This document shows, piece by piece, positions 1 to 64,000 of a DNA stretch of 64,000 nucleotides. How positions within the stretch are numbered: the stretch's first letter is position 1; each line of letters starts with the position of its first letter. Below the pieces are notes generated by a model. That model did no database searches, was not told the origin of the DNA, and was given only the letters and a program-made list of their open reading frames with translations. The stretch covers positions 19,220,539 to 19,284,538 of the forward strand of contig OZ023267.1 of NCBI GenBank assembly GCA_964006375.1, written 5' to 3'. The translations under genes were made by a program, and so were the position numbers. The DNA comes from Tillus elongatus. Taxonomy: Eukaryota; Arthropoda; Insecta; Coleoptera; Cleridae.

Positions 1-2
1 CG

Positions 3-70
3 TCAAGATCACAAGACCTCACTCCCATTGTCTTCTTCCTCTGGGGCTATATCAAGAACGTGGTCTACAT
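3..70 (+). pseudogene. DDE transposase C-terminal fragment
   Basis: Reading from base 3 gives SRSQDLTPIVFFLWGYIKNV, the third-catalytic-Asp region of IS630/Tc1-mariner-like transposases with an HTH_48 (DUF4817) N-terminus, common in insects (family form PRSPDLTPIDFFLWGYIK). The Asp expected after TPI is Val here, so the fragment is inactive. It lies immediately upstream of the N-terminal part of a second transposase copy and nearly duplicates bases 765-833. It is cut by the window edge, so it may continue to the left. Confidence 0.7.
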
Positions 71-81
71 TTACAGCTACT

Positions 82-985
82 GGGAATGTTCAACGAGCAA
101 GAAGAGTTAGAACGAAGCCAGTTTTGACCGAAAATATTGAATTGCAAGTTATGGAGGCGACTGTTGAATAACCTCATATCAGTGTTCGTGAAATTAATAG
201 AAGCACGGATATTTCAATGCGGTTCTGTGCAGCCTACCTTTCAGAAGTTCCATCCGTTCAAGATTCAACAGCACCTTATGATTTTAAAGTCAGGCAGGAT
301 TTCTGCATGTGCGCTATAACAAAATCGACCGAGAATCTATCTTATGCGCTTCTTACTTTCCGATGAATTAAGGTTCCATAAAAATGGCGTAGTCAATCTC
401 CACAACTTTCATTATTACGTCGATGAAAATCAGCACGCCATGAGAATGGGAATGTTTGGGGTGGCATACAGGGAGAACACCTTCTGCGTCTTTACTTCAT
501 CGATGGGCAGGTGAACGCCAACAGTTATTTAATGTTCCTACGTGAGTTTTTTTTTTTGTTCCCTCAGGGCTCGTCCGCGGCCTTGCCGCCCCGATAGCAC
601 CGCAACCCTTGGTTGATTGTGCATATACGTGAGTATTTGGTTAAACTCCTTTTAGCCGCTCTACGACACATTTTTTTCGAACACGATGGAGCCGTGCCAT
701 TCGGCAATATCTTGATGAAAGTTTTTCGGATCATGAATTGGTCGTTTAGGGTCCATTAAGGTGGCCGCCAAGATCACAAGACCTAACTCCCATTGACTTC
801 TTCCTCTGGGGCTATATCAAGAACGTAATCTGCAGGACGGTATCAGCTACAGCTGAGGATATGCGAGAGAGGATTCGCGTGGCTTTCGTGATGTATCACC
901 AGAAGCCCTCGTGTCTAACGCTGCGAGTCACAGTTGCGGTTATGACTCCAACGGAAAGGTCGTCATTTCGAACATTTAGTTTCAG
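82..985 (+). pseudogene. Decayed HTH_48/DDE transposase
   Basis: The frames opening at 82 give an HTH region (ARRVRTKPVLTENIELQV, then ISVREINRSTDIS), followed by SDELRFHKNGVVNLHN (first catalytic Asp), NVWGGIQGEHLLRLYFIDGQ, EHDGAVPF (second Asp), SQDLTPIDFFLWGYIKN (third Asp) and a terminal GRHFEHL, as is usual for this family. A functional copy would cut and paste its element through a DDE/D catalytic core. Several stops and frame changes separate the blocks, and a 79-bp LINE tail interrupts it at 547-625, so it is dead. The catalytic Asps can still be read, which suggests gradual decay. The element termini were not identified. Confidence 0.8.
547..625 (-). mobile_element. 5'-truncated LINE-J tail (79 bp)
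   Basis: An A11 tail (T run at 547-557 on plus) follows a minus-strand segment containing GCGGACGAGCCCTGAGGG. This closely matches the 3' end of the RNase H-bearing LINE at 57220-57290 (GCGGACGAGCCCTAAGGG). The insert is bounded by the 8-bp direct repeat TACGTGAG at 539-546 and 626-633, a target-site duplication as expected from target-primed reverse transcription. It splits the transposase reading frame between FLRE and EYLVKLLL. Confidence 0.85.
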
Positions 986-1479
986 TTGCAAGATTTTCCT
1001 GCCTCTTTATCCGTATTTTTTCAATTAAGCACTTGCAAAAAAATACTTTTTAAAATGCTTGTGGATTGGAATATGTGACGTCAAAATATCTCTGAGAGTA
1101 CTCTTCTGATGCTAACGAACAATTTTTGTGACAGTGCAAAATAAACACCATGTTGACCACATTTTTTTTATCATGGCGGATTTAGTTTCAGAAAACGACG
1201 TTTTCCGACAAATTGACGTTACAACTTATTTTTTCTCTAAAATTTTATTTTGTTTTTGGTACCAGTGGTAAAAGCTCCGTATCAAAATTCTGAGAAATGT
1301 GATGTGCCAAAAATGTAAGCAGTTGTAAAATAATTGGAATAACTCAAAAACGATGAACGCTAACAATTTTTTTCCCTTGAAACATGCATCATAGTTCTAT
1401 GAAAAATGTAAAAATGCAATAATATAAGGAGTGTTAGACTAAAAAAATTACAATTTGTATCACCAACACCCTGTGATTT
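986..1479. other. Unassigned AT-rich flank of transposase
   Basis: There is no ORF of note. This may include the right end of the transposon (short A/T runs and a TGTGACGTC stretch near 1074), but no matching inverted terminus was found on the left. Nothing else is recognisable. Confidence 0.4.
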
Positions 1480-2035
1480 TCAAAACAAGTTTGTGATGCA
1501 GCTCAAGACACCCTATAATTAAAGTATACAATTTGCACAATGCGCCACCCTGTATATATCTGAACGGATAAAAACTGAAACGTACCCCAGGTATGGGTTC
1601 TAGGGGGCCTAGTTCGCGCTTGTTTGAAGAATTTTTTTGAAAATCTAAAATTTGACTAAAATTATAGACTATTAAACCATAAACTCTATAACTAAAACTA
1701 CTGTCAAAGCATCACAGAAAGGGTCTATTTTAATCAATTTTATGCAGATACCTTGATAAAATCAAGGAGAACGATGGCGGAAGCTGAAACTTAAGGTTTT
1801 GTAAAACACCCCTCTTGCGAAATTTTCTGTGCATGACCCATTTCGTCTCGGTTCTTGGCCTACAAGATGCCAATTTTGACTTTCCAAATCGCGACTTTTA
1901 CGTTTTAAGAAGAAACATATGCAAATTGAAATTGACCCCGGGAAATGTGTTCTAGGGGGCCTAATGCGCGCTCAGTTGAAGAAGCTTTTTCAAAATTCAA
2001 AAGTCGCGATCTCATCATTAGTGAATTACTGACAC
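1480..2035 (-). repeat. TA-core family modules lacking the TA array
   Basis: This contains the module starting near 1500 (CAGCTCAAGACACCCTATAA), a CACCCTGTATATA junction at 1546, and two copies of the block GGTTCTAGGGGGCCTAGTT / GTTCTAGGGGGCCTAATG (about 1587 and 1949). The last ends in CATCATTAGTGAATTA, the terminal palindrome half. Between them lies the shared 'GGGTCTATTT ... GATGGCGGAAGCTGAAACTTAAGG' module in minus orientation. It looks like two partial copies joined together. Confidence 0.65.
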
Positions 2036-2945
2036 ATCGTCACAACGTGTAGAAGTATCGCATCGGCGACAAAAGTTTCAATTTTTTTCACTTAATCGTC
2101 GAAAAAGTATCAAAACATATATAAAACATGATTTGGGAACGAAATTTCTGTCGGTCTGTATGTCTGTCTGTTGTAGCCACGATAACTTTAGAACAAATTG
2201 AGATATCGTCTACAAATTTTGGTTTACAGTTAGCATTCGAAAAACGAACGGTTTGGATTGTTCCTGGCTAAAAGCGCTTTGAGGGTTGAGGATGAACGGG
2301 GTGATTTGGTGAAACTTGACATTTTTTCGTTAAAACTCGAGTAATATAACGTTGTAGGGTTTATTTATTGGAAATCTTTTGATTTCATCAAACAGCTGGT
2401 ATTCTGTGCTGAAATTAAATTGGGGGTTGAATGTGTGGGGGTGGAATATTGACAAAAATTTCGAATTTGTTTTTGCTAAAACGGCGTAAAAAGTCTCAAA
2501 CATATAGAAAATTTAATTCTGGAACGAATTTTTTTTTCTGTCGGTCGGTCGGTCTGTCGGCATATACGTCTGTCTGTTAATAGGCGCAAAAACTTTCGAA
2601 CGAATTGAGATATCACGTTCAAATTTGATATCCAGTTAGCACCCGACAAAGGACGCTTCGAATTGTTTTTGGGTAAGAGTGCTTCAGGGGGTACGGGATA
2701 AATAAGGGGTGATTTGGTGAAAATTTACATTTTTTCCATAAAACTCGAGCAAGAAAACGTTTCAAAAGTTTATGGGTACAGGAAGACAAATATTTTAAAT
2801 TCATTCCATGAGAATGTCTTTCTAAAGAGAATAAATTATCACAGCTATGTGGCAGTTATGATTCAATTTGCAGCACTATTTTTTCTAAAAGAACTGAACA
2901 GACATAAAGTCATGGTTGCGACGACACAGCGACGTTGCCTTTAGA
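2036..2945. repeat. Duplicated GTCY-microsatellite repeat module
   Basis: Two diverged direct copies about 400 bp apart share GGAACGAA..., a short (GTCY)n tract (2149-2172 and 2541-2578), 'AACGAATTGAGATATC', 'CAGTTAGCA' and 'GGGGTGATTTGGTGAAA'. A tract of this kind beside a conserved core recalls the GTCY tract of DINE-1/Helentron-type non-autonomous elements, but the ends are not clear. The short ORFs here have no recognisable domain. Confidence 0.5.
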
Positions 2946-3038
2946 CTGTGATGTGAATGTAATTAAAGCGTTTTAAAACTCGACCTGACTTGCTCACCAG
3001 ATTTCAAAAGATACGAGCTATGGATGTTAATTGCACTT

Positions 3039-3182
3039 GTTGATATTAAATCCATACGTAAACATTTAATATACTTTTATTATTTCACTAACTGAATAAA
3101 CTATATAAAACAATCACAACAGTACACAACAGATAACTGACCGAGCGTGGAGAGACGTATCTTCACTGTGTCGGTTGGTAGC

Positions 3183-3258
<76 letters not shown>

Positions 3259-3385
3259 CGCCTGGTGTATCTTATATGCGTAGTTCTTGACAGCTTGCTG
3301 TCGAATAACGTAACGCAACGTTTAGCTGTCAAGAGAAACATAGAGTAGTGTTGACGGAAACACTGCGGTCAGAACCACCGACACA
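3039..3385 (-). mobile_element. Ty3/gypsy 3' LTR
   Basis: On the minus strand the LTR starts TGTGTCGGTGG at 3385, just after a purine-rich tract (3386-3403, minus GAGAGGTGAGTA) that would serve as the polypurine tract. It probably ends ...CAACA at 3039. It matches the second LTR at 3766-4023 nearly base for base, except for a large (AG)n expansion and the distal about 30 bp, which the second copy lacks. A flanking target duplication could not be seen. Confidence 0.75.
3187..3257. repeat. (AG)n microsatellite inside LTR
   Basis: About 35 AG units. The sister LTR has only a short AGAGAGAG tract at the equivalent site (3879-3893), so the expansion happened after integration. The SLSLSL and similar ORFs over it are artefacts. 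Confidence 0.95.
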
Positions 3386-3410
3386 TACTCACCTCTCAGT
3401 GGCAACGCTA

Positions 3411-3761
3411 TTAGTTCAAGTATCTTCGTGGAAATCGAACTCTACGTCCATGACGTGTAGTTTGAACGGGAACGGAAACTTCACTGTCACTTTCAGTTTC
3501 ACTAGGTGTTGGACTTTCACTGTCACTTTCAGTTTCACTAGGTGTTGGACTTTCACTGTCACTTTCAGTTTCACTAGGTGTTGGACTTTCACTGTCACTT
3601 TCAGTTTCACTAGGATGTCTCTGAGGCTGGAAAGTTGTCTGTTCGTTATCACAAAGAATGAATGCGGGTTTAAGACGGTCAACAGAAATTGTCTCTTCTC
3701 CGTGTGATTTCTTGATTTTGAAGACTTTGTCAGTTCGGGATAACACTTCAAAGGGGCCGTC
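3411..3761 (-). pseudogene. pol: Ty3/gypsy Pol C-terminal fragment
   Basis: The minus strand encodes YDGPFEVLSRTDKVFKIKK, then SVDRLKPAFI, an acidic Ser/Glu-rich stretch and TTRHGRRVRFPRRYLN-stop. This is the usual end of a gypsy Pol polyprotein after integrase (the GPF/Y-like segment and the 'DRLKPA' and 'RSGRRVRFP' blocks). Only the last about 115 codons remain. The upstream reading joins straight into the other LTR at 3762-3766, so protease, RT, RNase H and most of integrase were deleted. The remaining frame is open. The acidic stretch is built from a 12-residue tandem repeat. Confidence 0.85.
3482..3612 (-). repeat. 36-bp in-frame minisatellite in pol tail
   Basis: About 3.6 copies of a 36-bp unit encode SETESDSESPTP repeats on the minus strand. 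Because the unit is a multiple of three, copy number can change without breaking the frame. Confidence 0.9.
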
Positions 3762-3765
3762 ATAT

Positions 3766-4023
3766 ACTTTATTATTTCACTAACTGAATAAACTATATAA
3801 AACAATCACAACAGTACACAACAGATAACTGACCGAGCGTGGAGAGACGTATCTTCATTGTGTGGGTTGGTAGCGAGGAGAGAGAGAGGGGGAGGTCGCC
3901 TGGTGTATCTTATATGCGTAGTTCTTGACAGCTTGCTGTCGAATAACGTAACGCAACGTTTAGCTGTCAAGAGAAACATAGAGTAGTGTTGACGGAAACA
4001 CTGCCGTCGGAACCACCGCCACA
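3766..4023 (-). mobile_element. Ty3/gypsy 5' LTR, end-truncated
   Basis: This is the second LTR copy, beginning TGTGGCGGTGG at 4023 on minus and collinear with 3071-3385. Its last about 30 bp are missing: it runs directly into pol coding sequence at 3761-3766. LTR, pol tail, PPT and LTR order on the minus strand shows a provirus-like copy reduced by a large internal deletion. Confidence 0.75.
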
Positions 4024-4737
4024 CGAGCCACCACTGATATTGGACAGTATAATCTAAACGGCTACAAAAATGGGTCTTTTTTGATTTGTAATATAGAACG
4101 TTGGCATCACTGTGTCAAGAAAGTAGGCGGGGAATTCCTTTGCAGTTTTGTAAGATGTTTCATTTAATCTGAAATGTGTAGAGATCAACGTAAAAGTCAT
4201 AAAGAAACTGTCGTAAAGTAAAGAAAGTCTTGTTCCTTGTTCTGGAAGTTAAAGGACCGGCTCTTTTAACCTTTATACATCTTCTGCATACTTCGAAAGC
4301 AGTTACAGCAAAAGAAACAAACTGATAAGGGTGAATTACGCTGATTGTACCCCGCCAGTACACCACTGATATAGCGAGAAGTTGCATCCTACAAGTTACT
4401 TCAACGAGCAAAGTTATATAACGTTTTCCTTTTTTTTTGCTGGCAAAAACCCTGTGAACCACCGGATCAAAGAGAAGCGAAAGAGAGAGCATGCGGGCTG
4501 AATTTCAACAGATTAAAAATGCTCAATGTAAACGGTGCTAATTTTGACACACTGATTATTATTCCGTTGATTCAAAGTTGATGAGGCATCATTTTTTATG
4601 GATAAACTCTTTCAATATTTCAGCTGAGTAAATAAAAAATCGTTCGCTACGTTTATATCTGTAGTTAATTTTCAATCATTAGGGATGAATGTTTCGTATT
4701 GCAAAAGTCAACGCTGTGAAATCAGATGAATTGTTTT
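4024..4737. other. Unassigned sequence
   Basis: A minus-strand ORF at 4160-4492 resembles nothing I recognise. No repeats shared with the rest of the window were seen before the TA-core terminus at 4738. Confidence 0.4.
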
Positions 4738-4868
4738 TTAGTGAATTTTCTTTAAAAAAATTCACTAATGAGGAGATCCCGACTTTTGAATTTTGAAAAA
4801 ATTTCTTCGCATGAGCGCTAATTAGGCCCCCCAGAAAACATATCCGGGGTCAGTTTCAATTTTTATAT

Positions 4869-4966
<98 letters not shown>

Positions 4967-4969
4967 TTA

Positions 4970-5022
<53 letters not shown>

Positions 5023-5615
5023 CACACCGATAACTCAAAAAATAATGGGCCCATTTTGATCAAATTTGGTGAAAAAATTCCTTTTGCAAATGGCTTGGAT
5101 GAGTTCGTTAGTCAGGAAAATCTGCCCAGGTTTTCCCGGAAAATTTTGTGTTTTCTTTCAAAAAAAATTTATATCTCCGGAATTAACGAAGTAAGGGCAA
5201 CCAAATTTGAGACGCAGGTTTACATCCTTATAGGTAAGTTACCTACCAAAATTTAGCTATATAGGTCAAAAGACAAAAAAGTTATAGGCATTTAAAAATA
5301 AATAAATTGGGGTTTTCCTCAAAACGTCATAGTGGCGATTTAAAATATCAAAATTGGCAACATTTAGACAAATAACTTAAATCTAATACGGGCTATAGAA
5401 ATAAAATGTCTTAAGAAGGATGTTTTACAAACCCTAAAGTCTTAGTTTCAACCGTCATTGTCCTTCATTTTACTAAAATATTTGCAGAAAATTCATTTCA
5501 AATAGACCCTTTCTCTGATGCTTGGCAGTAGCCTTAGCTATAGAGTTTATCATTTAATGGTATATAATTTTTGTCGAATTTTCGTAAAAAATTAATAAAG
5601 CTCAATATATCCGTT
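4738..5615 (+). repeat. TA-core family copy
   Basis: It opens with the terminal palindrome TTTAGTGAATTTTCTTT / AAAAAATTCACTAATGAGG, then the 'CATATCCGGGGTCAGTTTC' block, the TA array, and then CACCGATAACTCAAAAAATA. The long block follows (GGATGAGTTCGTTAGTCAGG; AACGTCATAGTGGCGATTT; AATAGACCCTTTCTCTGATG). The terminal ACGCA hairpin is absent, so the copy is truncated on the right. Confidence 0.8.
4872..5018. repeat. (TA)n array
   Basis: About 147 bp, interrupted by TTTATATATATTTATATTTA near 4955-4975. It is the core of the copy at 4738-5615. Confidence 0.95.
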
Positions 5616-5629
5616 ATTATATAAGATAT

Positions 5630-6130
5630 GAAGAAAATTTGTATATATTAATTATAGGGTGTCTTGAGCTACATCTTAAAATAATATTTCTGCAATCACA
5701 GGTGGCCCATAAGTCTTTGGTGATACAAATTTCCTTTTTTTAATCAAACACGCCTTATGTTATTGCATTTTTGCATTTTCCATCGAAATATAATGCATGT
5801 TTGTAAGAAAATAAATTCGAGACGCAGCAAGTGCGTTATGGTAGCGAATTTTGATCAAATGTTTCATATTTGAACAGCTCAATTTGCTATTAACCTATAA
5901 GGTTGACCAAGAAACGTGTTTTTTCGGGAACATTTTAAGTTTACTTTTGGAAATTTTTGTACATTTTCACACAATAAAGTTATTTTAATGTAACATGGCA
6001 CATTGTTTTTACTATATAGGTTATACTGGTAACCAAATTTGATGCCTGCTTTCTTAAAAAAACACACATATTTGTTATTAAAAAGATTTTTATGAAAATT
6101 CACTACCATAACGCACTTGCTGCGTCCAGA
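5630..6130. repeat. Hairpin-ended 310-bp unit plus leader
   Basis: A leader (GGGTGTCTTGAGCTACATC; GGCCCATAAGTCTTTGG; CATCGAAATATAATGCATG) precedes a unit at 5818-6130 with long inverted ends: GACGCAGCAAGTGCGTTATG at the left and its complement CATAACGCACTTGCTGCGTC at the right. Diverged relatives of the unit lie at 30.0, 46.6, 48.6 and 51.8 kb. The end hairpin is the same as the TA-core 3' terminus, linking the two repeat types. Confidence 0.75.
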
Positions 6131-6240
6131 ATTTTATTTATTTTCGAAGCAACACAGCAATTATAGCAAAAACATTGGTGAACGAGAAGGTGAGATTATT
6201 GCAACAATTCAAAAAGCAGAATTCACTGATTGGGAGATCT

Positions 6241-6340
<100 letters not shown>

Positions 6341-7071
6341 TATCGATAACTCAAAAAATAATAGGCCGATTTTAATGAAATTTGGTGCGTGCCTTCCTTT
6401 TTTATAAGTGGCTTGGATAAGTTCGTTAGGCAGGAAAATCGGACCATATTTTCCGGGAAAATTTTGGGTTTTCCTCCAGAAAATTTTCGTATCTCCGAAA
6501 ATAACAGAGATATGACAACTAATATACGCATATACGTTTTCACTATCCAACTTACGCTACATGCCAAAATTCGGATCTCTAAGTTAAAAGAAAAAAAAAG
6601 TTATAGGCATTTTAAGAAAACAATTTGGGTGCCACTGGTGATCAGAGGAAAGCACAAGAACAAAATATGTTGTGTGATTAACAAAACCAATTAAATATTA
6701 CATCCAACGGTTAAGTTTTGACGCAAAAACGTCAAGAAGTGGCAGAAAAAATATTTTGAAAATTTGTTAATTTTTCTTCTTCAAACGTCAAAGTCGCGAT
6801 TTGAAACGTCAAAATTTGCAATTTTCAGACAACGAATTTGGAACAAATACGGAATATGTAGACGATATGTCGTAAGAAGTGTGTTTTACAAAGCCTTAAG
6901 ATTCAGCTTCAACCATCATTGTCCTTCATTTTACTAAAATATTTTCAGAAAATCCATTTTAAATAGACCCTCTTTCTGATGCTTCGGCAGTATTTTCAGC
7001 TATAGAGTTTATGGTTTAATAGTCTATATTTTAGCAAATTTTCGTAGAAAAAATTCGTTATTGAGAAGACC

Positions 7072-7322
7072 GCGACGGCAGACTTATCTACAGTACCGTA
7101 ACGTAATTGCGATATGTGTTCTTTGAATCTGATTCCAATCGATCTTTTTGTTTGTCCGACGTATTTAAGATTACAATCTTTACAACTTATTTCATTAATT
7201 CCCGACATTTTGTCACCGCTATCCTTGTCTTTTGGGTTACCTAGCAAGTGTTTTAAGGTATTTGTTGTTGAAAATGCTAGCTGTAAGTCGACTTTTTTAA
7301 AAATGCTGCCTAGACCCGGTAG
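7072..7322 (-). pseudogene. PLE-A GIY-YIG endonuclease, N-terminal half
   Basis: Minus strand from 7322: LPGLGSIFKKVDLQLAF, LGNPKDKD, then SGINEISCKDCNLKYVGQT, RSIGIRFKEH and LRYGTVDKSAVA. This is the linker and GIY-YIG nuclease domain of Penelope-like elements (here 'GIN' and 'YVG' stand for GIY and YIG). The domain nicks DNA for target-primed insertion. The frame leaves homology at 7072; the rest of the domain is on the opposite strand from 7319, so the gene was split by an inversion and cannot be expressed. The upstream RT domain is missing. Confidence 0.8.
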
Positions 7323-7528
7323 ATAAGTCTGCCGTCGCCCGACATATTTGGGATAATAATCATCACGTTGATAAAGATAATCTGAAATTAATAAAAAATG
7401 TTAGAAAACCAGGACAGCTAAATGGGTTCGAGAGCGTATACATTGCGAAATATAATTGCAACAAAAAATGTATGAACACTTCACCAGCGCCAATTACGAG
7501 TCACTTGATCGATTGCTTTGCTAAATAA
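7319..7528 (+). pseudogene. PLE-A endonuclease, C-terminal half (inverted)
   Basis: Plus strand: VDKSAVARHIWDNNHHVDKD, LKLIKNVRKPGQLNGFESVY, ending ..CFAK-stop at 7528. It continues the protein encoded on minus at 7072-7322. Both pieces carry GTAGATAAGTCTGCCGTCGC, which marks the inversion junction. 'HIWDNNHHVDKDNLKLIKN' corresponds to the GH..D...KI segment downstream of the nuclease core in PLEs. Confidence 0.8.
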
Positions 7529-7772
7529 AATTCCCACGTTTTCGGCACGTTTTACCGATAACATAAGTATACAGTAATTGCCGCCAAAGGAATCGTTGTT
7601 AATTTAGCTGTCGTTGAACTTTCTCAAGACTATTACAGATGGACACTTTTTAGATAAAGCAGTAGGGATAGCGCAAAGACCTTGTCCGGCGATAAAAATA
7701 CAATACACTCTGGAATTTGCCTACGACTAGTGTCTCATCTCGGTTCGATCTCTTTACCTGAGATCCGATATA
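7529..7772 (+). mobile_element. PLE-A 3' untranslated segment
   Basis: This matches 11412-11668, which leads into the hammerhead-like motif. Here it stops at GTTGATGTTAGTTTTTA, before the motif, and joins a TA-core terminus. Confidence 0.65.
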
Positions 7773-7774
7773 TA

Positions 7775-7832
7775 AGTTGATGTTAGTTTTTAGCAAATTT
7801 TTTTTTAAAAAATTCGCTTATGGGGAGACTGT

Positions 7833-7911
<79 letters not shown>

Positions 7912-8500
7912 ACCGATAACTCAAAAAATAATGGACCGATCTTGATAAAATTTGCAGAGTACCTTCCTTTTGCAAGTGGCTTGGATAAGTTCGTTAGCCA
8001 GGAAAATCTGACCAGGTTTTCCCGGAAAATTTTGTGTTTTCTTTATAAAAAAATTCATATCTCCGGAAATAACAAAGTAAGGGCAACCAAATTTGGTACG
8101 CGTGTTTGTATTATAAAGAGTGAACTCTGTACCAAAATTTAAGTCCATAGCTTTAAAGACAAAGAAGTTATGGGCAGTTAAAGCAATAAATGTAGGAGTT
8201 TTCCTCAAAACGTCAAACTCGCAATATTAAGCGTAAAAATTGGCAATGTTTAGGCAAAGAATGTAAAACAAATACCATTTGTGAAAAGAAAATGTTGCAA
8301 GAAGGGTGTTCTGCAAACCCTTAAGTTTCAGATTCAACCGTCATTGCCCTTCATTTTACTCAAACGTTTACAGGAAATCCATTTCAAATAGACCCTTTCT
8401 CTGGTGCTTTGGCTGTCAGTTTAGTTAAGTTTGGTAGCTGTTTGGATATTTATTTGTAGGTTTAGTGAAATTTATGGTTTAACAGCCTATAATTTTTTTT
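7775..8500 (+). repeat. TA-core family copy
   Basis: It begins with a degenerate palindrome (TTAGCAAATTTTTTTTTAAA / AAATTCGCTTATGGGGAG), has almost no first block, then the TA array, CCGACCGATAACTCAAAAAA and the long block with AACGTCAAACTCGCAATATT and AATAGACCCTTTCTCTGGTG. Confidence 0.8.
7836..7908. repeat. (TA)n array
   Basis: About 72 bp. It is the core of the copy at 7775-8500. Confidence 0.95.
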
Positions 8501-8530
8501 AGCTAATTATCGTGGAACAAATTTGTTAAT

Positions 8531-9505
8531 GCATTTTTGCATTTTTTATCGAAATATGATGCGTTTATCTTAAAAAAAAATCTGGACGCAGTAAGTGCGT
8601 TTTGGTTGCGAATTTTCGGTAAATTTGCAGTTAAGCTCCCGAACGCTTTTCAAAACACTGTTTTCAGAAACCTGCCTAGAGCCCCCCCTGGATCCACAAA
8701 CCCCAAGAAAAATTTGTTGTTCACACTCCCCAAGGAAGTTACGGGACCAGGAGTGAGTAGGGGTGCATAATTTTTTAGCTAATTTTTTTAGAACAAATTC
8801 GTTAATGTAATTTTGCATTTTTTATCGAAATATGATGCGTTTATAAGAAAAAAATCTGGACGCAGTAAGTGCGTTTTGGTAGCGAATTTCCGGTAAATTT
8901 GCAGTTTAGCTCCCGAACGCTTTTCAAAACACTGTTTTCAGAAACCTGCCTAGAGCCCCCCCTGGATCCACAAACCCCAAGAAAAATTTGTTGTTCACAC
9001 TCCCCAAGGAAGATACGGGACCAGGAATGAGTAGGAGTGCATAATTTTTTTAGCTAATTTTTGTAGAACAAATTCGTGAATGCATTTTTCCATTTTTTGT
9101 CGAAATATGATGCGTTTGCAAGAAAAAATCTGGACGCAGTAAGTGCGTTTTGGTAGCGAATTTTCGATAAATTTGCAGTTTAGCTCCCGAACGATTTTCA
9201 AAAAACTGTTTTCAGAAACCTGCCTAGGCCCCCACCCCTCTGGATCCACAAACCCAACAAAAAATTTCTTGTTCACACTCCCCAAGGAAGTTACGGGACC
9301 AGGAGTGAGTAGGGGTGTATAATTTTTTTAAACTAATTTTCGTAGAACAAATTCGTTAATGCATTTTTGCATTTTTTATCGAAATATGATGCGTTTGTAA
9401 GAAAAAAATCTGGACGCAGTAAGTGCGTTTTGGTAGCAAATTTTCGGTAAATTTGCAGTTTAGCTCCCGAACGTTTTTCAAAAAACTGTTCAGAAACCTG
9501 CAGGT
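8531..9505. repeat. 275-bp tandem array, four copies
   Basis: The landmark TCTGGACGCAGTAAGTGCG recurs at 8581, 8855, 9129 and 9409 (steps of 274, 274 and 280 bp). Each unit also has CATTTTTTATCGAAATATGA, TTTGCAGTTTAGCTCCCGAA, TGGATCCACAAACCC and TTACGGGACCAGGAGTGAGT. The fourth unit is cut short. The minus-strand ORFs of 66-96 codons in the units arise from the repeat, and I see no domain in them. Half of the unit is related to 60590-61140. Confidence 0.9.
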
Positions 9506-9529
9506 GAGGTCCTAGTAATGTCTCTGAAA

Positions 9530-10010
9530 ACAATTTGTTGAAAAGCGTTCGGGGCTAATCTGCAAATTTACCAAAGTTTCATTAAATCCTTCAAATTTCA
9601 ATAACTCAATTTGCTATTAACGTAAGCTTTGTTGGATAGAAAACCAACATTTAAGTTTATTTTCGGAAAAGTTTTGTATATTTTCAAACCATAAGTAATT
9701 TTGATAAAATATAGTACATTGTTCTAACCACATAGGCTATACCGGTAATCAGATTGATGCCTGCTCGCATTTGCTATTAAAAACATTTTTATGAAAAATC
9801 ACTTCCATAACACATTTGCTGCATCTAGACTTTTGAAAAATGTTTATATATTTTCAAACAATAAATTTGTTTCAATGAAATATGATACATTGTTTCTACT
9901 ATATAGGCAACCAAGTTTGATGCCTGCTTTCATCAAAGAAAGACATTTGCTATTAAAAATATTTTAAAGAAAATTCGCTACCATAACGCACTTGCTGCAT
10001 CCCGAGACTT
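9530..10010. repeat. 310-bp unit fragments
   Basis: Two partial copies of the 310-bp unit lie in tandem (CTAACGTAAGCTTTGTTGGA ... CATAACACATTTGCTGCATC at about 9826, and a second ending at about 10000). The repeated landmark is TACTATATAGGCAACCAAG / CCACATAGGCTATACCGG. Confidence 0.65.
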
Positions 10011-10110
10011 TTATTTTCGAAGCAACATAGCAATTATAGCAGAAACATTGGTGAACGAGAAGGTGAGATTATTGCAACATTTCAAAAAGCAGAATTCACT
10101 GATTGGGAGA

Positions 10111-10221
<111 letters not shown>

Positions 10222-10954
10222 TATCGATAACTCAAAAAATAATAGGCCGATTTTAATGAAATTTGGTGCGTGCCTTCCTTTTTTATAAGTGGCTTGGATA
10301 AGTTCGTTAGGCAGGAAAATCGGACCATATTTTCCGGGAAAATTTTGGGTTTTCCTTCAGAAAATTATCGTATCTCCGAAAATAACAAAGCTATGACAAC
10401 TAAATGTCGCATATACATTTTCACTATCCAACTTACCCTACATGCCAAAATTCAGATCTCCAAGTTGAAAGAAAAAAAAGTTATAGGCATTTTAAGAAAA
10501 AAAATTGGGTGCCACTGGTGATCAGAGGAAAGCACAAGAACAAAATATTTTGTGTGATTAACAAAACCAATTGAATATTACATCCAATGGTTAAGTTTTC
10601 TTGACGCAAAAACGTCAAGAAGTGGCAGAAAAAATATTTTGAAAATTTGTTAATTTTTCTTCTTCAAACGTAAAAGTCGCGATTTGAAACGTCAAAATTT
10701 GCAATTTTCAGACAACGAATTTGGAACAAATTCGGAATATGTAGACGATATGTCGTAAGAAGTGTGTTTTACAAAGCCTTAAGATTCAGCTTCAACCATC
10801 ATTGTTCTTCATTTTACTAAAATATTTTCAGAAAATCCATTTTAAATAGACCCTCTTTCTGATGCTTCGGCAGTAGTTTCAGCTATAGAGTTTATGGTTT
10901 AATAGTCTATATTTTAGCAAATTTTCGTAGAAAAAATTCGTTATTGAGAAGACC

Positions 10955-11215
10955 GCGACGGAAGACTTATCTACAGTACCGTAACGTAATTGCGATATGT
11001 GTTCTTTGAATCTGATTCCAATCGATCTTTTTGTTTGTCCGACGTATTTAAGATTACAATCTTTACAACTTATTTCATAAATTCCCGACATTTTGTCCGC
11101 GCTATCCTTGTCTTTTGGGTTACCTAGCAAGTGTTTTAAGGTATTTGTTGTTGAAAATGCTAGCCGTAAGTCGACTTTTTTTAAAATGCTGCCTAGACCC
11201 GGTAGATAAGTCTGC
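10955..11215 (-). pseudogene. PLE-A GIY-YIG endonuclease, N-terminal half
   Basis: Same arrangement as 7072-7322. SGIYEISCKDCNLKYVGQT retains GIY and YVG, so the motif is better preserved than in copy A (GIN). The frame breaks after KSSVAVF, where the inversion junction lies. Confidence 0.8.
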
Positions 11216-11411
11216 CGTCGCCCGACATATTTGGGATAATAATCATCACGTTGATAAAGATAATCTGAAATTAATAAAAAATGTTAGAAAACCAGGACAG
11301 CTAAATGGGTTCGAGAGCGTATATATTGCGAAATATAGTTGCAACAAAAAATGTATGAACACTTCACCAGCGCCAATTACGAGTCACTTGATCGATTGCT
11401 TTGCTAAATAA
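11212..11411 (+). pseudogene. PLE-A endonuclease, C-terminal half (inverted)
   Basis: VDKSAVARHIWDNNHHVDKD through CFAK-stop, equal to 7319-7528 except for a few changes (KYSCNKK for KYNCNKK). The ORF starting at 11115 only reads into this from noncoding sequence. Confidence 0.8.
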
Positions 11412-11850
11412 AATTCCCACGTTTTCGGCACGTTTTACCGATAACATAAGTATACAATAATTGCCGCCAAAGGAATCGTTGTTAATTTAGCTAACTTTCT
11501 CAAGACTATTACAGATGGACACTTTTTAGATAAAGCAGTAGGGATAGCGCAAAGACCTTGTCCGGCGATAAAAATACAATACACTCTGGAATTTGCCTAC
11601 GACTAGTGTCTCATCTCGGTTCGATCTCTTTACCTGAGATCCGATATATAAGTTGATGTTAGTTTTTTAAGTATTTAGAATGTTTCATCCTCTGATGACG
11701 CTAACTTGGTCAGTGAAACGATCGTCAGGTCTTTTAAAATGTGTTGTGGTGATTTGGGTTCTCAAAGTGTACTTACCAGTGCTCATCACAAGTTCCAATC
11801 TTCACTTAGTGAATTAACATTACCAGTTTACAAGATATTAGTTAGCACGT
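11412..11850 (+). mobile_element. PLE-A 3' end
   Basis: This is the 3' untranslated part after the endonuclease stop, leading to the hammerhead-like core and then GTGTTGTGGTGATTTGGGTT and AGTGCTCATCAC. The same terminal sequence recurs at 20.0, 39.4, 50.1 and 55.8 kb, and it defines the PLE-A terminal repeat. Confidence 0.7.
11680..11745 (+). ncRNA. Hammerhead-like ribozyme motif, PLE-A
   Basis: Core CTGATGA (11692-11698), stem II CGCTAAC/GTCAGTG with one mismatch, GAAA (11715-11718), a self-complementary CGATCG (11719-11724) as stem III, and the GUC cleavage triplet ending at 11726. AGG follows and can pair with CCT before the core (short stem I). One extra base sits between the core and stem II compared with the textbook motif, so activity is uncertain. 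Hammerheads are known in PLEs. Confidence 0.6.
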
Positions 11851-12265
11851 TTTGAATTCATTTCTCAGGTTAAACGCTTGCTGAGCTTGCAAATTCGTTA
11901 GAAGTTAGTCACAAGCTTACTTTGACAACTTGTGCCAAATATTAATATTAATCGCTAACAAACTTTCTAGTAGTATGCGACATGGAAGGATATAAGCTAA
12001 GTTTGTTGTCTGATCAGAACTGTTTCAAATTGTTGCATTTGTGACAGTGTCTAAACATTCCGAGTAGCATAACAGCGCTCATAAAATTTAATTAACACAA
12101 TGCGATCAAAATCTAGAATGTTAAGGGGAAGCATATAATATTGAGAGTCCTAAAAATCTCAAGCTACTACTTATATTTTTTAATCGGCAACACTGTCAAC
12201 CACGTTGTGTTTACATGCTTTACTAAATGGTCAAAACTGTTCCAACAATGTATAGTTATGAGTTA
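11851..12265. other. Unassigned sequence
   Basis: AT-rich, without ORF or recognised repeat. Confidence 0.4.
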
Positions 12266-12270
12266 GAATT

Positions 12271-12530
12271 AAATTTGTACGTTCGTTACATTATCTACTT
12301 TTTTGGATTTTTGTGAAATGTGGTTCTTTCGCATTCATTATATTAGCTACTTTTTTGGATTATTTGTGAAATGTGGTTCTTTGGCCAAAAAAAATACATT
12401 AAATTTGTACGTTCTTTACATTATCTACTTTTTTGGATTTTTGTGAAATGTGGTTCTTTGGCATTCATTATATTAGCTACTTTTTTGGATTATTTGTGAA
12501 ATGTGGTTCTTTGGCCAAAAAAATACAAAC
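12271..12530. repeat. 130-bp tandem duplication with 65-bp subunits
   Basis: AAATTTGTACGTTC starts at 12271 and 12401. Within each 130-bp unit, CTACTTTTTTGGAT and GTGAAATGTGGTTCTTT occur twice, so the unit is itself a diverged duplication. It is a two-level tandem repeat. Confidence 0.9.
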
Positions 12531-12659
12531 TCGTTTGATAGTTCTGACGTTGTGTGTGTTTGTTTCTTTAAGGTTGGCCTATTTCCGCGACTGTGGCCAA
12601 TCACAGACATCAGGAGGCAGTTTCACCTCACCATCCTGAAAATTGTTACGCTCCGCTTT

Positions 12660-13901
<1,242 letters not shown>

Positions 13902-13974
<73 letters not shown>
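13902..13974. repeat. (TA)n array, right of PLE-B
   Basis: About 73 bp. It is followed by AACCTCCTCATTAGTGAATT, a TA-core terminus. Confidence 0.95.
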
Positions 13975-13978
<4 letters not shown>

Positions 13979-14020
13979 TCCTCATTAGTGAATTTTTTAA
14001 ATAAAATTCACTAAAAAGAC
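13975..14020 (-). repeat. TA-core terminus
   Basis: Terminal palindrome CATTAGTGAATTTTTTAAAT / AAAATTCACTAAAA, the other end of the copy interrupted by PLE-B. Confidence 0.75.
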
Positions 14021-15147
14021 TGTTTATGAAAAAAGTGCCATCAAATTTCCTAGTCATTAATTCTTTTTATTTAATTTCAATAAATTTTTAGGCATATGTA
14101 CACTGTTTTAGAGTATTTTTGTAGGTGTTGAAAATTGTGTAGAACAGTAGATAGGTTTAGTAGATGGCAACATTGTGTGACCATATGTAAAATGGGCCAC
14201 ACATGAAATCATCTGTAAGGTAGAGTAGATAAGTTTTAGCTTTAAGGAAAGACATAAGTTAGTTGTGAACGAGATTTAAACGCATAAAGACACAGCTCGA
14301 ACGAACGTTTACCGATATAATTTAAAGTTATTAATTATTAACGTAAAACCGATATAGGCAGTAATTATTATTCAATCGTGCATTATTAGGCTTTAAGCAG
14401 TTCTGTGTAAATATTCATTGTTTTCACGCATTGTTATTGTTATATTTGTTCCTTTTGTTATTAAAAAAGCTGAACCAGCAACGTGTGTGTATTTTTGCAA
14501 CGAACGAACGAAAATATTTTACAGTAGGCATTCGATGCGGATTTTAATGAAAGAACGTTTCTGCGAATTTTGGTGGTAAAAGTGTTTTTGATGAACTTGT
14601 GCAGAAAATTTTTTTAGCCAATCAAGTTGAATAAATTGTTTTTATCATATTAGAACTTTTGATATTGTGTGCTCTTTTTGAGTTTCCTGAATAAGAAAAT
14701 GTAAATGCATATAACTAACTCATTTTCCTATAAAGCTAGAAAATTAAAATTTGCTACCTACTAATCTCTATTGAGGCACCTTTTCTTCAGAACTGACTAA
14801 AAAACTTCGTCATTAAATAAGAACATTTTCCAGAAAACATGTGAAATTTTTACAGAAAATACTGGTTCTATCGGGCTTACTAACGAACTTACCTAAGCTA
14901 TTTACAATTGGGAAGGAACCTGTCAAATTTATCATTTTTGCTTTGTTAAACGCTTGACTGAGTTCGTTAGAAAACCTGATCAAACCGGTTTTTCCAGAAA
15001 AAGTGTTTTCTGGATCAAATTTGAATTTCTGAACCAAATCACTGACGAAGTTGTTTAAGTAATCTAATAATGTTTTTCATGCGTCAACTCGTCATCTCTT
15101 TTGGGAATATTGGTTTCAGATAATTCTTTTCATTAATAATAGTCTAA
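14021..15147. other. Unassigned AT-rich sequence
   Basis: Unique as far as I can tell. Around 14,800-15,050 there is faint similarity to the TA-core long block (CTAACGAACTTACCTAAG, CTGAGTTCGTTAGAAAACC), probably an old degraded copy. No gene was found. Confidence 0.4.
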
Positions 15148-16283
15148 GATCCGGCTGCTAAATTATTACATTAATAATCTAGATTATCAAGATTTAATTT
15201 TTAAGTATTTTTACAGCTAGGAGAAGTCACTTTTCATCAGGTGCCAATAAAAAATTACCCGCCAGTATTATTAATTAAAATATAATTAATTTACTTTTAG
15301 AGAAACATTTCGTTAACATCTTACGGAAATAAAACCTACACAACTTCACAACAGTATATTTAAAATATCTGAAACGTCATAGTTGCTGCAGATTGCTTAA
15401 CCGCTACCTCTACGCAGCCAGGTGTAAACAGGTATAATTTTATTAAAACTTTTCGTTCTTAACGTACACTCATTTCATTTATACCACATTAAAGCTCATT
15501 TTTTTCTGTAGTTAATGATATAAAGGTGCCTATATAAAAAAAAACGCAAATCAAAGTTTCCTACCCTAAAAGATGCTAGGTATGAAAAATAAAGTGACAG
15601 AGAGTGATCGCGCGACCCTACTTGTTAGACAAGGATGCTCAATGCCAGCTGAACGTATTTTTTGAGCTATTGCGCATGCTCCGATAAATAGGGTTCTCAA
15701 CCAACGATCTAAGTAGTAATAAAAATGACTGGACTCAGATGCTTATCGGAGCATGCGCAATAGCTCAAAAAATACGTTCAGCTGGCACATTGAGCATCCT
15801 TGTCTAACAAGTAGCGTCGCGCGATCACTCTCTGTCACTTTATTTTTCATACCTAGCATCTTTAGGGTAGGAAACTTTGATTTGCGGTTTTTTTTATATA
15901 GGCACCTTTATCTCATTAACTACAGAAAAAAATAAGCTTTAATGTGGTATAAATGAAATGAGTGTACGTTAAGAACGAAAAGTTTTAATAAAATTATACC
16001 TGTTTACACCTGGCTGCGTAGAGGTAGCGGTTAAGCAATCTGCAGCAACTATGACGTTTCAGATATTTTAAATACACTGTTGTGAAGTTGTGTAGGTTTT
16101 ATTTCCGTAAGATGTTAACGAAATGTTTCTCTAAAAGTAAATTAATTATATTTTAATTAATAATACTGGCGGGTAATTTTTAATTGGCTCCTGATGAAAA
16201 GTGACTTCTCCTAGTTGTAAAAATACTTAAAAATTAAATCGTGATAATCTAGATTATTAATGTACTAATTTAGCAGCCGGATC
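15148..16283. mobile_element. 1136-bp foldback element, 540-bp arms
   Basis: Left arm 15148-15687 (from GATCCGGCTGCTAAATTA) is the near-exact reverse complement of right arm 15743-16283 (ending TAATTTAGCAGCCGGATC). Only a 55-bp loop separates them. Mismatches are few. No transposase is present and no target duplication is evident. It is either a long-TIR/foldback transposon or a young palindromic duplication; the sharp GATCCGG/CCGGATC ends favour a transposon. A transcript would fold into a hairpin of more than 500 bp. The 60-codon ORF at 15753 is incidental. Confidence 0.9.
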
Positions 16284-16850
16284 CCGTACTATAATGTTTA
16301 AATGTGTCACGGCAAATGTCAAGTTAACTTTAATCTTCTAACTTTTAATTAATTTTAGATTCCTTTCGGAGACCGTTTCATCTAAATACTATTTAAATAA
16401 ACTTCAGTGACTGTTCCTTTATAAATTTAACAGTACAGTTCACAAACGCTTATTTAAATGTCTCGTTTTATTTGTATTGTTGAAGATTAATTAAAATTGT
16501 AGCGGCAGTATGTGAGTAGTCGACTTAATTATGAGAGACTTTTAATCGAATTGTAAAACAACACCATTTCCTGTCTATTATATGACAAGCTCTTTTGACA
16601 AAGTTGCGTAGTTGAAAAGCGTAAGTTCAAAGAACTGTTTTACGCAAAAACAAACAACGACAACAGCAACACGCATAGAAAAACGGCAAACTGTTTGATG
16701 TGTATCGTTTTGCCCATTAGATTTCAAGCGTATGGCATGCGTATTCGATTAACTATCGCAGGTGATATAGCAATTATGTTTTGTATTTGAAAAATATGGA
16801 ATGCAAAAGAGGAATATGTAACTAAATAATTCTTTGTCCACGACAGTTGA
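16284..16850. other. Unassigned AT-rich sequence
   Basis: No ORF, RNA gene or shared repeat recognised. Confidence 0.4.
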
Positions 16851-16865
16851 CTGGTACTCTTTGCA

Positions 16866-17330
16866 TTTTAGCGAATTTTTCATAAAACGAAAAATTCACT
16901 AATGAGGAGATCTGATATATGTCGTACCGATAACACAAAAAATATATTGGGCCGATTTTACCGAAATTTGGTACGTACCTTCATTTTGTAACTGTCTTGG
17001 ACAAGTTCGTTAGATTGCACCACTTTTTCCGGGAAATTTTTAGGTTTCCATTCGGAAATTTTTTGTATCTCTGAAAATAACAGAACTATGACGACCAAAT
17101 TTGGCATATAGGTTTTACTATCAAACTTACCCTACATGCTGAAATTCAGATCTCTAAGTTAAAATTAAAAAAAGGTTATAGGCATTTAAACAAACAAAAA
17201 TTGGGTGCCACTGGTAATCGAAGGAAAGCACAAGAACAAAATATTTTGTGTGATGCACAAAACCCAAAACCAATTTAATATTACATACAACGGTTAAGTT
17301 TCCTTGACGCAAAAATGGTCCAAGGCTGAC
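16866..17330 (+). repeat. TA-core copy without a TA array
   Basis: Terminal palindrome TTTTAGCGAATTTTTCATAA / GAAAAATTCACTAATGAGG, then directly GTCGTACCGATAACAC and the long block (TTGGGTGCCACTGGTAATC). The first block and the microsatellite have been lost, leaving only ATATATG. Confidence 0.75.
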
Positions 17331-17700
17331 AATTTACAAAACTGTTAGTTACACAGCTTTATCTATAAAATTTTATGCAAACTAGAGTTGTCGTGACAAC
17401 ATACTACCTGGTCCTGCAGCGAGATGGCGTCCCTGTCGTATCTCTCACAATGTCTGACCTTTTGCAATAACTTCTGTTACAATTGACTTAAATAGTATAG
17501 CAGTACAGATAACGTCATCTGTCTTTGTCTAACACTGTAAATACTGCATTACTGAATCTGAAGAGATGTCAAGGAGTATATTAATATTAATTTCGAATAA
17601 CGTTATTTTTGTTTGGTCAAAAACCTCGAAAATTGGTATACAACCACGTCTGTCTCTGTTCTTTTAATTTGTATATTTTCGTTTTAATCACTTAAAGAAT
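17331..17700. other. Unassigned sequence
   Basis: Contains ACAACATACTACCTGGTCC-like unique sequence. Nothing recognised. Confidence 0.35.
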
Positions 17701-17836
17701 TTGAGAGATATAGATTTTTTTAATATTTTTTAATTTTTGTTAAGAAAAATTGGGCGTTAAGATCTGATGAACGAACTCATTCAAGTCATTAACAAAATAA
17801 GGGTAATTCCCAAATATTTGGTCCAAATCAGTGAAG

Positions 17837-18160
<324 letters not shown>

Positions 18161-19260
18161 AAGACACTACGATACTGAAATATTACACGAGTCATTTCTT
18201 CATCGTTACTTGCGACCACTGTCCATTTTTTTCACAGTTGCATCGATTTACCTGTTTCTTCCATAAGGCTCTGTACAAAAAATGACGAAACATAGCGGCC
18301 GAATGCCCTATGGCCGCACTGTCTTTATATAGCCACTGTAATAGGGGATGTGTGTGAAAAATATTGAGTAAGTAACAACACTATAATTGTAAGGACCGTT
18401 TTGAAGAGAATGGTCGAAAATTGCAAGAAATGTCGTTTAGGGAGATGAATATATAGGTATCCAAAATCGATAAACATCGCCTTTACATTCTGATAATGAT
18501 GAATATAATCAACCTAGCGATGCCAAGGAGAATTAAAATATTGCGTTTCCAAAGATATCCCGAAATCAACAGATATTTCCTTACACGTATTTCTAAATTA
18601 AATCAGTGCGGCCGTTTTTATTTTTAACTCCCTGGTAGTTATAATAACTCTAGAATTTTAATTTCTATACAGTCCTCCTCGTATGTCCACAGACATATCG
18701 AATAATTCATGTTAGCTCTTTTTGCTTTGTAATCTCCCTCGAACGAGCTCTTCCCTGATTTATTACTGGGCGTCCAGGGACACCCTTCCCATAGCATGGC
18801 ACTATCTCCATCCTAAAAGCAACGGTGAAAATAATTAAAACATTTATATTGTTTCGCTCTTTTTATTTCTCGATATGCTCTGCAGGAAAAAAATGAATAA
18901 TAAAAACAAAACAAAATGTGTCTGCTGCCGACGTGCGGTCTCTAAAAGAGACTCGTAAATCATTTGGCGCAATTAACACAGCCAACTCTGCAAATGGAAC
19001 AGGTTAAAAGGTTACCGTGTTAATTAGGCTAAAGATTTAATTAAAGCACATAAAAAACATGGAAAAACTTTTCTCATTTAGGTCCAGGAAGAACGAATGA
19101 ACAAAGACTGTAAAATTTAAAACATGATAACAATTTTACTGGATGCTCAATCAATAGTCTGCCTAATTATCTACACAAGTATAAAAACAATTGATGTAGA
19201 AACAAAAAAGTATATTTTTGCATTTCTTTGCGATATCATTCGAAAACACAGTGCAAATGT
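18161..19260. other. Unassigned sequence
   Basis: AT-rich with a small hairpin (TAGCGGCC ... GGCCGCA, 18294-18318). No gene recognised. Confidence 0.4.
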
Positions 19261-19341
19261 CAAATTATAAAATTTCGGGAAGCAGCAATTGCGTTATTGT
19301 AGTGAATTTCATAAGAATTGTACACTATTATCTACAGCATA

Positions 19342-19385
19342 TTTAGGGGCGGCTGCTCAATAAGTGCGCACGTGCGCGCGCACTG

Positions 19386-19387
<2 letters not shown>
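19342..19387 (+). mobile_element. Possible hAT-type terminus
   Basis: GGGGCGGCTGCTCAATAAG followed by GTGCGCACGTGCGCGC resembles the CAGGGGCGGCTG start of many hAT elements. It is cut off by a (TA)n array, with no transposase or partner end found. Recognised from memory only. Confidence 0.35.

Positions 19388-19472
<85 letters not shown>
19388..19472. repeat. (TA)n array
   Basis: About 85 bp. Followed by AACATTTTAGCTGACCATG, a TA-core first block. Confidence 0.95.
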
Positions 19473-19474
<2 letters not shown>

Positions 19475-19927
19475 CATTTTAGCTGACCATGAAAATGGGT
19501 TCCAGATATCTCTCTTTAGTGAATTTTCTTAATTAACTAAAAACAATTTTCGTCTGTTTTAGCTCCCTAGTTTCCTAGCTTCAATCTCAAAATTAAATGT
19601 AAGCTTTAAATACACAATTAATTAAATTGTGACTTGAAACACATTCGACGACTGTTTTGATCTTAGATGACGTACTTTTAAATTTAAAGATAAAAGAACA
19701 ATCCGTCCTTATTGTCTTCGTTAAACCTTGATATTTCCACCATAGGCTACGTTTTCAGTCTAAAACTGTAATTGGGGCCGTGCATCAAGCTATAAATATA
19801 GTGTATTTTAAAAATGTATTAAATCTCCCACATAAAAAACAATCACTTGACAAATTTTCAGTTTCATGTCATCTGTCATTCTAACGCAGTAATTGTTGGC
19901 AAGTGATGTAAACGGTCAAGCAGACTT

Positions 19928-20118
19928 GAAGAACCCAAATCACCACAACACATTTTAAAAGACCCAGCGATCGTTTCGCTAACCAAGAATATTTTCATCA
20001 TCTGATAACGCTAACTTGGTTAGCGAAACGATCGTTAGGTCTTTTAAAATGTGTTGTGGTGATTTGGGTTCTCAGAATGTGCTTGTCAGTGCTCATCACA
20101 GGTTCCAATCTTCACTTA
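19928..20118. mobile_element. PLE-A inverted terminal-repeat remnant
   Basis: Two head-to-head copies of the PLE-A end. The left (minus) has GAACCCAAATCACCACAACA and CGATCGTTTCGCTAACCAAG. The right (plus) has GTTAGCGAAACGATCG, GTGTTGTGGTGATTTGGG and AGTGCTCATCACAGGTTCC. The right copy holds a hammerhead-like core, CTGATAA at 20002-20008, with GAAA at 20025-20028. The G8-to-A change in the core should abolish cleavage, although stem II (CGCTAAC/GTTAGCG) is perfect. Confidence 0.65.
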
Positions 20119-20519
20119 GCGCGTGTAAACGGTCCTTGGAATTCTTGTGGGCGAGATTTCTCGATCGCTAGTTCGGGTAGTATTTTGTATGCACATTATT
20201 TGTATTCTTTGGTTCTCGTTGATGTATGCCTGTAGAATGTATCAATCTACCCATAGCAGCTAACTATTCTGTCTTTGTCAAACATTGGACTTCAACACTT
20301 GAGTCGTTTTAATTCGTGTCTTCAGATTTTATTTTTTATTCGGAAAAAACTAAAATTTTGTGAATCAAATTACTTAAAATTCACAACAGAGGTTTGCATG
20401 CACCATTTCTTGTTACATGTAAAGTCTCATTCCTATTACTCTAATACTTTTCAAAATGTAGCGTATTACAATATTTTTTTTTATATTTTTGGGGAAGAAA
20501 AGTACGATATAGCTGATTT

Positions 20520-21190
20520 ACGAACTCATCGAGGTGGGAACGTGCTCTTGCAGAAATTATTCCCAATAGATTTAGCAAGAGTCCAGAAGGGTTTGCTGCT
20601 GTTGGAGCTTAAGACGACTTTGTTTTTGATGTGGTTATTAAACGAGTTTTTTGCCTCAGAAAGAATGCGGACATAGCGGTTTCTTACGTCGTTAAATGCT
20701 TAACGGTTTTCTTGTTTCGGATAGTGTAGAAGCGTTTAGTTAGCTTAGACCTTTTCAAGTCTGGCCTTGTCAAATCTTTCGTATCTTTTTAGTTTTGAAA
20801 ATGATTTCGATCATTTTATGCGCGACATTGGGGACTGTTGGTGGTTGAACATTTGGAGGTGGGTTGAGAGTAGCATTGCCGACGAACAACGAGGCAAAAA
20901 GTTCAGCCTTGCCCAGGGCGGTAAAATCAATTTCATACCCTAAAACAACATGTGGGTACGTGTTCTTGCAGATATTATTCCCAATAGATTTAGGAATAGT
21001 CCAGAAGGGTTTGCTGCTGTTGGAGCTAAAGAGGACTTTGTTTTTAATGTGGTTATTAAATGAGTTTTTTGCATCAGAAAAAATACGGACATAGCGGTTT
21101 GTTGTGTCGTTAAATGCTTGACTGTTTTCTTGACTGGGATTGTGTAGAAGCTTTTTGTGAGCATTGACCTTTAAAGTCTGGCCTTGTCAC
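20520..21190 (-). pseudogene. LINE-C linker between endonuclease and RT, rearranged
   Basis: Minus-strand sequence matching 32,880-33,150 of the plus-strand LINE-C: GCAGCAAACCCTTCTGGACT, GCTGAACTTTTTGCCTCGTT, ACCTCCAAATGTTCAACCAC, AAAATGATCGAAATCATTTT. The segment with the 'NSSKPFW' coding region occurs twice (20,530-20,690 and 20,950-21,130), about 85% alike, on either side of the segment coding 'GKAELFASLF'. It therefore comes from a rearranged or doubly inserted element. ORFs are short and broken. Confidence 0.75.
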
Positions 21191-21195
21191 AGGAT

Positions 21196-22060
21196 TTAGA
21201 GAACCAGGGCTTTTAAGTGGCTGAAGAGGGGGTCAGGATGAGAGAAGCAGACAGACGCCCATGGAGATGAGGAAAAGTAATCCCGCATTTCGCTCAGTTC
21301 GCGGAGTTGTAGTGCCAAACGATACGTGGGTGTGATGACTGTGTGACCTCGGGTTGCATTGCGCAGGAAGCAGTGACCATGCCGTGGTCTGAGCGAACGG
21401 GGGGGGGGGGGGGGTGTGACTGATATCTTATAGCATTCAGGTTTTGTAGTAAGAAGGAGATCCCAGGGATTTGAGCTGTGTGTTGGGATGCGAGGAAAGT
21501 CAGTAGGTTGCTGAACCATATCGGCTAAAGAATTGCTGACGGCAAAGGCCTCCGCTGCTCTCCCTTGTGGATCGGTTTCTGAAGATCCTAGCCATTCCTT
21601 ATTATGGACATTGAAGTCACCAAGAATAGTGACCTCGGAGGAAGGATATTCGGAAATCAGATGGTCGGTTTTCTCAGAAAGGTAGTGAAAGAGCTGGACA
21701 AAGTTGTTGTCAGAAGGTGACCGGTAAATGCAACAGATGAATTTACTTGCAGCCCTGAGAGAGAGTTTTGTCCATGGTATGTCTTTTCTTCCAGCTTCTA
21801 AATTGGGGAGTCTAGTGCAGGGTAGATTGTTACGGACGTATACGCATACGCCTCCATGCAATCTAAAGGAAGTAAGGAACTCATACCCCGGGAAATTAAG
21901 GTGATTAGTGGCTGTTTTGGCACTGATTTGGGTTTCGGTGAGGAAGAGGAGTTGGCGCCTATTAGCCTGGAGGAAAGGTGGACGGAGTTCAGGTTAGAAT
22001 TTAGGCCACATATATTCGAGAAGGATATGTTAAATCTTGATGCTTGCGCCCCCTGTACAC
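21196..22060 (-). pseudogene. LINE-C APE-type endonuclease
   Basis: Minus-strand blocks, in order: FNISFSNICGLNSN; LLFLTETQISAKTA (catalytic Glu; frame shift just upstream); FRLHGGVCVYVRNNLPC; LSLRAASKFICCIYRSPS; VTILGDFNVHNKEWL (GDFN motif); and SDHGMVTASCAM (catalytic His). The last is in another frame because of a G16 run at 21399-21414. The domain nicks target DNA for LINE insertion. The motifs are intact but split over three frames, so no protein can be made. Confidence 0.85.
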
Positions 22061-22350
22061 CCCTCTCCCGGAGATCCGAATGGAGGGGTATTTTACCTCC
22101 GGAATTTTTTGTACAAGGATCATTATCATTTTTGCTTCTAAGGGAAACCGACTCATACACCAGAACCGGATACGTCCGTTGGGACTTCACCGGCATGGGG
22201 TGGTACCGCCTCGGGCGTGAAAAAAATCCTTTACTATAACGTAACGCAAAAATTCCACTACCACCCGCTTCACTCCGATTAGTCGCCTCGTACGACAGGC
22301 AGGAGTTACCATGGGCGTATTCTTTTAGTTAGTCTCCGGACCCACAGGGG
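22061..22350 (-). mobile_element. LINE-C 5' region
   Basis: Upstream of the endonuclease on minus: GACTAACTAAAAGAATACGC, CCATGGTAACTCCTGCCTGT, CGTACGAGGCGACTAATCGG, then YPVLVYESVSLRSK. The 'CTGCCTGTCGTA(C/A)GAGGCGACTAA' type of sequence is familiar from 5' parts of insect CR1/jockey-like LINEs. The plus-strand 127-codon ORF at 21856 is a shadow. Confidence 0.65.
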
Positions 22351-23340
22351 ACAAATTCACTAAATTTGCTGTTAAAAACTAAAAAAGCCCGTGGAAGTTC
22401 AACGATTTCGATGTCAAAACAGTTTTACTGATGCAATGGAGTAAACCCGAGTAGTACAAATGATCACTGCTAAATGGCGGCACTAAAAACGATTTTACGC
22501 CACGTCCCGGTTTTGCCCAACCTTTCGCTACGTAGTTACTCAAGCCAGGATTTACATAATTGTCATCTCACTCTTTTAGCAATATCCTGACAGGAGTCGC
22601 AAAAATCTTGTATAAAATTTAAAACAGTTTGTGGCCAATGAAACAGGCGATCAAGGCCATCTACTCCACAATATTCCACGATACAATAATTTATTTAATT
22701 AAATGTAATTTAATTATAATGTAATATTACCCTTAATCTACGTTAGCGAGTTTTATTTGTTCCAGGATAGTTTCCGGAAATGGAGAAGCCAATTTGGTTG
22801 TTTCAATAAATTGATAGGCCTTAATATGTATTCGTTTCATGTGGTTTATCAATAGCATCGTTCCCAGTAGAGCTCCCAGTTTTTAGCTTTTGCTTCATCA
22901 ATAAGAAACCATATAACTTTCAGGGGAAATCGATATTACATACACGTTCTCGCTCTTGTAATTAGATAACATAGTACATGATTAGTTTTACTATTTAATC
23001 AACAATATTGATTAGATTGTACGTGCCTGAAGCCGCATGTTTATTCCAAGAATTGGGAATCTATGTTCAGCGAAGCTAGAAATGTGTCAACATGTTGAAA
23101 ATGCACGCCCGGAAGATTGTGTTCTCTCACAATTTAGTTTCTGCCAGGAATTTATACATCTGGATGGGAAAAGATATATGTTAGTCAGTATGTCAACCAA
23201 TCGATATATATTTGTAATCGACTGAATGAAAACCAGACAGAAAATTAACGAGACAACAATTAATACTACCCTGAGGTATATGTGTGCATTAGAAGACTTC
23301 TTAATGCAGACGTGAATTGTGTTTCTCGATAAACGCACTT
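22351..23340. other. Unassigned sequence
   Basis: Only short ORFs without recognisable domains (for example 23037-23225 plus and 23087-23338 minus). No repeat seen elsewhere in the window. Confidence 0.4.
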
Positions 23341-23344
23341 ACGT

Positions 23345-24115
23345 CTTGTTTTTCATTACAAACATGCATAATATTTCGATGAAAAATGCAAAAATGCAAT
23401 AAGGAATGTAAAAAAGAGGTATCATCAACGACTTATGGGCCAGCCTGTGATTGTCAAAATAATTTTACAAGATGCAGCTCAAGACACCCGATAAGTAACG
23501 GATACAATCTTTTCTCGTATCTTGCATAATAACAATTATATTGGGCTTTACCGTTGAAATGCGTCACCCTGTATATATGTAAACAGAAAGTAAATTCGGA
23601 TATGCATTCTAGGGGGGCTAAATTGCGCTCATTTGAAGAAACCTTTTTAGAATTCAAAAGTCCCGGTCTCTTCATTAACGAATTTTTTTCTACGAAAATT
23701 AGGTAAAAATTATAGACCGTTAAACCATAAACTTAACTGAAACTACTGCCAAAGCATCAGAGAAAGTGTCTATTTGAAATCAGTTTTCTAGAAATATTTT
23801 ATTACAATGAAGGGCAATGATGGTTGAAGCCGAAACTGAAAAGTTTGCAGAACACTCTTCTTTTTACATAATCCGTATTTGTTTCAGTTTCTTTGCCTAA
23901 ATGTTGCCAATTTAGACTTTTCAAATCGCGACGTTTTGAGGAACACTCTTTACATAATCCGTATTTCTTTCACGTTCTTCCCCTAAATGTTGCCAATTTG
24001 ACGTTTCAAAACGCGATTTTTTACGTATTGAGGAAAACCCCTTTTTTTTTCTTCTTTAAATGCCTCTAACTTTTTTGTCTTTGAACTTACAGACCTACAT
24101 TTTGGTAAATGGTTC

Positions 24116-24198
<83 letters not shown>

Positions 24199-24310
24199 GA
24201 AAATTACCCTGGGTATGGGTTCTAGGGGCCTAGTTCGCGCTCATTTGGAGATTTTTTTTCTAAATTCAAAAGTCGGGGTCTCCTCTTTTTTTTTTAAGAA
24301 AATTCACTTA
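23345..24310 (-). repeat. TA-core family modules and copy
   Basis: Leader module (GATGCAGCTCAAGACACCC; AATGCGTCACCCTGTATAT), a first block, GTTTAGT-type long block landmarks (ACCGTTAAACCATAAACTTA; GTGTCTATTTGAAATC; two 'TGCCTAAATGTTGCCAATTT' segments), a TA array at 24120 and another first block ending AAAAGTCGGGGTCTCC. These are two copies in series, the inner one duplicated around 23,860-24,010. Confidence 0.7.
24120..24195. repeat. (TA)n array
   Basis: About 76 bp after GGTAAATGGTTCACCCTAT, followed by ATTGAAAATTACCCTGGG. Confidence 0.95.
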
Positions 24311-24840
24311 AACAAGCACTTGTGAAGCCACGGGAAAAGTCTACAACTGTATTAAATATGGAACGGTTTCACTAAGTTAGGGAAAGAACAAACAAACATA
24401 TATGTTATACAAATTGAATTAAGTCTTAAAACTTTCATCTCCTCTTTATCAAATTATTTTTTATACAAAAACTCGCTAAAAAAATCATCTGAATAACAAA
24501 AATCTGATTAGATAACGGTAAAGTGAAAGGAGACTAAAAAAATTGATAAAAAGTAAAGTCACTAACTAGGATTAGAACTCGTCCGATGTACACTTAGCTA
24601 CGCTCGACATGTATGTACTAGCACATATATCCCGTAGTACACGTTAATTGTCTAACGTCTTGAATATTTACACAAAACAATTTTGACTTACAATGGATTT
24701 TGTGCTCATATTTTAACGAAATCAAGGAAAATAACGATAAAAAATAAGTCATTTCTTGTCGTGTTTTTCACTCATATTCATACTCCTACCAGAATTATCA
24801 ATGTTGACGTTTTAACTTTCTTAAGTGAGATTTAATTAAC
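24311..24840. other. Unassigned sequence
   Basis: AT-rich. A short minus-strand stretch near 24570-24600 (GAGTTCTAATCC) recalls a pol III B box but has no complete tRNA or SINE around it. Confidence 0.35.
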
Positions 24841-24844
24841 TAAA

Positions 24845-25095
24845 AATTAATTTACCTGTAACTTTTTTGTCTTTTAACGTAAAGATCTAAATTTGGGTAC
24901 ATAGTATACACCTTATGACAGAAACCAGCGTACCAAACTTGGTTGCCATTGCTTTGTTATTTCCGGAGATATATTTTTTTTCGAAAGAAAACACAAAGTT
25001 TTCCGGGAAAACCTGGGCCGATTTTCCTGACTAACGAACTTATCCAAGCCACTTGCAAAAGGAAGGTATTTACCAAATTTGATCAATATCAGCCC

Positions 25096-25186
<91 letters not shown>

Positions 25187-25305
25187 CTGACCCTGGATAT
25201 GGGTACTAGGGGGACGCTCATTTGAAGAAATTTTTTCAAAATTCAAAAATCGAGATCTCCTCATTAGTTAATTTTTTTTAAAGAAAATTCACTAAAACAT
25301 AAGTT
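24845..25305 (-). repeat. TA-core family copy
   Basis: Long-block part (TTGCCATTGCTTTGTTATTT; CTTATCCAAGCCACTTGC), TA array at 25098, GAAACTGACCCTGGATATGG, GTCGAGATCTCC-type end and terminal palindrome CATTAGTTAATTTTTTTTAA / AAAATTCACTAAAA. Confidence 0.8.
25098..25182. repeat. (TA)n array
   Basis: About 85 bp. It is the core of the copy at 24845-25305. Confidence 0.95.
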
Positions 25306-26381
25306 TAATAGGCCACTGGTGCCCACAAAGTAACTTGTTAGCCGTCGATCTAGAGATATTTACTAATTGATTGTTTGACCGCTAGAGCGCACCACATGCT
25401 TGGACTAGACTGCAATCGTTAGCAGGTCGCCTCGGTATTTTCGCCCCGTTTTATGGTAAGTTCGTTTGATCATATGATTTTGTAATTCACAATACACTAC
25501 AAACTGTACTTTCATGTCTTATAGTACACGACTTCATCTATATCTATATATTACAATAGTAAAGCACTGGAATAAGATAGTAAGACATTAGAATAAGGAA
25601 AAGCCAGGTAACCGATAACGTTCAGGTGGACCGACATATAAAGAACATATAAGTAATATGACACAGCTTTCTTAATTTAATATAAACTTCTATCACTTAG
25701 CTCGTATACCATTTATGTCAGTTCTCAACTTTCACTCACAGTTGGAACTTAATGCTCAGTAAATCCAACTTCGTTTCCTCTTATTAAGGATCTTTTTGTC
25801 TCATCGTCTTAAGAATCCGGAGTGCTGTCAAGACACGACCGCGAAGTATAAAATACCGGCTGTGGTTTCAGACACGGCAAATACCACAAAGTTCATTTTA
25901 GCAGACAAAATGAATTGCTGCCCTTGCGGCAGCATCCGGCAGTCGGCAGAAGTCACCCGTCTGTTTCCACGCGCTGAAATATCAAACAATTACTGGATAA
26001 GTACGTTTCGGCTGCTTGAATTATTAATCCCGTCTTATTTTATTACTTTGTCTAATGCAGAATGAGACCTTCTTGTGCGATATTGCCAATTAGTGGTCGT
26101 CAGAATCGATATTTAATTTGTCGCGTTGCCATGGAAACATTATGAATACGTCTCAATTCGTTGATTATAGTGTCTTCTTCCACACAAGTGACCTTGACAA
26201 CTGAAATGACACTTTAACAAGAAGCTGCATTTAGACTTAAGTAAAGATATAGCATAGATATAAAGAAAATTATATCAAAGAAAAGCATTTCAAGACTCAA
26301 CTGGTAGATTTATTATTTAAACTTGGAATGGAATATAGAAATGTCACATTTGTCTATGAGAATTATGAGGTTTATGGACTT
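25306..26381. other. Unassigned sequence before gypsy LTR
   Basis: Mostly unique. The 89-codon ORF at 25796-26065 (MSHRLKNPECCQDTTAKYKI...) is Cys-containing but matches no family I know. Confidence 0.4.
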
Positions 26382-26755
26382 TGTTAATTCTATGGTCAGA
26401 TGTCGGTTATAAAGTGTGTTGATAAGAGCGAACATTCTGGAATGATATTTCTAGAAGGGACCAGAAGTGACAGGTGTAGAATAGTGTAAAAGGTCTAGAA
26501 TCTCTATCGACAGTATAAATAGACGAGCGATGCGCAGAATAAGTTAGTTCAGTTTAAGTCGGTGTGGTGTAGAATAAGTGATCCTAAAGTATTAAGCGAG
26601 TCAGCAGTAAGTGTTGGTGTTTAAGAAACGATCATAGAAGGCGAATAGTGGAATATAGTTCTATGGTGTTGGAAAATAGTTGCTTATAATAAATTAGTAG
26701 TTTGAAAAGCTGCGTCTTGTTAGTCAACGAACCCAGAACCCCGTAGAACGTAACA
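26382..26755 (+). mobile_element. Ty3/gypsy 5' LTR
   Basis: TGTTA at 26382 and TAACA at 26755 form matched LTR ends, placing the primer site two bases downstream. Inside are a TATAAAT box (26514-26520) and AATAAA (26688-26693), fitting U3 promoter and polyadenylation roles. The left boundary is inferred because no second LTR is in the window. Confidence 0.65.
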
Positions 26756-26757
26756 AC

Positions 26758-26776
26758 TGGTGTCAGAAGTGGGATT
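26758..26776 (+). promoter_or_regulatory. Primer-binding site, tRNA-Leu type
   Basis: TGGTGTCAGAAGTGGGATT is complementary to a tRNA 3' end ...ATCCCACTTCTGACACCA, which fits insect tRNA-Leu. Its place two bases after the LTR supports minus-strand priming. Confidence 0.75.
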
Positions 26777-26924
26777 TTTAAGCTGCTAGCAGAAATATTT
26801 TCCAGAATATTCGTTGAACAACGTGGAAATTTCTAGAATATCTGGAAGATCAGTGTCAGCAGTATTTTATAACTGGGTGTGTTCTTGAAACAGAATAAAC
26901 TGTGTACCAATTTTAAGTACGCCT

Positions 26925-28101
26925 ATGCCTAAGACACGTAGCGCAACAGCCAATATGGACGCCCAGCTATTTGAATTGATTAAAGAAATGAAAGAAGAGG
27001 CCAGAAAAAGAGATGAAGAAGCGAAAGAAGAAGTCAGATGAAGAGGCCAGCGAAAGAGATGAAGAAGCCAAACAAGAAATGAGAAAACGAGATGAAGAAG
27101 CCAGAAAAAAGATGAAGAAGTCAGAAAAAGAGACGCAGAAGCCAAAGAAGAAATGAGAAAAAGAAATGAATAGGCCACAAAAAGAGACGAAGAAGCTAAA
27201 GAAGAAGCCAGAAAAAGAGATAAAGGAGCCAGAAAAAGAGACTAAGAAGCCAAAGAAGGAATGAAAAAAGGAGGTGAAGAGGCAGGAAAAGAAACAAAGA
27301 TGCCAAAGAAGAAATGAGAAAAGATATGAAGAAACAAAGAAAATTCTACAAGAACAGGCCAGCAGAATTGAGAATATTACTTTATGTCTCGACGAACGTA
27401 TGAAGCAGGTAAGAGACGACATCTTCCAGCAAGTAGAAAGCAGAGTAAGGGGTATCAGCGACGATGTACATGACAAGCTGACGGAAGTACAACAGAAAGT
27501 GCATTCACTAGAAAGGAAGTGTGAAACCCTAGCCAAAGGAACCATCAGGCTCGAAGATAGCCCGGTCGTAAGAATTAAGGCCCCCACATTTGATTGCTCA
27601 GTCCCGTGGATATTTATCTACCCCAGTTCGAAGCGGCTGCTACAGCAAATGGTTGGGGGCGAGAGAGAGAAAGCGACTTCGCTAATTGTAGCTCTCAGAG
27701 GAGATGCCCTAGATGTGCTTCAAGGTATTCCCACGGAAGAACCGCTGAGTTTTGACAGCATTAGACATCAATTAGAAATAAGGTTTGGCGACCAGCATTT
27801 ACAGCAGTTGTATCGATCGCAGTTCAAAAATCGTTCATAGAAACCGGGCGAAAGTCTCCAACATCTCCACGTCGACGTTGTCAAACTGACGAGATTAGCC
27901 TACCCCATAGCTCCGATGGAGTTTTTAAACCAGCTGTCAGTGCAAACCTTCAGTGACGCCATCAGAGATACCGACACGCAGCAGGCGCTGAGGATGGCTA
28001 GACACAAAACCTTTAACGATGCTTTGGCACATTCCTTGGAGTTTGAAGCGGTAAAGCAAGCGTCGGAAAGTCATGTGAAAGTTCGCAGTCTCCAAGTCTA
28101 A
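26925..28101 (+). pseudogene. gag: Ty3/gypsy Gag
   Basis: It starts MPKTRSATANMDAQLFEL, then a Lys/Glu/Arg coiled-coil region of tandem 'RDEEAKEE'-like repeats broken by several frameshifts (26985-27330). The capsid-like domain reads from 27274 to 27840 (VRIKAPTFD, ALRGDALDVLQGIP, QLEIRFGDQHLQQLYRSQFK) and, after a stop at 27838-27840, continues EFLNQLSVQTFSDAIRDTD, QQALRMARHKTFNDALAHSL. The latter is a typical gypsy Gag pattern. The nucleocapsid knuckle follows near 28217 (CWNCG then a stop). The many breaks mean no functional Gag. Confidence 0.85.
26985..27330 (+). repeat. Degenerate charged minisatellite in gag
   Basis: Repeats of about 39-45 bp (GAAGAAGCCA(G/A)A(G/A)AAGA...) encode alternating acidic and basic residues. 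The slippage-prone tract accounts for the frameshifts. The Ser/Phe-rich minus-strand ORFs here are shadows. Confidence 0.8.
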
Positions 28102-28259
28102 GAACAAAATAAAACAGTTTCATCCAGGATCATGCAGCTACTAGAGAAAATAGCAGAACAAATAAGGCAGACGTCTCATGGACATCCAATAAGATCTCAC
28201 CGTGCAAATGCCTTGCGCTGCTGGAACTGCGGCATATAAGGGGCAAATGTTGGGCTCTA

Positions 28260-28478
28260 AGATCACGTGTAAGGGAAAAAGTGAAGCTAAGGTCGGTAAC
28301 CATTTCTGAGGTTAGGGATTCTGGCAGCGCTCTCCTCGTAGACGGACACGTAAGCGGTAAAAAGACTCAGATAGTTGTCAACACAGCAGCACCTAGGACG
28401 GTTATTCGCCGCGACATGGTTCCAAGATGGCGAGTAAGAGAGCCAGACAGTGTACAGAGTAAATGCAGCCCGTGGTGA
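28260..28478 (+). pseudogene. pro: Ty3/gypsy protease remnant
   Basis: GSALLVDGHVSGKKTQIVVN, TAAPRTVIRRDMVPRW aligns with the retropepsin segment LVDG...VDTGA.RT..R. The catalytic Asp-Thr-Gly is Asn-Thr-Ala here, so it is inactive. Reverse transcriptase and integrase are not found downstream, so the element is 3'-truncated. Confidence 0.75.
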
Positions 28479-29080
28479 TTAGATTCAGGTATTGGAGTTT
28501 GGAGTTTCGGCTATCCAACGCTGTTATTTTTTCTTAGAGGACTGCTATTTGAAATTTTCGAGGGAAAAAAATACAATTTGCGAAGGCCAATCTTTTTTTT
28601 TTCTTTCCATAAATTAACCGAAAAACAAGTATGTTAAGGTACAAGAGGTCTTAACCTACCCCTAAATTCAAATCCGAGGCGCCAGTGCAATCTAGTTTAC
28701 ATACAAAAAATCCCAAAAATAATCGCACTGTGAGGATAGAGGGTTTTTAACAGCGAAACCGCTAAAGTATTGGGGTATGACCTGTCACCAAAAAAAAGTA
28801 CTCTTCCAGCATTTTCCAAATCTGTAATAAAATATGGGGTGTTCCATTACAAACAAAACAAAAAAAGTTTGATAGACCACTGGTGACTAGAAATATTTTA
28901 GGAACACGGCAACGATAATTATGTACCATGTATAATTTTTCTCTTAGAATTTTTTGATAATTTGAATGGTAGGGGGGCTATGGTCCGAGGCGTGATATAC
29001 AGAGTGTTATTTATAATAAGGAAATTTAAGTAATATTTTCAGTTTTGTTGTTAATAATGTTAATTTTAATAAATTATTTT
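28479..29080. other. Unassigned sequence after gypsy fragment
   Basis: No RT, RNase H or integrase coding and no shared repeat. Probably older DNA beyond the truncation. Confidence 0.4.
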
Positions 29081-29085
29081 GTTTT

Positions 29086-29890
<805 letters not shown>

Positions 29891-29929
29891 GTTATTTTGA
29901 TGAAACATGGCACATTGTTTTTACTATAT

Positions 29930-30360
29930 ATTCTTAAATCGAACATCTCTTATGCATTTTTACATTTTTCCTCGAAATATAATACATGTTTGTGAGAAAA
30001 GAAATTCGGAACGCGGCAAAGTGCGTTTTGGTAGCGAATTTTGTGTGTTGTCTTGTTTCGTGGCTGCGGTCGTCAGACCATTCTCACATTTTTGGTAGCG
30101 AATTTTTATTAAATGCTTTAAATTTTAATAACTTAATTTGCTATTAACCTAAGATTCGTTGGCTAGGAAACCAGTTTTTTCAGGAACATTTTTAATTTAT
30201 TTTCGGGATCTTTTTGTACATTTTCAAGCATTGTTTCTACTATAATGTAGGTTATACTGGTAACCAAATTTGATATCTGCTTTCATTAAAAAAATACATA
30301 TTTGCTATTAAAAATTTTTTATGAAAATTCACTTCCATAACGCATTTGCTGCGTCCAGAG
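29930..30360. repeat. 310-bp hairpin-ended unit copy
   Basis: Left end GAACGCGGCAAAGTGCG (30009), right end CATAACGCATTTGCTGCGTC (30335-30354). It has a 60-bp local insertion near 30045 and the same inner landmark (TAGGTTATACTGGTAACC). Confidence 0.65.
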
Positions 30361-31641
30361 TTTTTTTTTTTGTATAGACGCATTGTAAGAATTCTTGTAT
30401 AAATTAAAAATAATATTTTTTTTGGGTCTCACAGACCCAAACCGTGCCTTTTTGTAAAACAGATTTCACACGTGCATCGAAGGGTTAAATGTAGCATACG
30501 TGGAAAATTTCATTCAATTGTCTCAAAAAGCCTCTGGGAAATAAATTATAGAATAAAAGAAAAATTATTGTATCTCAGAAATAACGCAACTAAGGACATA
30601 TGTTTGTAGGAAATTACAAACATAAAATGATCCACAGATCACGTGTTGAATTTTTAGCACTGGATTAAATTACATTACATTAAAATAAAGGTGAGTAGAA
30701 ACATCATTAATGAAAATTGAATGTTGATTTTTAATTAAAACGTAATGGTCAAGAGAAAACTAATCTAATAAATAGTTCATTCCAACCTGGAATACATTAC
30801 AACACAAATGCATTATACGACACCAAAACAAACTGTACTTAACCAATGGAAAGTTCAAAATAATATGTAAAGTGCATAATATATTAATTTCTGCAGTAAC
30901 AATTTACTGAGAGTTTACACAGGAATTAAACTAATAATATGATCCATATTGTTGCACCATATGTTCATGGTTCACAGCATACGGACTGACCTCATTACGA
31001 AAACAGGACCAGCATGTGAACTGAGGTTCATCTCACACTTGTTAGATGTTTGTAGATTATACAGCCGTCTCCCTTGACAGATTGTTAACTTCCTCTGGTT
31101 CATAAACATTATTTTGCATGAATACAACCAGGGTGTTTCCGGGCGGGGATGGGATCTATCGTAGGCGTATACCCTGGCTATTAAGCAAGAGAACTAGCCT
31201 ACTCTTTATGATTATCCTTTCGTTTTGGCAAGGGAGTTATCAAATTTTCGTATTATTAATTGACCATCTAGAACTACTACACAAAATATGAGGATTAGTG
31301 TTTTGAAGACTTCAAATGATCGATTACCTGAAAAGTAATCATGATTCTATACGATTTGAGTGTCACCAAACACATGGCTAGGTCAATAAATAGATTTTCA
31401 TGTTGTCTGTAATTTACAAAAAAGTTTTGTGTGCTATAACTGGCAATAAATAATGTGTTAGTATTACCGATTGAGAAACCCATGTACATTTTGTAACGCT
31501 TCTGTGCTTACACCAATTTACAAATAGACATCAGAGTTATATGATGTAGACTTTGGAGCGATTCGTAAAGTATTAGTCATTGTCTCTTAATATTTAATAA
31601 TTTAGCAGTTAAATTATCTTTTTAAAAATCTCTAAAGGAAT
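30361..31641. other. Unassigned sequence
   Basis: AT-rich without recognised genes or window repeats. A small hairpin GGGTCTCACAGACCC occurs at 30425-30439. Confidence 0.4.
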
Positions 31642-32052
31642 GCACGCACATAAGCACGAACGCGAATGAGGCAACCCAAGGACGTACGAGTATACGTATG
31701 TATACATCTGAACGAGGCGTGTTAATTCGTTTGAATTTCTATATGCATTCGGCTTCGACCCGATCCGTTTCTTGGCGGTACATCAAAGTGAGGCACATGC
31801 TCGGTGCGTGCACAGTCTGGACGGAAGCAAAAAATTCACGTCGAGGCGGTCTACTCTCTAGTAGTGCACGGAAAAGATTGCATGTGTAATTAAAAGCGAC
31901 TGACAAAAGAAGAATGCTCGCCACATTATATGGATCGATGATGCCGTATAACCCCTCGTGCGTCCACTATTCAGGAACCCGAACTTCCCGTATCTGAGGC
32001 AAATGATTCGTCCTCGGGTTGCCTCATTCGCGTTCGTGCTCATATGCGTACC
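31642..32052. mobile_element. Small TIR element (about 410 bp)
   Basis: Ends are inverted: GCACGAACGCGAATGAGG followed by CAACCCAAGGACG at 31653-31684, and the complement CGTCCTCGGGTTGCC, TCATTCGCGTTCGTGC at 32009-32040. The arms are about 43 bp with few mismatches. The inside is GC-richer than its surroundings and has only short ORFs. Target duplication not resolved. Likely a non-autonomous DNA transposon. Confidence 0.7.
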
Positions 32053-32209
32053 CTCCTTAACAGGAAGGCAGAACGGTGTTTACCAAGTAGCGAATTTTCA
32101 TAACTCTGTATGACGATATTTTGTTCGCTCAATTTCAATCAACAAAATATAGTAGTCATTAACAAATTTCAGACAGTTTGTAAGATTACAAAAATGTAAG
32201 CAGACTTAA

Positions 32210-32800
32210 AATTTTCGGGACGCAGCAAGTACGTTACAGTAGTGAATTTTCATAAGAATTGTACACTATTCGTAAGATATATTATTAAAACTAATTCTTT
32301 AAATTTAAATGGACCTTGGAGATCGGTTTTAGAGTCCCAGTTGGCGATTATTTAGAAAAAAAAATATATATTATATGGAGCTAAAAAATTAAAATTTGGT
32401 CTTGGATATAATATGTAAGTACAGCAAGTGTCTTTAAAAAATTGTGTTACAAGTCTCATTAAAGTTACAACACTTTTTCAGAAAAAAAAATCATTTACAA
32501 AGGGAATGTACTTGTCAAATTGTAAATATGGCCGGTATTTTTCCTTATTATTTGCTTAGATGGTTTTGTTTTAGTCAACCCATCCAGTTTTCGCAAACAA
32601 TAAACAGCAAAAAAGGTTTTTAAAACCAATTTGTAGTTATCCGCGAAGCTCATTATGTTATTTTTCTTTAATTTAGTACCCACGGTGCGTTTACATAGGT
32701 GTTACTATGGTTCAAGATTGAAGATTCTAGCTTAATGGGAAATTTATTGAGCTATCGGATTTGAAAATTTTCTACCATAACATACTTGCCGCACCCAGAC
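32210..32800. repeat. Degraded TA-core-related unit
   Basis: Left end GGGACGCAGCAAGTACGTTA (32219), right end ACCATAACATACTTGCCGCA (32774-32793): both are versions of the terminal hairpin, facing inward. The interior is diverged. Confidence 0.55.
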
Positions 32801-32874
32801 CCTTTCCAACACTTATTTGCGGTTGTTGTGTCGATACTTTCTGAAAATAATAAAATATTGCACCTTACTATGTA

Positions 32875-34735
32875 ACCACAGCAAAAACAAAGACCTCTCA
32901 AGCTCCAACGGCAGCAAACCCTTCTGGACTCTTGCCAAATCTATTGGCATTAATTTCTGCAAAAGCACGTTCCCACCTCTTGTTTCAGGGGATGAAATTG
33001 TTTCTACCGTCCTGGAAAAGGCTGAACTTTTTGCCTCGTTGTTCGCGCGGCAATTCTACTCTCAACCCACCTCCAAATGTTCAACCACCAACAGTCCCCA
33101 ATGTCGCGCATAAAATGACGGATATCATTTTCAAAACTAAAAAGGTACGAAAGATGCCCTCTTCTCTTAATACCAGGAAAGCCTCTGGCGTTGACGAGAT
33201 CCCAGCAATTGTTCTCAAAAAACGCCCACCAGAACTTGCTCCTGTCCTGACTCGTCTGCTTCAGACATCTTACGATAGAGGCATATTTCCTAGTAACTGG
33301 AAAACTGCTCGTCCCCAAGGAAAAGATCCAAAGCGCTTCCTAGCAACTACAGGCCTATTTCTCTCCTTTCAGTCGTCTCTAAGGCGATGGAAAAGTATAT
33401 AAACACCGAATTACTAAAATTTATTGAAAAGCAGAGCCACGACAGGCAGTATGGATTCTGTCAGCCGGGATCAACTGCCGACCTCCTTTCCTTTGTCACC
33501 CATTCTTGGAACAAGTCTCTGGAACTACACGGTGAATCCCAGATTGTCGCTCTAGACATACCCAAAGCATTCGACCAGGTCTGGCACGCAGCGCTGCTTA
33601 ATAAACTTCCGACCTATGGCCTACCATCAAAACTCTGTACCTGAACAGCAAATTTTCTCTCCAACCGGAGCATTTCTGTTGTCGTGGATGCCATTCCTCT
33701 AAACTGTGTCCAATTAATGCAGGAGTCCCTCAAGGTTCAGCGTTAACCCCTACTTTGTTTCTTCTCCACATCAATGACCTCCTCTCTAGCATATCCAACC
33801 CAGTTCACAGTTACGCGGACGACAGCGGCCTCCAGTGAAAATATACAATATTCTAAGCCTGTATCTTTAGCCCAAGTAGATGAGGATCGCAGACTCATGG
33901 AGGGTTCTGTCTCTGTGGATCTCCAAAAAATATTAGACTGCGGAAGTAGAAATCTTGAACAATTCAACTCCACCAAATCTCAGTCTTGCTTTCTATCTCA
34001 TAAGAGATACACCAGCCCTAGACCCATCACAATGAACAACCAAGTTATTCAAAGTAATGAGTCCTTTTTACTTGTTGGCATTTCTGTGGATCGAAATCTC
34101 AATTGGCACCAACATGTCACATCAATTGCAGAAGCGACTGCTAAGAAGTTAGGTGTCCTCTTTCGGGCTCGCAAATACTTTTCACCCGCTAATCTCTATG
34201 CCTTATATACCTCACAAATAAGGCCAAACCTCGAATACTGCTCACACATCTGGGGTGCCGCTGTCGCTTCTACACTCGCTATCCTGGACTCCAATCAGAA
34301 GAGAGCTATATGTCTCACCGGTGACCCTACCCTTAAACAAAGGCTACCATCGCTTGCCCACCGACGTGCCGTTGGCGACCTCTTTCTTTTATAGATAGCT
34401 GCACCGACACTGCTCAGAGGAGCTTTCTTCCATAGTTCCTCCACCTGCTGCCCCCAACAAATCTACCAGGGGAACAGAGCGAATGCACCCTTTTACTGTC
34501 CAGGTCACCAGACATAGAAAATCTTGTTATGCCCGCTCTTTTGTCCCGAGGACTTCCAAGTTGTGGAATTCCTTGCCGGCACATGTTTTTCCTTCTCCTC
34601 CGAACCTCCAAACCTTCAAGTCCAGAATTAACAAGTTGTCTCTTTCCTCCTTGTCGACACCCACGGTACGATAGTATTTAGGCTGTGAGCCCTCGTGGTG
34701 TGTTGTTGAAATAAAATAAGTAAATAAATAAACAC
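32875..34735 (+). pseudogene. LINE-C reverse transcriptase to 3' end
   Basis: A 5'-truncated CR1/jockey-like LINE. Blocks in order: SKPFWTLAKSIGIN, VLEKAELFASLFA, LNTRKASGVDEIPAIVLK (RT 0/1), QYGFCQPGSTADLLSFVTH, VALDIPKAFDQVWHAALL (motif A; the usual Asp is kept), then after frameshifts NAGVPQGSAL and SYADDSGLQ (motif C YADD), FLLVGISVDRNLNWHQHVTS, SPANLYALYTSQIRPNLEYC, and a C-terminus SFVPRTSKLWNSLPA ... SLSTPTVR-stop at 34674. At least three frameshifts and stops break it. The 3' end carries a TAAA-type tail (34708-34735). The polymerase motifs are all present, so decay is moderate. Confidence 0.9.
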
Positions 34736-35770
34736 TCTTGTAGTAAAACGCTTGTAAGTAAGCAGTTTCAGAGTTATGATATGTTGGAAACGAATTCAGT
34801 TTGAAAGCGGAAAGTTCGGTTTAAAATTACAATATGTGAAAAAATAAATAGGCTTCGAAACTGGCGTCTGAGTGTAAAGAAAACGTTAAGTATTTAAGTA
34901 TTTTTAGATTGCCTACCAGAAAATATTTTTTGAAGATTTTGAGAATGCATTTCTTCTTTTTCAGCATATATATTATTAACATATTTATAAGACGATTTAT
35001 GATACAAGCTCGAAATTACTGTGCTGTTTCTTATATATACATAGTTTTAATGCTGTTTGAGAAATATCACAACTGGTGCAAGAATGATAGTTATGGGTTT
35101 GTCTTAGTTTTTTGCTAAAATCCAAATGTTATATATTGATTTCAAATTTTTATATTAGATATCGAACTATTTACGTTTTACTATAAACACACTATAAGCT
35201 AACCTTTTCCCAGAATAACGTTTTACACATTGATATCGTAAAACGAGCACGATACGAGAATTATTACTCATGGCATGTAGACTGTCAGACTCGCCCATTA
35301 ATAAAACTTAACAGGAAACTGGCTATTAAAAGCAATAATTGTTTATTTTTCCCCTCAAAATACCACCTCGATCAATTGCTGTGTTTATAAAACAGCTGAA
35401 AACAAGTGTTCAAATACCATTGTCGTCGGATGTAAATATATGCCCAATATATTTTATGTTTGTGATTAAACAATTAAGACATTAGGAAACATGTTACTTT
35501 ACTTTTTTATCACAGACATGGCCAATAAATGCAGGCTGTTAAAAAATGAAGCAGGCTGTATACAGCTTCTCTAGCCGACTCTAAAGATATTTTTATATTT
35601 TCCAATTCCTCCTAGTTTTGAGGTTAGGAATACGATAACTGTAATTGTACACTTGCCAAAAATGATACAACTTGCATATTTTTGCGTCTTCGAATTCTTC
35701 ATGTAAATATATTGTTATGGAGTTTGAAACACTACAAAATATTCAGGTAAGAAATATTTGGAACTCATGT
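34736..35770. other. Unassigned AT-rich sequence
   Basis: The 69-codon ORF at 34909 is hydrophobic and low-complexity with no domain. Nothing else seen. Confidence 0.4.
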
Positions 35771-35774
35771 TGAT

Positions 35775-36155
35775 TGCTATGTTGTTATAATTGATCACAC
35801 AAATTAATCTTTACTCTTTAATCTTTATTGTTTAAAATTGTCCAATATGCCAATAGAAATAAGTCCTATGACTTGTGGAGTATTTTAACATAATTTTGCA
35901 AAGATCGTTCTAAATATGTTTGACATCTATCACCTAATGATACATTTCAAATTTTGACATATCAAAATTTATTGAAACTAAATTTTTGGCTTCCTTACTC
36001 ATCTTAAACCTCAATCAAAACCTTCACTGCCTGGATGTTGCTTTCCATACCAAATTGCTGCCTAATAAATGACTTTTCTTTATGTTGTATATTTATGCCA
36101 AAATTATAAATTTTGTGTGGAGCCAAAATGTACTTTGACATAAAATTAACCAATA
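35775..36155 (-). repeat. Diverged dispersed repeat (pair with 63.3 kb)
   Basis: Shares order and wording with 63310-63640: TTTATTG, CAATAGA(A/G)ATAAGTC, GACTTGTG(G/T)AGTATTT, TTCAAATTTTGACATA, CCATACC / CCATATA and TTTATGCCAAAAT / TTTGTGCCAAAAT. Identity is perhaps two thirds. On minus it ends in AACAATAAAGATTAAAG, suggesting a polyadenylated retroelement 3' end. Confidence 0.5.
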
Positions 36156-36187
36156 AAAACCCGCCACTAGAACAGTTGAAAAAAGTC

Positions 36188-37035
36188 TTGACGCAGCAAG
36201 TGCGTGAATATTCATAAAAATGTTTTTAATAGCAAATATGTCTCTCTAATACAAGCAGGCATCAATCTGGTTACCGGTATAGCCTATATAGTAGAAACAA
36301 TGTACCATATTTTATCAAAATGACTTATTGTTTGAAAATGTACAAAAATTTTCCGAAAATAAACTTAAAATGTTTCCGAGAAAACTGGTTTCCTAAAAGA
36401 GGGATACAATTTTTTCTCGTATCTTGTATAATAACAATTATATTGAGCTTTATCATAGAAATGCGTCACCCTGTATATGTGTAAACAGATAAAAACTGAA
36501 TGCTAAACTAGTTTGCACTCATTTGAAGAAATCTTTTTAAAATTCAAAAGTCGCGGTCTCGGCATTAACGAATTTTTTCTACGAAAATTTGCTAAAAACT
36601 ATAGACCGTTAAACCATAAACTTAACTGAAACTACCGCCAAAGCAGGAGAAAGGGTCTATTTAAAATGAAATTTCTGCAAATATTTTTAGTAAAAACAAG
36701 ACAATAATAACGGTTGAAGCTGAAACTTAAGGGCTTGCGGAACACTCTTCTTGCGACATTTTGTTTACATAATCCGTATTTGTTTCAAGTTCTTTGCCTA
36801 AATGTTGCCAATTTTGACGTTTCAAATCGCGACTTTGGCGTTTTGAGGAAAACCCCAATTTTTTTCTTCTTCAAATGCCCATAACTTGTTGGTCTTCATA
36901 CTTACAAACCTAATCTTGTGTAAATGGTTCACTCTTTATAATACAAACAGGCGTACCAAATTTGGTTGCCCTTACTTTGTTATTTCCGAAGATATAATTT
37001 TTTTCCGAAAGAGAAGAGCAAATTTTCCGGGAAAA

Positions 37036-37037
<2 letters not shown>
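36188..37037 (-). repeat. 310-unit fragment and TA-core copy
   Basis: It starts TTGACGCAGCAAGTGCGTG (36189), has the unit interior (GGCATCAATCTGGTTACCGG), then leader junction GCGTCACCCTGTATATGTG, long block (CCGTTAAACCATAAACTTAA; GGTTGCCCTTACTTTGTTA) and stops at the TA array where PLE-B is inserted. Confidence 0.7.

Positions 37038-37102
<65 letters not shown>
37038..37102. repeat. (TA)n array, left of PLE-B
   Basis: About 65 bp between AAAACCTA and the PLE-B end TTCAGAAAGATTTCCGCGG. Confidence 0.95.
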
Positions 37103-37105
<3 letters not shown>

Positions 37106-37289
37106 GAAAGATTTCCGCGGTCTTTAATGTAAGACATACTTGGTTCTCGGGTTGAACCGCGTCCAGAATTTATGAAAACTCGACGTTTCGGCTCCTGTTT
37201 TGGAGCCATTTTCAAGAGGTAAAGGAAATATGTAAGGACACTCTAAGGCCTCAATCTGCCTACTCCTTAGACCGGTGGACAAAGGTGGG

Positions 37290-37502
37290 TTGCTACTGTT
37301 TTGGCATTATCGAAGTGTATTTTGTGTCCTGTATTTAGCACCGGTTTACAACTTCAAAACAAGAATTACCCGCGAAGCAATCGAGATTAAAAAACATCCC
37401 GATTGTTTAAATAAGAGAGATGATGGTCTTCGCCTTTCGACCACTTGGAAACCTATTATATCTTCATTACAAACAGAAAATAAATTCCACAGACAATTTT
37501 AA
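37290..37502 (+). pseudogene. PLE-B endonuclease C-terminus
   Basis: The frame ending at 37502 reads FKTRITREAIEIKKHPDCLN, KRDDGLRLSTTWKPIISSL. The 'REAIEI.KH...NR.DG..LS..W.P' pattern is the conserved tail after the GIY-YIG nuclease in Penelope-like elements. The nuclease core and RT are missing. The overlapping ORF at 37420 is out of frame. Confidence 0.75.
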
Positions 37503-37775
37503 TGCCCCATTATCTACCTCAAGAAATGCCGGTGACCCTCTTAATCCTCCTCATCCTCTAGGTACCGTGACCAAAGCCCTCCACTTAATTGACCTTGACC
37601 CTACTACTTTCACTGACAACGAAGCAAGCAGACGGAACGACATATATAGGACGAGACTTGCAACGAACTGCCAGATCTCTCTGAGGCCTAGGGTTGAACA
37701 CACTGAGACCTCACAGACGATCTCCGCCGAAATTTGGGGAGTAGGCAGATTGAGGCCCCGTAATCGAACTACAAC

Positions 37776-38036
37776 AACCCAACCCACCTTTGTCCACCGC
37801 TCTAAGGAGTAGGTAGATTGAGGCCTTAGAGTGTCCTTACATATTTCCTTTACCTCTTGAAACCAACCCACCTTTGTCCACCGCTCTGAGGAGTAGGCAG
37901 ATTGAGGCCTTAGAGTGTCCTTACATATTTCCTTTACCTCTTGAAATCAACACAACCCACCTTTGTCCACCGCTCTAAGGAGTAGGCAGATTGAGGCCTT
38001 AGAGTGTCCTTACATATTTCCTTTACCTCTTGAAAA
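37776..38036 (+). repeat. 86-bp tandem triplication in PLE-B 3' region
   Basis: Three copies of a unit with CAACCCACCTTTGTCCACCG, GTAGGCAGATTGAGGCCTTA and CCTTTACCTCTTGAAA (starting about 37776, 37863 and 37949). Only the last leads into the hammerhead-like hairpin. The 13.8-kb copy has a single unit. Confidence 0.85.
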
Positions 38037-38075
38037 TGGCTCCAAAACAGGAGCCGAAACGTCAAGTTTTCATAA
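38026..38075 (+). ncRNA. Hammerhead-like hairpin, PLE-B
   Basis: CTTGAAAAT, then hairpin GGCTCC-AAAACA-GGAGCC, then GAAACGTC. The layout core, stem II, GAAAC, (C)GUC is hammerhead-like, but the first core strand reads TTGAAAA where CTGANGA is required. It is probably inactive. Identical hairpins lie at 13466-13510 and 37185-37222 (minus) and 13816-13856 (plus). Confidence 0.4.
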
Positions 38076-38110
38076 ATTCTGGACGCGGTTCAACCCGAGA
38101 ACCAAGTATG

Positions 38111-38531
<421 letters not shown>

Positions 38532-38605
<74 letters not shown>

Positions 38606-38715
38606 ATATCAAAATTGAAATTGACCCTAAATATGGATTCTAGGGGCCTAGTTTTTTCAAAAGCTTTTCATCGTAACCTCTCTATTAGCGAATTTTTCTT
38701 AATGAAAATTAGCTA
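38532..38715 (-). repeat. (TA)n array and TA-core first block
   Basis: Array 38532-38602, then ATTGACCCTAAATATGGATT, CCTCTCTATTAGCGAATTTT and AAAATTAGCTAAAAC. PLE-A coding begins directly after, so PLE-A abuts the TA-core terminus. Confidence 0.8.
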
Positions 38716-38719
38716 AAAC

Positions 38720-39258
38720 GTGGCTAAACATAACGGATATTCGGATTACTTAGTTAAAAGCTTAATCAATAGACACAGAACAAAGAAAATGCTAGCGGAA
38801 TGCACGACATTCAGGAAAGATAAAATAGAAAAAAAATGGTTTGACTACCTTTTGAACCGCGTATCACAAGGGGTCTAGAGAGCATTTTTAAGAAAGCCGA
38901 ATTGCGGCTAACTTTTTCGACAAAAAATAATTCAAGAAATTTGTTAGGTAATACGAAAGATAAAGATAAAGCCACTCAAATGTCGGGTATCTGTGAGATA
39001 GGTTGTTAAGATTGTAACCTTAAATACGTGAGGCAGATTAAGAGAACCAATAAGACTAGATTTCGTGAACATCTGTCACAGCTGAGATACGGTGGTGTAA
39101 ACAAGTCATGCGTGGCACAATATATTTGGGACAATAACCACCACATTGATAAAGAAAATATGAAACTTATCAAAAATGTTCGGCAGCTAGCGAAGCTAGA
39201 TGCGTACGAAAGTAGTTATATTTCTAGGGCAATAAAAAACAAAAGTTCCTTAAACTAG
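38720..39258 (+). pseudogene. PLE-A linker and GIY-YIG endonuclease
   Basis: VAKHNGYSDYLVKSLINRHR, TKKMLAECTTFRKDKIEKKW (connector), then after a frameshift GLESIFKKAELRLTFSTK, NLLGNTKDKDKATQMSGICE, a stop inside the C..C motif, DCNLKYVRQIKR (YIG-equivalent YVR), FREHLSQLRYG, CVAQYIWDNNHHIDKENM, KLIKNVRQ and SSYISRAIKNKSSLN-stop. It is collinear with the uninverted copy at 50.9-51.3 kb, showing the correct order of the pieces inverted at 7 and 11 kb. GIC for GIY and YVR for YIG, plus the stop, make it inactive. Confidence 0.8.
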
Positions 39259-39349
39259 CTTAGTCCTCTGCCTGCAATTTAGTCTCCCTCTCGGTGTTAT
39301 TCTTTACCTAAGACTCAGTATAAAAGGTGATGTTAGTAATAAGTAGTTA

Positions 39350-39470
39350 GAATTTTTCATCCTCTGATGACGCTAACTTTGTTAGTGAAACGATTGTAAC
39401 GTCTTTAAAAAGATGTGTTGTGGTGATTTGGGTTCTCCAAGTGTACTTGCAATAAAGTGTAGATCATTTC
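39350..39470 (+). ncRNA. Hammerhead-like motif and 3' end, PLE-A
   Basis: CTGATGA (39364-39370), stem II CGCTAAC-TTT-GTTAGTG, GAAA (39387-39390), CGATTG then GUA as the cleavage triplet. Stem III is no longer fully palindromic and stem I pairing is weak. The usual PLE-A end TGTGTTGTGGTGATTTGGG follows. Confidence 0.5.
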
Positions 39471-39504
39471 TGTGAAAAATTGCTACCGCAACACACTTTC
39501 TTTT

Positions 39505-40048
39505 TTTTTAATTTCAACAACACACCACGAGGGCTTACAGCCTAAATACTATCGTACCGTGGGTGTTGACAAGGAGGAAAGAGGCAACTTGTTAATTCTG
39601 GACTTGAAGGTTTGGAGGTTCGGAGGAGAAGGAAAAACATTTGCCGGCAAGGAATTCCACAACTTGGAAGTCCTCGGGACAAAAGAGCGGGCGTAACAAG
39701 ATGTTCTATGTCTGGTGACCTGGACAGTAAAAGGGTGCATTCGCTCTGTTCCCCTGGTAGATCTGTTGAGGGCACCAGGTGGGGGAACTATGGAGGAAAG
39801 CTCCTCTGAGCAGTGCCCGTGCAGATATCTATAAAAGAGAGAGAGGTCACCAACGGCACGTCGGTGGGCAAGGGATGGCAGCCTTTGGGTGAGGGTAGGT
39901 TCACCGATGAGACGTATATCTCTCTCTTGAATGGAGTCCAGGATAGCGAGTGTAGAAGCGGCAGTTGTACCCCAGATGTGGGAGCAGTATTCGAGGTTTA
40001 GCCTTGTTTGTGAAGTATATAAAGTATAGAGATTAGCTGGTGAAATGT
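39505..40048 (-). pseudogene. LINE-C 3' third
   Basis: Minus strand: RPNLEYC-like start at about 40000, a degenerate middle, then [49 protein letters not shown] at 39549, GAGGGCTTACAGCC and the tail at 39501-39515. It matches 34,195-34,715. Several frameshifts. The plus-strand ORFs over it are shadows. Confidence 0.85.
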
Positions 40049-40490
40049 ATTGCTACTACCAGATTTTTTTAACACTCCCTGTAAAATAAAATCTAGCCAC
40101 TGGCCTGTAGACATCCTACAAAGGTCTGCTCAACAATCTGAAACACTTTATAAAGAATGCACATGTAATTTAAACTTCCTTTAGAAACATCGTAAACTGT
40201 TCTTGCATGCGTTTGTATAAACATGTACTCCAAGAAGATTGAATGCGGATTTAGTGGAGGAAGTTGTCGGCATTCTGCATGTATATCTTGTGTAACTGGC
40301 TATCCTTTAAAGCGGAAACCGTAATGAATTGCTTTGGTGGATGTTTGGGAGGAAATCTAAGCGAAGGCAAGCGATATCTAAATGCTTACTCTAATTTGCA
40401 GATGCCGTTTTGTGATTTATTAGAAGAGTTATGTTTCCAAGTATAATCGCTAACAGTTAAACCATTCCCCTTCAATTGGAACAAACGTTA
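40049..40490. other. Unassigned sequence with a Cys-rich short frame
   Basis: Frame from 40214 reads CINMYSKKIECGFSGGSC, RHSACISCVTGYPLKRKP-stop (five Cys in the ECGF...SCV part). The overlapping 60-codon ORF at 40264 contains NCFGGCLGGN. No family can be assigned, and either may be chance. Confidence 0.25.
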
Positions 40491-40647
40491 TTTTTTAGTG
40501 AATTTTTATTTTAAAAAATTCACTAATAGAGAGGTGTCGATGGTGAGATTTTGCAAAAATTGTTGCAAAAATTGTTGCAAATGAGCGCGAACTAGGACCC
40601 CTAGAACCCATATCCGGGGTCAGTTTCAATTTTTATATGTTTATATA

Positions 40648-41616
<969 letters not shown>

Positions 41617-42060
41617 CCGTCTGGTAACTCAAAAACTAATTAACCGATTTCGATGAAACTTGGCAAGTGGCTTTTTTTTATTAATGGCTTGGAAGAGTTA
41701 GTTATCCAGAAAAATCGGACGGGGTTTTCGGGAAAAATTTTGAGTTTTCTTTCGAAAAAAAAATTTTTCTCCGAAAGTAACAAAGCTGTTTTAATGAAAT
41801 TTACTATATATGTTACCTTGGGAGAGGATCTTACTACGTAGTGAAATTCAACTTTCTAAGTTTATAAAAAATTGAGTTATCCAAATTTAAAGTTTTCTTT
41901 TGAAATTTTTTTTTCCGAAAATTACAAACTTATTTTAATGAAATTTGGTAGATATCTTGCGTTAGGAGAGACCTTACTACACACCAAAATTAAACTCTCT
42001 AAGTTTATATAGAATTGAGTTATTCAAATTTGAAGCATTTAATATTTAACATGAAGTTTT

Positions 42061-42512
42061 TACCACAGAAATCGTAGAAACGACGAGACGATTTTCACGT
42101 CTCTAGTATCAGGATCACATGAGAGGATAGGCAATGGCAGTGTTTAAAACTAATGTTGTACATGCTAGTTTGTTATTCTGCAGATGATGTTTTCAATTTG
42201 TTTTCAATATATGGTGAATGTAACAGAATAGTTGAGACAACAGTTCGAACATTTAACAACAGATTCCTTTATTTGGCTCCAATGAATATAACAAAATTCA
42301 GCAGTATTAAAAGTAAGTCGTCAAGTCATGGAATAATACTGATACGACGCGTTGTTAAACGTTTCAAAATTTAAGACAATGAAATGAATGAAATTATATA
42401 GTTCTTGCATATTTTGAAGCATGTCTACAAAGTTCGTTAAGAAGCAGGTCTCAAGATTTGGGTTTATCTATCTGGGCAATACACAGAATATTGAGAAAGC
42501 ACAATATGCATA
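42061..42512. other. Unassigned sequence
   Basis: 73-codon ORF at 42153 without recognised domain. No repeats seen. Confidence 0.35.
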
Positions 42513-42513
42513 A

Positions 42514-43243
<730 letters not shown>

Positions 43244-43680
43244 CAGAGTTTTTTTTTTTGTTATCATAACTTGTTAATATTGGAAACACAGTGGAAACCT
43301 CACCGTAACAAAGGAAAACACCTCTCATTTAAAGTTGAAGCGCTTTTAGAGTTATTTGCCGTTTGATGTTTATATTTCAGCTTGTTTGCAATCAGCGAAT
43401 GGTTCAACTGACATTTAATCCAAATGCTAACATGAATAACAAACACCCTTAGAACACCATAATATACAGAACACCTCTCTTGTCTTGTTTTAGGGGATAT
43501 GAAAACATTACCAAATATTTACTAACCCTATGTTATAATTATAATAATAATAATGTTCACTTATAATAATAATAACGTTTATCTGTCAAAATAGAAGTAC
43601 AATGAATCTACAAATAAACATGGCAAACTCACAAAAGTGTTTCGTGACACTTGAATGTGATTAAAAGTAGAACAAAAGGA
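43244..43680. other. Unassigned sequence
   Basis: Contains an AATAATAATAAT tract (43550-43575). No gene. Confidence 0.4.
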
Positions 43681-43684
43681 AAAA

Positions 43685-44110
43685 TTTCGGGACGCAGCAA
43701 GTGCGTTATAGTAGCGAATTTTCATAAAAATTGTACACTATCATTATACGGCATATTAGTACAGTTAATATTTTAAACTTACACAGACCTTGAAGATCAA
43801 TTTTAGAGGTCCTAGTACGTGCACATTTGAAGAATTATTTCTAAAGTGTTACCATCGATATATCTCTATTATTATGGGCCACCTTCGATTATGAAAACAA
43901 TTTTATAAGATACAGCTCAAAACACCATATAATTAACGTATACAATTTTTGCTCGTATCTTGTATATAAACGAAAATATCGAGCTTTACCGTAGAAATGC
44001 GTCGCCCTGTATATATGCAAACAGAACAAAAACTGAAATATACCCCGTATATGGACTTTAGGGGCTCTAGTTGGCGCTCATTTAAAGAAATCTTTTCAAA
44101 ATTGATAAGT
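43685..44110 (-). repeat. Short TA-core relatives
   Basis: GGGACGCAGCAAGTGCGTTA (43689) leads within about 180 bp to GTGTTACCATCGATATATC, a TA-core terminus, so this copy lost its TA core. A leader module (GATACAGCTCAAAACACC; GCGTCGCCCTGTATATATG) and first block follow to 44110. Confidence 0.65.
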
Positions 44111-44137
44111 CGCGATCTTCTCAATAACGAAAAAACT

Positions 44138-45085
<948 letters not shown>

Positions 45086-45754
45086 AAATTACTAAAATAT
45101 AGACTATTAAACCATAAACGCTATAGCTGAAACTACTACCAAAGCATCAGAAAGAGGGTCTATTTGAAATGGATTTTCCGAAAATATTTTAGTAAAATGA
45201 AGTAGTGATGGTGAAGCTGAAACTTAAGGCTTTGTAAAACACACTTATTACGAGATTTCTTCTACACAATCGGTATTTGTTTCAGATGATTTGTCTGAAA
45301 ATTGCAAATTTTGACGTTTCAAATCGCAACTTTGACGTTTTAAGAAGAAAAATTATAAAATTTTCAAAATATTTTTTCTGCTACTTCGTGACCTTTTTGC
45401 GTCAAGAAAAGTTAACCGTTGTATGTAATATTCAATTGGTTTTGTTAGCCGCACAAAATATTTTATTCTTGCCCTTTACTCTGATCACCACTGGCACCCA
45501 ATTTTTATTTATTTAAATGCATATAACTTTTTTTTCATTCTAACGTAGAGGTCTGAATTTCGGCATTTAGGGTAAGTTTGATAGTGGAAATGTATACGCC
45601 AAATTTGATTTTCATAGCTTTGTTATTTTCAGAGATACAAAAATTTTCCGAAAGAAAACCCAATGTTCCTGGCGAACGAACCTATCCGAGCCACTTACAG
45701 AAGGAAGGTATCAAATTTTATCAAAATCGGCCCATAATTTTTTTAGTTTTCGGT

Positions 45755-45841
<87 letters not shown>

Positions 45842-46270
45842 CTTTGGGAAAGACCTAACTATGTGCCAAAATTCAGCTTTCTAGGTTTACAGAAAATTGA
45901 GCTATTCAAATTTGAAACATTTATTTTTAATATCACCGTGTTTCATTGACAATGGCAAACCTTGCTTATATGAGATCTAGTATGTCGTTTCCTGGCAACA
46001 GAACATTTGATATTATTGCGCAGGTCTGTTACACGCTGTAAGTGAGTTGGCAAATTATTTGTGTTATTTGGGAAATTTTTATATACAAGTGCAAATTATT
46101 CCTTTATTAAAGTTAGTGGGTGGACTAAACAGTGTTTTTTATGTTTTATCAACACATATAAAGGATCGAAGTTTTACAAAAAGGACTGATATGCAACAGG
46201 TTAGTTATTTTCTCTGTGATGCTTTGGCGGTAGTTTTAGTTAAGTTTATGGTTTAACGGTCCATAATTTT
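45086..46270 (-). repeat. TA-core long blocks and array
   Basis: First the 'AGACTATTAAACCATAAAC ... GGGTCTATTTGAAATGG ... GATCACCACTGGCACCCA' long block, then GTTTTCGGTGTGATA and the TA array at 45759, joining ATTCAGCTTTCTAGGTTTAC of the other subfamily. About 45950-46200 is unique sequence. Confidence 0.65.
45759..45839. repeat. (TA)n array
   Basis: About 81 bp joining long blocks of two different subfamilies, so it marks a recombination or nested insertion. Confidence 0.95.
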
Positions 46271-46289
46271 TAGCTAATTTTCGTACATA

Positions 46290-46904
46290 AAATTCGTCAA
46301 TGAGGAAACTGCGACTTTAGAATTTTAAAAATATTTCTTCAAATGAGCGCTAACTAGGCCCCCTGGAATCCATATCCGGGTTTCCGTTTAATTTTGATGT
46401 GTTAACATATATACAGGGTGACGCATTTCTACGGTAAAGCTCAATATAATTATTATTATACAAGAGACGAGAAAAAATTGTACAAGTTAATTATAGGGTG
46501 TCTTGAGCTGCCTCTTATAAAATTATTTTGACAATCACGGGCTGACCCATAAGTCGTTAGTGATTCCTAAAAAATTTTTTTCGAACAGCCTCATTTTATT
46601 GCATTTTTCATCGAAATATGTTTGTAAGAAAAAAAATTTAAACGCAGTAAGTGCGTTTTGGTAGCAAATTTTCATTAAATTGTATACGTTACTTATAGGG
46701 TGTCTTGAGCTGCATCTTATAAAATTATTTTGACAATAACTGGGTGGCCCATAAGTCGTTGGTGATACCTTTTTTTTAACATTCCTTATTGCATTTTTTT
46801 TCATCGAAACATGATGCATGTTTGTAAAAAAAATCGAGAGGTAAATGCGTTTTGTACGTTTTCATTAAATGCTTCAAATTTCAATAACTCCATTTGCTAT
46901 TAAC
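46290..46904. repeat. TA-core terminus, leader modules, 310-unit start
   Basis: First block (46310-46400), junction ACAGGGTGACGCATTTCTAC, leader GGGTGTCTTGAGCTGC twice (46497 and 46697, a duplication of about 200 bp), hairpin AACGCAGTAAGTGCGTTTTG, then unit interior up to AACATAAGGTTTGTTA, where the ribozyme element is inserted. Confidence 0.7.
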
Positions 46905-47109
46905 ATAAGGTTTGTTACTAAGTGAGTGATGAACGTGTCGCCACCTAGTTCGGAACCAAGTACTATGTTGTCACGCCCGCTCCAAATAACACAGAGTGTT
47001 AAACCTAGAGACAGTATACAACTAACTAACAATTTAAAAAATTGTTAGCCCTGGCCCATTTCTACCCCAATATAGGGACAAAGTATGTTAGACTAGATGC
47101 ATTCTCGCA

Positions 47110-47172
47110 ACAATTAGAACCGTAGACCGGTTTCGCTCTCATTAGAGCTCTTCAGTACGGCATACTAATTGT
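47110..47172 (-). ncRNA. Hammerhead ribozyme (type I layout)
   Basis: Exact reverse complement of 47496-47558, so the same 63-nt motif reads on the minus strand. See that entry for the structure. Confidence 0.8.
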
Positions 47173-47495
47173 AGCAAAAATGCACCAAAAATAACACGGC
47201 TATCGTATAGCCACTCTTAAAACACTAACTGAGTGGTGAACGTGTCGCCACCTAGTTCGGAACCAAGTACTATGTTGTCACGCCCGCTCCAAATAACACA
47301 GTGTTAAACCTAGAGACAGTATACAACTAACTAACAATTTAAAAAATTGTTAGCCCTGGCCCATTTCTACCCCAATTTGGAGCGGTCGTGACAACATAGT
47401 ACTTGGTTCCGAACTAGGTGGCGACACGTTCACCACTCACTTAGTGTTTAAGACTGGCTATACGATAGCCGTGTTATTTTTGGTGCATTTTTGCT

Positions 47496-47558
47496 ACAAT
47501 TAGTATGCCGTACTGAAGAGCTCTAATGAGAGCGAAACCGGTCTACGGTTCTAATTGT
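47496..47558 (+). ncRNA. Hammerhead ribozyme (type I layout)
   Basis: Stem I 5' strand ACAATTAG (47496-47503) and CCGTA (47508-47512). Core CTGAAGA (47513-47519, fits CUGANGA). Stem II GCTCT-AATG-AGAGC (47520-47533). GAAA (47534-47537). Stem III is the self-complementary CCGG (47538-47541). Cleavage triplet GUC with predicted cut after 47543. Stem I 3' strand TACGG (47544-47548) and CTAATTGT (47551-47558). Every conserved core base is present and both parts of stem I pair fully around a small internal loop. A 4-base palindromic stem III is what dimer-acting hammerheads of retroelements show. Confidence 0.85.
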
Positions 47559-47592
47559 TGCGAGAATGCATCTAGTCTTATAAGGTTTGTTA

Positions 47593-47805
47593 GCTAGGAA
47601 ACCAACATTTAAAGTTTATTGTCGGAAGTTTTTTTACATTTTCAAACAATAAGTTATTTTGATAAAATATGGCACATTGTTTCTACTATATAGGTTATAC
47701 CGGTAACCAAATTGATGACTGCTTTCATTAAAAAGATATGTTTGATCTTCAAAGCATTTTTCTAAAAATTCACTGCAATAACGCACTTGCTGCGTCCAGA
47801 CTTCT
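47593..47805. repeat. 310-bp unit, right part
   Basis: GCTAGGAAACCAACATTTAA continues the unit broken at 46904 and ends CAATAACGCACTTGCTGCGT (47780-47799). It confirms the empty-site reading. Confidence 0.75.
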
Positions 47806-48625
47806 TTTATTTAAGAAACTTTAAATTGAACAGTGGAACAGTGTCATCTGTGGGATATGTACTAAATATATAGAAAAATAGTTTTAAACTCAAAAAATGG
47901 CTGTTGATTTTTTACAAAAAATATATGCTCTTGGGGTAGTATACTACACCATCTGACCTTCCGTGTAACTTTTTGATACGAGACCATTTCAGTGTTAAGA
48001 GTTTGATCCAATACAATGTTGAACTTAGTAGTCGTTCAAAGTATCAGTAACACAATCAGAAACATAATATCGTCGCCAACCACCTTAAGATAATGAATTT
48101 CGCTATAAAAAGTCTTTGTTATGACTCCATAAGCCAACTATCAATCTGTCGCCGACTTTTATAACCGTCGTCAAGTTCAACGACTCGTTCTCTCCAAAAT
48201 TGATACTTTATTATTATGGTTACATATTGGGCCGTTAGTTATTTATTTTAGCTGGTATCGCTAGCATGAATGAGATCATTCTGGAGCTTTTGTTAGAGCT
48301 TTTGTCACGTATATTCCAAGTGCCAAGTGGTCTCATATACTCGGCCCCGGTTTGTTACGTATCACCTCATGTTTATTTGCTGCTTGGACGTTAACAACTC
48401 CTTCCATGCTGGTGATTTATGGTTGCTTAGTTCATTTCTTTGGCTAGACGTAATTTATTTCTCTTTTTCCTATTCAGAGAATGACGGTAAATGTTTTTCG
48501 GCCTTCCTAGGGAATAATATCCATAATTATTAATAAATTACCACTCAACCACGTTAGTTATTCGTTGCAGTTAAAGCAGGACTACAAAAGAGGCTGAATA
48601 CTAAACTTTATTCTGCAGTTAATAT
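47806..48625. other. Unassigned sequence
   Basis: 68-codon ORF at 48327 with no recognised domain; otherwise nothing. Confidence 0.4.
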
Positions 48626-48629
48626 AAAT

Positions 48630-49717
48630 GTCTAGACGCAGCAAGTGCGTTATGGAAGTGGTGAATTTGCATAAAAATATGTTTAATAGCCAATATGTCT
48701 CTCTAATGCAAGCATGCATCAATCTGGTTACCGATTAACCTATATAGTAGGAACAATGTACCAAATATTATCAAAATTACTTATTGAAAATGCACAAACA
48801 TTTTCCGAAAATAAACTTAAAATGTTTCCGAGAAAACTAGTTTCCTAGCCAACAATTAATAACAAATTGAGTTATAGAAATTTCAAGGATTTAATAAAAA
48901 TTCGCTACCAAGATGCACTTACTGCTTCTCGATTTTTTCTTACAAACGCATCATATTTCCTGTGATTGTCAAAGTATTTTTATAAGATGCAGCTTAAGAC
49001 ACCCTATAATTAACTTGTACAATTTTTTCTCGTATCTTGTATATTAACAATTATATTGAGCTTTACCGTAGAAGTGGTCACCTTGTATATATGCAAACAG
49101 ATAAAAACTGAAAGTAAACCCGGATATAGATTCTAGGGAGCCTAATTTGCGCTCATTTGAAGAAATATTTTTAAAATTCAAAAGTCGCGGTCTCCTCAAT
49201 AACGAGCTTTTTCTACGAAAATTAGCTAAAAATTATAGAACGGTAAACTATAAACAACCAAATTTACCGCGAAAGTATCAGAGAAAGGGTCTATTTGAAA
49301 TGAATTTTCTGTAAATATTTAAGTAAAATGAAGGACAATGACGGTTGAAACTGAAACTTACGAGTTTGCAGAACACTCTTCTTGCGACATTTTCTTTATA
49401 TAATCGGTCTTTGTTTCGGGTTATTTGCCTAAATGTTGCCAATTTTGACATTTCCTGTCGCAACTTTGACGTTTAGAGGAAAGCCCTTTTTTTAAATGCC
49501 CATAACTTTTTGTCTTTAAACTTACAAACCTACATTTTGATACATTGTTCACCCTTTATAATACAAACACGCGTACCAAATTTGGTTGCCCTTACTTTGT
49601 TATTTCCGGAAATATATTTTTTCCGAAAGAAAACACAAAATTCTCCGGGAAAACCTATGCCGATTTTGCCGAAAATTTGATTAAAATCGACCCATTATTT
49701 TTTGAGTTATCGGTATG

Positions 49718-49816
<99 letters not shown>

Positions 49817-49965
49817 GGAACTGACCCTGGATATGGGTTCTAGGGGGCCTAGTTGGTGCTCATTTGAAGAATTTTTTTTTCAAAATGCAAAAGTCGGGAT
49901 CTCATCATTAGTGATATTTTTTTAAAGCAAATTCATTAAAACGACTCGTTTTAAACTTACGCTTT
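48630..49965 (-). repeat. 310-unit and TA-core copy
   Basis: 310-unit 48633-48935 with both hairpin ends (CTAGACGCAGCAAGTGCG; ATGCACTTACTGCTTCTCG). Then leader, first block, long block (GGTCTATTTGAAATGAATT; GGTTGCCCTTACTTTGTTAT), TA array at 49725, GGAACTGACCCTGGATATGG and a degenerate palindrome CATTAGTGATATTTTTTTAA / GCAAATTCATTAAAA. Confidence 0.75.
49725..49815. repeat. (TA)n array
   Basis: About 91 bp. It is the core of the copy ending near 49945. Confidence 0.95.
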
Positions 49966-50064
49966 GCTTAAACTGCCAAACTTGAAATCAACAATGAATT
50001 TTGCCATTGTAATATTTAGAACACAGTATGTTTTAGTGATTTTTCTTTAAAAAAGTCAATAAGT

Positions 50065-50160
50065 ACACTTGGAGAACCCAAATCACCACAACACATATTT
50101 CAGAGACATTACGATCGTTTCGTTGACCATGTCAACATCTTCAGAGGAAGAAAATTTCTA
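50065..50160 (-). ncRNA. Hammerhead-like motif and 3' end, PLE-A
   Basis: Minus strand: CTGAAGA (50144-50138), stem II with perfect GTTGAC/GTCAAC, GAAA (50121-50118), palindromic CGATCG (50117-50112), GUA triplet, then the PLE-A end GTGTTGTGGTGATTTGGG. As in the other PLE-A copies, one extra pyrimidine separates core and stem II. Stem I pairing is poor. Confidence 0.5.
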
Positions 50161-50755
50161 AAAATTAAACTACTAGCTACCGTGTATTTATATCGCGTCT
50201 AGATAAACGAACTAGTCCGAAGTAAAATTGTAGTCGAAGACCCATCGTTTGTTTATTGTGTAGTCAAACTACGAGGTCGAAGACCTACTTTAATCTTCTG
50301 GTCGACATCTTTATGAGCCCTTATCTAATATAAGGATAATAGCTTTAAAAGGAACGGTACCGAGTTATTTTAGGTATTTGCACGTTCACTTTGGATCTAT
50401 AAATTTACGATGTGGATATTGGAGCTAGCCGACAACCACATCTGGTGAGAGAAACACAATAACCTCCGCTCATCTTTTTTATATAGAAACCAAACCTGGG
50501 TGTTTGGCTCACATTGTTAACTCCAACAAAGGATAAATAATTCAACTAAAATACTACATAAAAAATATATTTATATTGATTTTAATTCTTCGTAAACAGT
50601 ATTTATATTGACTTCATAGATACACAGAAAACGAAAGGGTCTTTAAGTCGAGACAAGCGTAAAGATTAGTATATGTATAGACCAGCCGAGTTATTGACAG
50701 TAATTTATTATTCTACCTGACAAATTAGGAGTGTTTAAGTGGCCAAATGCAAAGT
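50161..50755 (-). mobile_element. PLE-A 3' untranslated region
   Basis: Between the endonuclease end and the hammerhead-like motif. Contains GTCGAAGAC repeats (50234, 50270). It is longer than the equivalent 200-300 bp in other copies. Confidence 0.5.
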
Positions 50756-51293
50756 GAAAATAAAGGGCTTGAAATTAAAGGTGCCGCACGATTCAATGAA
50801 GTTTTGTTCTTAATCGACCTTGATATTAAAATACTTTCTAATGAATCAAGCATAGTTTGATGTTTTAAATTTTTGACAAGTTTTAAATTTTCTTTATCAC
50901 ACACGATTTGTCCACCGTACTCTATCGTAAATGTGCCAGATGTTCACGAAATCTGGTGGCTATGTTTCTCCTAGTTTGACCCACGTATTTAAGATTGCAA
51001 TCTTTGCGACTAATCGCATAAATACCGGACATTTCAGTAAGTTTGTCTTTATCTTTCGTATTACCCAACAAATTTTTTAAATTACTTTTCGTCGAAAAAG
51101 TCAAATGTAAATCGGCTTTCTTAAAAATACCTTCCAAACCCTTTGTGATTCGTGGTTCATAAGGTAAACACACAAATTTTTTTCCTATTTTATCTTTCTT
51201 AAATGTCGTACATTCAGATCTCATTTTCTTTGTTCTGAGTTTGTTAACCAATTTGTCTATTAAACCATCCGAGTAACCGTTATATCTCGCCAC
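50756..51293 (-). pseudogene. PLE-A connector and GIY-YIG endonuclease
   Basis: NVARYNGYSDGLIDKLVNKL, RTKKMRSECTTFKKDKI, VCLPYEPRITKGLEGIFK (connector), LLGNTKDKDKLTEMSGIYA, CNLKYVGQTRRNIATRF and REHLAHLR: GIY and YVG motifs, Arg and Glu-His of the nuclease core. After a frameshift at about 50930 it continues DKENLKLVKNLKHQTMLDSL and ISRSIKNKTSLNRAAP to a stop near 50745. It is the least damaged PLE-A endonuclease here. A frameshift near 51300 also separates it from the RT. Confidence 0.85.
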
Positions 51294-51318
51294 ATTTTTT
51301 ATGTATTTTAATTCTGTA

Positions 51319-51690
51319 TTAAATCTTATTTTTACTTAACGGAAATTTAATTAATCTGTTTACTAGGAAATTTAAACTAGCCGTTTTTTGTGCAAACGTA
51401 TAATGTGAGTCGTTAGGAATATAACTAATAGTAGCCGTTTCCTTCCTGTATACATGGAATTCAAGCGAGCCATTATTTTTATTTTTAATACCTAGTGCAT
51501 CTAGGAACGAAAGTTTATTGTTGATTTCTATTTCGTGGGTAAATTTTACTGAATCAAATTGACTATTTAATTTTTCAGTAAATTCTTCAACCTTACCTAT
51601 ATTTGTGTCAAACACTGCAAAAATATCATCGACATAACGAAACCAAACTCTAGGGAAATACCCATTTTTATATAATTGATTTATTACCCA
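51319..51690 (-). pseudogene. PLE-A reverse transcriptase, C-terminal part
   Basis: WVINQLYKNGYFPRVWFR, YVDDIFAVFDTNIGKVEEF (catalytic YVDD box), KLNSQFDSVKFTHEIEIN, NKLSFLDALGIKN, FHVYRKETATISYIPNDS and HYTFAQKTASLNFLVNR match Penelope-type RT motif C onward. The 5' part is absent and replaced at about 51690 by a TA-core leader (GGTGGCCGATAAGTCGTTGG). The 174-codon ORF extends into that repeat, so its first about 50 residues are not RT. Confidence 0.88.
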
Positions 51691-52105
51691 GGTGGCCGAT
51701 AAGTCGTTGGTGATACCTACAATTTTTTTTGAACATTCCTTATTGCATTTTTGCATTTTTAATCGAAATATGATGCATGTTTGTAAAAATAATCGAGACG
51801 CAGTAAGTGCGTTTTGGTAGCGAATTTTTATTAAACGCTTCAAAATTCAACAACTCAATTTGTTATTAACCTAAGGTTCGTCAGCTAGGAAACGAGTTTT
51901 CTCGGAAACGTTTTAAGTTTATTTTTGGAAAATTTGTGTACATTTTCAAAAAAGTTACTTTGATAAAATATTGTACATTCTTCCTACTCTATAGGTTATA
52001 CCGGTGACCAAATTGATGCCTGCTTGCATTAAAGAGACATATTTGCTATTAAAAACATTTTTATGAAAATTCTCTTCCATAACGCACTTGCTGCGTCCAT
52101 ACTTT
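51690..52105. repeat. Leader and 310-bp unit
   Basis: GGTGATACCTACAATTTTTT, CGAAATATGATGCATGTTTG, then unit with ends GACGCAGTAAGTGCGTTTTG (51796) and CATAACGCACTTGCTGCGTC (52079-52098), about 300 bp. One of the most intact 310-bp units. Confidence 0.75.
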
Positions 52106-52735
52106 TTTATTTTATTGGTATCACGGCCTGCTCTTCTTAGACAATAATTTTATTACTGTTCGTGGTTTACTAAATTAAAGATTTTCTACATTTTTGTAAA
52201 CGTTTTCTTGCAAGTTATCGTCGTCCTGGCTGCAACAACTAGGCGACACCGCCTTGAGACTGTGATGATATGGTAGTCTATCTACGGTTACTCACTATTT
52301 TTTTCCCAATATCATAAAAAAGATTCCATTAATTTGGTTAAAACTTAATTTTTGCTACAATATAAACGCAAAAGATTTTGCTAAGTAACAAGCAGCGGCC
52401 AATCGGTTAAAAAATTACTTTGCATAATTCACTCATGTAAGAAAAAGGCAGTTACGAATAATTTCTAATTAGTGCCTTTTAGAATGGTGGAAAACTCTGA
52501 CATCGGGATCGTTAAAACGGTTCATTGGCCACCTTAATACTTAATTAACACCGTTCTTCTCACACAAAATCCCGCAAATCCGCAATAACGTCACTAATTG
52601 CCCAAATCCAGAGTTGTTCACAATCTCATCGGATTAGCTGTTAATTTATTGTCTAGCTAAGTGCGTACTTATTGGATCTTTACTTTTGTAACAAATGTCT
52701 ACTGGCGGTTTTGCCTTTACACTCTTTTATTATTT
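52106..52735. other. Unassigned sequence
   Basis: No ORF above 60 codons, no repeat recognised. Confidence 0.4.
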
Positions 52736-52850
52736 ATTAGTGCATTTTAATTTTTAAAAATAGAGAGGTATCGATGGTGAGACTTTGCAAAAAGTGTTTC
52801 AAATGAGCGCAAACTAGGACCCCTAGAACCCATATCCGGGGTCAGTTTCA

Positions 52851-52855
<5 letters not shown>

Positions 52856-52932
<77 letters not shown>
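52856..52932. repeat. (TA)n array, left of MITE
   Basis: About 76 bp. The MITE begins TACACGGTGTCCC. Confidence 0.95.
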
Positions 52933-52936
<4 letters not shown>

Positions 52937-53641
52937 GGTGTCCCAATAGTGTGTAATTCCTCTATATATCCCCTACCCTTAGAGCTAGCCGAAAAAACTT
53001 TCAACTAAATATTCTTGTGATTATCTATGCTATATCGAGAAAATATATTCAGCTTTATGGAACTTCCGGTTGCACCGAAAGTAGCTATCAACTTCGTTAT
53101 TTTAAATGGAATGCTATACTTTTTATTGCATTTTCGTCGATGCAGAATTTAATGATCTACCTGACACAAGTTATGCTGCTTTAAAGTTAGATATGCTGTA
53201 ACCCCAAAATAATACACCGTGTACAATGATGATAAATTATTCTTTAACCATTTTAAAGTATTAAATGTCGTCTATTGATATTTAGAATTTAAGGTAGCAA
53301 AACTCAAAACTCAGCTCACAGCAGACGTTTCAAATAACACAAATCGGAGCTAAAAAAAAAGAAAGTCGTAATATATTCAAAAATATCAAAGATCGCTATA
53401 GGGAATGCTACACAAAGTTACACTTATTTTTTAATCTATATCCAAAAATGCAATAAAAAGGATAGCATTCCATTTAAAATAACGAAGTTGGTAGCTACTT
53501 CCGGTGCAACCGGAAGTTCCATAAAGCTGAATATATTTTCTCGATATAGCATAGATAATCACAAGAATATTTAGTTGAAAGTTTTTTCGGCTAGCTCTAA
53601 GGGTAAGGGATATATAGAGGAATTACACACTATTGGGACAT

Positions 53642-53646
<5 letters not shown>
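52932..53646. mobile_element. 715-bp MITE inside (TA)n
   Basis: Terminal inverted repeats of about 200-230 bp: left TACACGGTGTCCCAATAGTG, TGTAATTCCTCTATATATCC ... TTTTTATTGCATTTT; right AAAATGCAATAAAAAGGATA ... GAATTACACACTATTGGGAC, ATCCTA. The middle (53160-53445) is unique and noncoding. TA flanks on both sides fit a Tc1/mariner-type target. The ORFs at its edges run through TIR and TA repeat and are not genes. Confidence 0.85.

Positions 53647-53714
<68 letters not shown>
53645..53714. repeat. (TA)n array, right of MITE
   Basis: About 70 bp. Confidence 0.95.
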
Positions 53715-53716
<2 letters not shown>

Positions 53717-54202
53717 AACCGATAAATCAAAGAATTATTAACGGCTTGGATGAGTTCGTTAGACAGCAACATCGGACAAGGTTTTCCGGGAAAATTTTGA
53801 GCTTTCTTTCTATAAAAAAAAATTTTCTCAGAAAATTACAGAGCTATTATAATAAAATTTTACGGTTATATTGCCTTACCACGTACCAACATTAAACTTT
53901 CTAGGTTTATTAAAAATTGAGTTTTTCAAATTTTGAGTTTTCTTTCGAAAAAAAATTTTTTCTCCGAAAGTTACACACTTATTCTAATGCAATTTGGTGG
54001 ATACATTGCCTTGGGAAAGACCTTACTACGTACCAAAATTCAGCTTTCTAAATTTATAGAAAATTGAGTTACTCAAATTTGAAGCATTTAATACAAATTC
54101 ACTACCATAACGCACTTGCTGCGTCCCGAACTTTTCATTAATAGATTGATTTAACGAACACGATAGCAACAATGTTTGGCAATGTTAAAAATAAATCAGT
54201 CT

Positions 54203-54507
54203 GGACGCAGCAAGTGCGTTATGGTAGTAAATTTTCATAGAAATGATCTGCCATCAAACTTTTGTTTTTCAACAAAATGCTTATAACTTTTTTTCCAGTA
54301 ACATAGAGAGCTAGATTTTGGTATATAATTTACTTATTGTAACGTACACCTATTTACAAAATTTTATTACCATGGCTTTGTTATTTTCGGGAATAAAATG
54401 TTTCGAAGGAAAACCCAAAGTTTTCCCAGAAAATCTGGTCAGATTTTCCTTGCTAACGAACTTATATCCAAGCCACTTAGAAAAGGAAGGTACATGCCAA
54501 ATTCCAT

Positions 54508-54593
<86 letters not shown>

Positions 54594-54692
54594 AATGATA
54601 TGGGTTCTTGGGGTCCTAGTTTGCGAAAAAAATTCAAAATCAAAAGTCGGAATCTCTCCATTAGTTAATTTTGCTACGAAAATTGACTAAAA
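54203..54692 (-). repeat. TA-core family copy, full length
   Basis: TCTGGACGCAGCAAGTGCGT, ATGGTAGTAAATTTTCATAG, a shortened long block, TA array, TGATATGGGTTCTTGGGG and end CATTAGTTAATTTTGCTACG / AAAATTGACTAAAAA. The next element (GTCTGGACGCAGAAAGTGCG, 54692) starts immediately, so two copies are head to tail. Confidence 0.8.
54510..54591. repeat. (TA)n array
   Basis: About 82 bp. Confidence 0.95.
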
Positions 54693-54925
54693 AGTCTGGA
54701 CGCAGAAAGTGCGATATGGTAGTGAATTTTCATAAAAATGGTATAACTTTTTTTTACGAAAATTATATATGCGACAAGAAAAAAGAGTATAAAAGAAAAT
54801 CCAAAATTTTCTCCCAAAAGCTGTTTCGATTTTCCTGGCTAACGAACTTATCCATGCCACTTAGAAAAGGAAGATATCTGACAAATCGGTCCATTATTTT
54901 TTGAGGTATCGGTGTATAATTCTGT
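54692..54925 (-). repeat. TA-core partial copy
   Basis: Hairpin end, ATGGTAGTGAATTTTCATAA, CTAACGAACTTATCCATGCC, and stops at TTGAGGTATCGGTGTATAAT where the array would start. Confidence 0.65.
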
Positions 54926-55590
54926 TGCCATAATAAAAGTTACCAAAAGACCTGCAAGAAGAGTATACCTCCCATAGCAAAGATTTGATTTTGGCTATAT
55001 AAAAGGGTTCATGTTTCACCAGCTGCAATGGTATTCATCAAAAGTTAATGTTGAACCAAAAGGATTTTAGAATTAACACCACAGAATATAGGACAAGAGC
55101 ATTTGTTAGACTGCATAGTTAAAACTCTGTTTATTTGTTTGTTTGTTGACACCTATTCTATCTAATCAATTCAATATAGCAACATTCTTATTTTGGCTAA
55201 CTAGATTATGCTAAAACAAAATATTTGGCACATTTAGTTTTTATGTAAGTAGTGTTCTCTAAACGTTCGGACAATCCCCTATCACAGATTGCTGACGCAA
55301 AAATATTCTTCTTTAATTTATTGTATGGTACTGGCTTGGGAACGCTTTTTTCTTGGAGTGGCATATTTATGTGTAGATAATTTTATTGACTTTTTCTGAA
55401 TTTAGTTTTATTCATTGGAGGCAAATGGAGATGACCTTCATTAAACAAGCGACAAGTTGTCTACATAACCCTCGGTGTTCACCATGAATATAAAATAATT
55501 ATAAAATATCATTATTCATGTATGCAACTACCTCATGCCCGTTTTGCATTTATTATGTTGTTTGTTTTGCTTTCTTTTAAGCTATTAAAC
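54926..55590. other. Unassigned sequence
   Basis: No gene or shared repeat found. Confidence 0.4.
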
Positions 55591-55594
55591 ATAT

Positions 55595-55665
55595 AAGTAC
55601 AATTTGGAGAACCCAATTCATCACAATACACAATGCAAACTTCTTTATTTATCCCCTTGATGACG

Positions 55666-55759
<94 letters not shown>

Positions 55760-55895
55760 CTACTTTATTCTTCCCGATAATGAACTTTGTTAGCGAAACG
55801 ATCGTCGGGTCTAAAAACTGTATTGTGATGAATTGGGTTCTCCAAATTGTACTTATCAGTGCTCATCACAGGTTCCAATCTTCACTCACTATTAA
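55595..55895. mobile_element. PLE-A inverted ends with a (TA)n core
   Basis: Left minus copy (AGTACAATTTGGAGAACCCA, ATTCATCACAATACA) and right plus copy (GTTAGCGAAACGATCGTCGG, TTGTGATGAATTGGGTTCTC, AGTGCTCATCACAGG) are inverted about a TA array at 55668-55758. Fragments TTGATGACGCTA and CCCGATAATGAACTT on the two sides are parts of the hammerhead-like core, disrupted here. Confidence 0.65.
55668..55758. repeat. (TA)n array
   Basis: About 91 bp placed at the position of the hammerhead-like stem II of PLE-A. Confidence 0.95.
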
Positions 55896-55986
55896 AAATA
55901 ACTAAATAGCACATGACAAAAGCTAGGATAATGCTCACGTTTACACGTACGTTGAATCCATGGCACAAATTCATACCTGTGTGTAT

Positions 55987-56190
55987 TCACCATATTTTGC
56001 CTCCTCAGACTTCCACATATTCAAAAATCTTGTAAAGTGTTTAGGCAGCCAAAGATTTTGTTCAGTTGTGGAGGTTAAAACTGCTGCAATGCGGCATTTT
56101 AGAGGGCTAAACGAATCTGTACAGAAGACAAGTATATAAGCATTACAAGAGGCGTGGAAAAATGTATAGAGCTTCGGGTATTTATGTATT
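55987..56190 (+). pseudogene. Mariner-like transposase C-terminus
   Basis: Frame from 55987: SPYFASSDFHIFKNLVKCLG, SQRFCSVVEVKTAAMRHF, then AL-EAWKNV with two stops. Resembles mariner SPYSPDLAPSDFHLF...LG..RF...EV..A and the W.KC. end. The third catalytic Asp region has lost about four residues. Only the last about 70 codons remain. Confidence 0.55.
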
Positions 56191-56290
56191 CTGCAGTTTC
56201 ATTAAATGCTTCGAATTTGAATAACTCAACTTTCTGCTATAAGCCTAGAAAGTTGAATTTTGGTATATAGTAAAGTCTTTACCAGGGCAA
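56191..56290. repeat. TA-core subfamily fragment
   Basis: CATTAAATGCTTCGAATTTG, CTAGAAAGTTGAATTTTGGT: part of the long block seen at 54050 and 61890. Confidence 0.55.
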
Positions 56291-57290
<1,000 letters not shown>

Positions 57291-58480
57291 TTACTAATTT
57301 CTTATTTTTGAGATACAATTTTTTTCAGAAAAATCAGTTCCTTTTTAATTTTCGATTTTGATTTTCTTTCACTAACGTTTCAATTGCTAAAATCGAATAG
57401 ACGTCAAAATAGGATTTGTTTGACCACGTCGGCGAACATCAACTACAGAGGTCGCCTCGTTTTGAATTTGTTGCTCGCTTTATACACTTTCTAGGGTGAA
57501 AAATACGAATTTTCGAACTCTAGCTTCATTCTACGATAAATATCAACGGGTTTTACTCCATCGTTATGCAAGAAATTAATAACAGCACGTTGTCCTTCGC
57601 AAATGCAAGTAGTGTTGCCATTTTCAAACTGTCACTGTGTCAACATTTTTTAATGGTTTCTCAGAAACGTCATTAGCAAGGCCTTCTACATCTCGAAAAT
57701 ATTATCCCTGCCAACTTGTAGGCCATGATTTCGTTTGGTGCATTTTTAAGAAACTTTTCAAGGTTTTGATTTGACTCCGCCCCGTACATACTTACACGTA
57801 TCTTTTATTTTATCCCCATTATACACCGTATAAAGTATAAAGCTTATAGTGCACGTATTACGGTGTCGTTTTTGCAAAGCCTCCTATGATTCTGGACTGT
57901 AAAATAAAGGAGCACATTCCAGTTATATAATGGACGAGATATGTATTCAGTGACATGGCTATATTAAGAGAAACGTGTTGTAATTTGAGAGTCATTCTTC
58001 ATGGGCATATGGCTTGACAAAGACGCAAACTAAATTCCAAGTTTAAGAACATTACGTTGAGTCTGATGGTTAGATTATTAATGTCTAGTATGAATATGAA
58101 AGCAGTGTTGCCAGGTCACGACATATAAATTTATACTAAATATGCAACGTTGGTTTAACACAAATAACACAGGTCAGGTCTAGTCTTTAGGAAAATTATG
58201 TTGTTGAGAGACTAAAAATAATAACGTACAACTCGCAGCAAAGTTTGAAGGGGAGCTCCAGCGACTGGTAAAAATAACGAAATAAATAAGTATATCCGAG
58301 AATGCAGGGATGACAAACGCAATTTATTTAGTATTTTAGACAAAGAAAAAGTTACTTTTTAGTTAAGAGAACACAAAATATTAAAACCTTATTTCAGTTC
58401 TGTATAACAAAAGACGAGAAGCCAAGCTACGCTCCATGGTTATCTTGCTTGTGATACATAACTATACGCTACAAATGTTC
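57291..58480. other. Unassigned sequence
   Basis: AT-rich. Possibly LINE-derived near 58260-58380 (AATAAGTATATCCGAGAATG), but no clear coding block. Nothing else. Confidence 0.35.
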
Positions 58481-58489
58481 TGACCACTG

Positions 58490-58800
58490 TCTGATCAATC
58501 CACTCAGGGGTACCTCAAGGTATCGTGCTCGGTCCGATTCTATATCTACTATACACTTCAGATATACCCACTACCCAAGAAACTGACATGCCCACATTCG
58601 CAGATGACACAGCCATACAGTGTGTAAATGCAGACCCTGAATCAACCAGCCATCATATACAAAATCATCTTTCATTGCTGCACAGAAGGTTAGACAAATG
58701 GAAGATAAAGATCACTGAAGCAAAGTCATCCGTCACATTCACTCTGAACCGCCAGACTTGTCCACATCAACAACAAAGAAATTCCTCAAGCTGATCATGC
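58490..58800 (+). pseudogene. Jockey-type RT fragment
   Basis: VPQGIVLGPILYLLYTSDIP, TTQETDMPTFADDTAIQCVN (RT motifs B' and C with FADD), then HIQNHLSLLHRRLDKWKIKI, SSVTFTLNRQTCP and IPQADHARYL in a shifted frame. It keeps the catalytic Asp-Asp. It ends at about 58812, where LINE-C sequence begins, without intervening DNA. Confidence 0.85.
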
Positions 58801-58812
58801 AAGATATCTTAG

Positions 58813-59179
58813 ATTAGATGAGGATCCCAGGCTCATGGGGGGTTCTGTCTCCGTGGATCTCCGAAAAATATTAGGACTGGGGAAGTGGAAACCTTGTACA
58901 ATTCAACCCCACCAAATCTCAGTTTTGCTTTCTTTCTCATAAGAGATACATCAGCCCTAGACCCATCACAATGAACAACCAAGTTATTCAAATTAATGAG
59001 TCCTTTTCACTTGTTGGCATATCTGTGGATCGAAATCTCAATTGGCACCAACATGTCACATCAATTGCAAAAGCGGCTGCTAAGAAATTAGGTTGCCTCT
59101 TCCGAGCTCACAAATACTTTTCACCAGCTAATCTCTATACCTTATATACTTCACAAATAAGGTCAAACCTCGAATACTG
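58813..59179 (+). pseudogene. LINE-C RT middle fragment
   Basis: Collinear with 33875-34240: LMGGSVSVDLRKILG, MNNQVIQINESFSLVGIS, VDRNLNWHQHVTSIAKAA, SPANLYTLYTSQIRSNLEYW. It breaks off at CGAATACTGG where the LINE-K 5' end starts. Confidence 0.85.
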
Positions 59180-59384
59180 GATGAGTTTGTGCTGTGCTGC
59201 GATCGTGTATGGTTCGCCGCGTTACAGTGATAATTAAAATAGTGTTATTGAGGGTAAACAGTGGTAAAAAATTTTAAATTTTGGTACAACAAACAATAAC
59301 AAAAGCCTCTACATTATTATAATTGAAAATTGCAGTTAGCAACACACAATAATAGCTAGAAAATAACGTTTAAGTTTTTAAAGA

Positions 59385-60000
59385 ATGTCGGTCGACTCGG
59401 GTGGTGGGAGGCCACCTGATCAAGCAGCTCTTATCAGAACTGATATACAAATAAATGAAAATAAACAAACAGCTGACGGTACTGATTTTCATACAGGTAA
59501 GGTCTTTGACTTTAATAATAAATACTCAAGTAAGGATTTGCCTCCATATTTCGTTTGTGTCGAAAGTATCGACAAAAACCTGGGAAAATTGCATCCGATC
59601 CGTGTAGGTCATCATCTAAGAGTTGATAATTTGTTTAATGAACATGTGACAGACATTAAGACGGTAGGTATAAATAAAGTAAAAGTAGTTCTTAATTGTA
59701 GAGAATCTGCAAACAAGCTAGTAAATAATAAGAAATTAAATGATAATAAATTAGTAGCATATATACCTACTTTTTGTACGCAAAGAAAGGGTATAATCAG
59801 ACAGGTAGACACGTTTTTTTCTGAAGAATATCTATTGCAAAATATACAGAGTTCTCATAGGGTAGTGAAGGTGGAAAGAATGAAACGAAGGATTACAGAC
59901 GAAAATGGTTCTAGTAAATTACAAGATCGACAAATAATAATAGTTACATTTGAAGGCACTCAATTACCAAAACTTGTTAAAATTAACAGTGTTGTTTTTG
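59385..60000 (+). CDS. LINE-K ORF1 (Gag-like), incomplete
   Basis: Open from ATG 59385 into the gap (205 codons visible). MSVDSGGGRPPDQAALIRTD is a disordered start; the middle has PPYFVCVESIDKNLGKLHPI, VGHHLRVDNLF, VTDIKTVGINKVKVVLNC, LVAYIPTFCTQRKGIIRQVD, VVKVERMKRRITDE and QIIIVTFEGTQLPKLVKINS. This is the RRM-like nucleic-acid-binding module of jockey-type LINE ORF1, usually followed by CCHC knuckles that would lie in the gap. No stop or frameshift, unlike every other coding relic here. Start chosen as the first ATG of the frame. The 200 N make the listed C-terminal residues after the gap unreliable. Confidence 0.75.
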
Positions 60001-60200
60001 NNNNNNNNNNNNNNNNNNNNNNNNNNNNNNNNNNNNNNNNNNNNNNNNNNNNNNNNNNNNNNNNNNNNNNNNNNNNNNNNNNNNNNNNNNNNNNNNNNNN
60101 NNNNNNNNNNNNNNNNNNNNNNNNNNNNNNNNNNNNNNNNNNNNNNNNNNNNNNNNNNNNNNNNNNNNNNNNNNNNNNNNNNNNNNNNNNNNNNNNNNNN
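60001..60200. other. Assembly gap, exactly 200 N
   Basis: A round number, so the length is probably a placeholder. ORFs made of X across it are meaningless. Confidence 0.97.
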
Positions 60201-60300
60201 AACAAACCAGACTTCTTGATTTCATTAATGACTATGGTTAATTGGAGACTCTAATAAAGTTTATAAATTAAAGTGCGCTTCTATAACGGCGAGTAAAATT
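60201..60300 (+). pseudogene. Probable LINE-K ORF2 end and 3' UTR
   Basis: Frame 60203: QTRLLDFINDYG-stop, like the C-terminal helix of jockey-type ORF2. TAATAAAGTTTATAAATTAA is a likely polyadenylation region. The link to 59180-60000 is inferred across the gap. Confidence 0.5.
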
Positions 60301-60589
60301 TATTTATTGGATGCATAAAATGATTGCATCCTTTTGATGAAAGTTTTAATTGAATTGGAAATGTATTTTCAATAAGACTTTACTTAGAATACGAAGCGTG
60401 CTTTTTGACATAAGCTTCTTTTTTTAACGGAACAGTGTATATTTTATACAAGATTTGGATTTCTTATTTCGTTCTTAATCAACAATCCTTCACACACTTT
60501 TTCTCAATTCTATAGTTTTCGAGAAAATCCCAACAACAACAAAAAGATTGTTCAAAAGTAATCACAAAAAATAATTAACAGTTCATTAT
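60301..60589. other. Unassigned sequence
   Basis: Contains TATAGTTTTCGAGAAAATCC-like sequence. No gene. Confidence 0.35.
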
Positions 60590-61140
60590 AATTGCGGTAA
60601 ATTTGCAGATTAGCTCCCGAACGCTTTTTAAGAAACTGTTTTCAGAAACATGCCGAGGGCTACCCCTGGATGCACAAACCACAAGAAAAATTTCTTGTTC
60701 ACACCCCCCCAAGAAAGTTACGGGACCAGGAGTGAATGGTGTGCTGAGCAGGGTAGGTGGTAAAAAAGAAATATGAGCAGAAAATGTGAAGAAAACGGGC
60801 TTGAAAGCTGTCTTTTTCACATCTTGAAGTCATATCCCCCTTAAACCCTGCCTACCCCGCACAGCGCCCCTATTCGCCCTAGGTCCCGTAACTTCCTTGG
60901 GGGGTATGAACAAGAAATTTTTATTGTGGTTTATGCAATGAGGGTGGTTGTATGCACGCGATAGTGGAAGTAAAATCCCCACGACGAACCCCCCCGCCCC
61001 ATGTCATAAGTTCGACCCAGGGGGTCTGCTTCGTCGTAGGCATTTTCGCTCGTTGCATAAACCACAAGAAAAATTTCTTGTTTATACCCCCCAAGGAAGT
61101 TACGGGACCTGAGGCGAATATGGATGCTGTGCAGGGTAGG
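60590..61140. repeat. Inverted triple repeat related to the 275-bp array
   Basis: ACAAGAAAAATTTCTTGTTC, AAGAAAGTTACGGGACC and GCAGGGTAGGT occur plus at 60670-60755, minus at 60843-60935 and plus at 61056-61140. The first also has the 275-bp array landmark TTAGCTCCCGAACGC. The minus and last plus copies form a hairpin of about 90-bp arms. Confidence 0.75.
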
Positions 61141-61256
61141 TAACTTATAAGAGATGATCAATCTGGCGACCATTTTCTATTTGGCAAACGTTATATCTTT
61201 TAATAAGCTCCACAATGCATGCATTTCTAATAAATTGAGGCGCAATTTCTCAAATC

Positions 61257-61466
<210 letters not shown>

Positions 61467-61469
<3 letters not shown>

Positions 61470-61600
61470 CATATGTAAAGATATCACATAAAAATCGAAC
61501 CTGGCCCCGGATCTAGTTTCAAGGGGGCCTGGTTCATTTTTTCGGAATCTCCAGGTCGCGAATTTTTGCCAGAAAAATTCGCTGAAAACTAGAGTTAACA
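61467..61600 (-). repeat. TA-core first block and terminus
   Basis: CATAAAAATCGAACCTGG, CCCCGGATCTAGTTTCAAGG, GGTCGCGAATTTTTGCCAGA / AAAATTCGCTGAAAAC. The array's other side (CAAATCCTCTA) is not a TA-core long block. Confidence 0.7.
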
Positions 61601-61848
61601 TCGCATTCAGTCTCTATGGGGTACGTGAAAAAATCACAATACAAATTCCAGCACATCTCAACCACCTAGAAAACCTCTAAATACCACTGGGATATTAAAA
61701 TGCACTAGTTTTCTCTTTTCAAAATGTTTTTGTTTGAGTTATTTGAGGTATTTTAAACGTGCTGAGGTAGGTTATAAGAGTTTATATCAATGCAGGTGTT
61801 AAACGTGAGGAATTTGTCAAATAATCGGAAACGTTAAAACGAAGAAAA
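61601..61848. other. Unassigned sequence
   Basis: No feature recognised. Confidence 0.35.
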
Positions 61849-61850
61849 AT

Positions 61851-62131
61851 TTCGGGACGCAGCAAATGCGTTATGGTAGCCAGTTTTCGTTAAATGCTTA
61901 AAATGTGTATAACTCAATTTTCTATAAACCTAGAAAGTTGAGTTTTGGTACGTAGTATTGGTATTTACCACCAAATTTCATCAAAATAGCTTTGTTATTT
62001 TTTGAGATACAATTATTTTTTTTTAAGAAAGACTGGTCCGATAGGGCTGGCTAACGAACTCATCCAAGCCATTAATAAAAGAAAGATTCTTGCAGTTTCA
62101 TCAAAATCGGTGAACAACTTTTTAAGTTTTC

Positions 62132-62207
<76 letters not shown>

Positions 62208-62345
62208 ATATAAAAATTCAAACGGACTTTGTTTCGGGTTCTAGGCGCTCAAATTCGCGCTCATTTGAAAAAATGTTGGCAAAGTCTCATCATCGATAGG
62301 TACCTCTCTATTAGCGACTTTTTTTAAATAAAAATTCGCTAATAA
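61851..62345 (-). repeat. TA-core family copy, full length
   Basis: GGGACGCAGCAAATGCGTTA start, AACTCAATTTTCTATAAACC, CTAACGAACTCATCCAAGCC, TA array, ACGGACTTTGTTTCGGGTTC, palindrome TATTAGCGACTTTTTTTAAA / AAAAATTCGCTAATAATT. A compact version of about 495 bp. Confidence 0.8.
62132..62204. repeat. (TA)n array
   Basis: About 73 bp. It is the core of the copy at 61851-62345. Confidence 0.95.
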
Positions 62346-62637
62346 TTAACTGATCAGCAATTCTCTAAATATTATGAAGATTGCTTAATTAAACTGGAAC
62401 TAATTCAAAAAAGTACAAAATGAAATTATGGATTGCAAACTGGAGACAATTCATAAAAATCCCCAGATAGTATTTGCAGTAAACAAATTATTTTGCAAGT
62501 AATATTCATTAATTAAAATGACTTACTAACATTATAAAACTAGCATTATAAAAGTACAATAAAAAGTAAGGTTAAAAACGCGAAACATTCACTCAGTGTG
62601 TTTGAATTAATAAAAAACACTAGGTAAGTTGACTCAC

Positions 62638-62686
62638 CTGTAACGAGTCCGATGAAAACAAAACAAAACGCCAAGGAAGAAGCCAT
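62638..62686 (-). CDS. Host gene first coding exon, signal peptide
   Basis: ATG at 62686-62684 opens MASSLAFCFVFIGLVT and the exon ends CAG|GTGAGT (donor at 62637-62632) after 16 codons plus one base (phase 1). A short hydrophobic N-terminus cut by a phase-1 intron is typical of secreted and membrane-receptor genes. The start has a good context (G at -3, G at +4). The leader upstream is GC-richer and CpG-rich compared with the rest of the window and shares no repeat with it. The rest of the gene must lie at lower coordinates. I found no convincing second exon, so the intron is very long or exon 2 is outside. Product unknown. Confidence 0.6.
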
Positions 62687-63000
62687 CACCCTGATGGAAA
62701 GTCACTAAATCACAGTGCGAAACACACTTTAATGCACTAAGTTTGATGTCAAGTTAGTTAATTCGGCCCATAGAAAAGTTTGAAAAAGTTTTCGTAAGGT
62801 TGAGCGTAAACAAACAAGAGGAGCGACACTAAAACAGAACTCGACGATGACGTACGACGCACTGCTGGAGAATTCGGAATTCAGAATCGGAGTTCCGCGA
62901 TACAGCCACAAACGATAACGGAAAACGGTGCGCGATCTAACAGAACTACCTGTTCGGTTGGGTACGATTAGGTTCGGTTAGCGTCGAGCGCAGTTGCATT
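62687..63000 (-). promoter_or_regulatory. 5' UTR and probable promoter of the host gene
   Basis: Dense CpG (for example CGTCGTACGTCATCGTCG on minus, 62858-62841) and no repeats. GCAGTGCGTC near 62868 resembles an arthropod initiator (CAGT), with no TATA box at the expected distance. A 60-codon upstream ORF (62911-62729) would lie in the leader if transcription begins above it. Transcription start not determined. Confidence 0.4.
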
Positions 63001-63309
63001 ATATTGTAATAATAATTAAAGCTATATTTTCCATTATACTAACAGTGTTTCTATTTTCTATCGCAAGACGAAAATGTATTGTTACTTGTTATAGATACGT
63101 AATAGGTAATCAAATTTTATTGATCTAATATTAGCGAATCTTCTCTTTTCACGATAATTTTTTAACTTCTGAGATACGTAATAGGTAAATATTGTCCATT
63201 TTATTAACAGTAATGTGATTGTTTAACTGGTTTCCAGAACTTTGGGATGTATTAAAAGCTTTCTCAAATGCATTAAAAACCCTGACACGCAAGTGCGTTA
63301 TAATGATAA

Positions 63310-63640
63310 TAATATTCTTTATTGGTCATAATTATACAGCATGTCAATAGAGATAAGTCGCTGACTTGTGTAGTATTTCGACATAATTTTACCAAACGTC
63401 ATTCCAAAAAATGTTTGACAGCTATCCTCCGGATAACATACTTCAAATTTTGACATACTAATTTTCAAATTTAGATCTGCCTCTTTCTTTCTCCATCTAA
63501 AATTTCACCCAAAACATTTACTACCTGGTATCCCTTTCCATATAAAAATATTTCAGAACAAGCAACTTTCTTTTCTGTTCCATATTTGTGCCAAAATAAC
63601 ACATTTTATGAAGAGCCAAGTTACATTGACTTTTGCAAAT
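63310..63640 (-). repeat. Diverged dispersed repeat (pair with 35.8 kb)
   Basis: See 35775-36155. Minus end CAATAAAGAATATTATTATC looks like a retroelement 3' tail. The small ORFs on minus have no known domain. Confidence 0.5.
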
Positions 63641-63775
63641 TAGAAAATAATGATAGCAAATTTTGATAAAAATAAATATTATATTTCTCAAAAAGGAAAA
63701 CACTTACAAAGTTCAAACGCGAATAATCATTTCTGTAAAAGTTTACTTTATAGAAACCGTGCCGATTAAATAAAA

Positions 63776-64000
63776 GTCTGGACGCAGCAAGTGCGTTATG
63801 GTAGTGAATTTTCATAGAAATTATCTGGCCCAAAATAGTTTTTATTGCCTTTTTTCTTGTAACATAGAAATCTAAATGTTGGTGTATAGTTTACTCTTTA
63901 TAACGTAAACCTGCCTACCAAATTTGGTTAACATAGCTTTTTTATTTTTCTAGATAAAAAACTTTATCTAAAGAAAACTCAACATTTTCTCGGAAAACCT
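63776..64000 (-). repeat. TA-core family copy, cut by the window end
   Basis: AGTCTGGACGCAGCAAGTGC, GTTATGGTAGTGAATTTTCA start, then the same block order as 44138 (AACATAGAAATCTAAATGTT; CTGCCTACCAAATTTGG). Confidence 0.8.

Follow-up and report, generated by a model that had tools for sequence, protein, structure and literature searches.

Metazoan non-LTR retrozymes carry a type I hammerhead ribozyme (HHR) in a tandem unit of 150-450 bp, with target-site duplications (TSDs) longer than 4 bp and a GC content below 50% (Cervera and de la Pena 2020, PMC7229834). In the newt and axolotl, HHR_Amex1 has a stem III of a single pair with a palindromic tetraloop, and the HHRs of amphibian retrozymes are reported to need a dimer (PMC7229834). 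Plant LTR retrozymes, for which circular RNA is made in plants, possess a type III HHR, LTRs, a PBS, a PPT, and 4-bp TSDs (PMC7761336, PMC7229834). Mobilization of metazoan retrozymes by Penelope-like elements (PLEs) has been proposed before (PMC7229834, PMC7761336, PMC11722881), with PLEs named only as strong or likely candidates for the mobilizer (PMC7229834, PMC7761336). For Poseidon of Anolis, the purified PLE protein is reported to cut and extend both strands in vitro (Frangieh 2024, PMC11167929), with reverse transcription starting at two internal RNA sites and the tail corresponding to the stretch between them (PMC11167929). For Penelope of Adineta, the literature describes TSDs of 8-10 bp and head-to-head inverted pseudo-LTRs, one of which bears a tail (PMC3846280).

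Here, we describe an HHR-bearing element in the window, by which we mean the whole stretch of 64,000 nucleotides that was analyzed, together with related loci fetched from the same genome. The element is a metazoan non-LTR retrozyme, non-autonomous and belonging to a very abundant family. It is like the described metazoan retrozymes in its type I HHR, unit length (307 bp), GC content (41%), TSDs longer than 4 bp, and lack of a coding frame (no ORF of at least 100 aa). Head-to-head twin arms, two end zones, and TSDs of mostly 12-13 bp distinguish this family, and the main text of PMC7229834 makes no mention of inverted or head-to-head arms. The window motif shares a minimal palindromic stem III with HHR_Amex1, while unit and host differ. 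Plant LTR retrozymes are likewise HHR-bearing, non-autonomous retroelements, but identity with them is ruled out by the type I topology of the HHR and the 12-bp TSD. The element resembles Adineta Penelope in the arrangement of its arms and, as modeled here, Poseidon in its two internal start sites, the cutting and extension of both strands, and a minimal HHR. We propose that PLE machinery probably copies the retrozyme RNA, itself probably a circle, into cDNA, using a separate internal start zone for each of the two target strands.

The hammerhead motif and its core

A first-pass annotation of the window had claimed a 63-nt hammerhead on the plus strand and an identical copy on the minus strand. 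Both were located, and the two copies agree at 63/63 nt:

47496..47558, plus strand: hammerhead ribozyme, plus copy, predicted cleavage 47543/47544
47110..47172, minus strand: hammerhead ribozyme, minus copy, predicted cleavage 47125/47124
47537..47542, plus strand: self-complementary stem III, ACCGGU, read from the sequence

Type I hammerheads have the core CUGANGA ... GAAA ... A15.1-U16.1, C17 and three helices, of which stem I is open-ended. The window motif follows this rule in both core and helices: CUGAAGA, GAAA, A15.1-U16.1, and C17 are all there, in line with the claim that every constrained position agrees, and the 5-bp stem II with its AAUG loop is likewise borne out by the sequence. 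Stem III is palindromic, as had been said, but its extent needs correcting, since it reads ACCGGU with A15.1 and U16.1 included, rather than CCGG, and has no loop. Both hammerhead motifs are real, and their core is intact.

The core pattern CTGANGA-N14-GAAACCGGTC matches exactly at 47513-47543 (plus) and 47125-47155 (minus). Against these two exact matches, dinucleotide shuffles averaged 0.15 matches with up to three mismatches allowed, and only 1/100 shuffles gave two, which upholds the earlier view that a chance origin is unlikely. Genome-wide, we found 19,563 exact cores (9,739 + 9,824) in the 1.72-Gb assembly of 30 contigs, while the reversed core pattern, used as a control, had 0 matches in the whole assembly. 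Position 7, where the hammerhead core is free to vary, was A, C, G, or T among the listed core sites. When units were compared across loci (~159 unit-equivalents from 39 loci, with u1 as the nucleotide 3' of the cleavage site), the core positions were nearly invariant, and divergence was 0.80% in the HHR vs 1.82% at u38-216.

The covariance-model search that the first-pass annotation had suggested as a check went against the motif. The best Rfam match, Hammerhead_HH9, had a poor, sub-threshold score (24.8 bits vs a cut-off of 52, E 0.0013 in 1 kb), and no Rfam match to the window motif was found at gathering level. We attribute this to stem III, which is expected to be looped in the alignment of the HH9 model and is loopless in the motif. 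In our judgment, the conservation across the genome outweighs the poor covariance score, and cleavage is predicted. A further Rfam match, to MIR841 at 47222-47446 (77.8 bits, cut-off 200), was rejected as an artifact of the inverted arms, and comparison of the sequence with phage records gave no match.

A twin-armed retrozyme insertion

Going beyond the first-pass annotation, we found that the inverted pair of hammerheads in the window represents the two arms of a single insertion (46918-47579), in which a minus arm and a plus arm meet head to head, overlap by 2 nt at the junction, and are flanked by a TSD:

46905..46917: left TSD, ATAAGGTTTGTTA, exact 13-bp direct repeat with 47580-47592
46918..47376, minus strand: left arm, 1.5 retrozyme units, zone B at its outer (3') end, ...CATCACTCACTTAG (unit mapping)
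47375..47579, plus strand: right arm, 0.67 unit, zone A at its outer (3') end, ...ATGCATCTAGTCTT (unit mapping)
47580..47592: right TSD, ATAAGGTTTGTTA, exact 13-bp direct repeat with 46905-46917

Also new are the 307-bp tandem unit, which is present in thousands of copies, and the PLE copies in the same window. The tandem copies have a fixed 307-nt period, with up to ~20 units in one arm (L036), and the mean divergence of units was 1.5% (~159 unit-equivalents from 39 loci). The type I motif, tandem unit, and TSD support the earlier assignment of the hammerhead to the retrozyme or PLE kind. No ORF of at least 100 aa overlaps 46918-47579, and the retrozyme thus has neither a reverse transcriptase (RT) nor a GIY-YIG domain. 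Positions in locus L001 are window positions minus 45879.

Two end zones

The outer ends were mapped for 51 stretches of the element from the fetched loci, of which 44 were measurable once five stretches reaching the end of the fetched sequence and two fragments shorter than 150 bp were left out. An outer end in each of the two zones, A and B (A+B), was found in 31/44 insertions and thus in 31 of the 33 with both ends recognized. There were no A+A insertions (0/44) and two B+B insertions (2/44), one in TA repeats (L041) and one a five-segment composite (L033), while a single end was recognized in 11/44 (8 A only, 3 B only, with L041:4035-5407 assigned by eye as an A end only). The 13/44 insertions that are not A+B count against our explanation. 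All but one of the 31 A+B insertions have a TSD of 9-15 bp, and the remaining one (L044) lies inside a TA array, where a TSD is not distinguishable.

In the 30 A+B insertions with a TSD, the A end falls at u34-39 (...GCATCTAGTCTTA) and the B end at u204-212 (...ACCACTCACTTAGTG), a scatter that is partly due to letters common to element and target. Between insertions, unit number is free to vary, with arms of 0.1 to ~20 units, and so is the position of the inner junction; many arms cross the hammerhead cleavage site and have their ends past it. Since most loci were chosen as best matches to the window copy (40 of 621 candidates scored), with a query that contained zone A, the sampled loci are young, and we infer that an A+A insertion would have been detected as easily as an A+B insertion. 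A second sample, drawn with a B-end query, gave 45 matches; six were fetched, of which four ran to the end of the fetched stretch and the two complete ones were both A+B (L065, with an A arm of ~10 nt identified by its end motif rather than by alignment, and L067). The orientation of neighboring cores, a count that is independent of the end zones, agrees with this result: among the first 100 listed core sites of contig C1, opposite-strand neighbors within 700 bp were head to head in 11 cases and tail to tail in 0, and one tail-to-tail pair appeared when the limit was raised to 1,300 bp.

These ends bear on two explanations based on DNA alone. A foldback DNA transposon or MITE with an incidental hammerhead would share the inverted arms and the TSD at both ends, but it requires identical inverted ends and a constant TSD length. 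This is contradicted by the difference between A and B and by TSDs of 9-15 bp, and the range of 0.1 to ~20 tandem units per arm and the shifting inner junction also speak against it, making such an origin extremely improbable. We likewise give almost no credence to satellite DNA that spread by DNA recombination and kept the ribozyme as a relic. The tandem arrays would suit a satellite, but dispersed insertions flanked by TSDs contradict it, and neither the narrow end zones nor a core better conserved than the rest of the unit favors it.

Six insertions have one arm only (L012, L025-L028, and L044:4612-4874), and since all six end in zone A, this suggests that zone A is the first start site, with the proviso that the query favored A. 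An older one-arm piece, L008:451-629, ends at B. Some retrozyme copies (L041, L044) are found inside long TA microsatellites, which obscure the TSD, and the only simple B+B insertion lies in a TA microsatellite.

Target sites

TSDs were 9-15 bp long, mostly 12-13 bp and most commonly 12 bp. Among the 29 insertions within a TSD filter of 10-15 bp, 16 had exactly 12 bp and 5 had 13 bp. A TSD of at least 9 bp was present in 30/30 A+B insertions, which had been picked knowing that a TSD was present, vs 3/293 chimeric controls; at 10 bp or more, the controls gave 0/293. GTT stood directly outside the TSD on 16/56 retrozyme sides vs a background of 1.8% (P ~4e-15), and on both sides in 2/28 insertions. 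Together, the GTT enrichment and the TSD length imply that cutting occurs preferentially ahead of GTT on either target strand, with ~12 bp between the two cuts. In PLEs, GTT lay beside the TSD on 2/10 sides, which counts against a common machinery.

Shared alleles of the arms and the template RNA

At six polymorphic sites in 30 insertions, the two arms of one insertion carried the same allele in 115/130 comparisons, while shuffled arm pairs had a mean match of 0.696 and 0/2000 shuffles reached the observed value. These sequence comparisons indicate that both arms of an insertion derive from one kind of RNA, although a match of 88% falls short of 100%, which counts against our explanation. The shared-allele test was used instead of a comparison of divergence within and between insertions, as the latter is confounded by later mutations. 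In that comparison, the six units of L024 had a divergence of 0.2% within vs 1.6% between, and other insertions were without such contrast.

Because many arms cross the cleavage site and start beyond it, a cleaved linear monomer would be no simple template unless the enzyme jumps from end to end, and a circle or a multimer fits. We favor a circle over a multimer on account of an arm with ~20 units and of some insertions whose units hardly differ from one another. The same enzyme and zones could also operate on a linear multimer transcribed from a genomic array, or by end-to-end jumping between monomers. Unprocessed RNA is reported as the main PLE substrate in vitro (Frangieh 2024, PMC11167929), and arms of more than one unit are also compatible with such a template. 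On the other hand, the 20-unit arm of L036 is simplest with one circle, and so are the near-identical units in some young insertions such as L024, although a homogeneous array could still yield these. We consider a linear template rather unlikely and retain the circle as the probable template.

Penelope-like elements of the same genome

GIY-YIG domains are abundant in this genome, with 14,221 first-look candidates, of which 150 were scored and all of those listed exceeded the Pfam cut-off. One locus (L058) has a single open frame with an RT followed by GIY-YIG, which is the PLE layout. An animal host is indicated by the size of the genome, by the PLEs present, and by the type of retrozyme. We found a PLE 3' arm in 12/15 fetched GIY-YIG loci (2 of the 12 truncated). 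A minimal hammerhead is present in several PLE copies, and its palindromic stem III, ACGATCGT, is a different one. The window contains the following PLE sequences:

11683..11814, plus strand: Penelope-like 3' arm with tail (...TTCACTTAGTG), hammerhead at 11692
19907-19917 and 20124-20134: 11-bp TSD, TGTAAACGGTC, of the Penelope-like mini-insertion, direct repeat
19918..20123: Penelope-like mini-insertion, tail present on the plus arm and absent from the minus arm
50058..51668, minus strand: decayed PLE copy with hammerhead, no-tail 3' end at 50058, by similarity to L047 and L049

When the PLE 3' arms of the window and the loci were typed, 16 were without tail, 10 had a tail, and 2 were truncated. 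Close head-to-head PLE pairs, counted where neither arm was truncated, combined one no-tail and one tail arm in 6/6 cases, a small sample from window and loci; the arms at window positions 50058 and 55886, separated by 5.8 kb, were not counted as one insertion. A TSD of 11-12 bp flanked 5/6 of these pairs, one with a single mismatch, and the sixth, L052, had none. The no-tail end reads ...CCAAGTGTACTTA and the commonest tail end ...GGTTCCAATCTTCACTTAGTG; the full tail end TTCACTTAGTG is exact in 2/10 tails, the rest being variants by at least one letter or slightly shorter.

The retrozyme B end, CTCACTTAGTG, has 10/11 letters in common with the commonest PLE tail form, and both are terminal. 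Zone A and the PLE no-tail end have only CTTA in common, which is weak on its own and counts against a shared machinery. The distance between A and B is ~171 nt in the retrozyme vs ~36 between the two ends of this genome's PLEs, and PLEs encode RT and a GIY-YIG endonuclease, whereas the retrozyme has no ORF of at least 100 aa. Taken at the level of insertion anatomy, retrozyme insertions bear the same footprint as PLEs, with stricter pairing. We conclude that the retrozyme works like a PLE, with head-to-head arms and two alternative 3' ends, but is not one.

A different mobilizer, a LINE, could produce the inversion through twin priming of the L1 kind, and the window does hold a LINE-type endonuclease fragment (21196-21861, minus strand, PF14529, E 2e-8). 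Twin priming by L1 is established, and it begins at the poly(A) 3' end and at an inner site that varies. Here, unlike in L1, both ends are narrow internal zones, one of them matching the PLE tail end, and we regard a LINE as an improbable mobilizer compared with the PLE machinery proposed above.

Predicted fold of the retrozyme RNA

The 307-nt circle is predicted to be rod-like, with an energy of -101.4 kcal/mol, and the linear unit folds more stably than its shuffles (z -6.2). Within the predicted circle, u31-37 (zone A) pairs with u213-219 and u39-43 with u206-210 (zone B), at pairing probabilities of 0.68-0.92, so that zones A and B would lie opposite each other. Their proximity is modest, as 5/307 equally spaced position pairs are as close, which counts against our explanation.

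In the best predicted fold of the monomer (-22.3 kcal/mol), the CGGU of stem III is taken up by pairing with the CUG of the core, while the catalytic fold reaches -17.0 kcal/mol and is without stem III. A monomer or circle is thus predicted to be off, with its catalytic core blocked, which counts against our explanation. Two neighboring motifs in a multimer could form a 6-bp ACCGGU stem, and the folding is consistent with the initial suggestion that these hammerheads act as dimers. Dimer behavior of PLE hammerheads was reportedly described by Lunse (2017, cited in PMC7761336), and the predicted state, off as a monomer and on as a dimer, fits this as well as the dimer behavior reported for amphibian retrozyme motifs.

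A model of retrozyme insertion

In the mechanism that we propose, tandem transcripts would be cut at the hammerhead when two adjacent motifs pair via their palindromic stem III, and the resulting monomers would then be circularized. A resident PLE would supply the protein, which would bind the retrozyme RNA and cut both target strands ~12 bp apart, after which both 3' ends would be extended by internal initiation on the RNA, from zone A for one strand and from zone B for the other. Synthesis could circle the RNA many times, and the two cDNAs would join head to head. Two properties reported for the Anolis PLE count against parts of this mechanism: no difference in start site was found between the strands, and HHR cleavage is dispensable for insertion in vitro (PMC11167929).

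The insertion anatomy provides direct sequence evidence for the PLE mobilization proposed earlier, and the limited part of the literature searched describes neither head-to-head insertions of retrozymes nor a match between retrozyme and PLE ends. A large family, sampled through its young copies, shows two narrow start zones, and the genome that houses it also contains a partner whose ends match. This makes the proposal of PLE mobilization specific enough to yield predictions for a single enzyme and a single small RNA. The findings bear on how metazoan retrozymes move and on what accounts for the pseudo-LTRs and the one-sided tail of PLEs. A wider reading, which we offer as a tentative possibility, is that retrozymes and PLEs use one integration machine. 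The assembly would hold both cut strands, with separate start sites (A and B) used together on one folded RNA circle, and both cDNAs would run round the circle. The pseudo-LTR and inverted tailed arm of PLEs would then be the same scar of rolling-circle twin priming, and the retrozyme would be a parasite with the PLE tail end.

Other repeats in the window and related loci

Elsewhere in the window, 17304-17817 is a divergent relative of the retrozyme body, with 66% identity over 17304-17448, and 17313-17817 is 74% like L049:648-1178; no intact hammerhead core of the retrozyme type was seen at 17304-17817. The central part shared by the retrozyme and this relative is possibly very frequent in the genome: a query from this region gave no candidates in a search that skips frequent words, an outcome that does not indicate absence. 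A diverged retrozyme copy that adjoins a PLE was found at L057:3001-3162, with TAATAAGAGCGAAACCGGT. Finally, the window contains a 274-bp tandem array of 3.7 copies (8489-9501) and, to the left of the retrozyme insertion, a 94-bp repeat with a spacing of 202 (46475-46770). Because GTGCGTTTTGGTAGC is common to both regions, they are probably one local repeat family.
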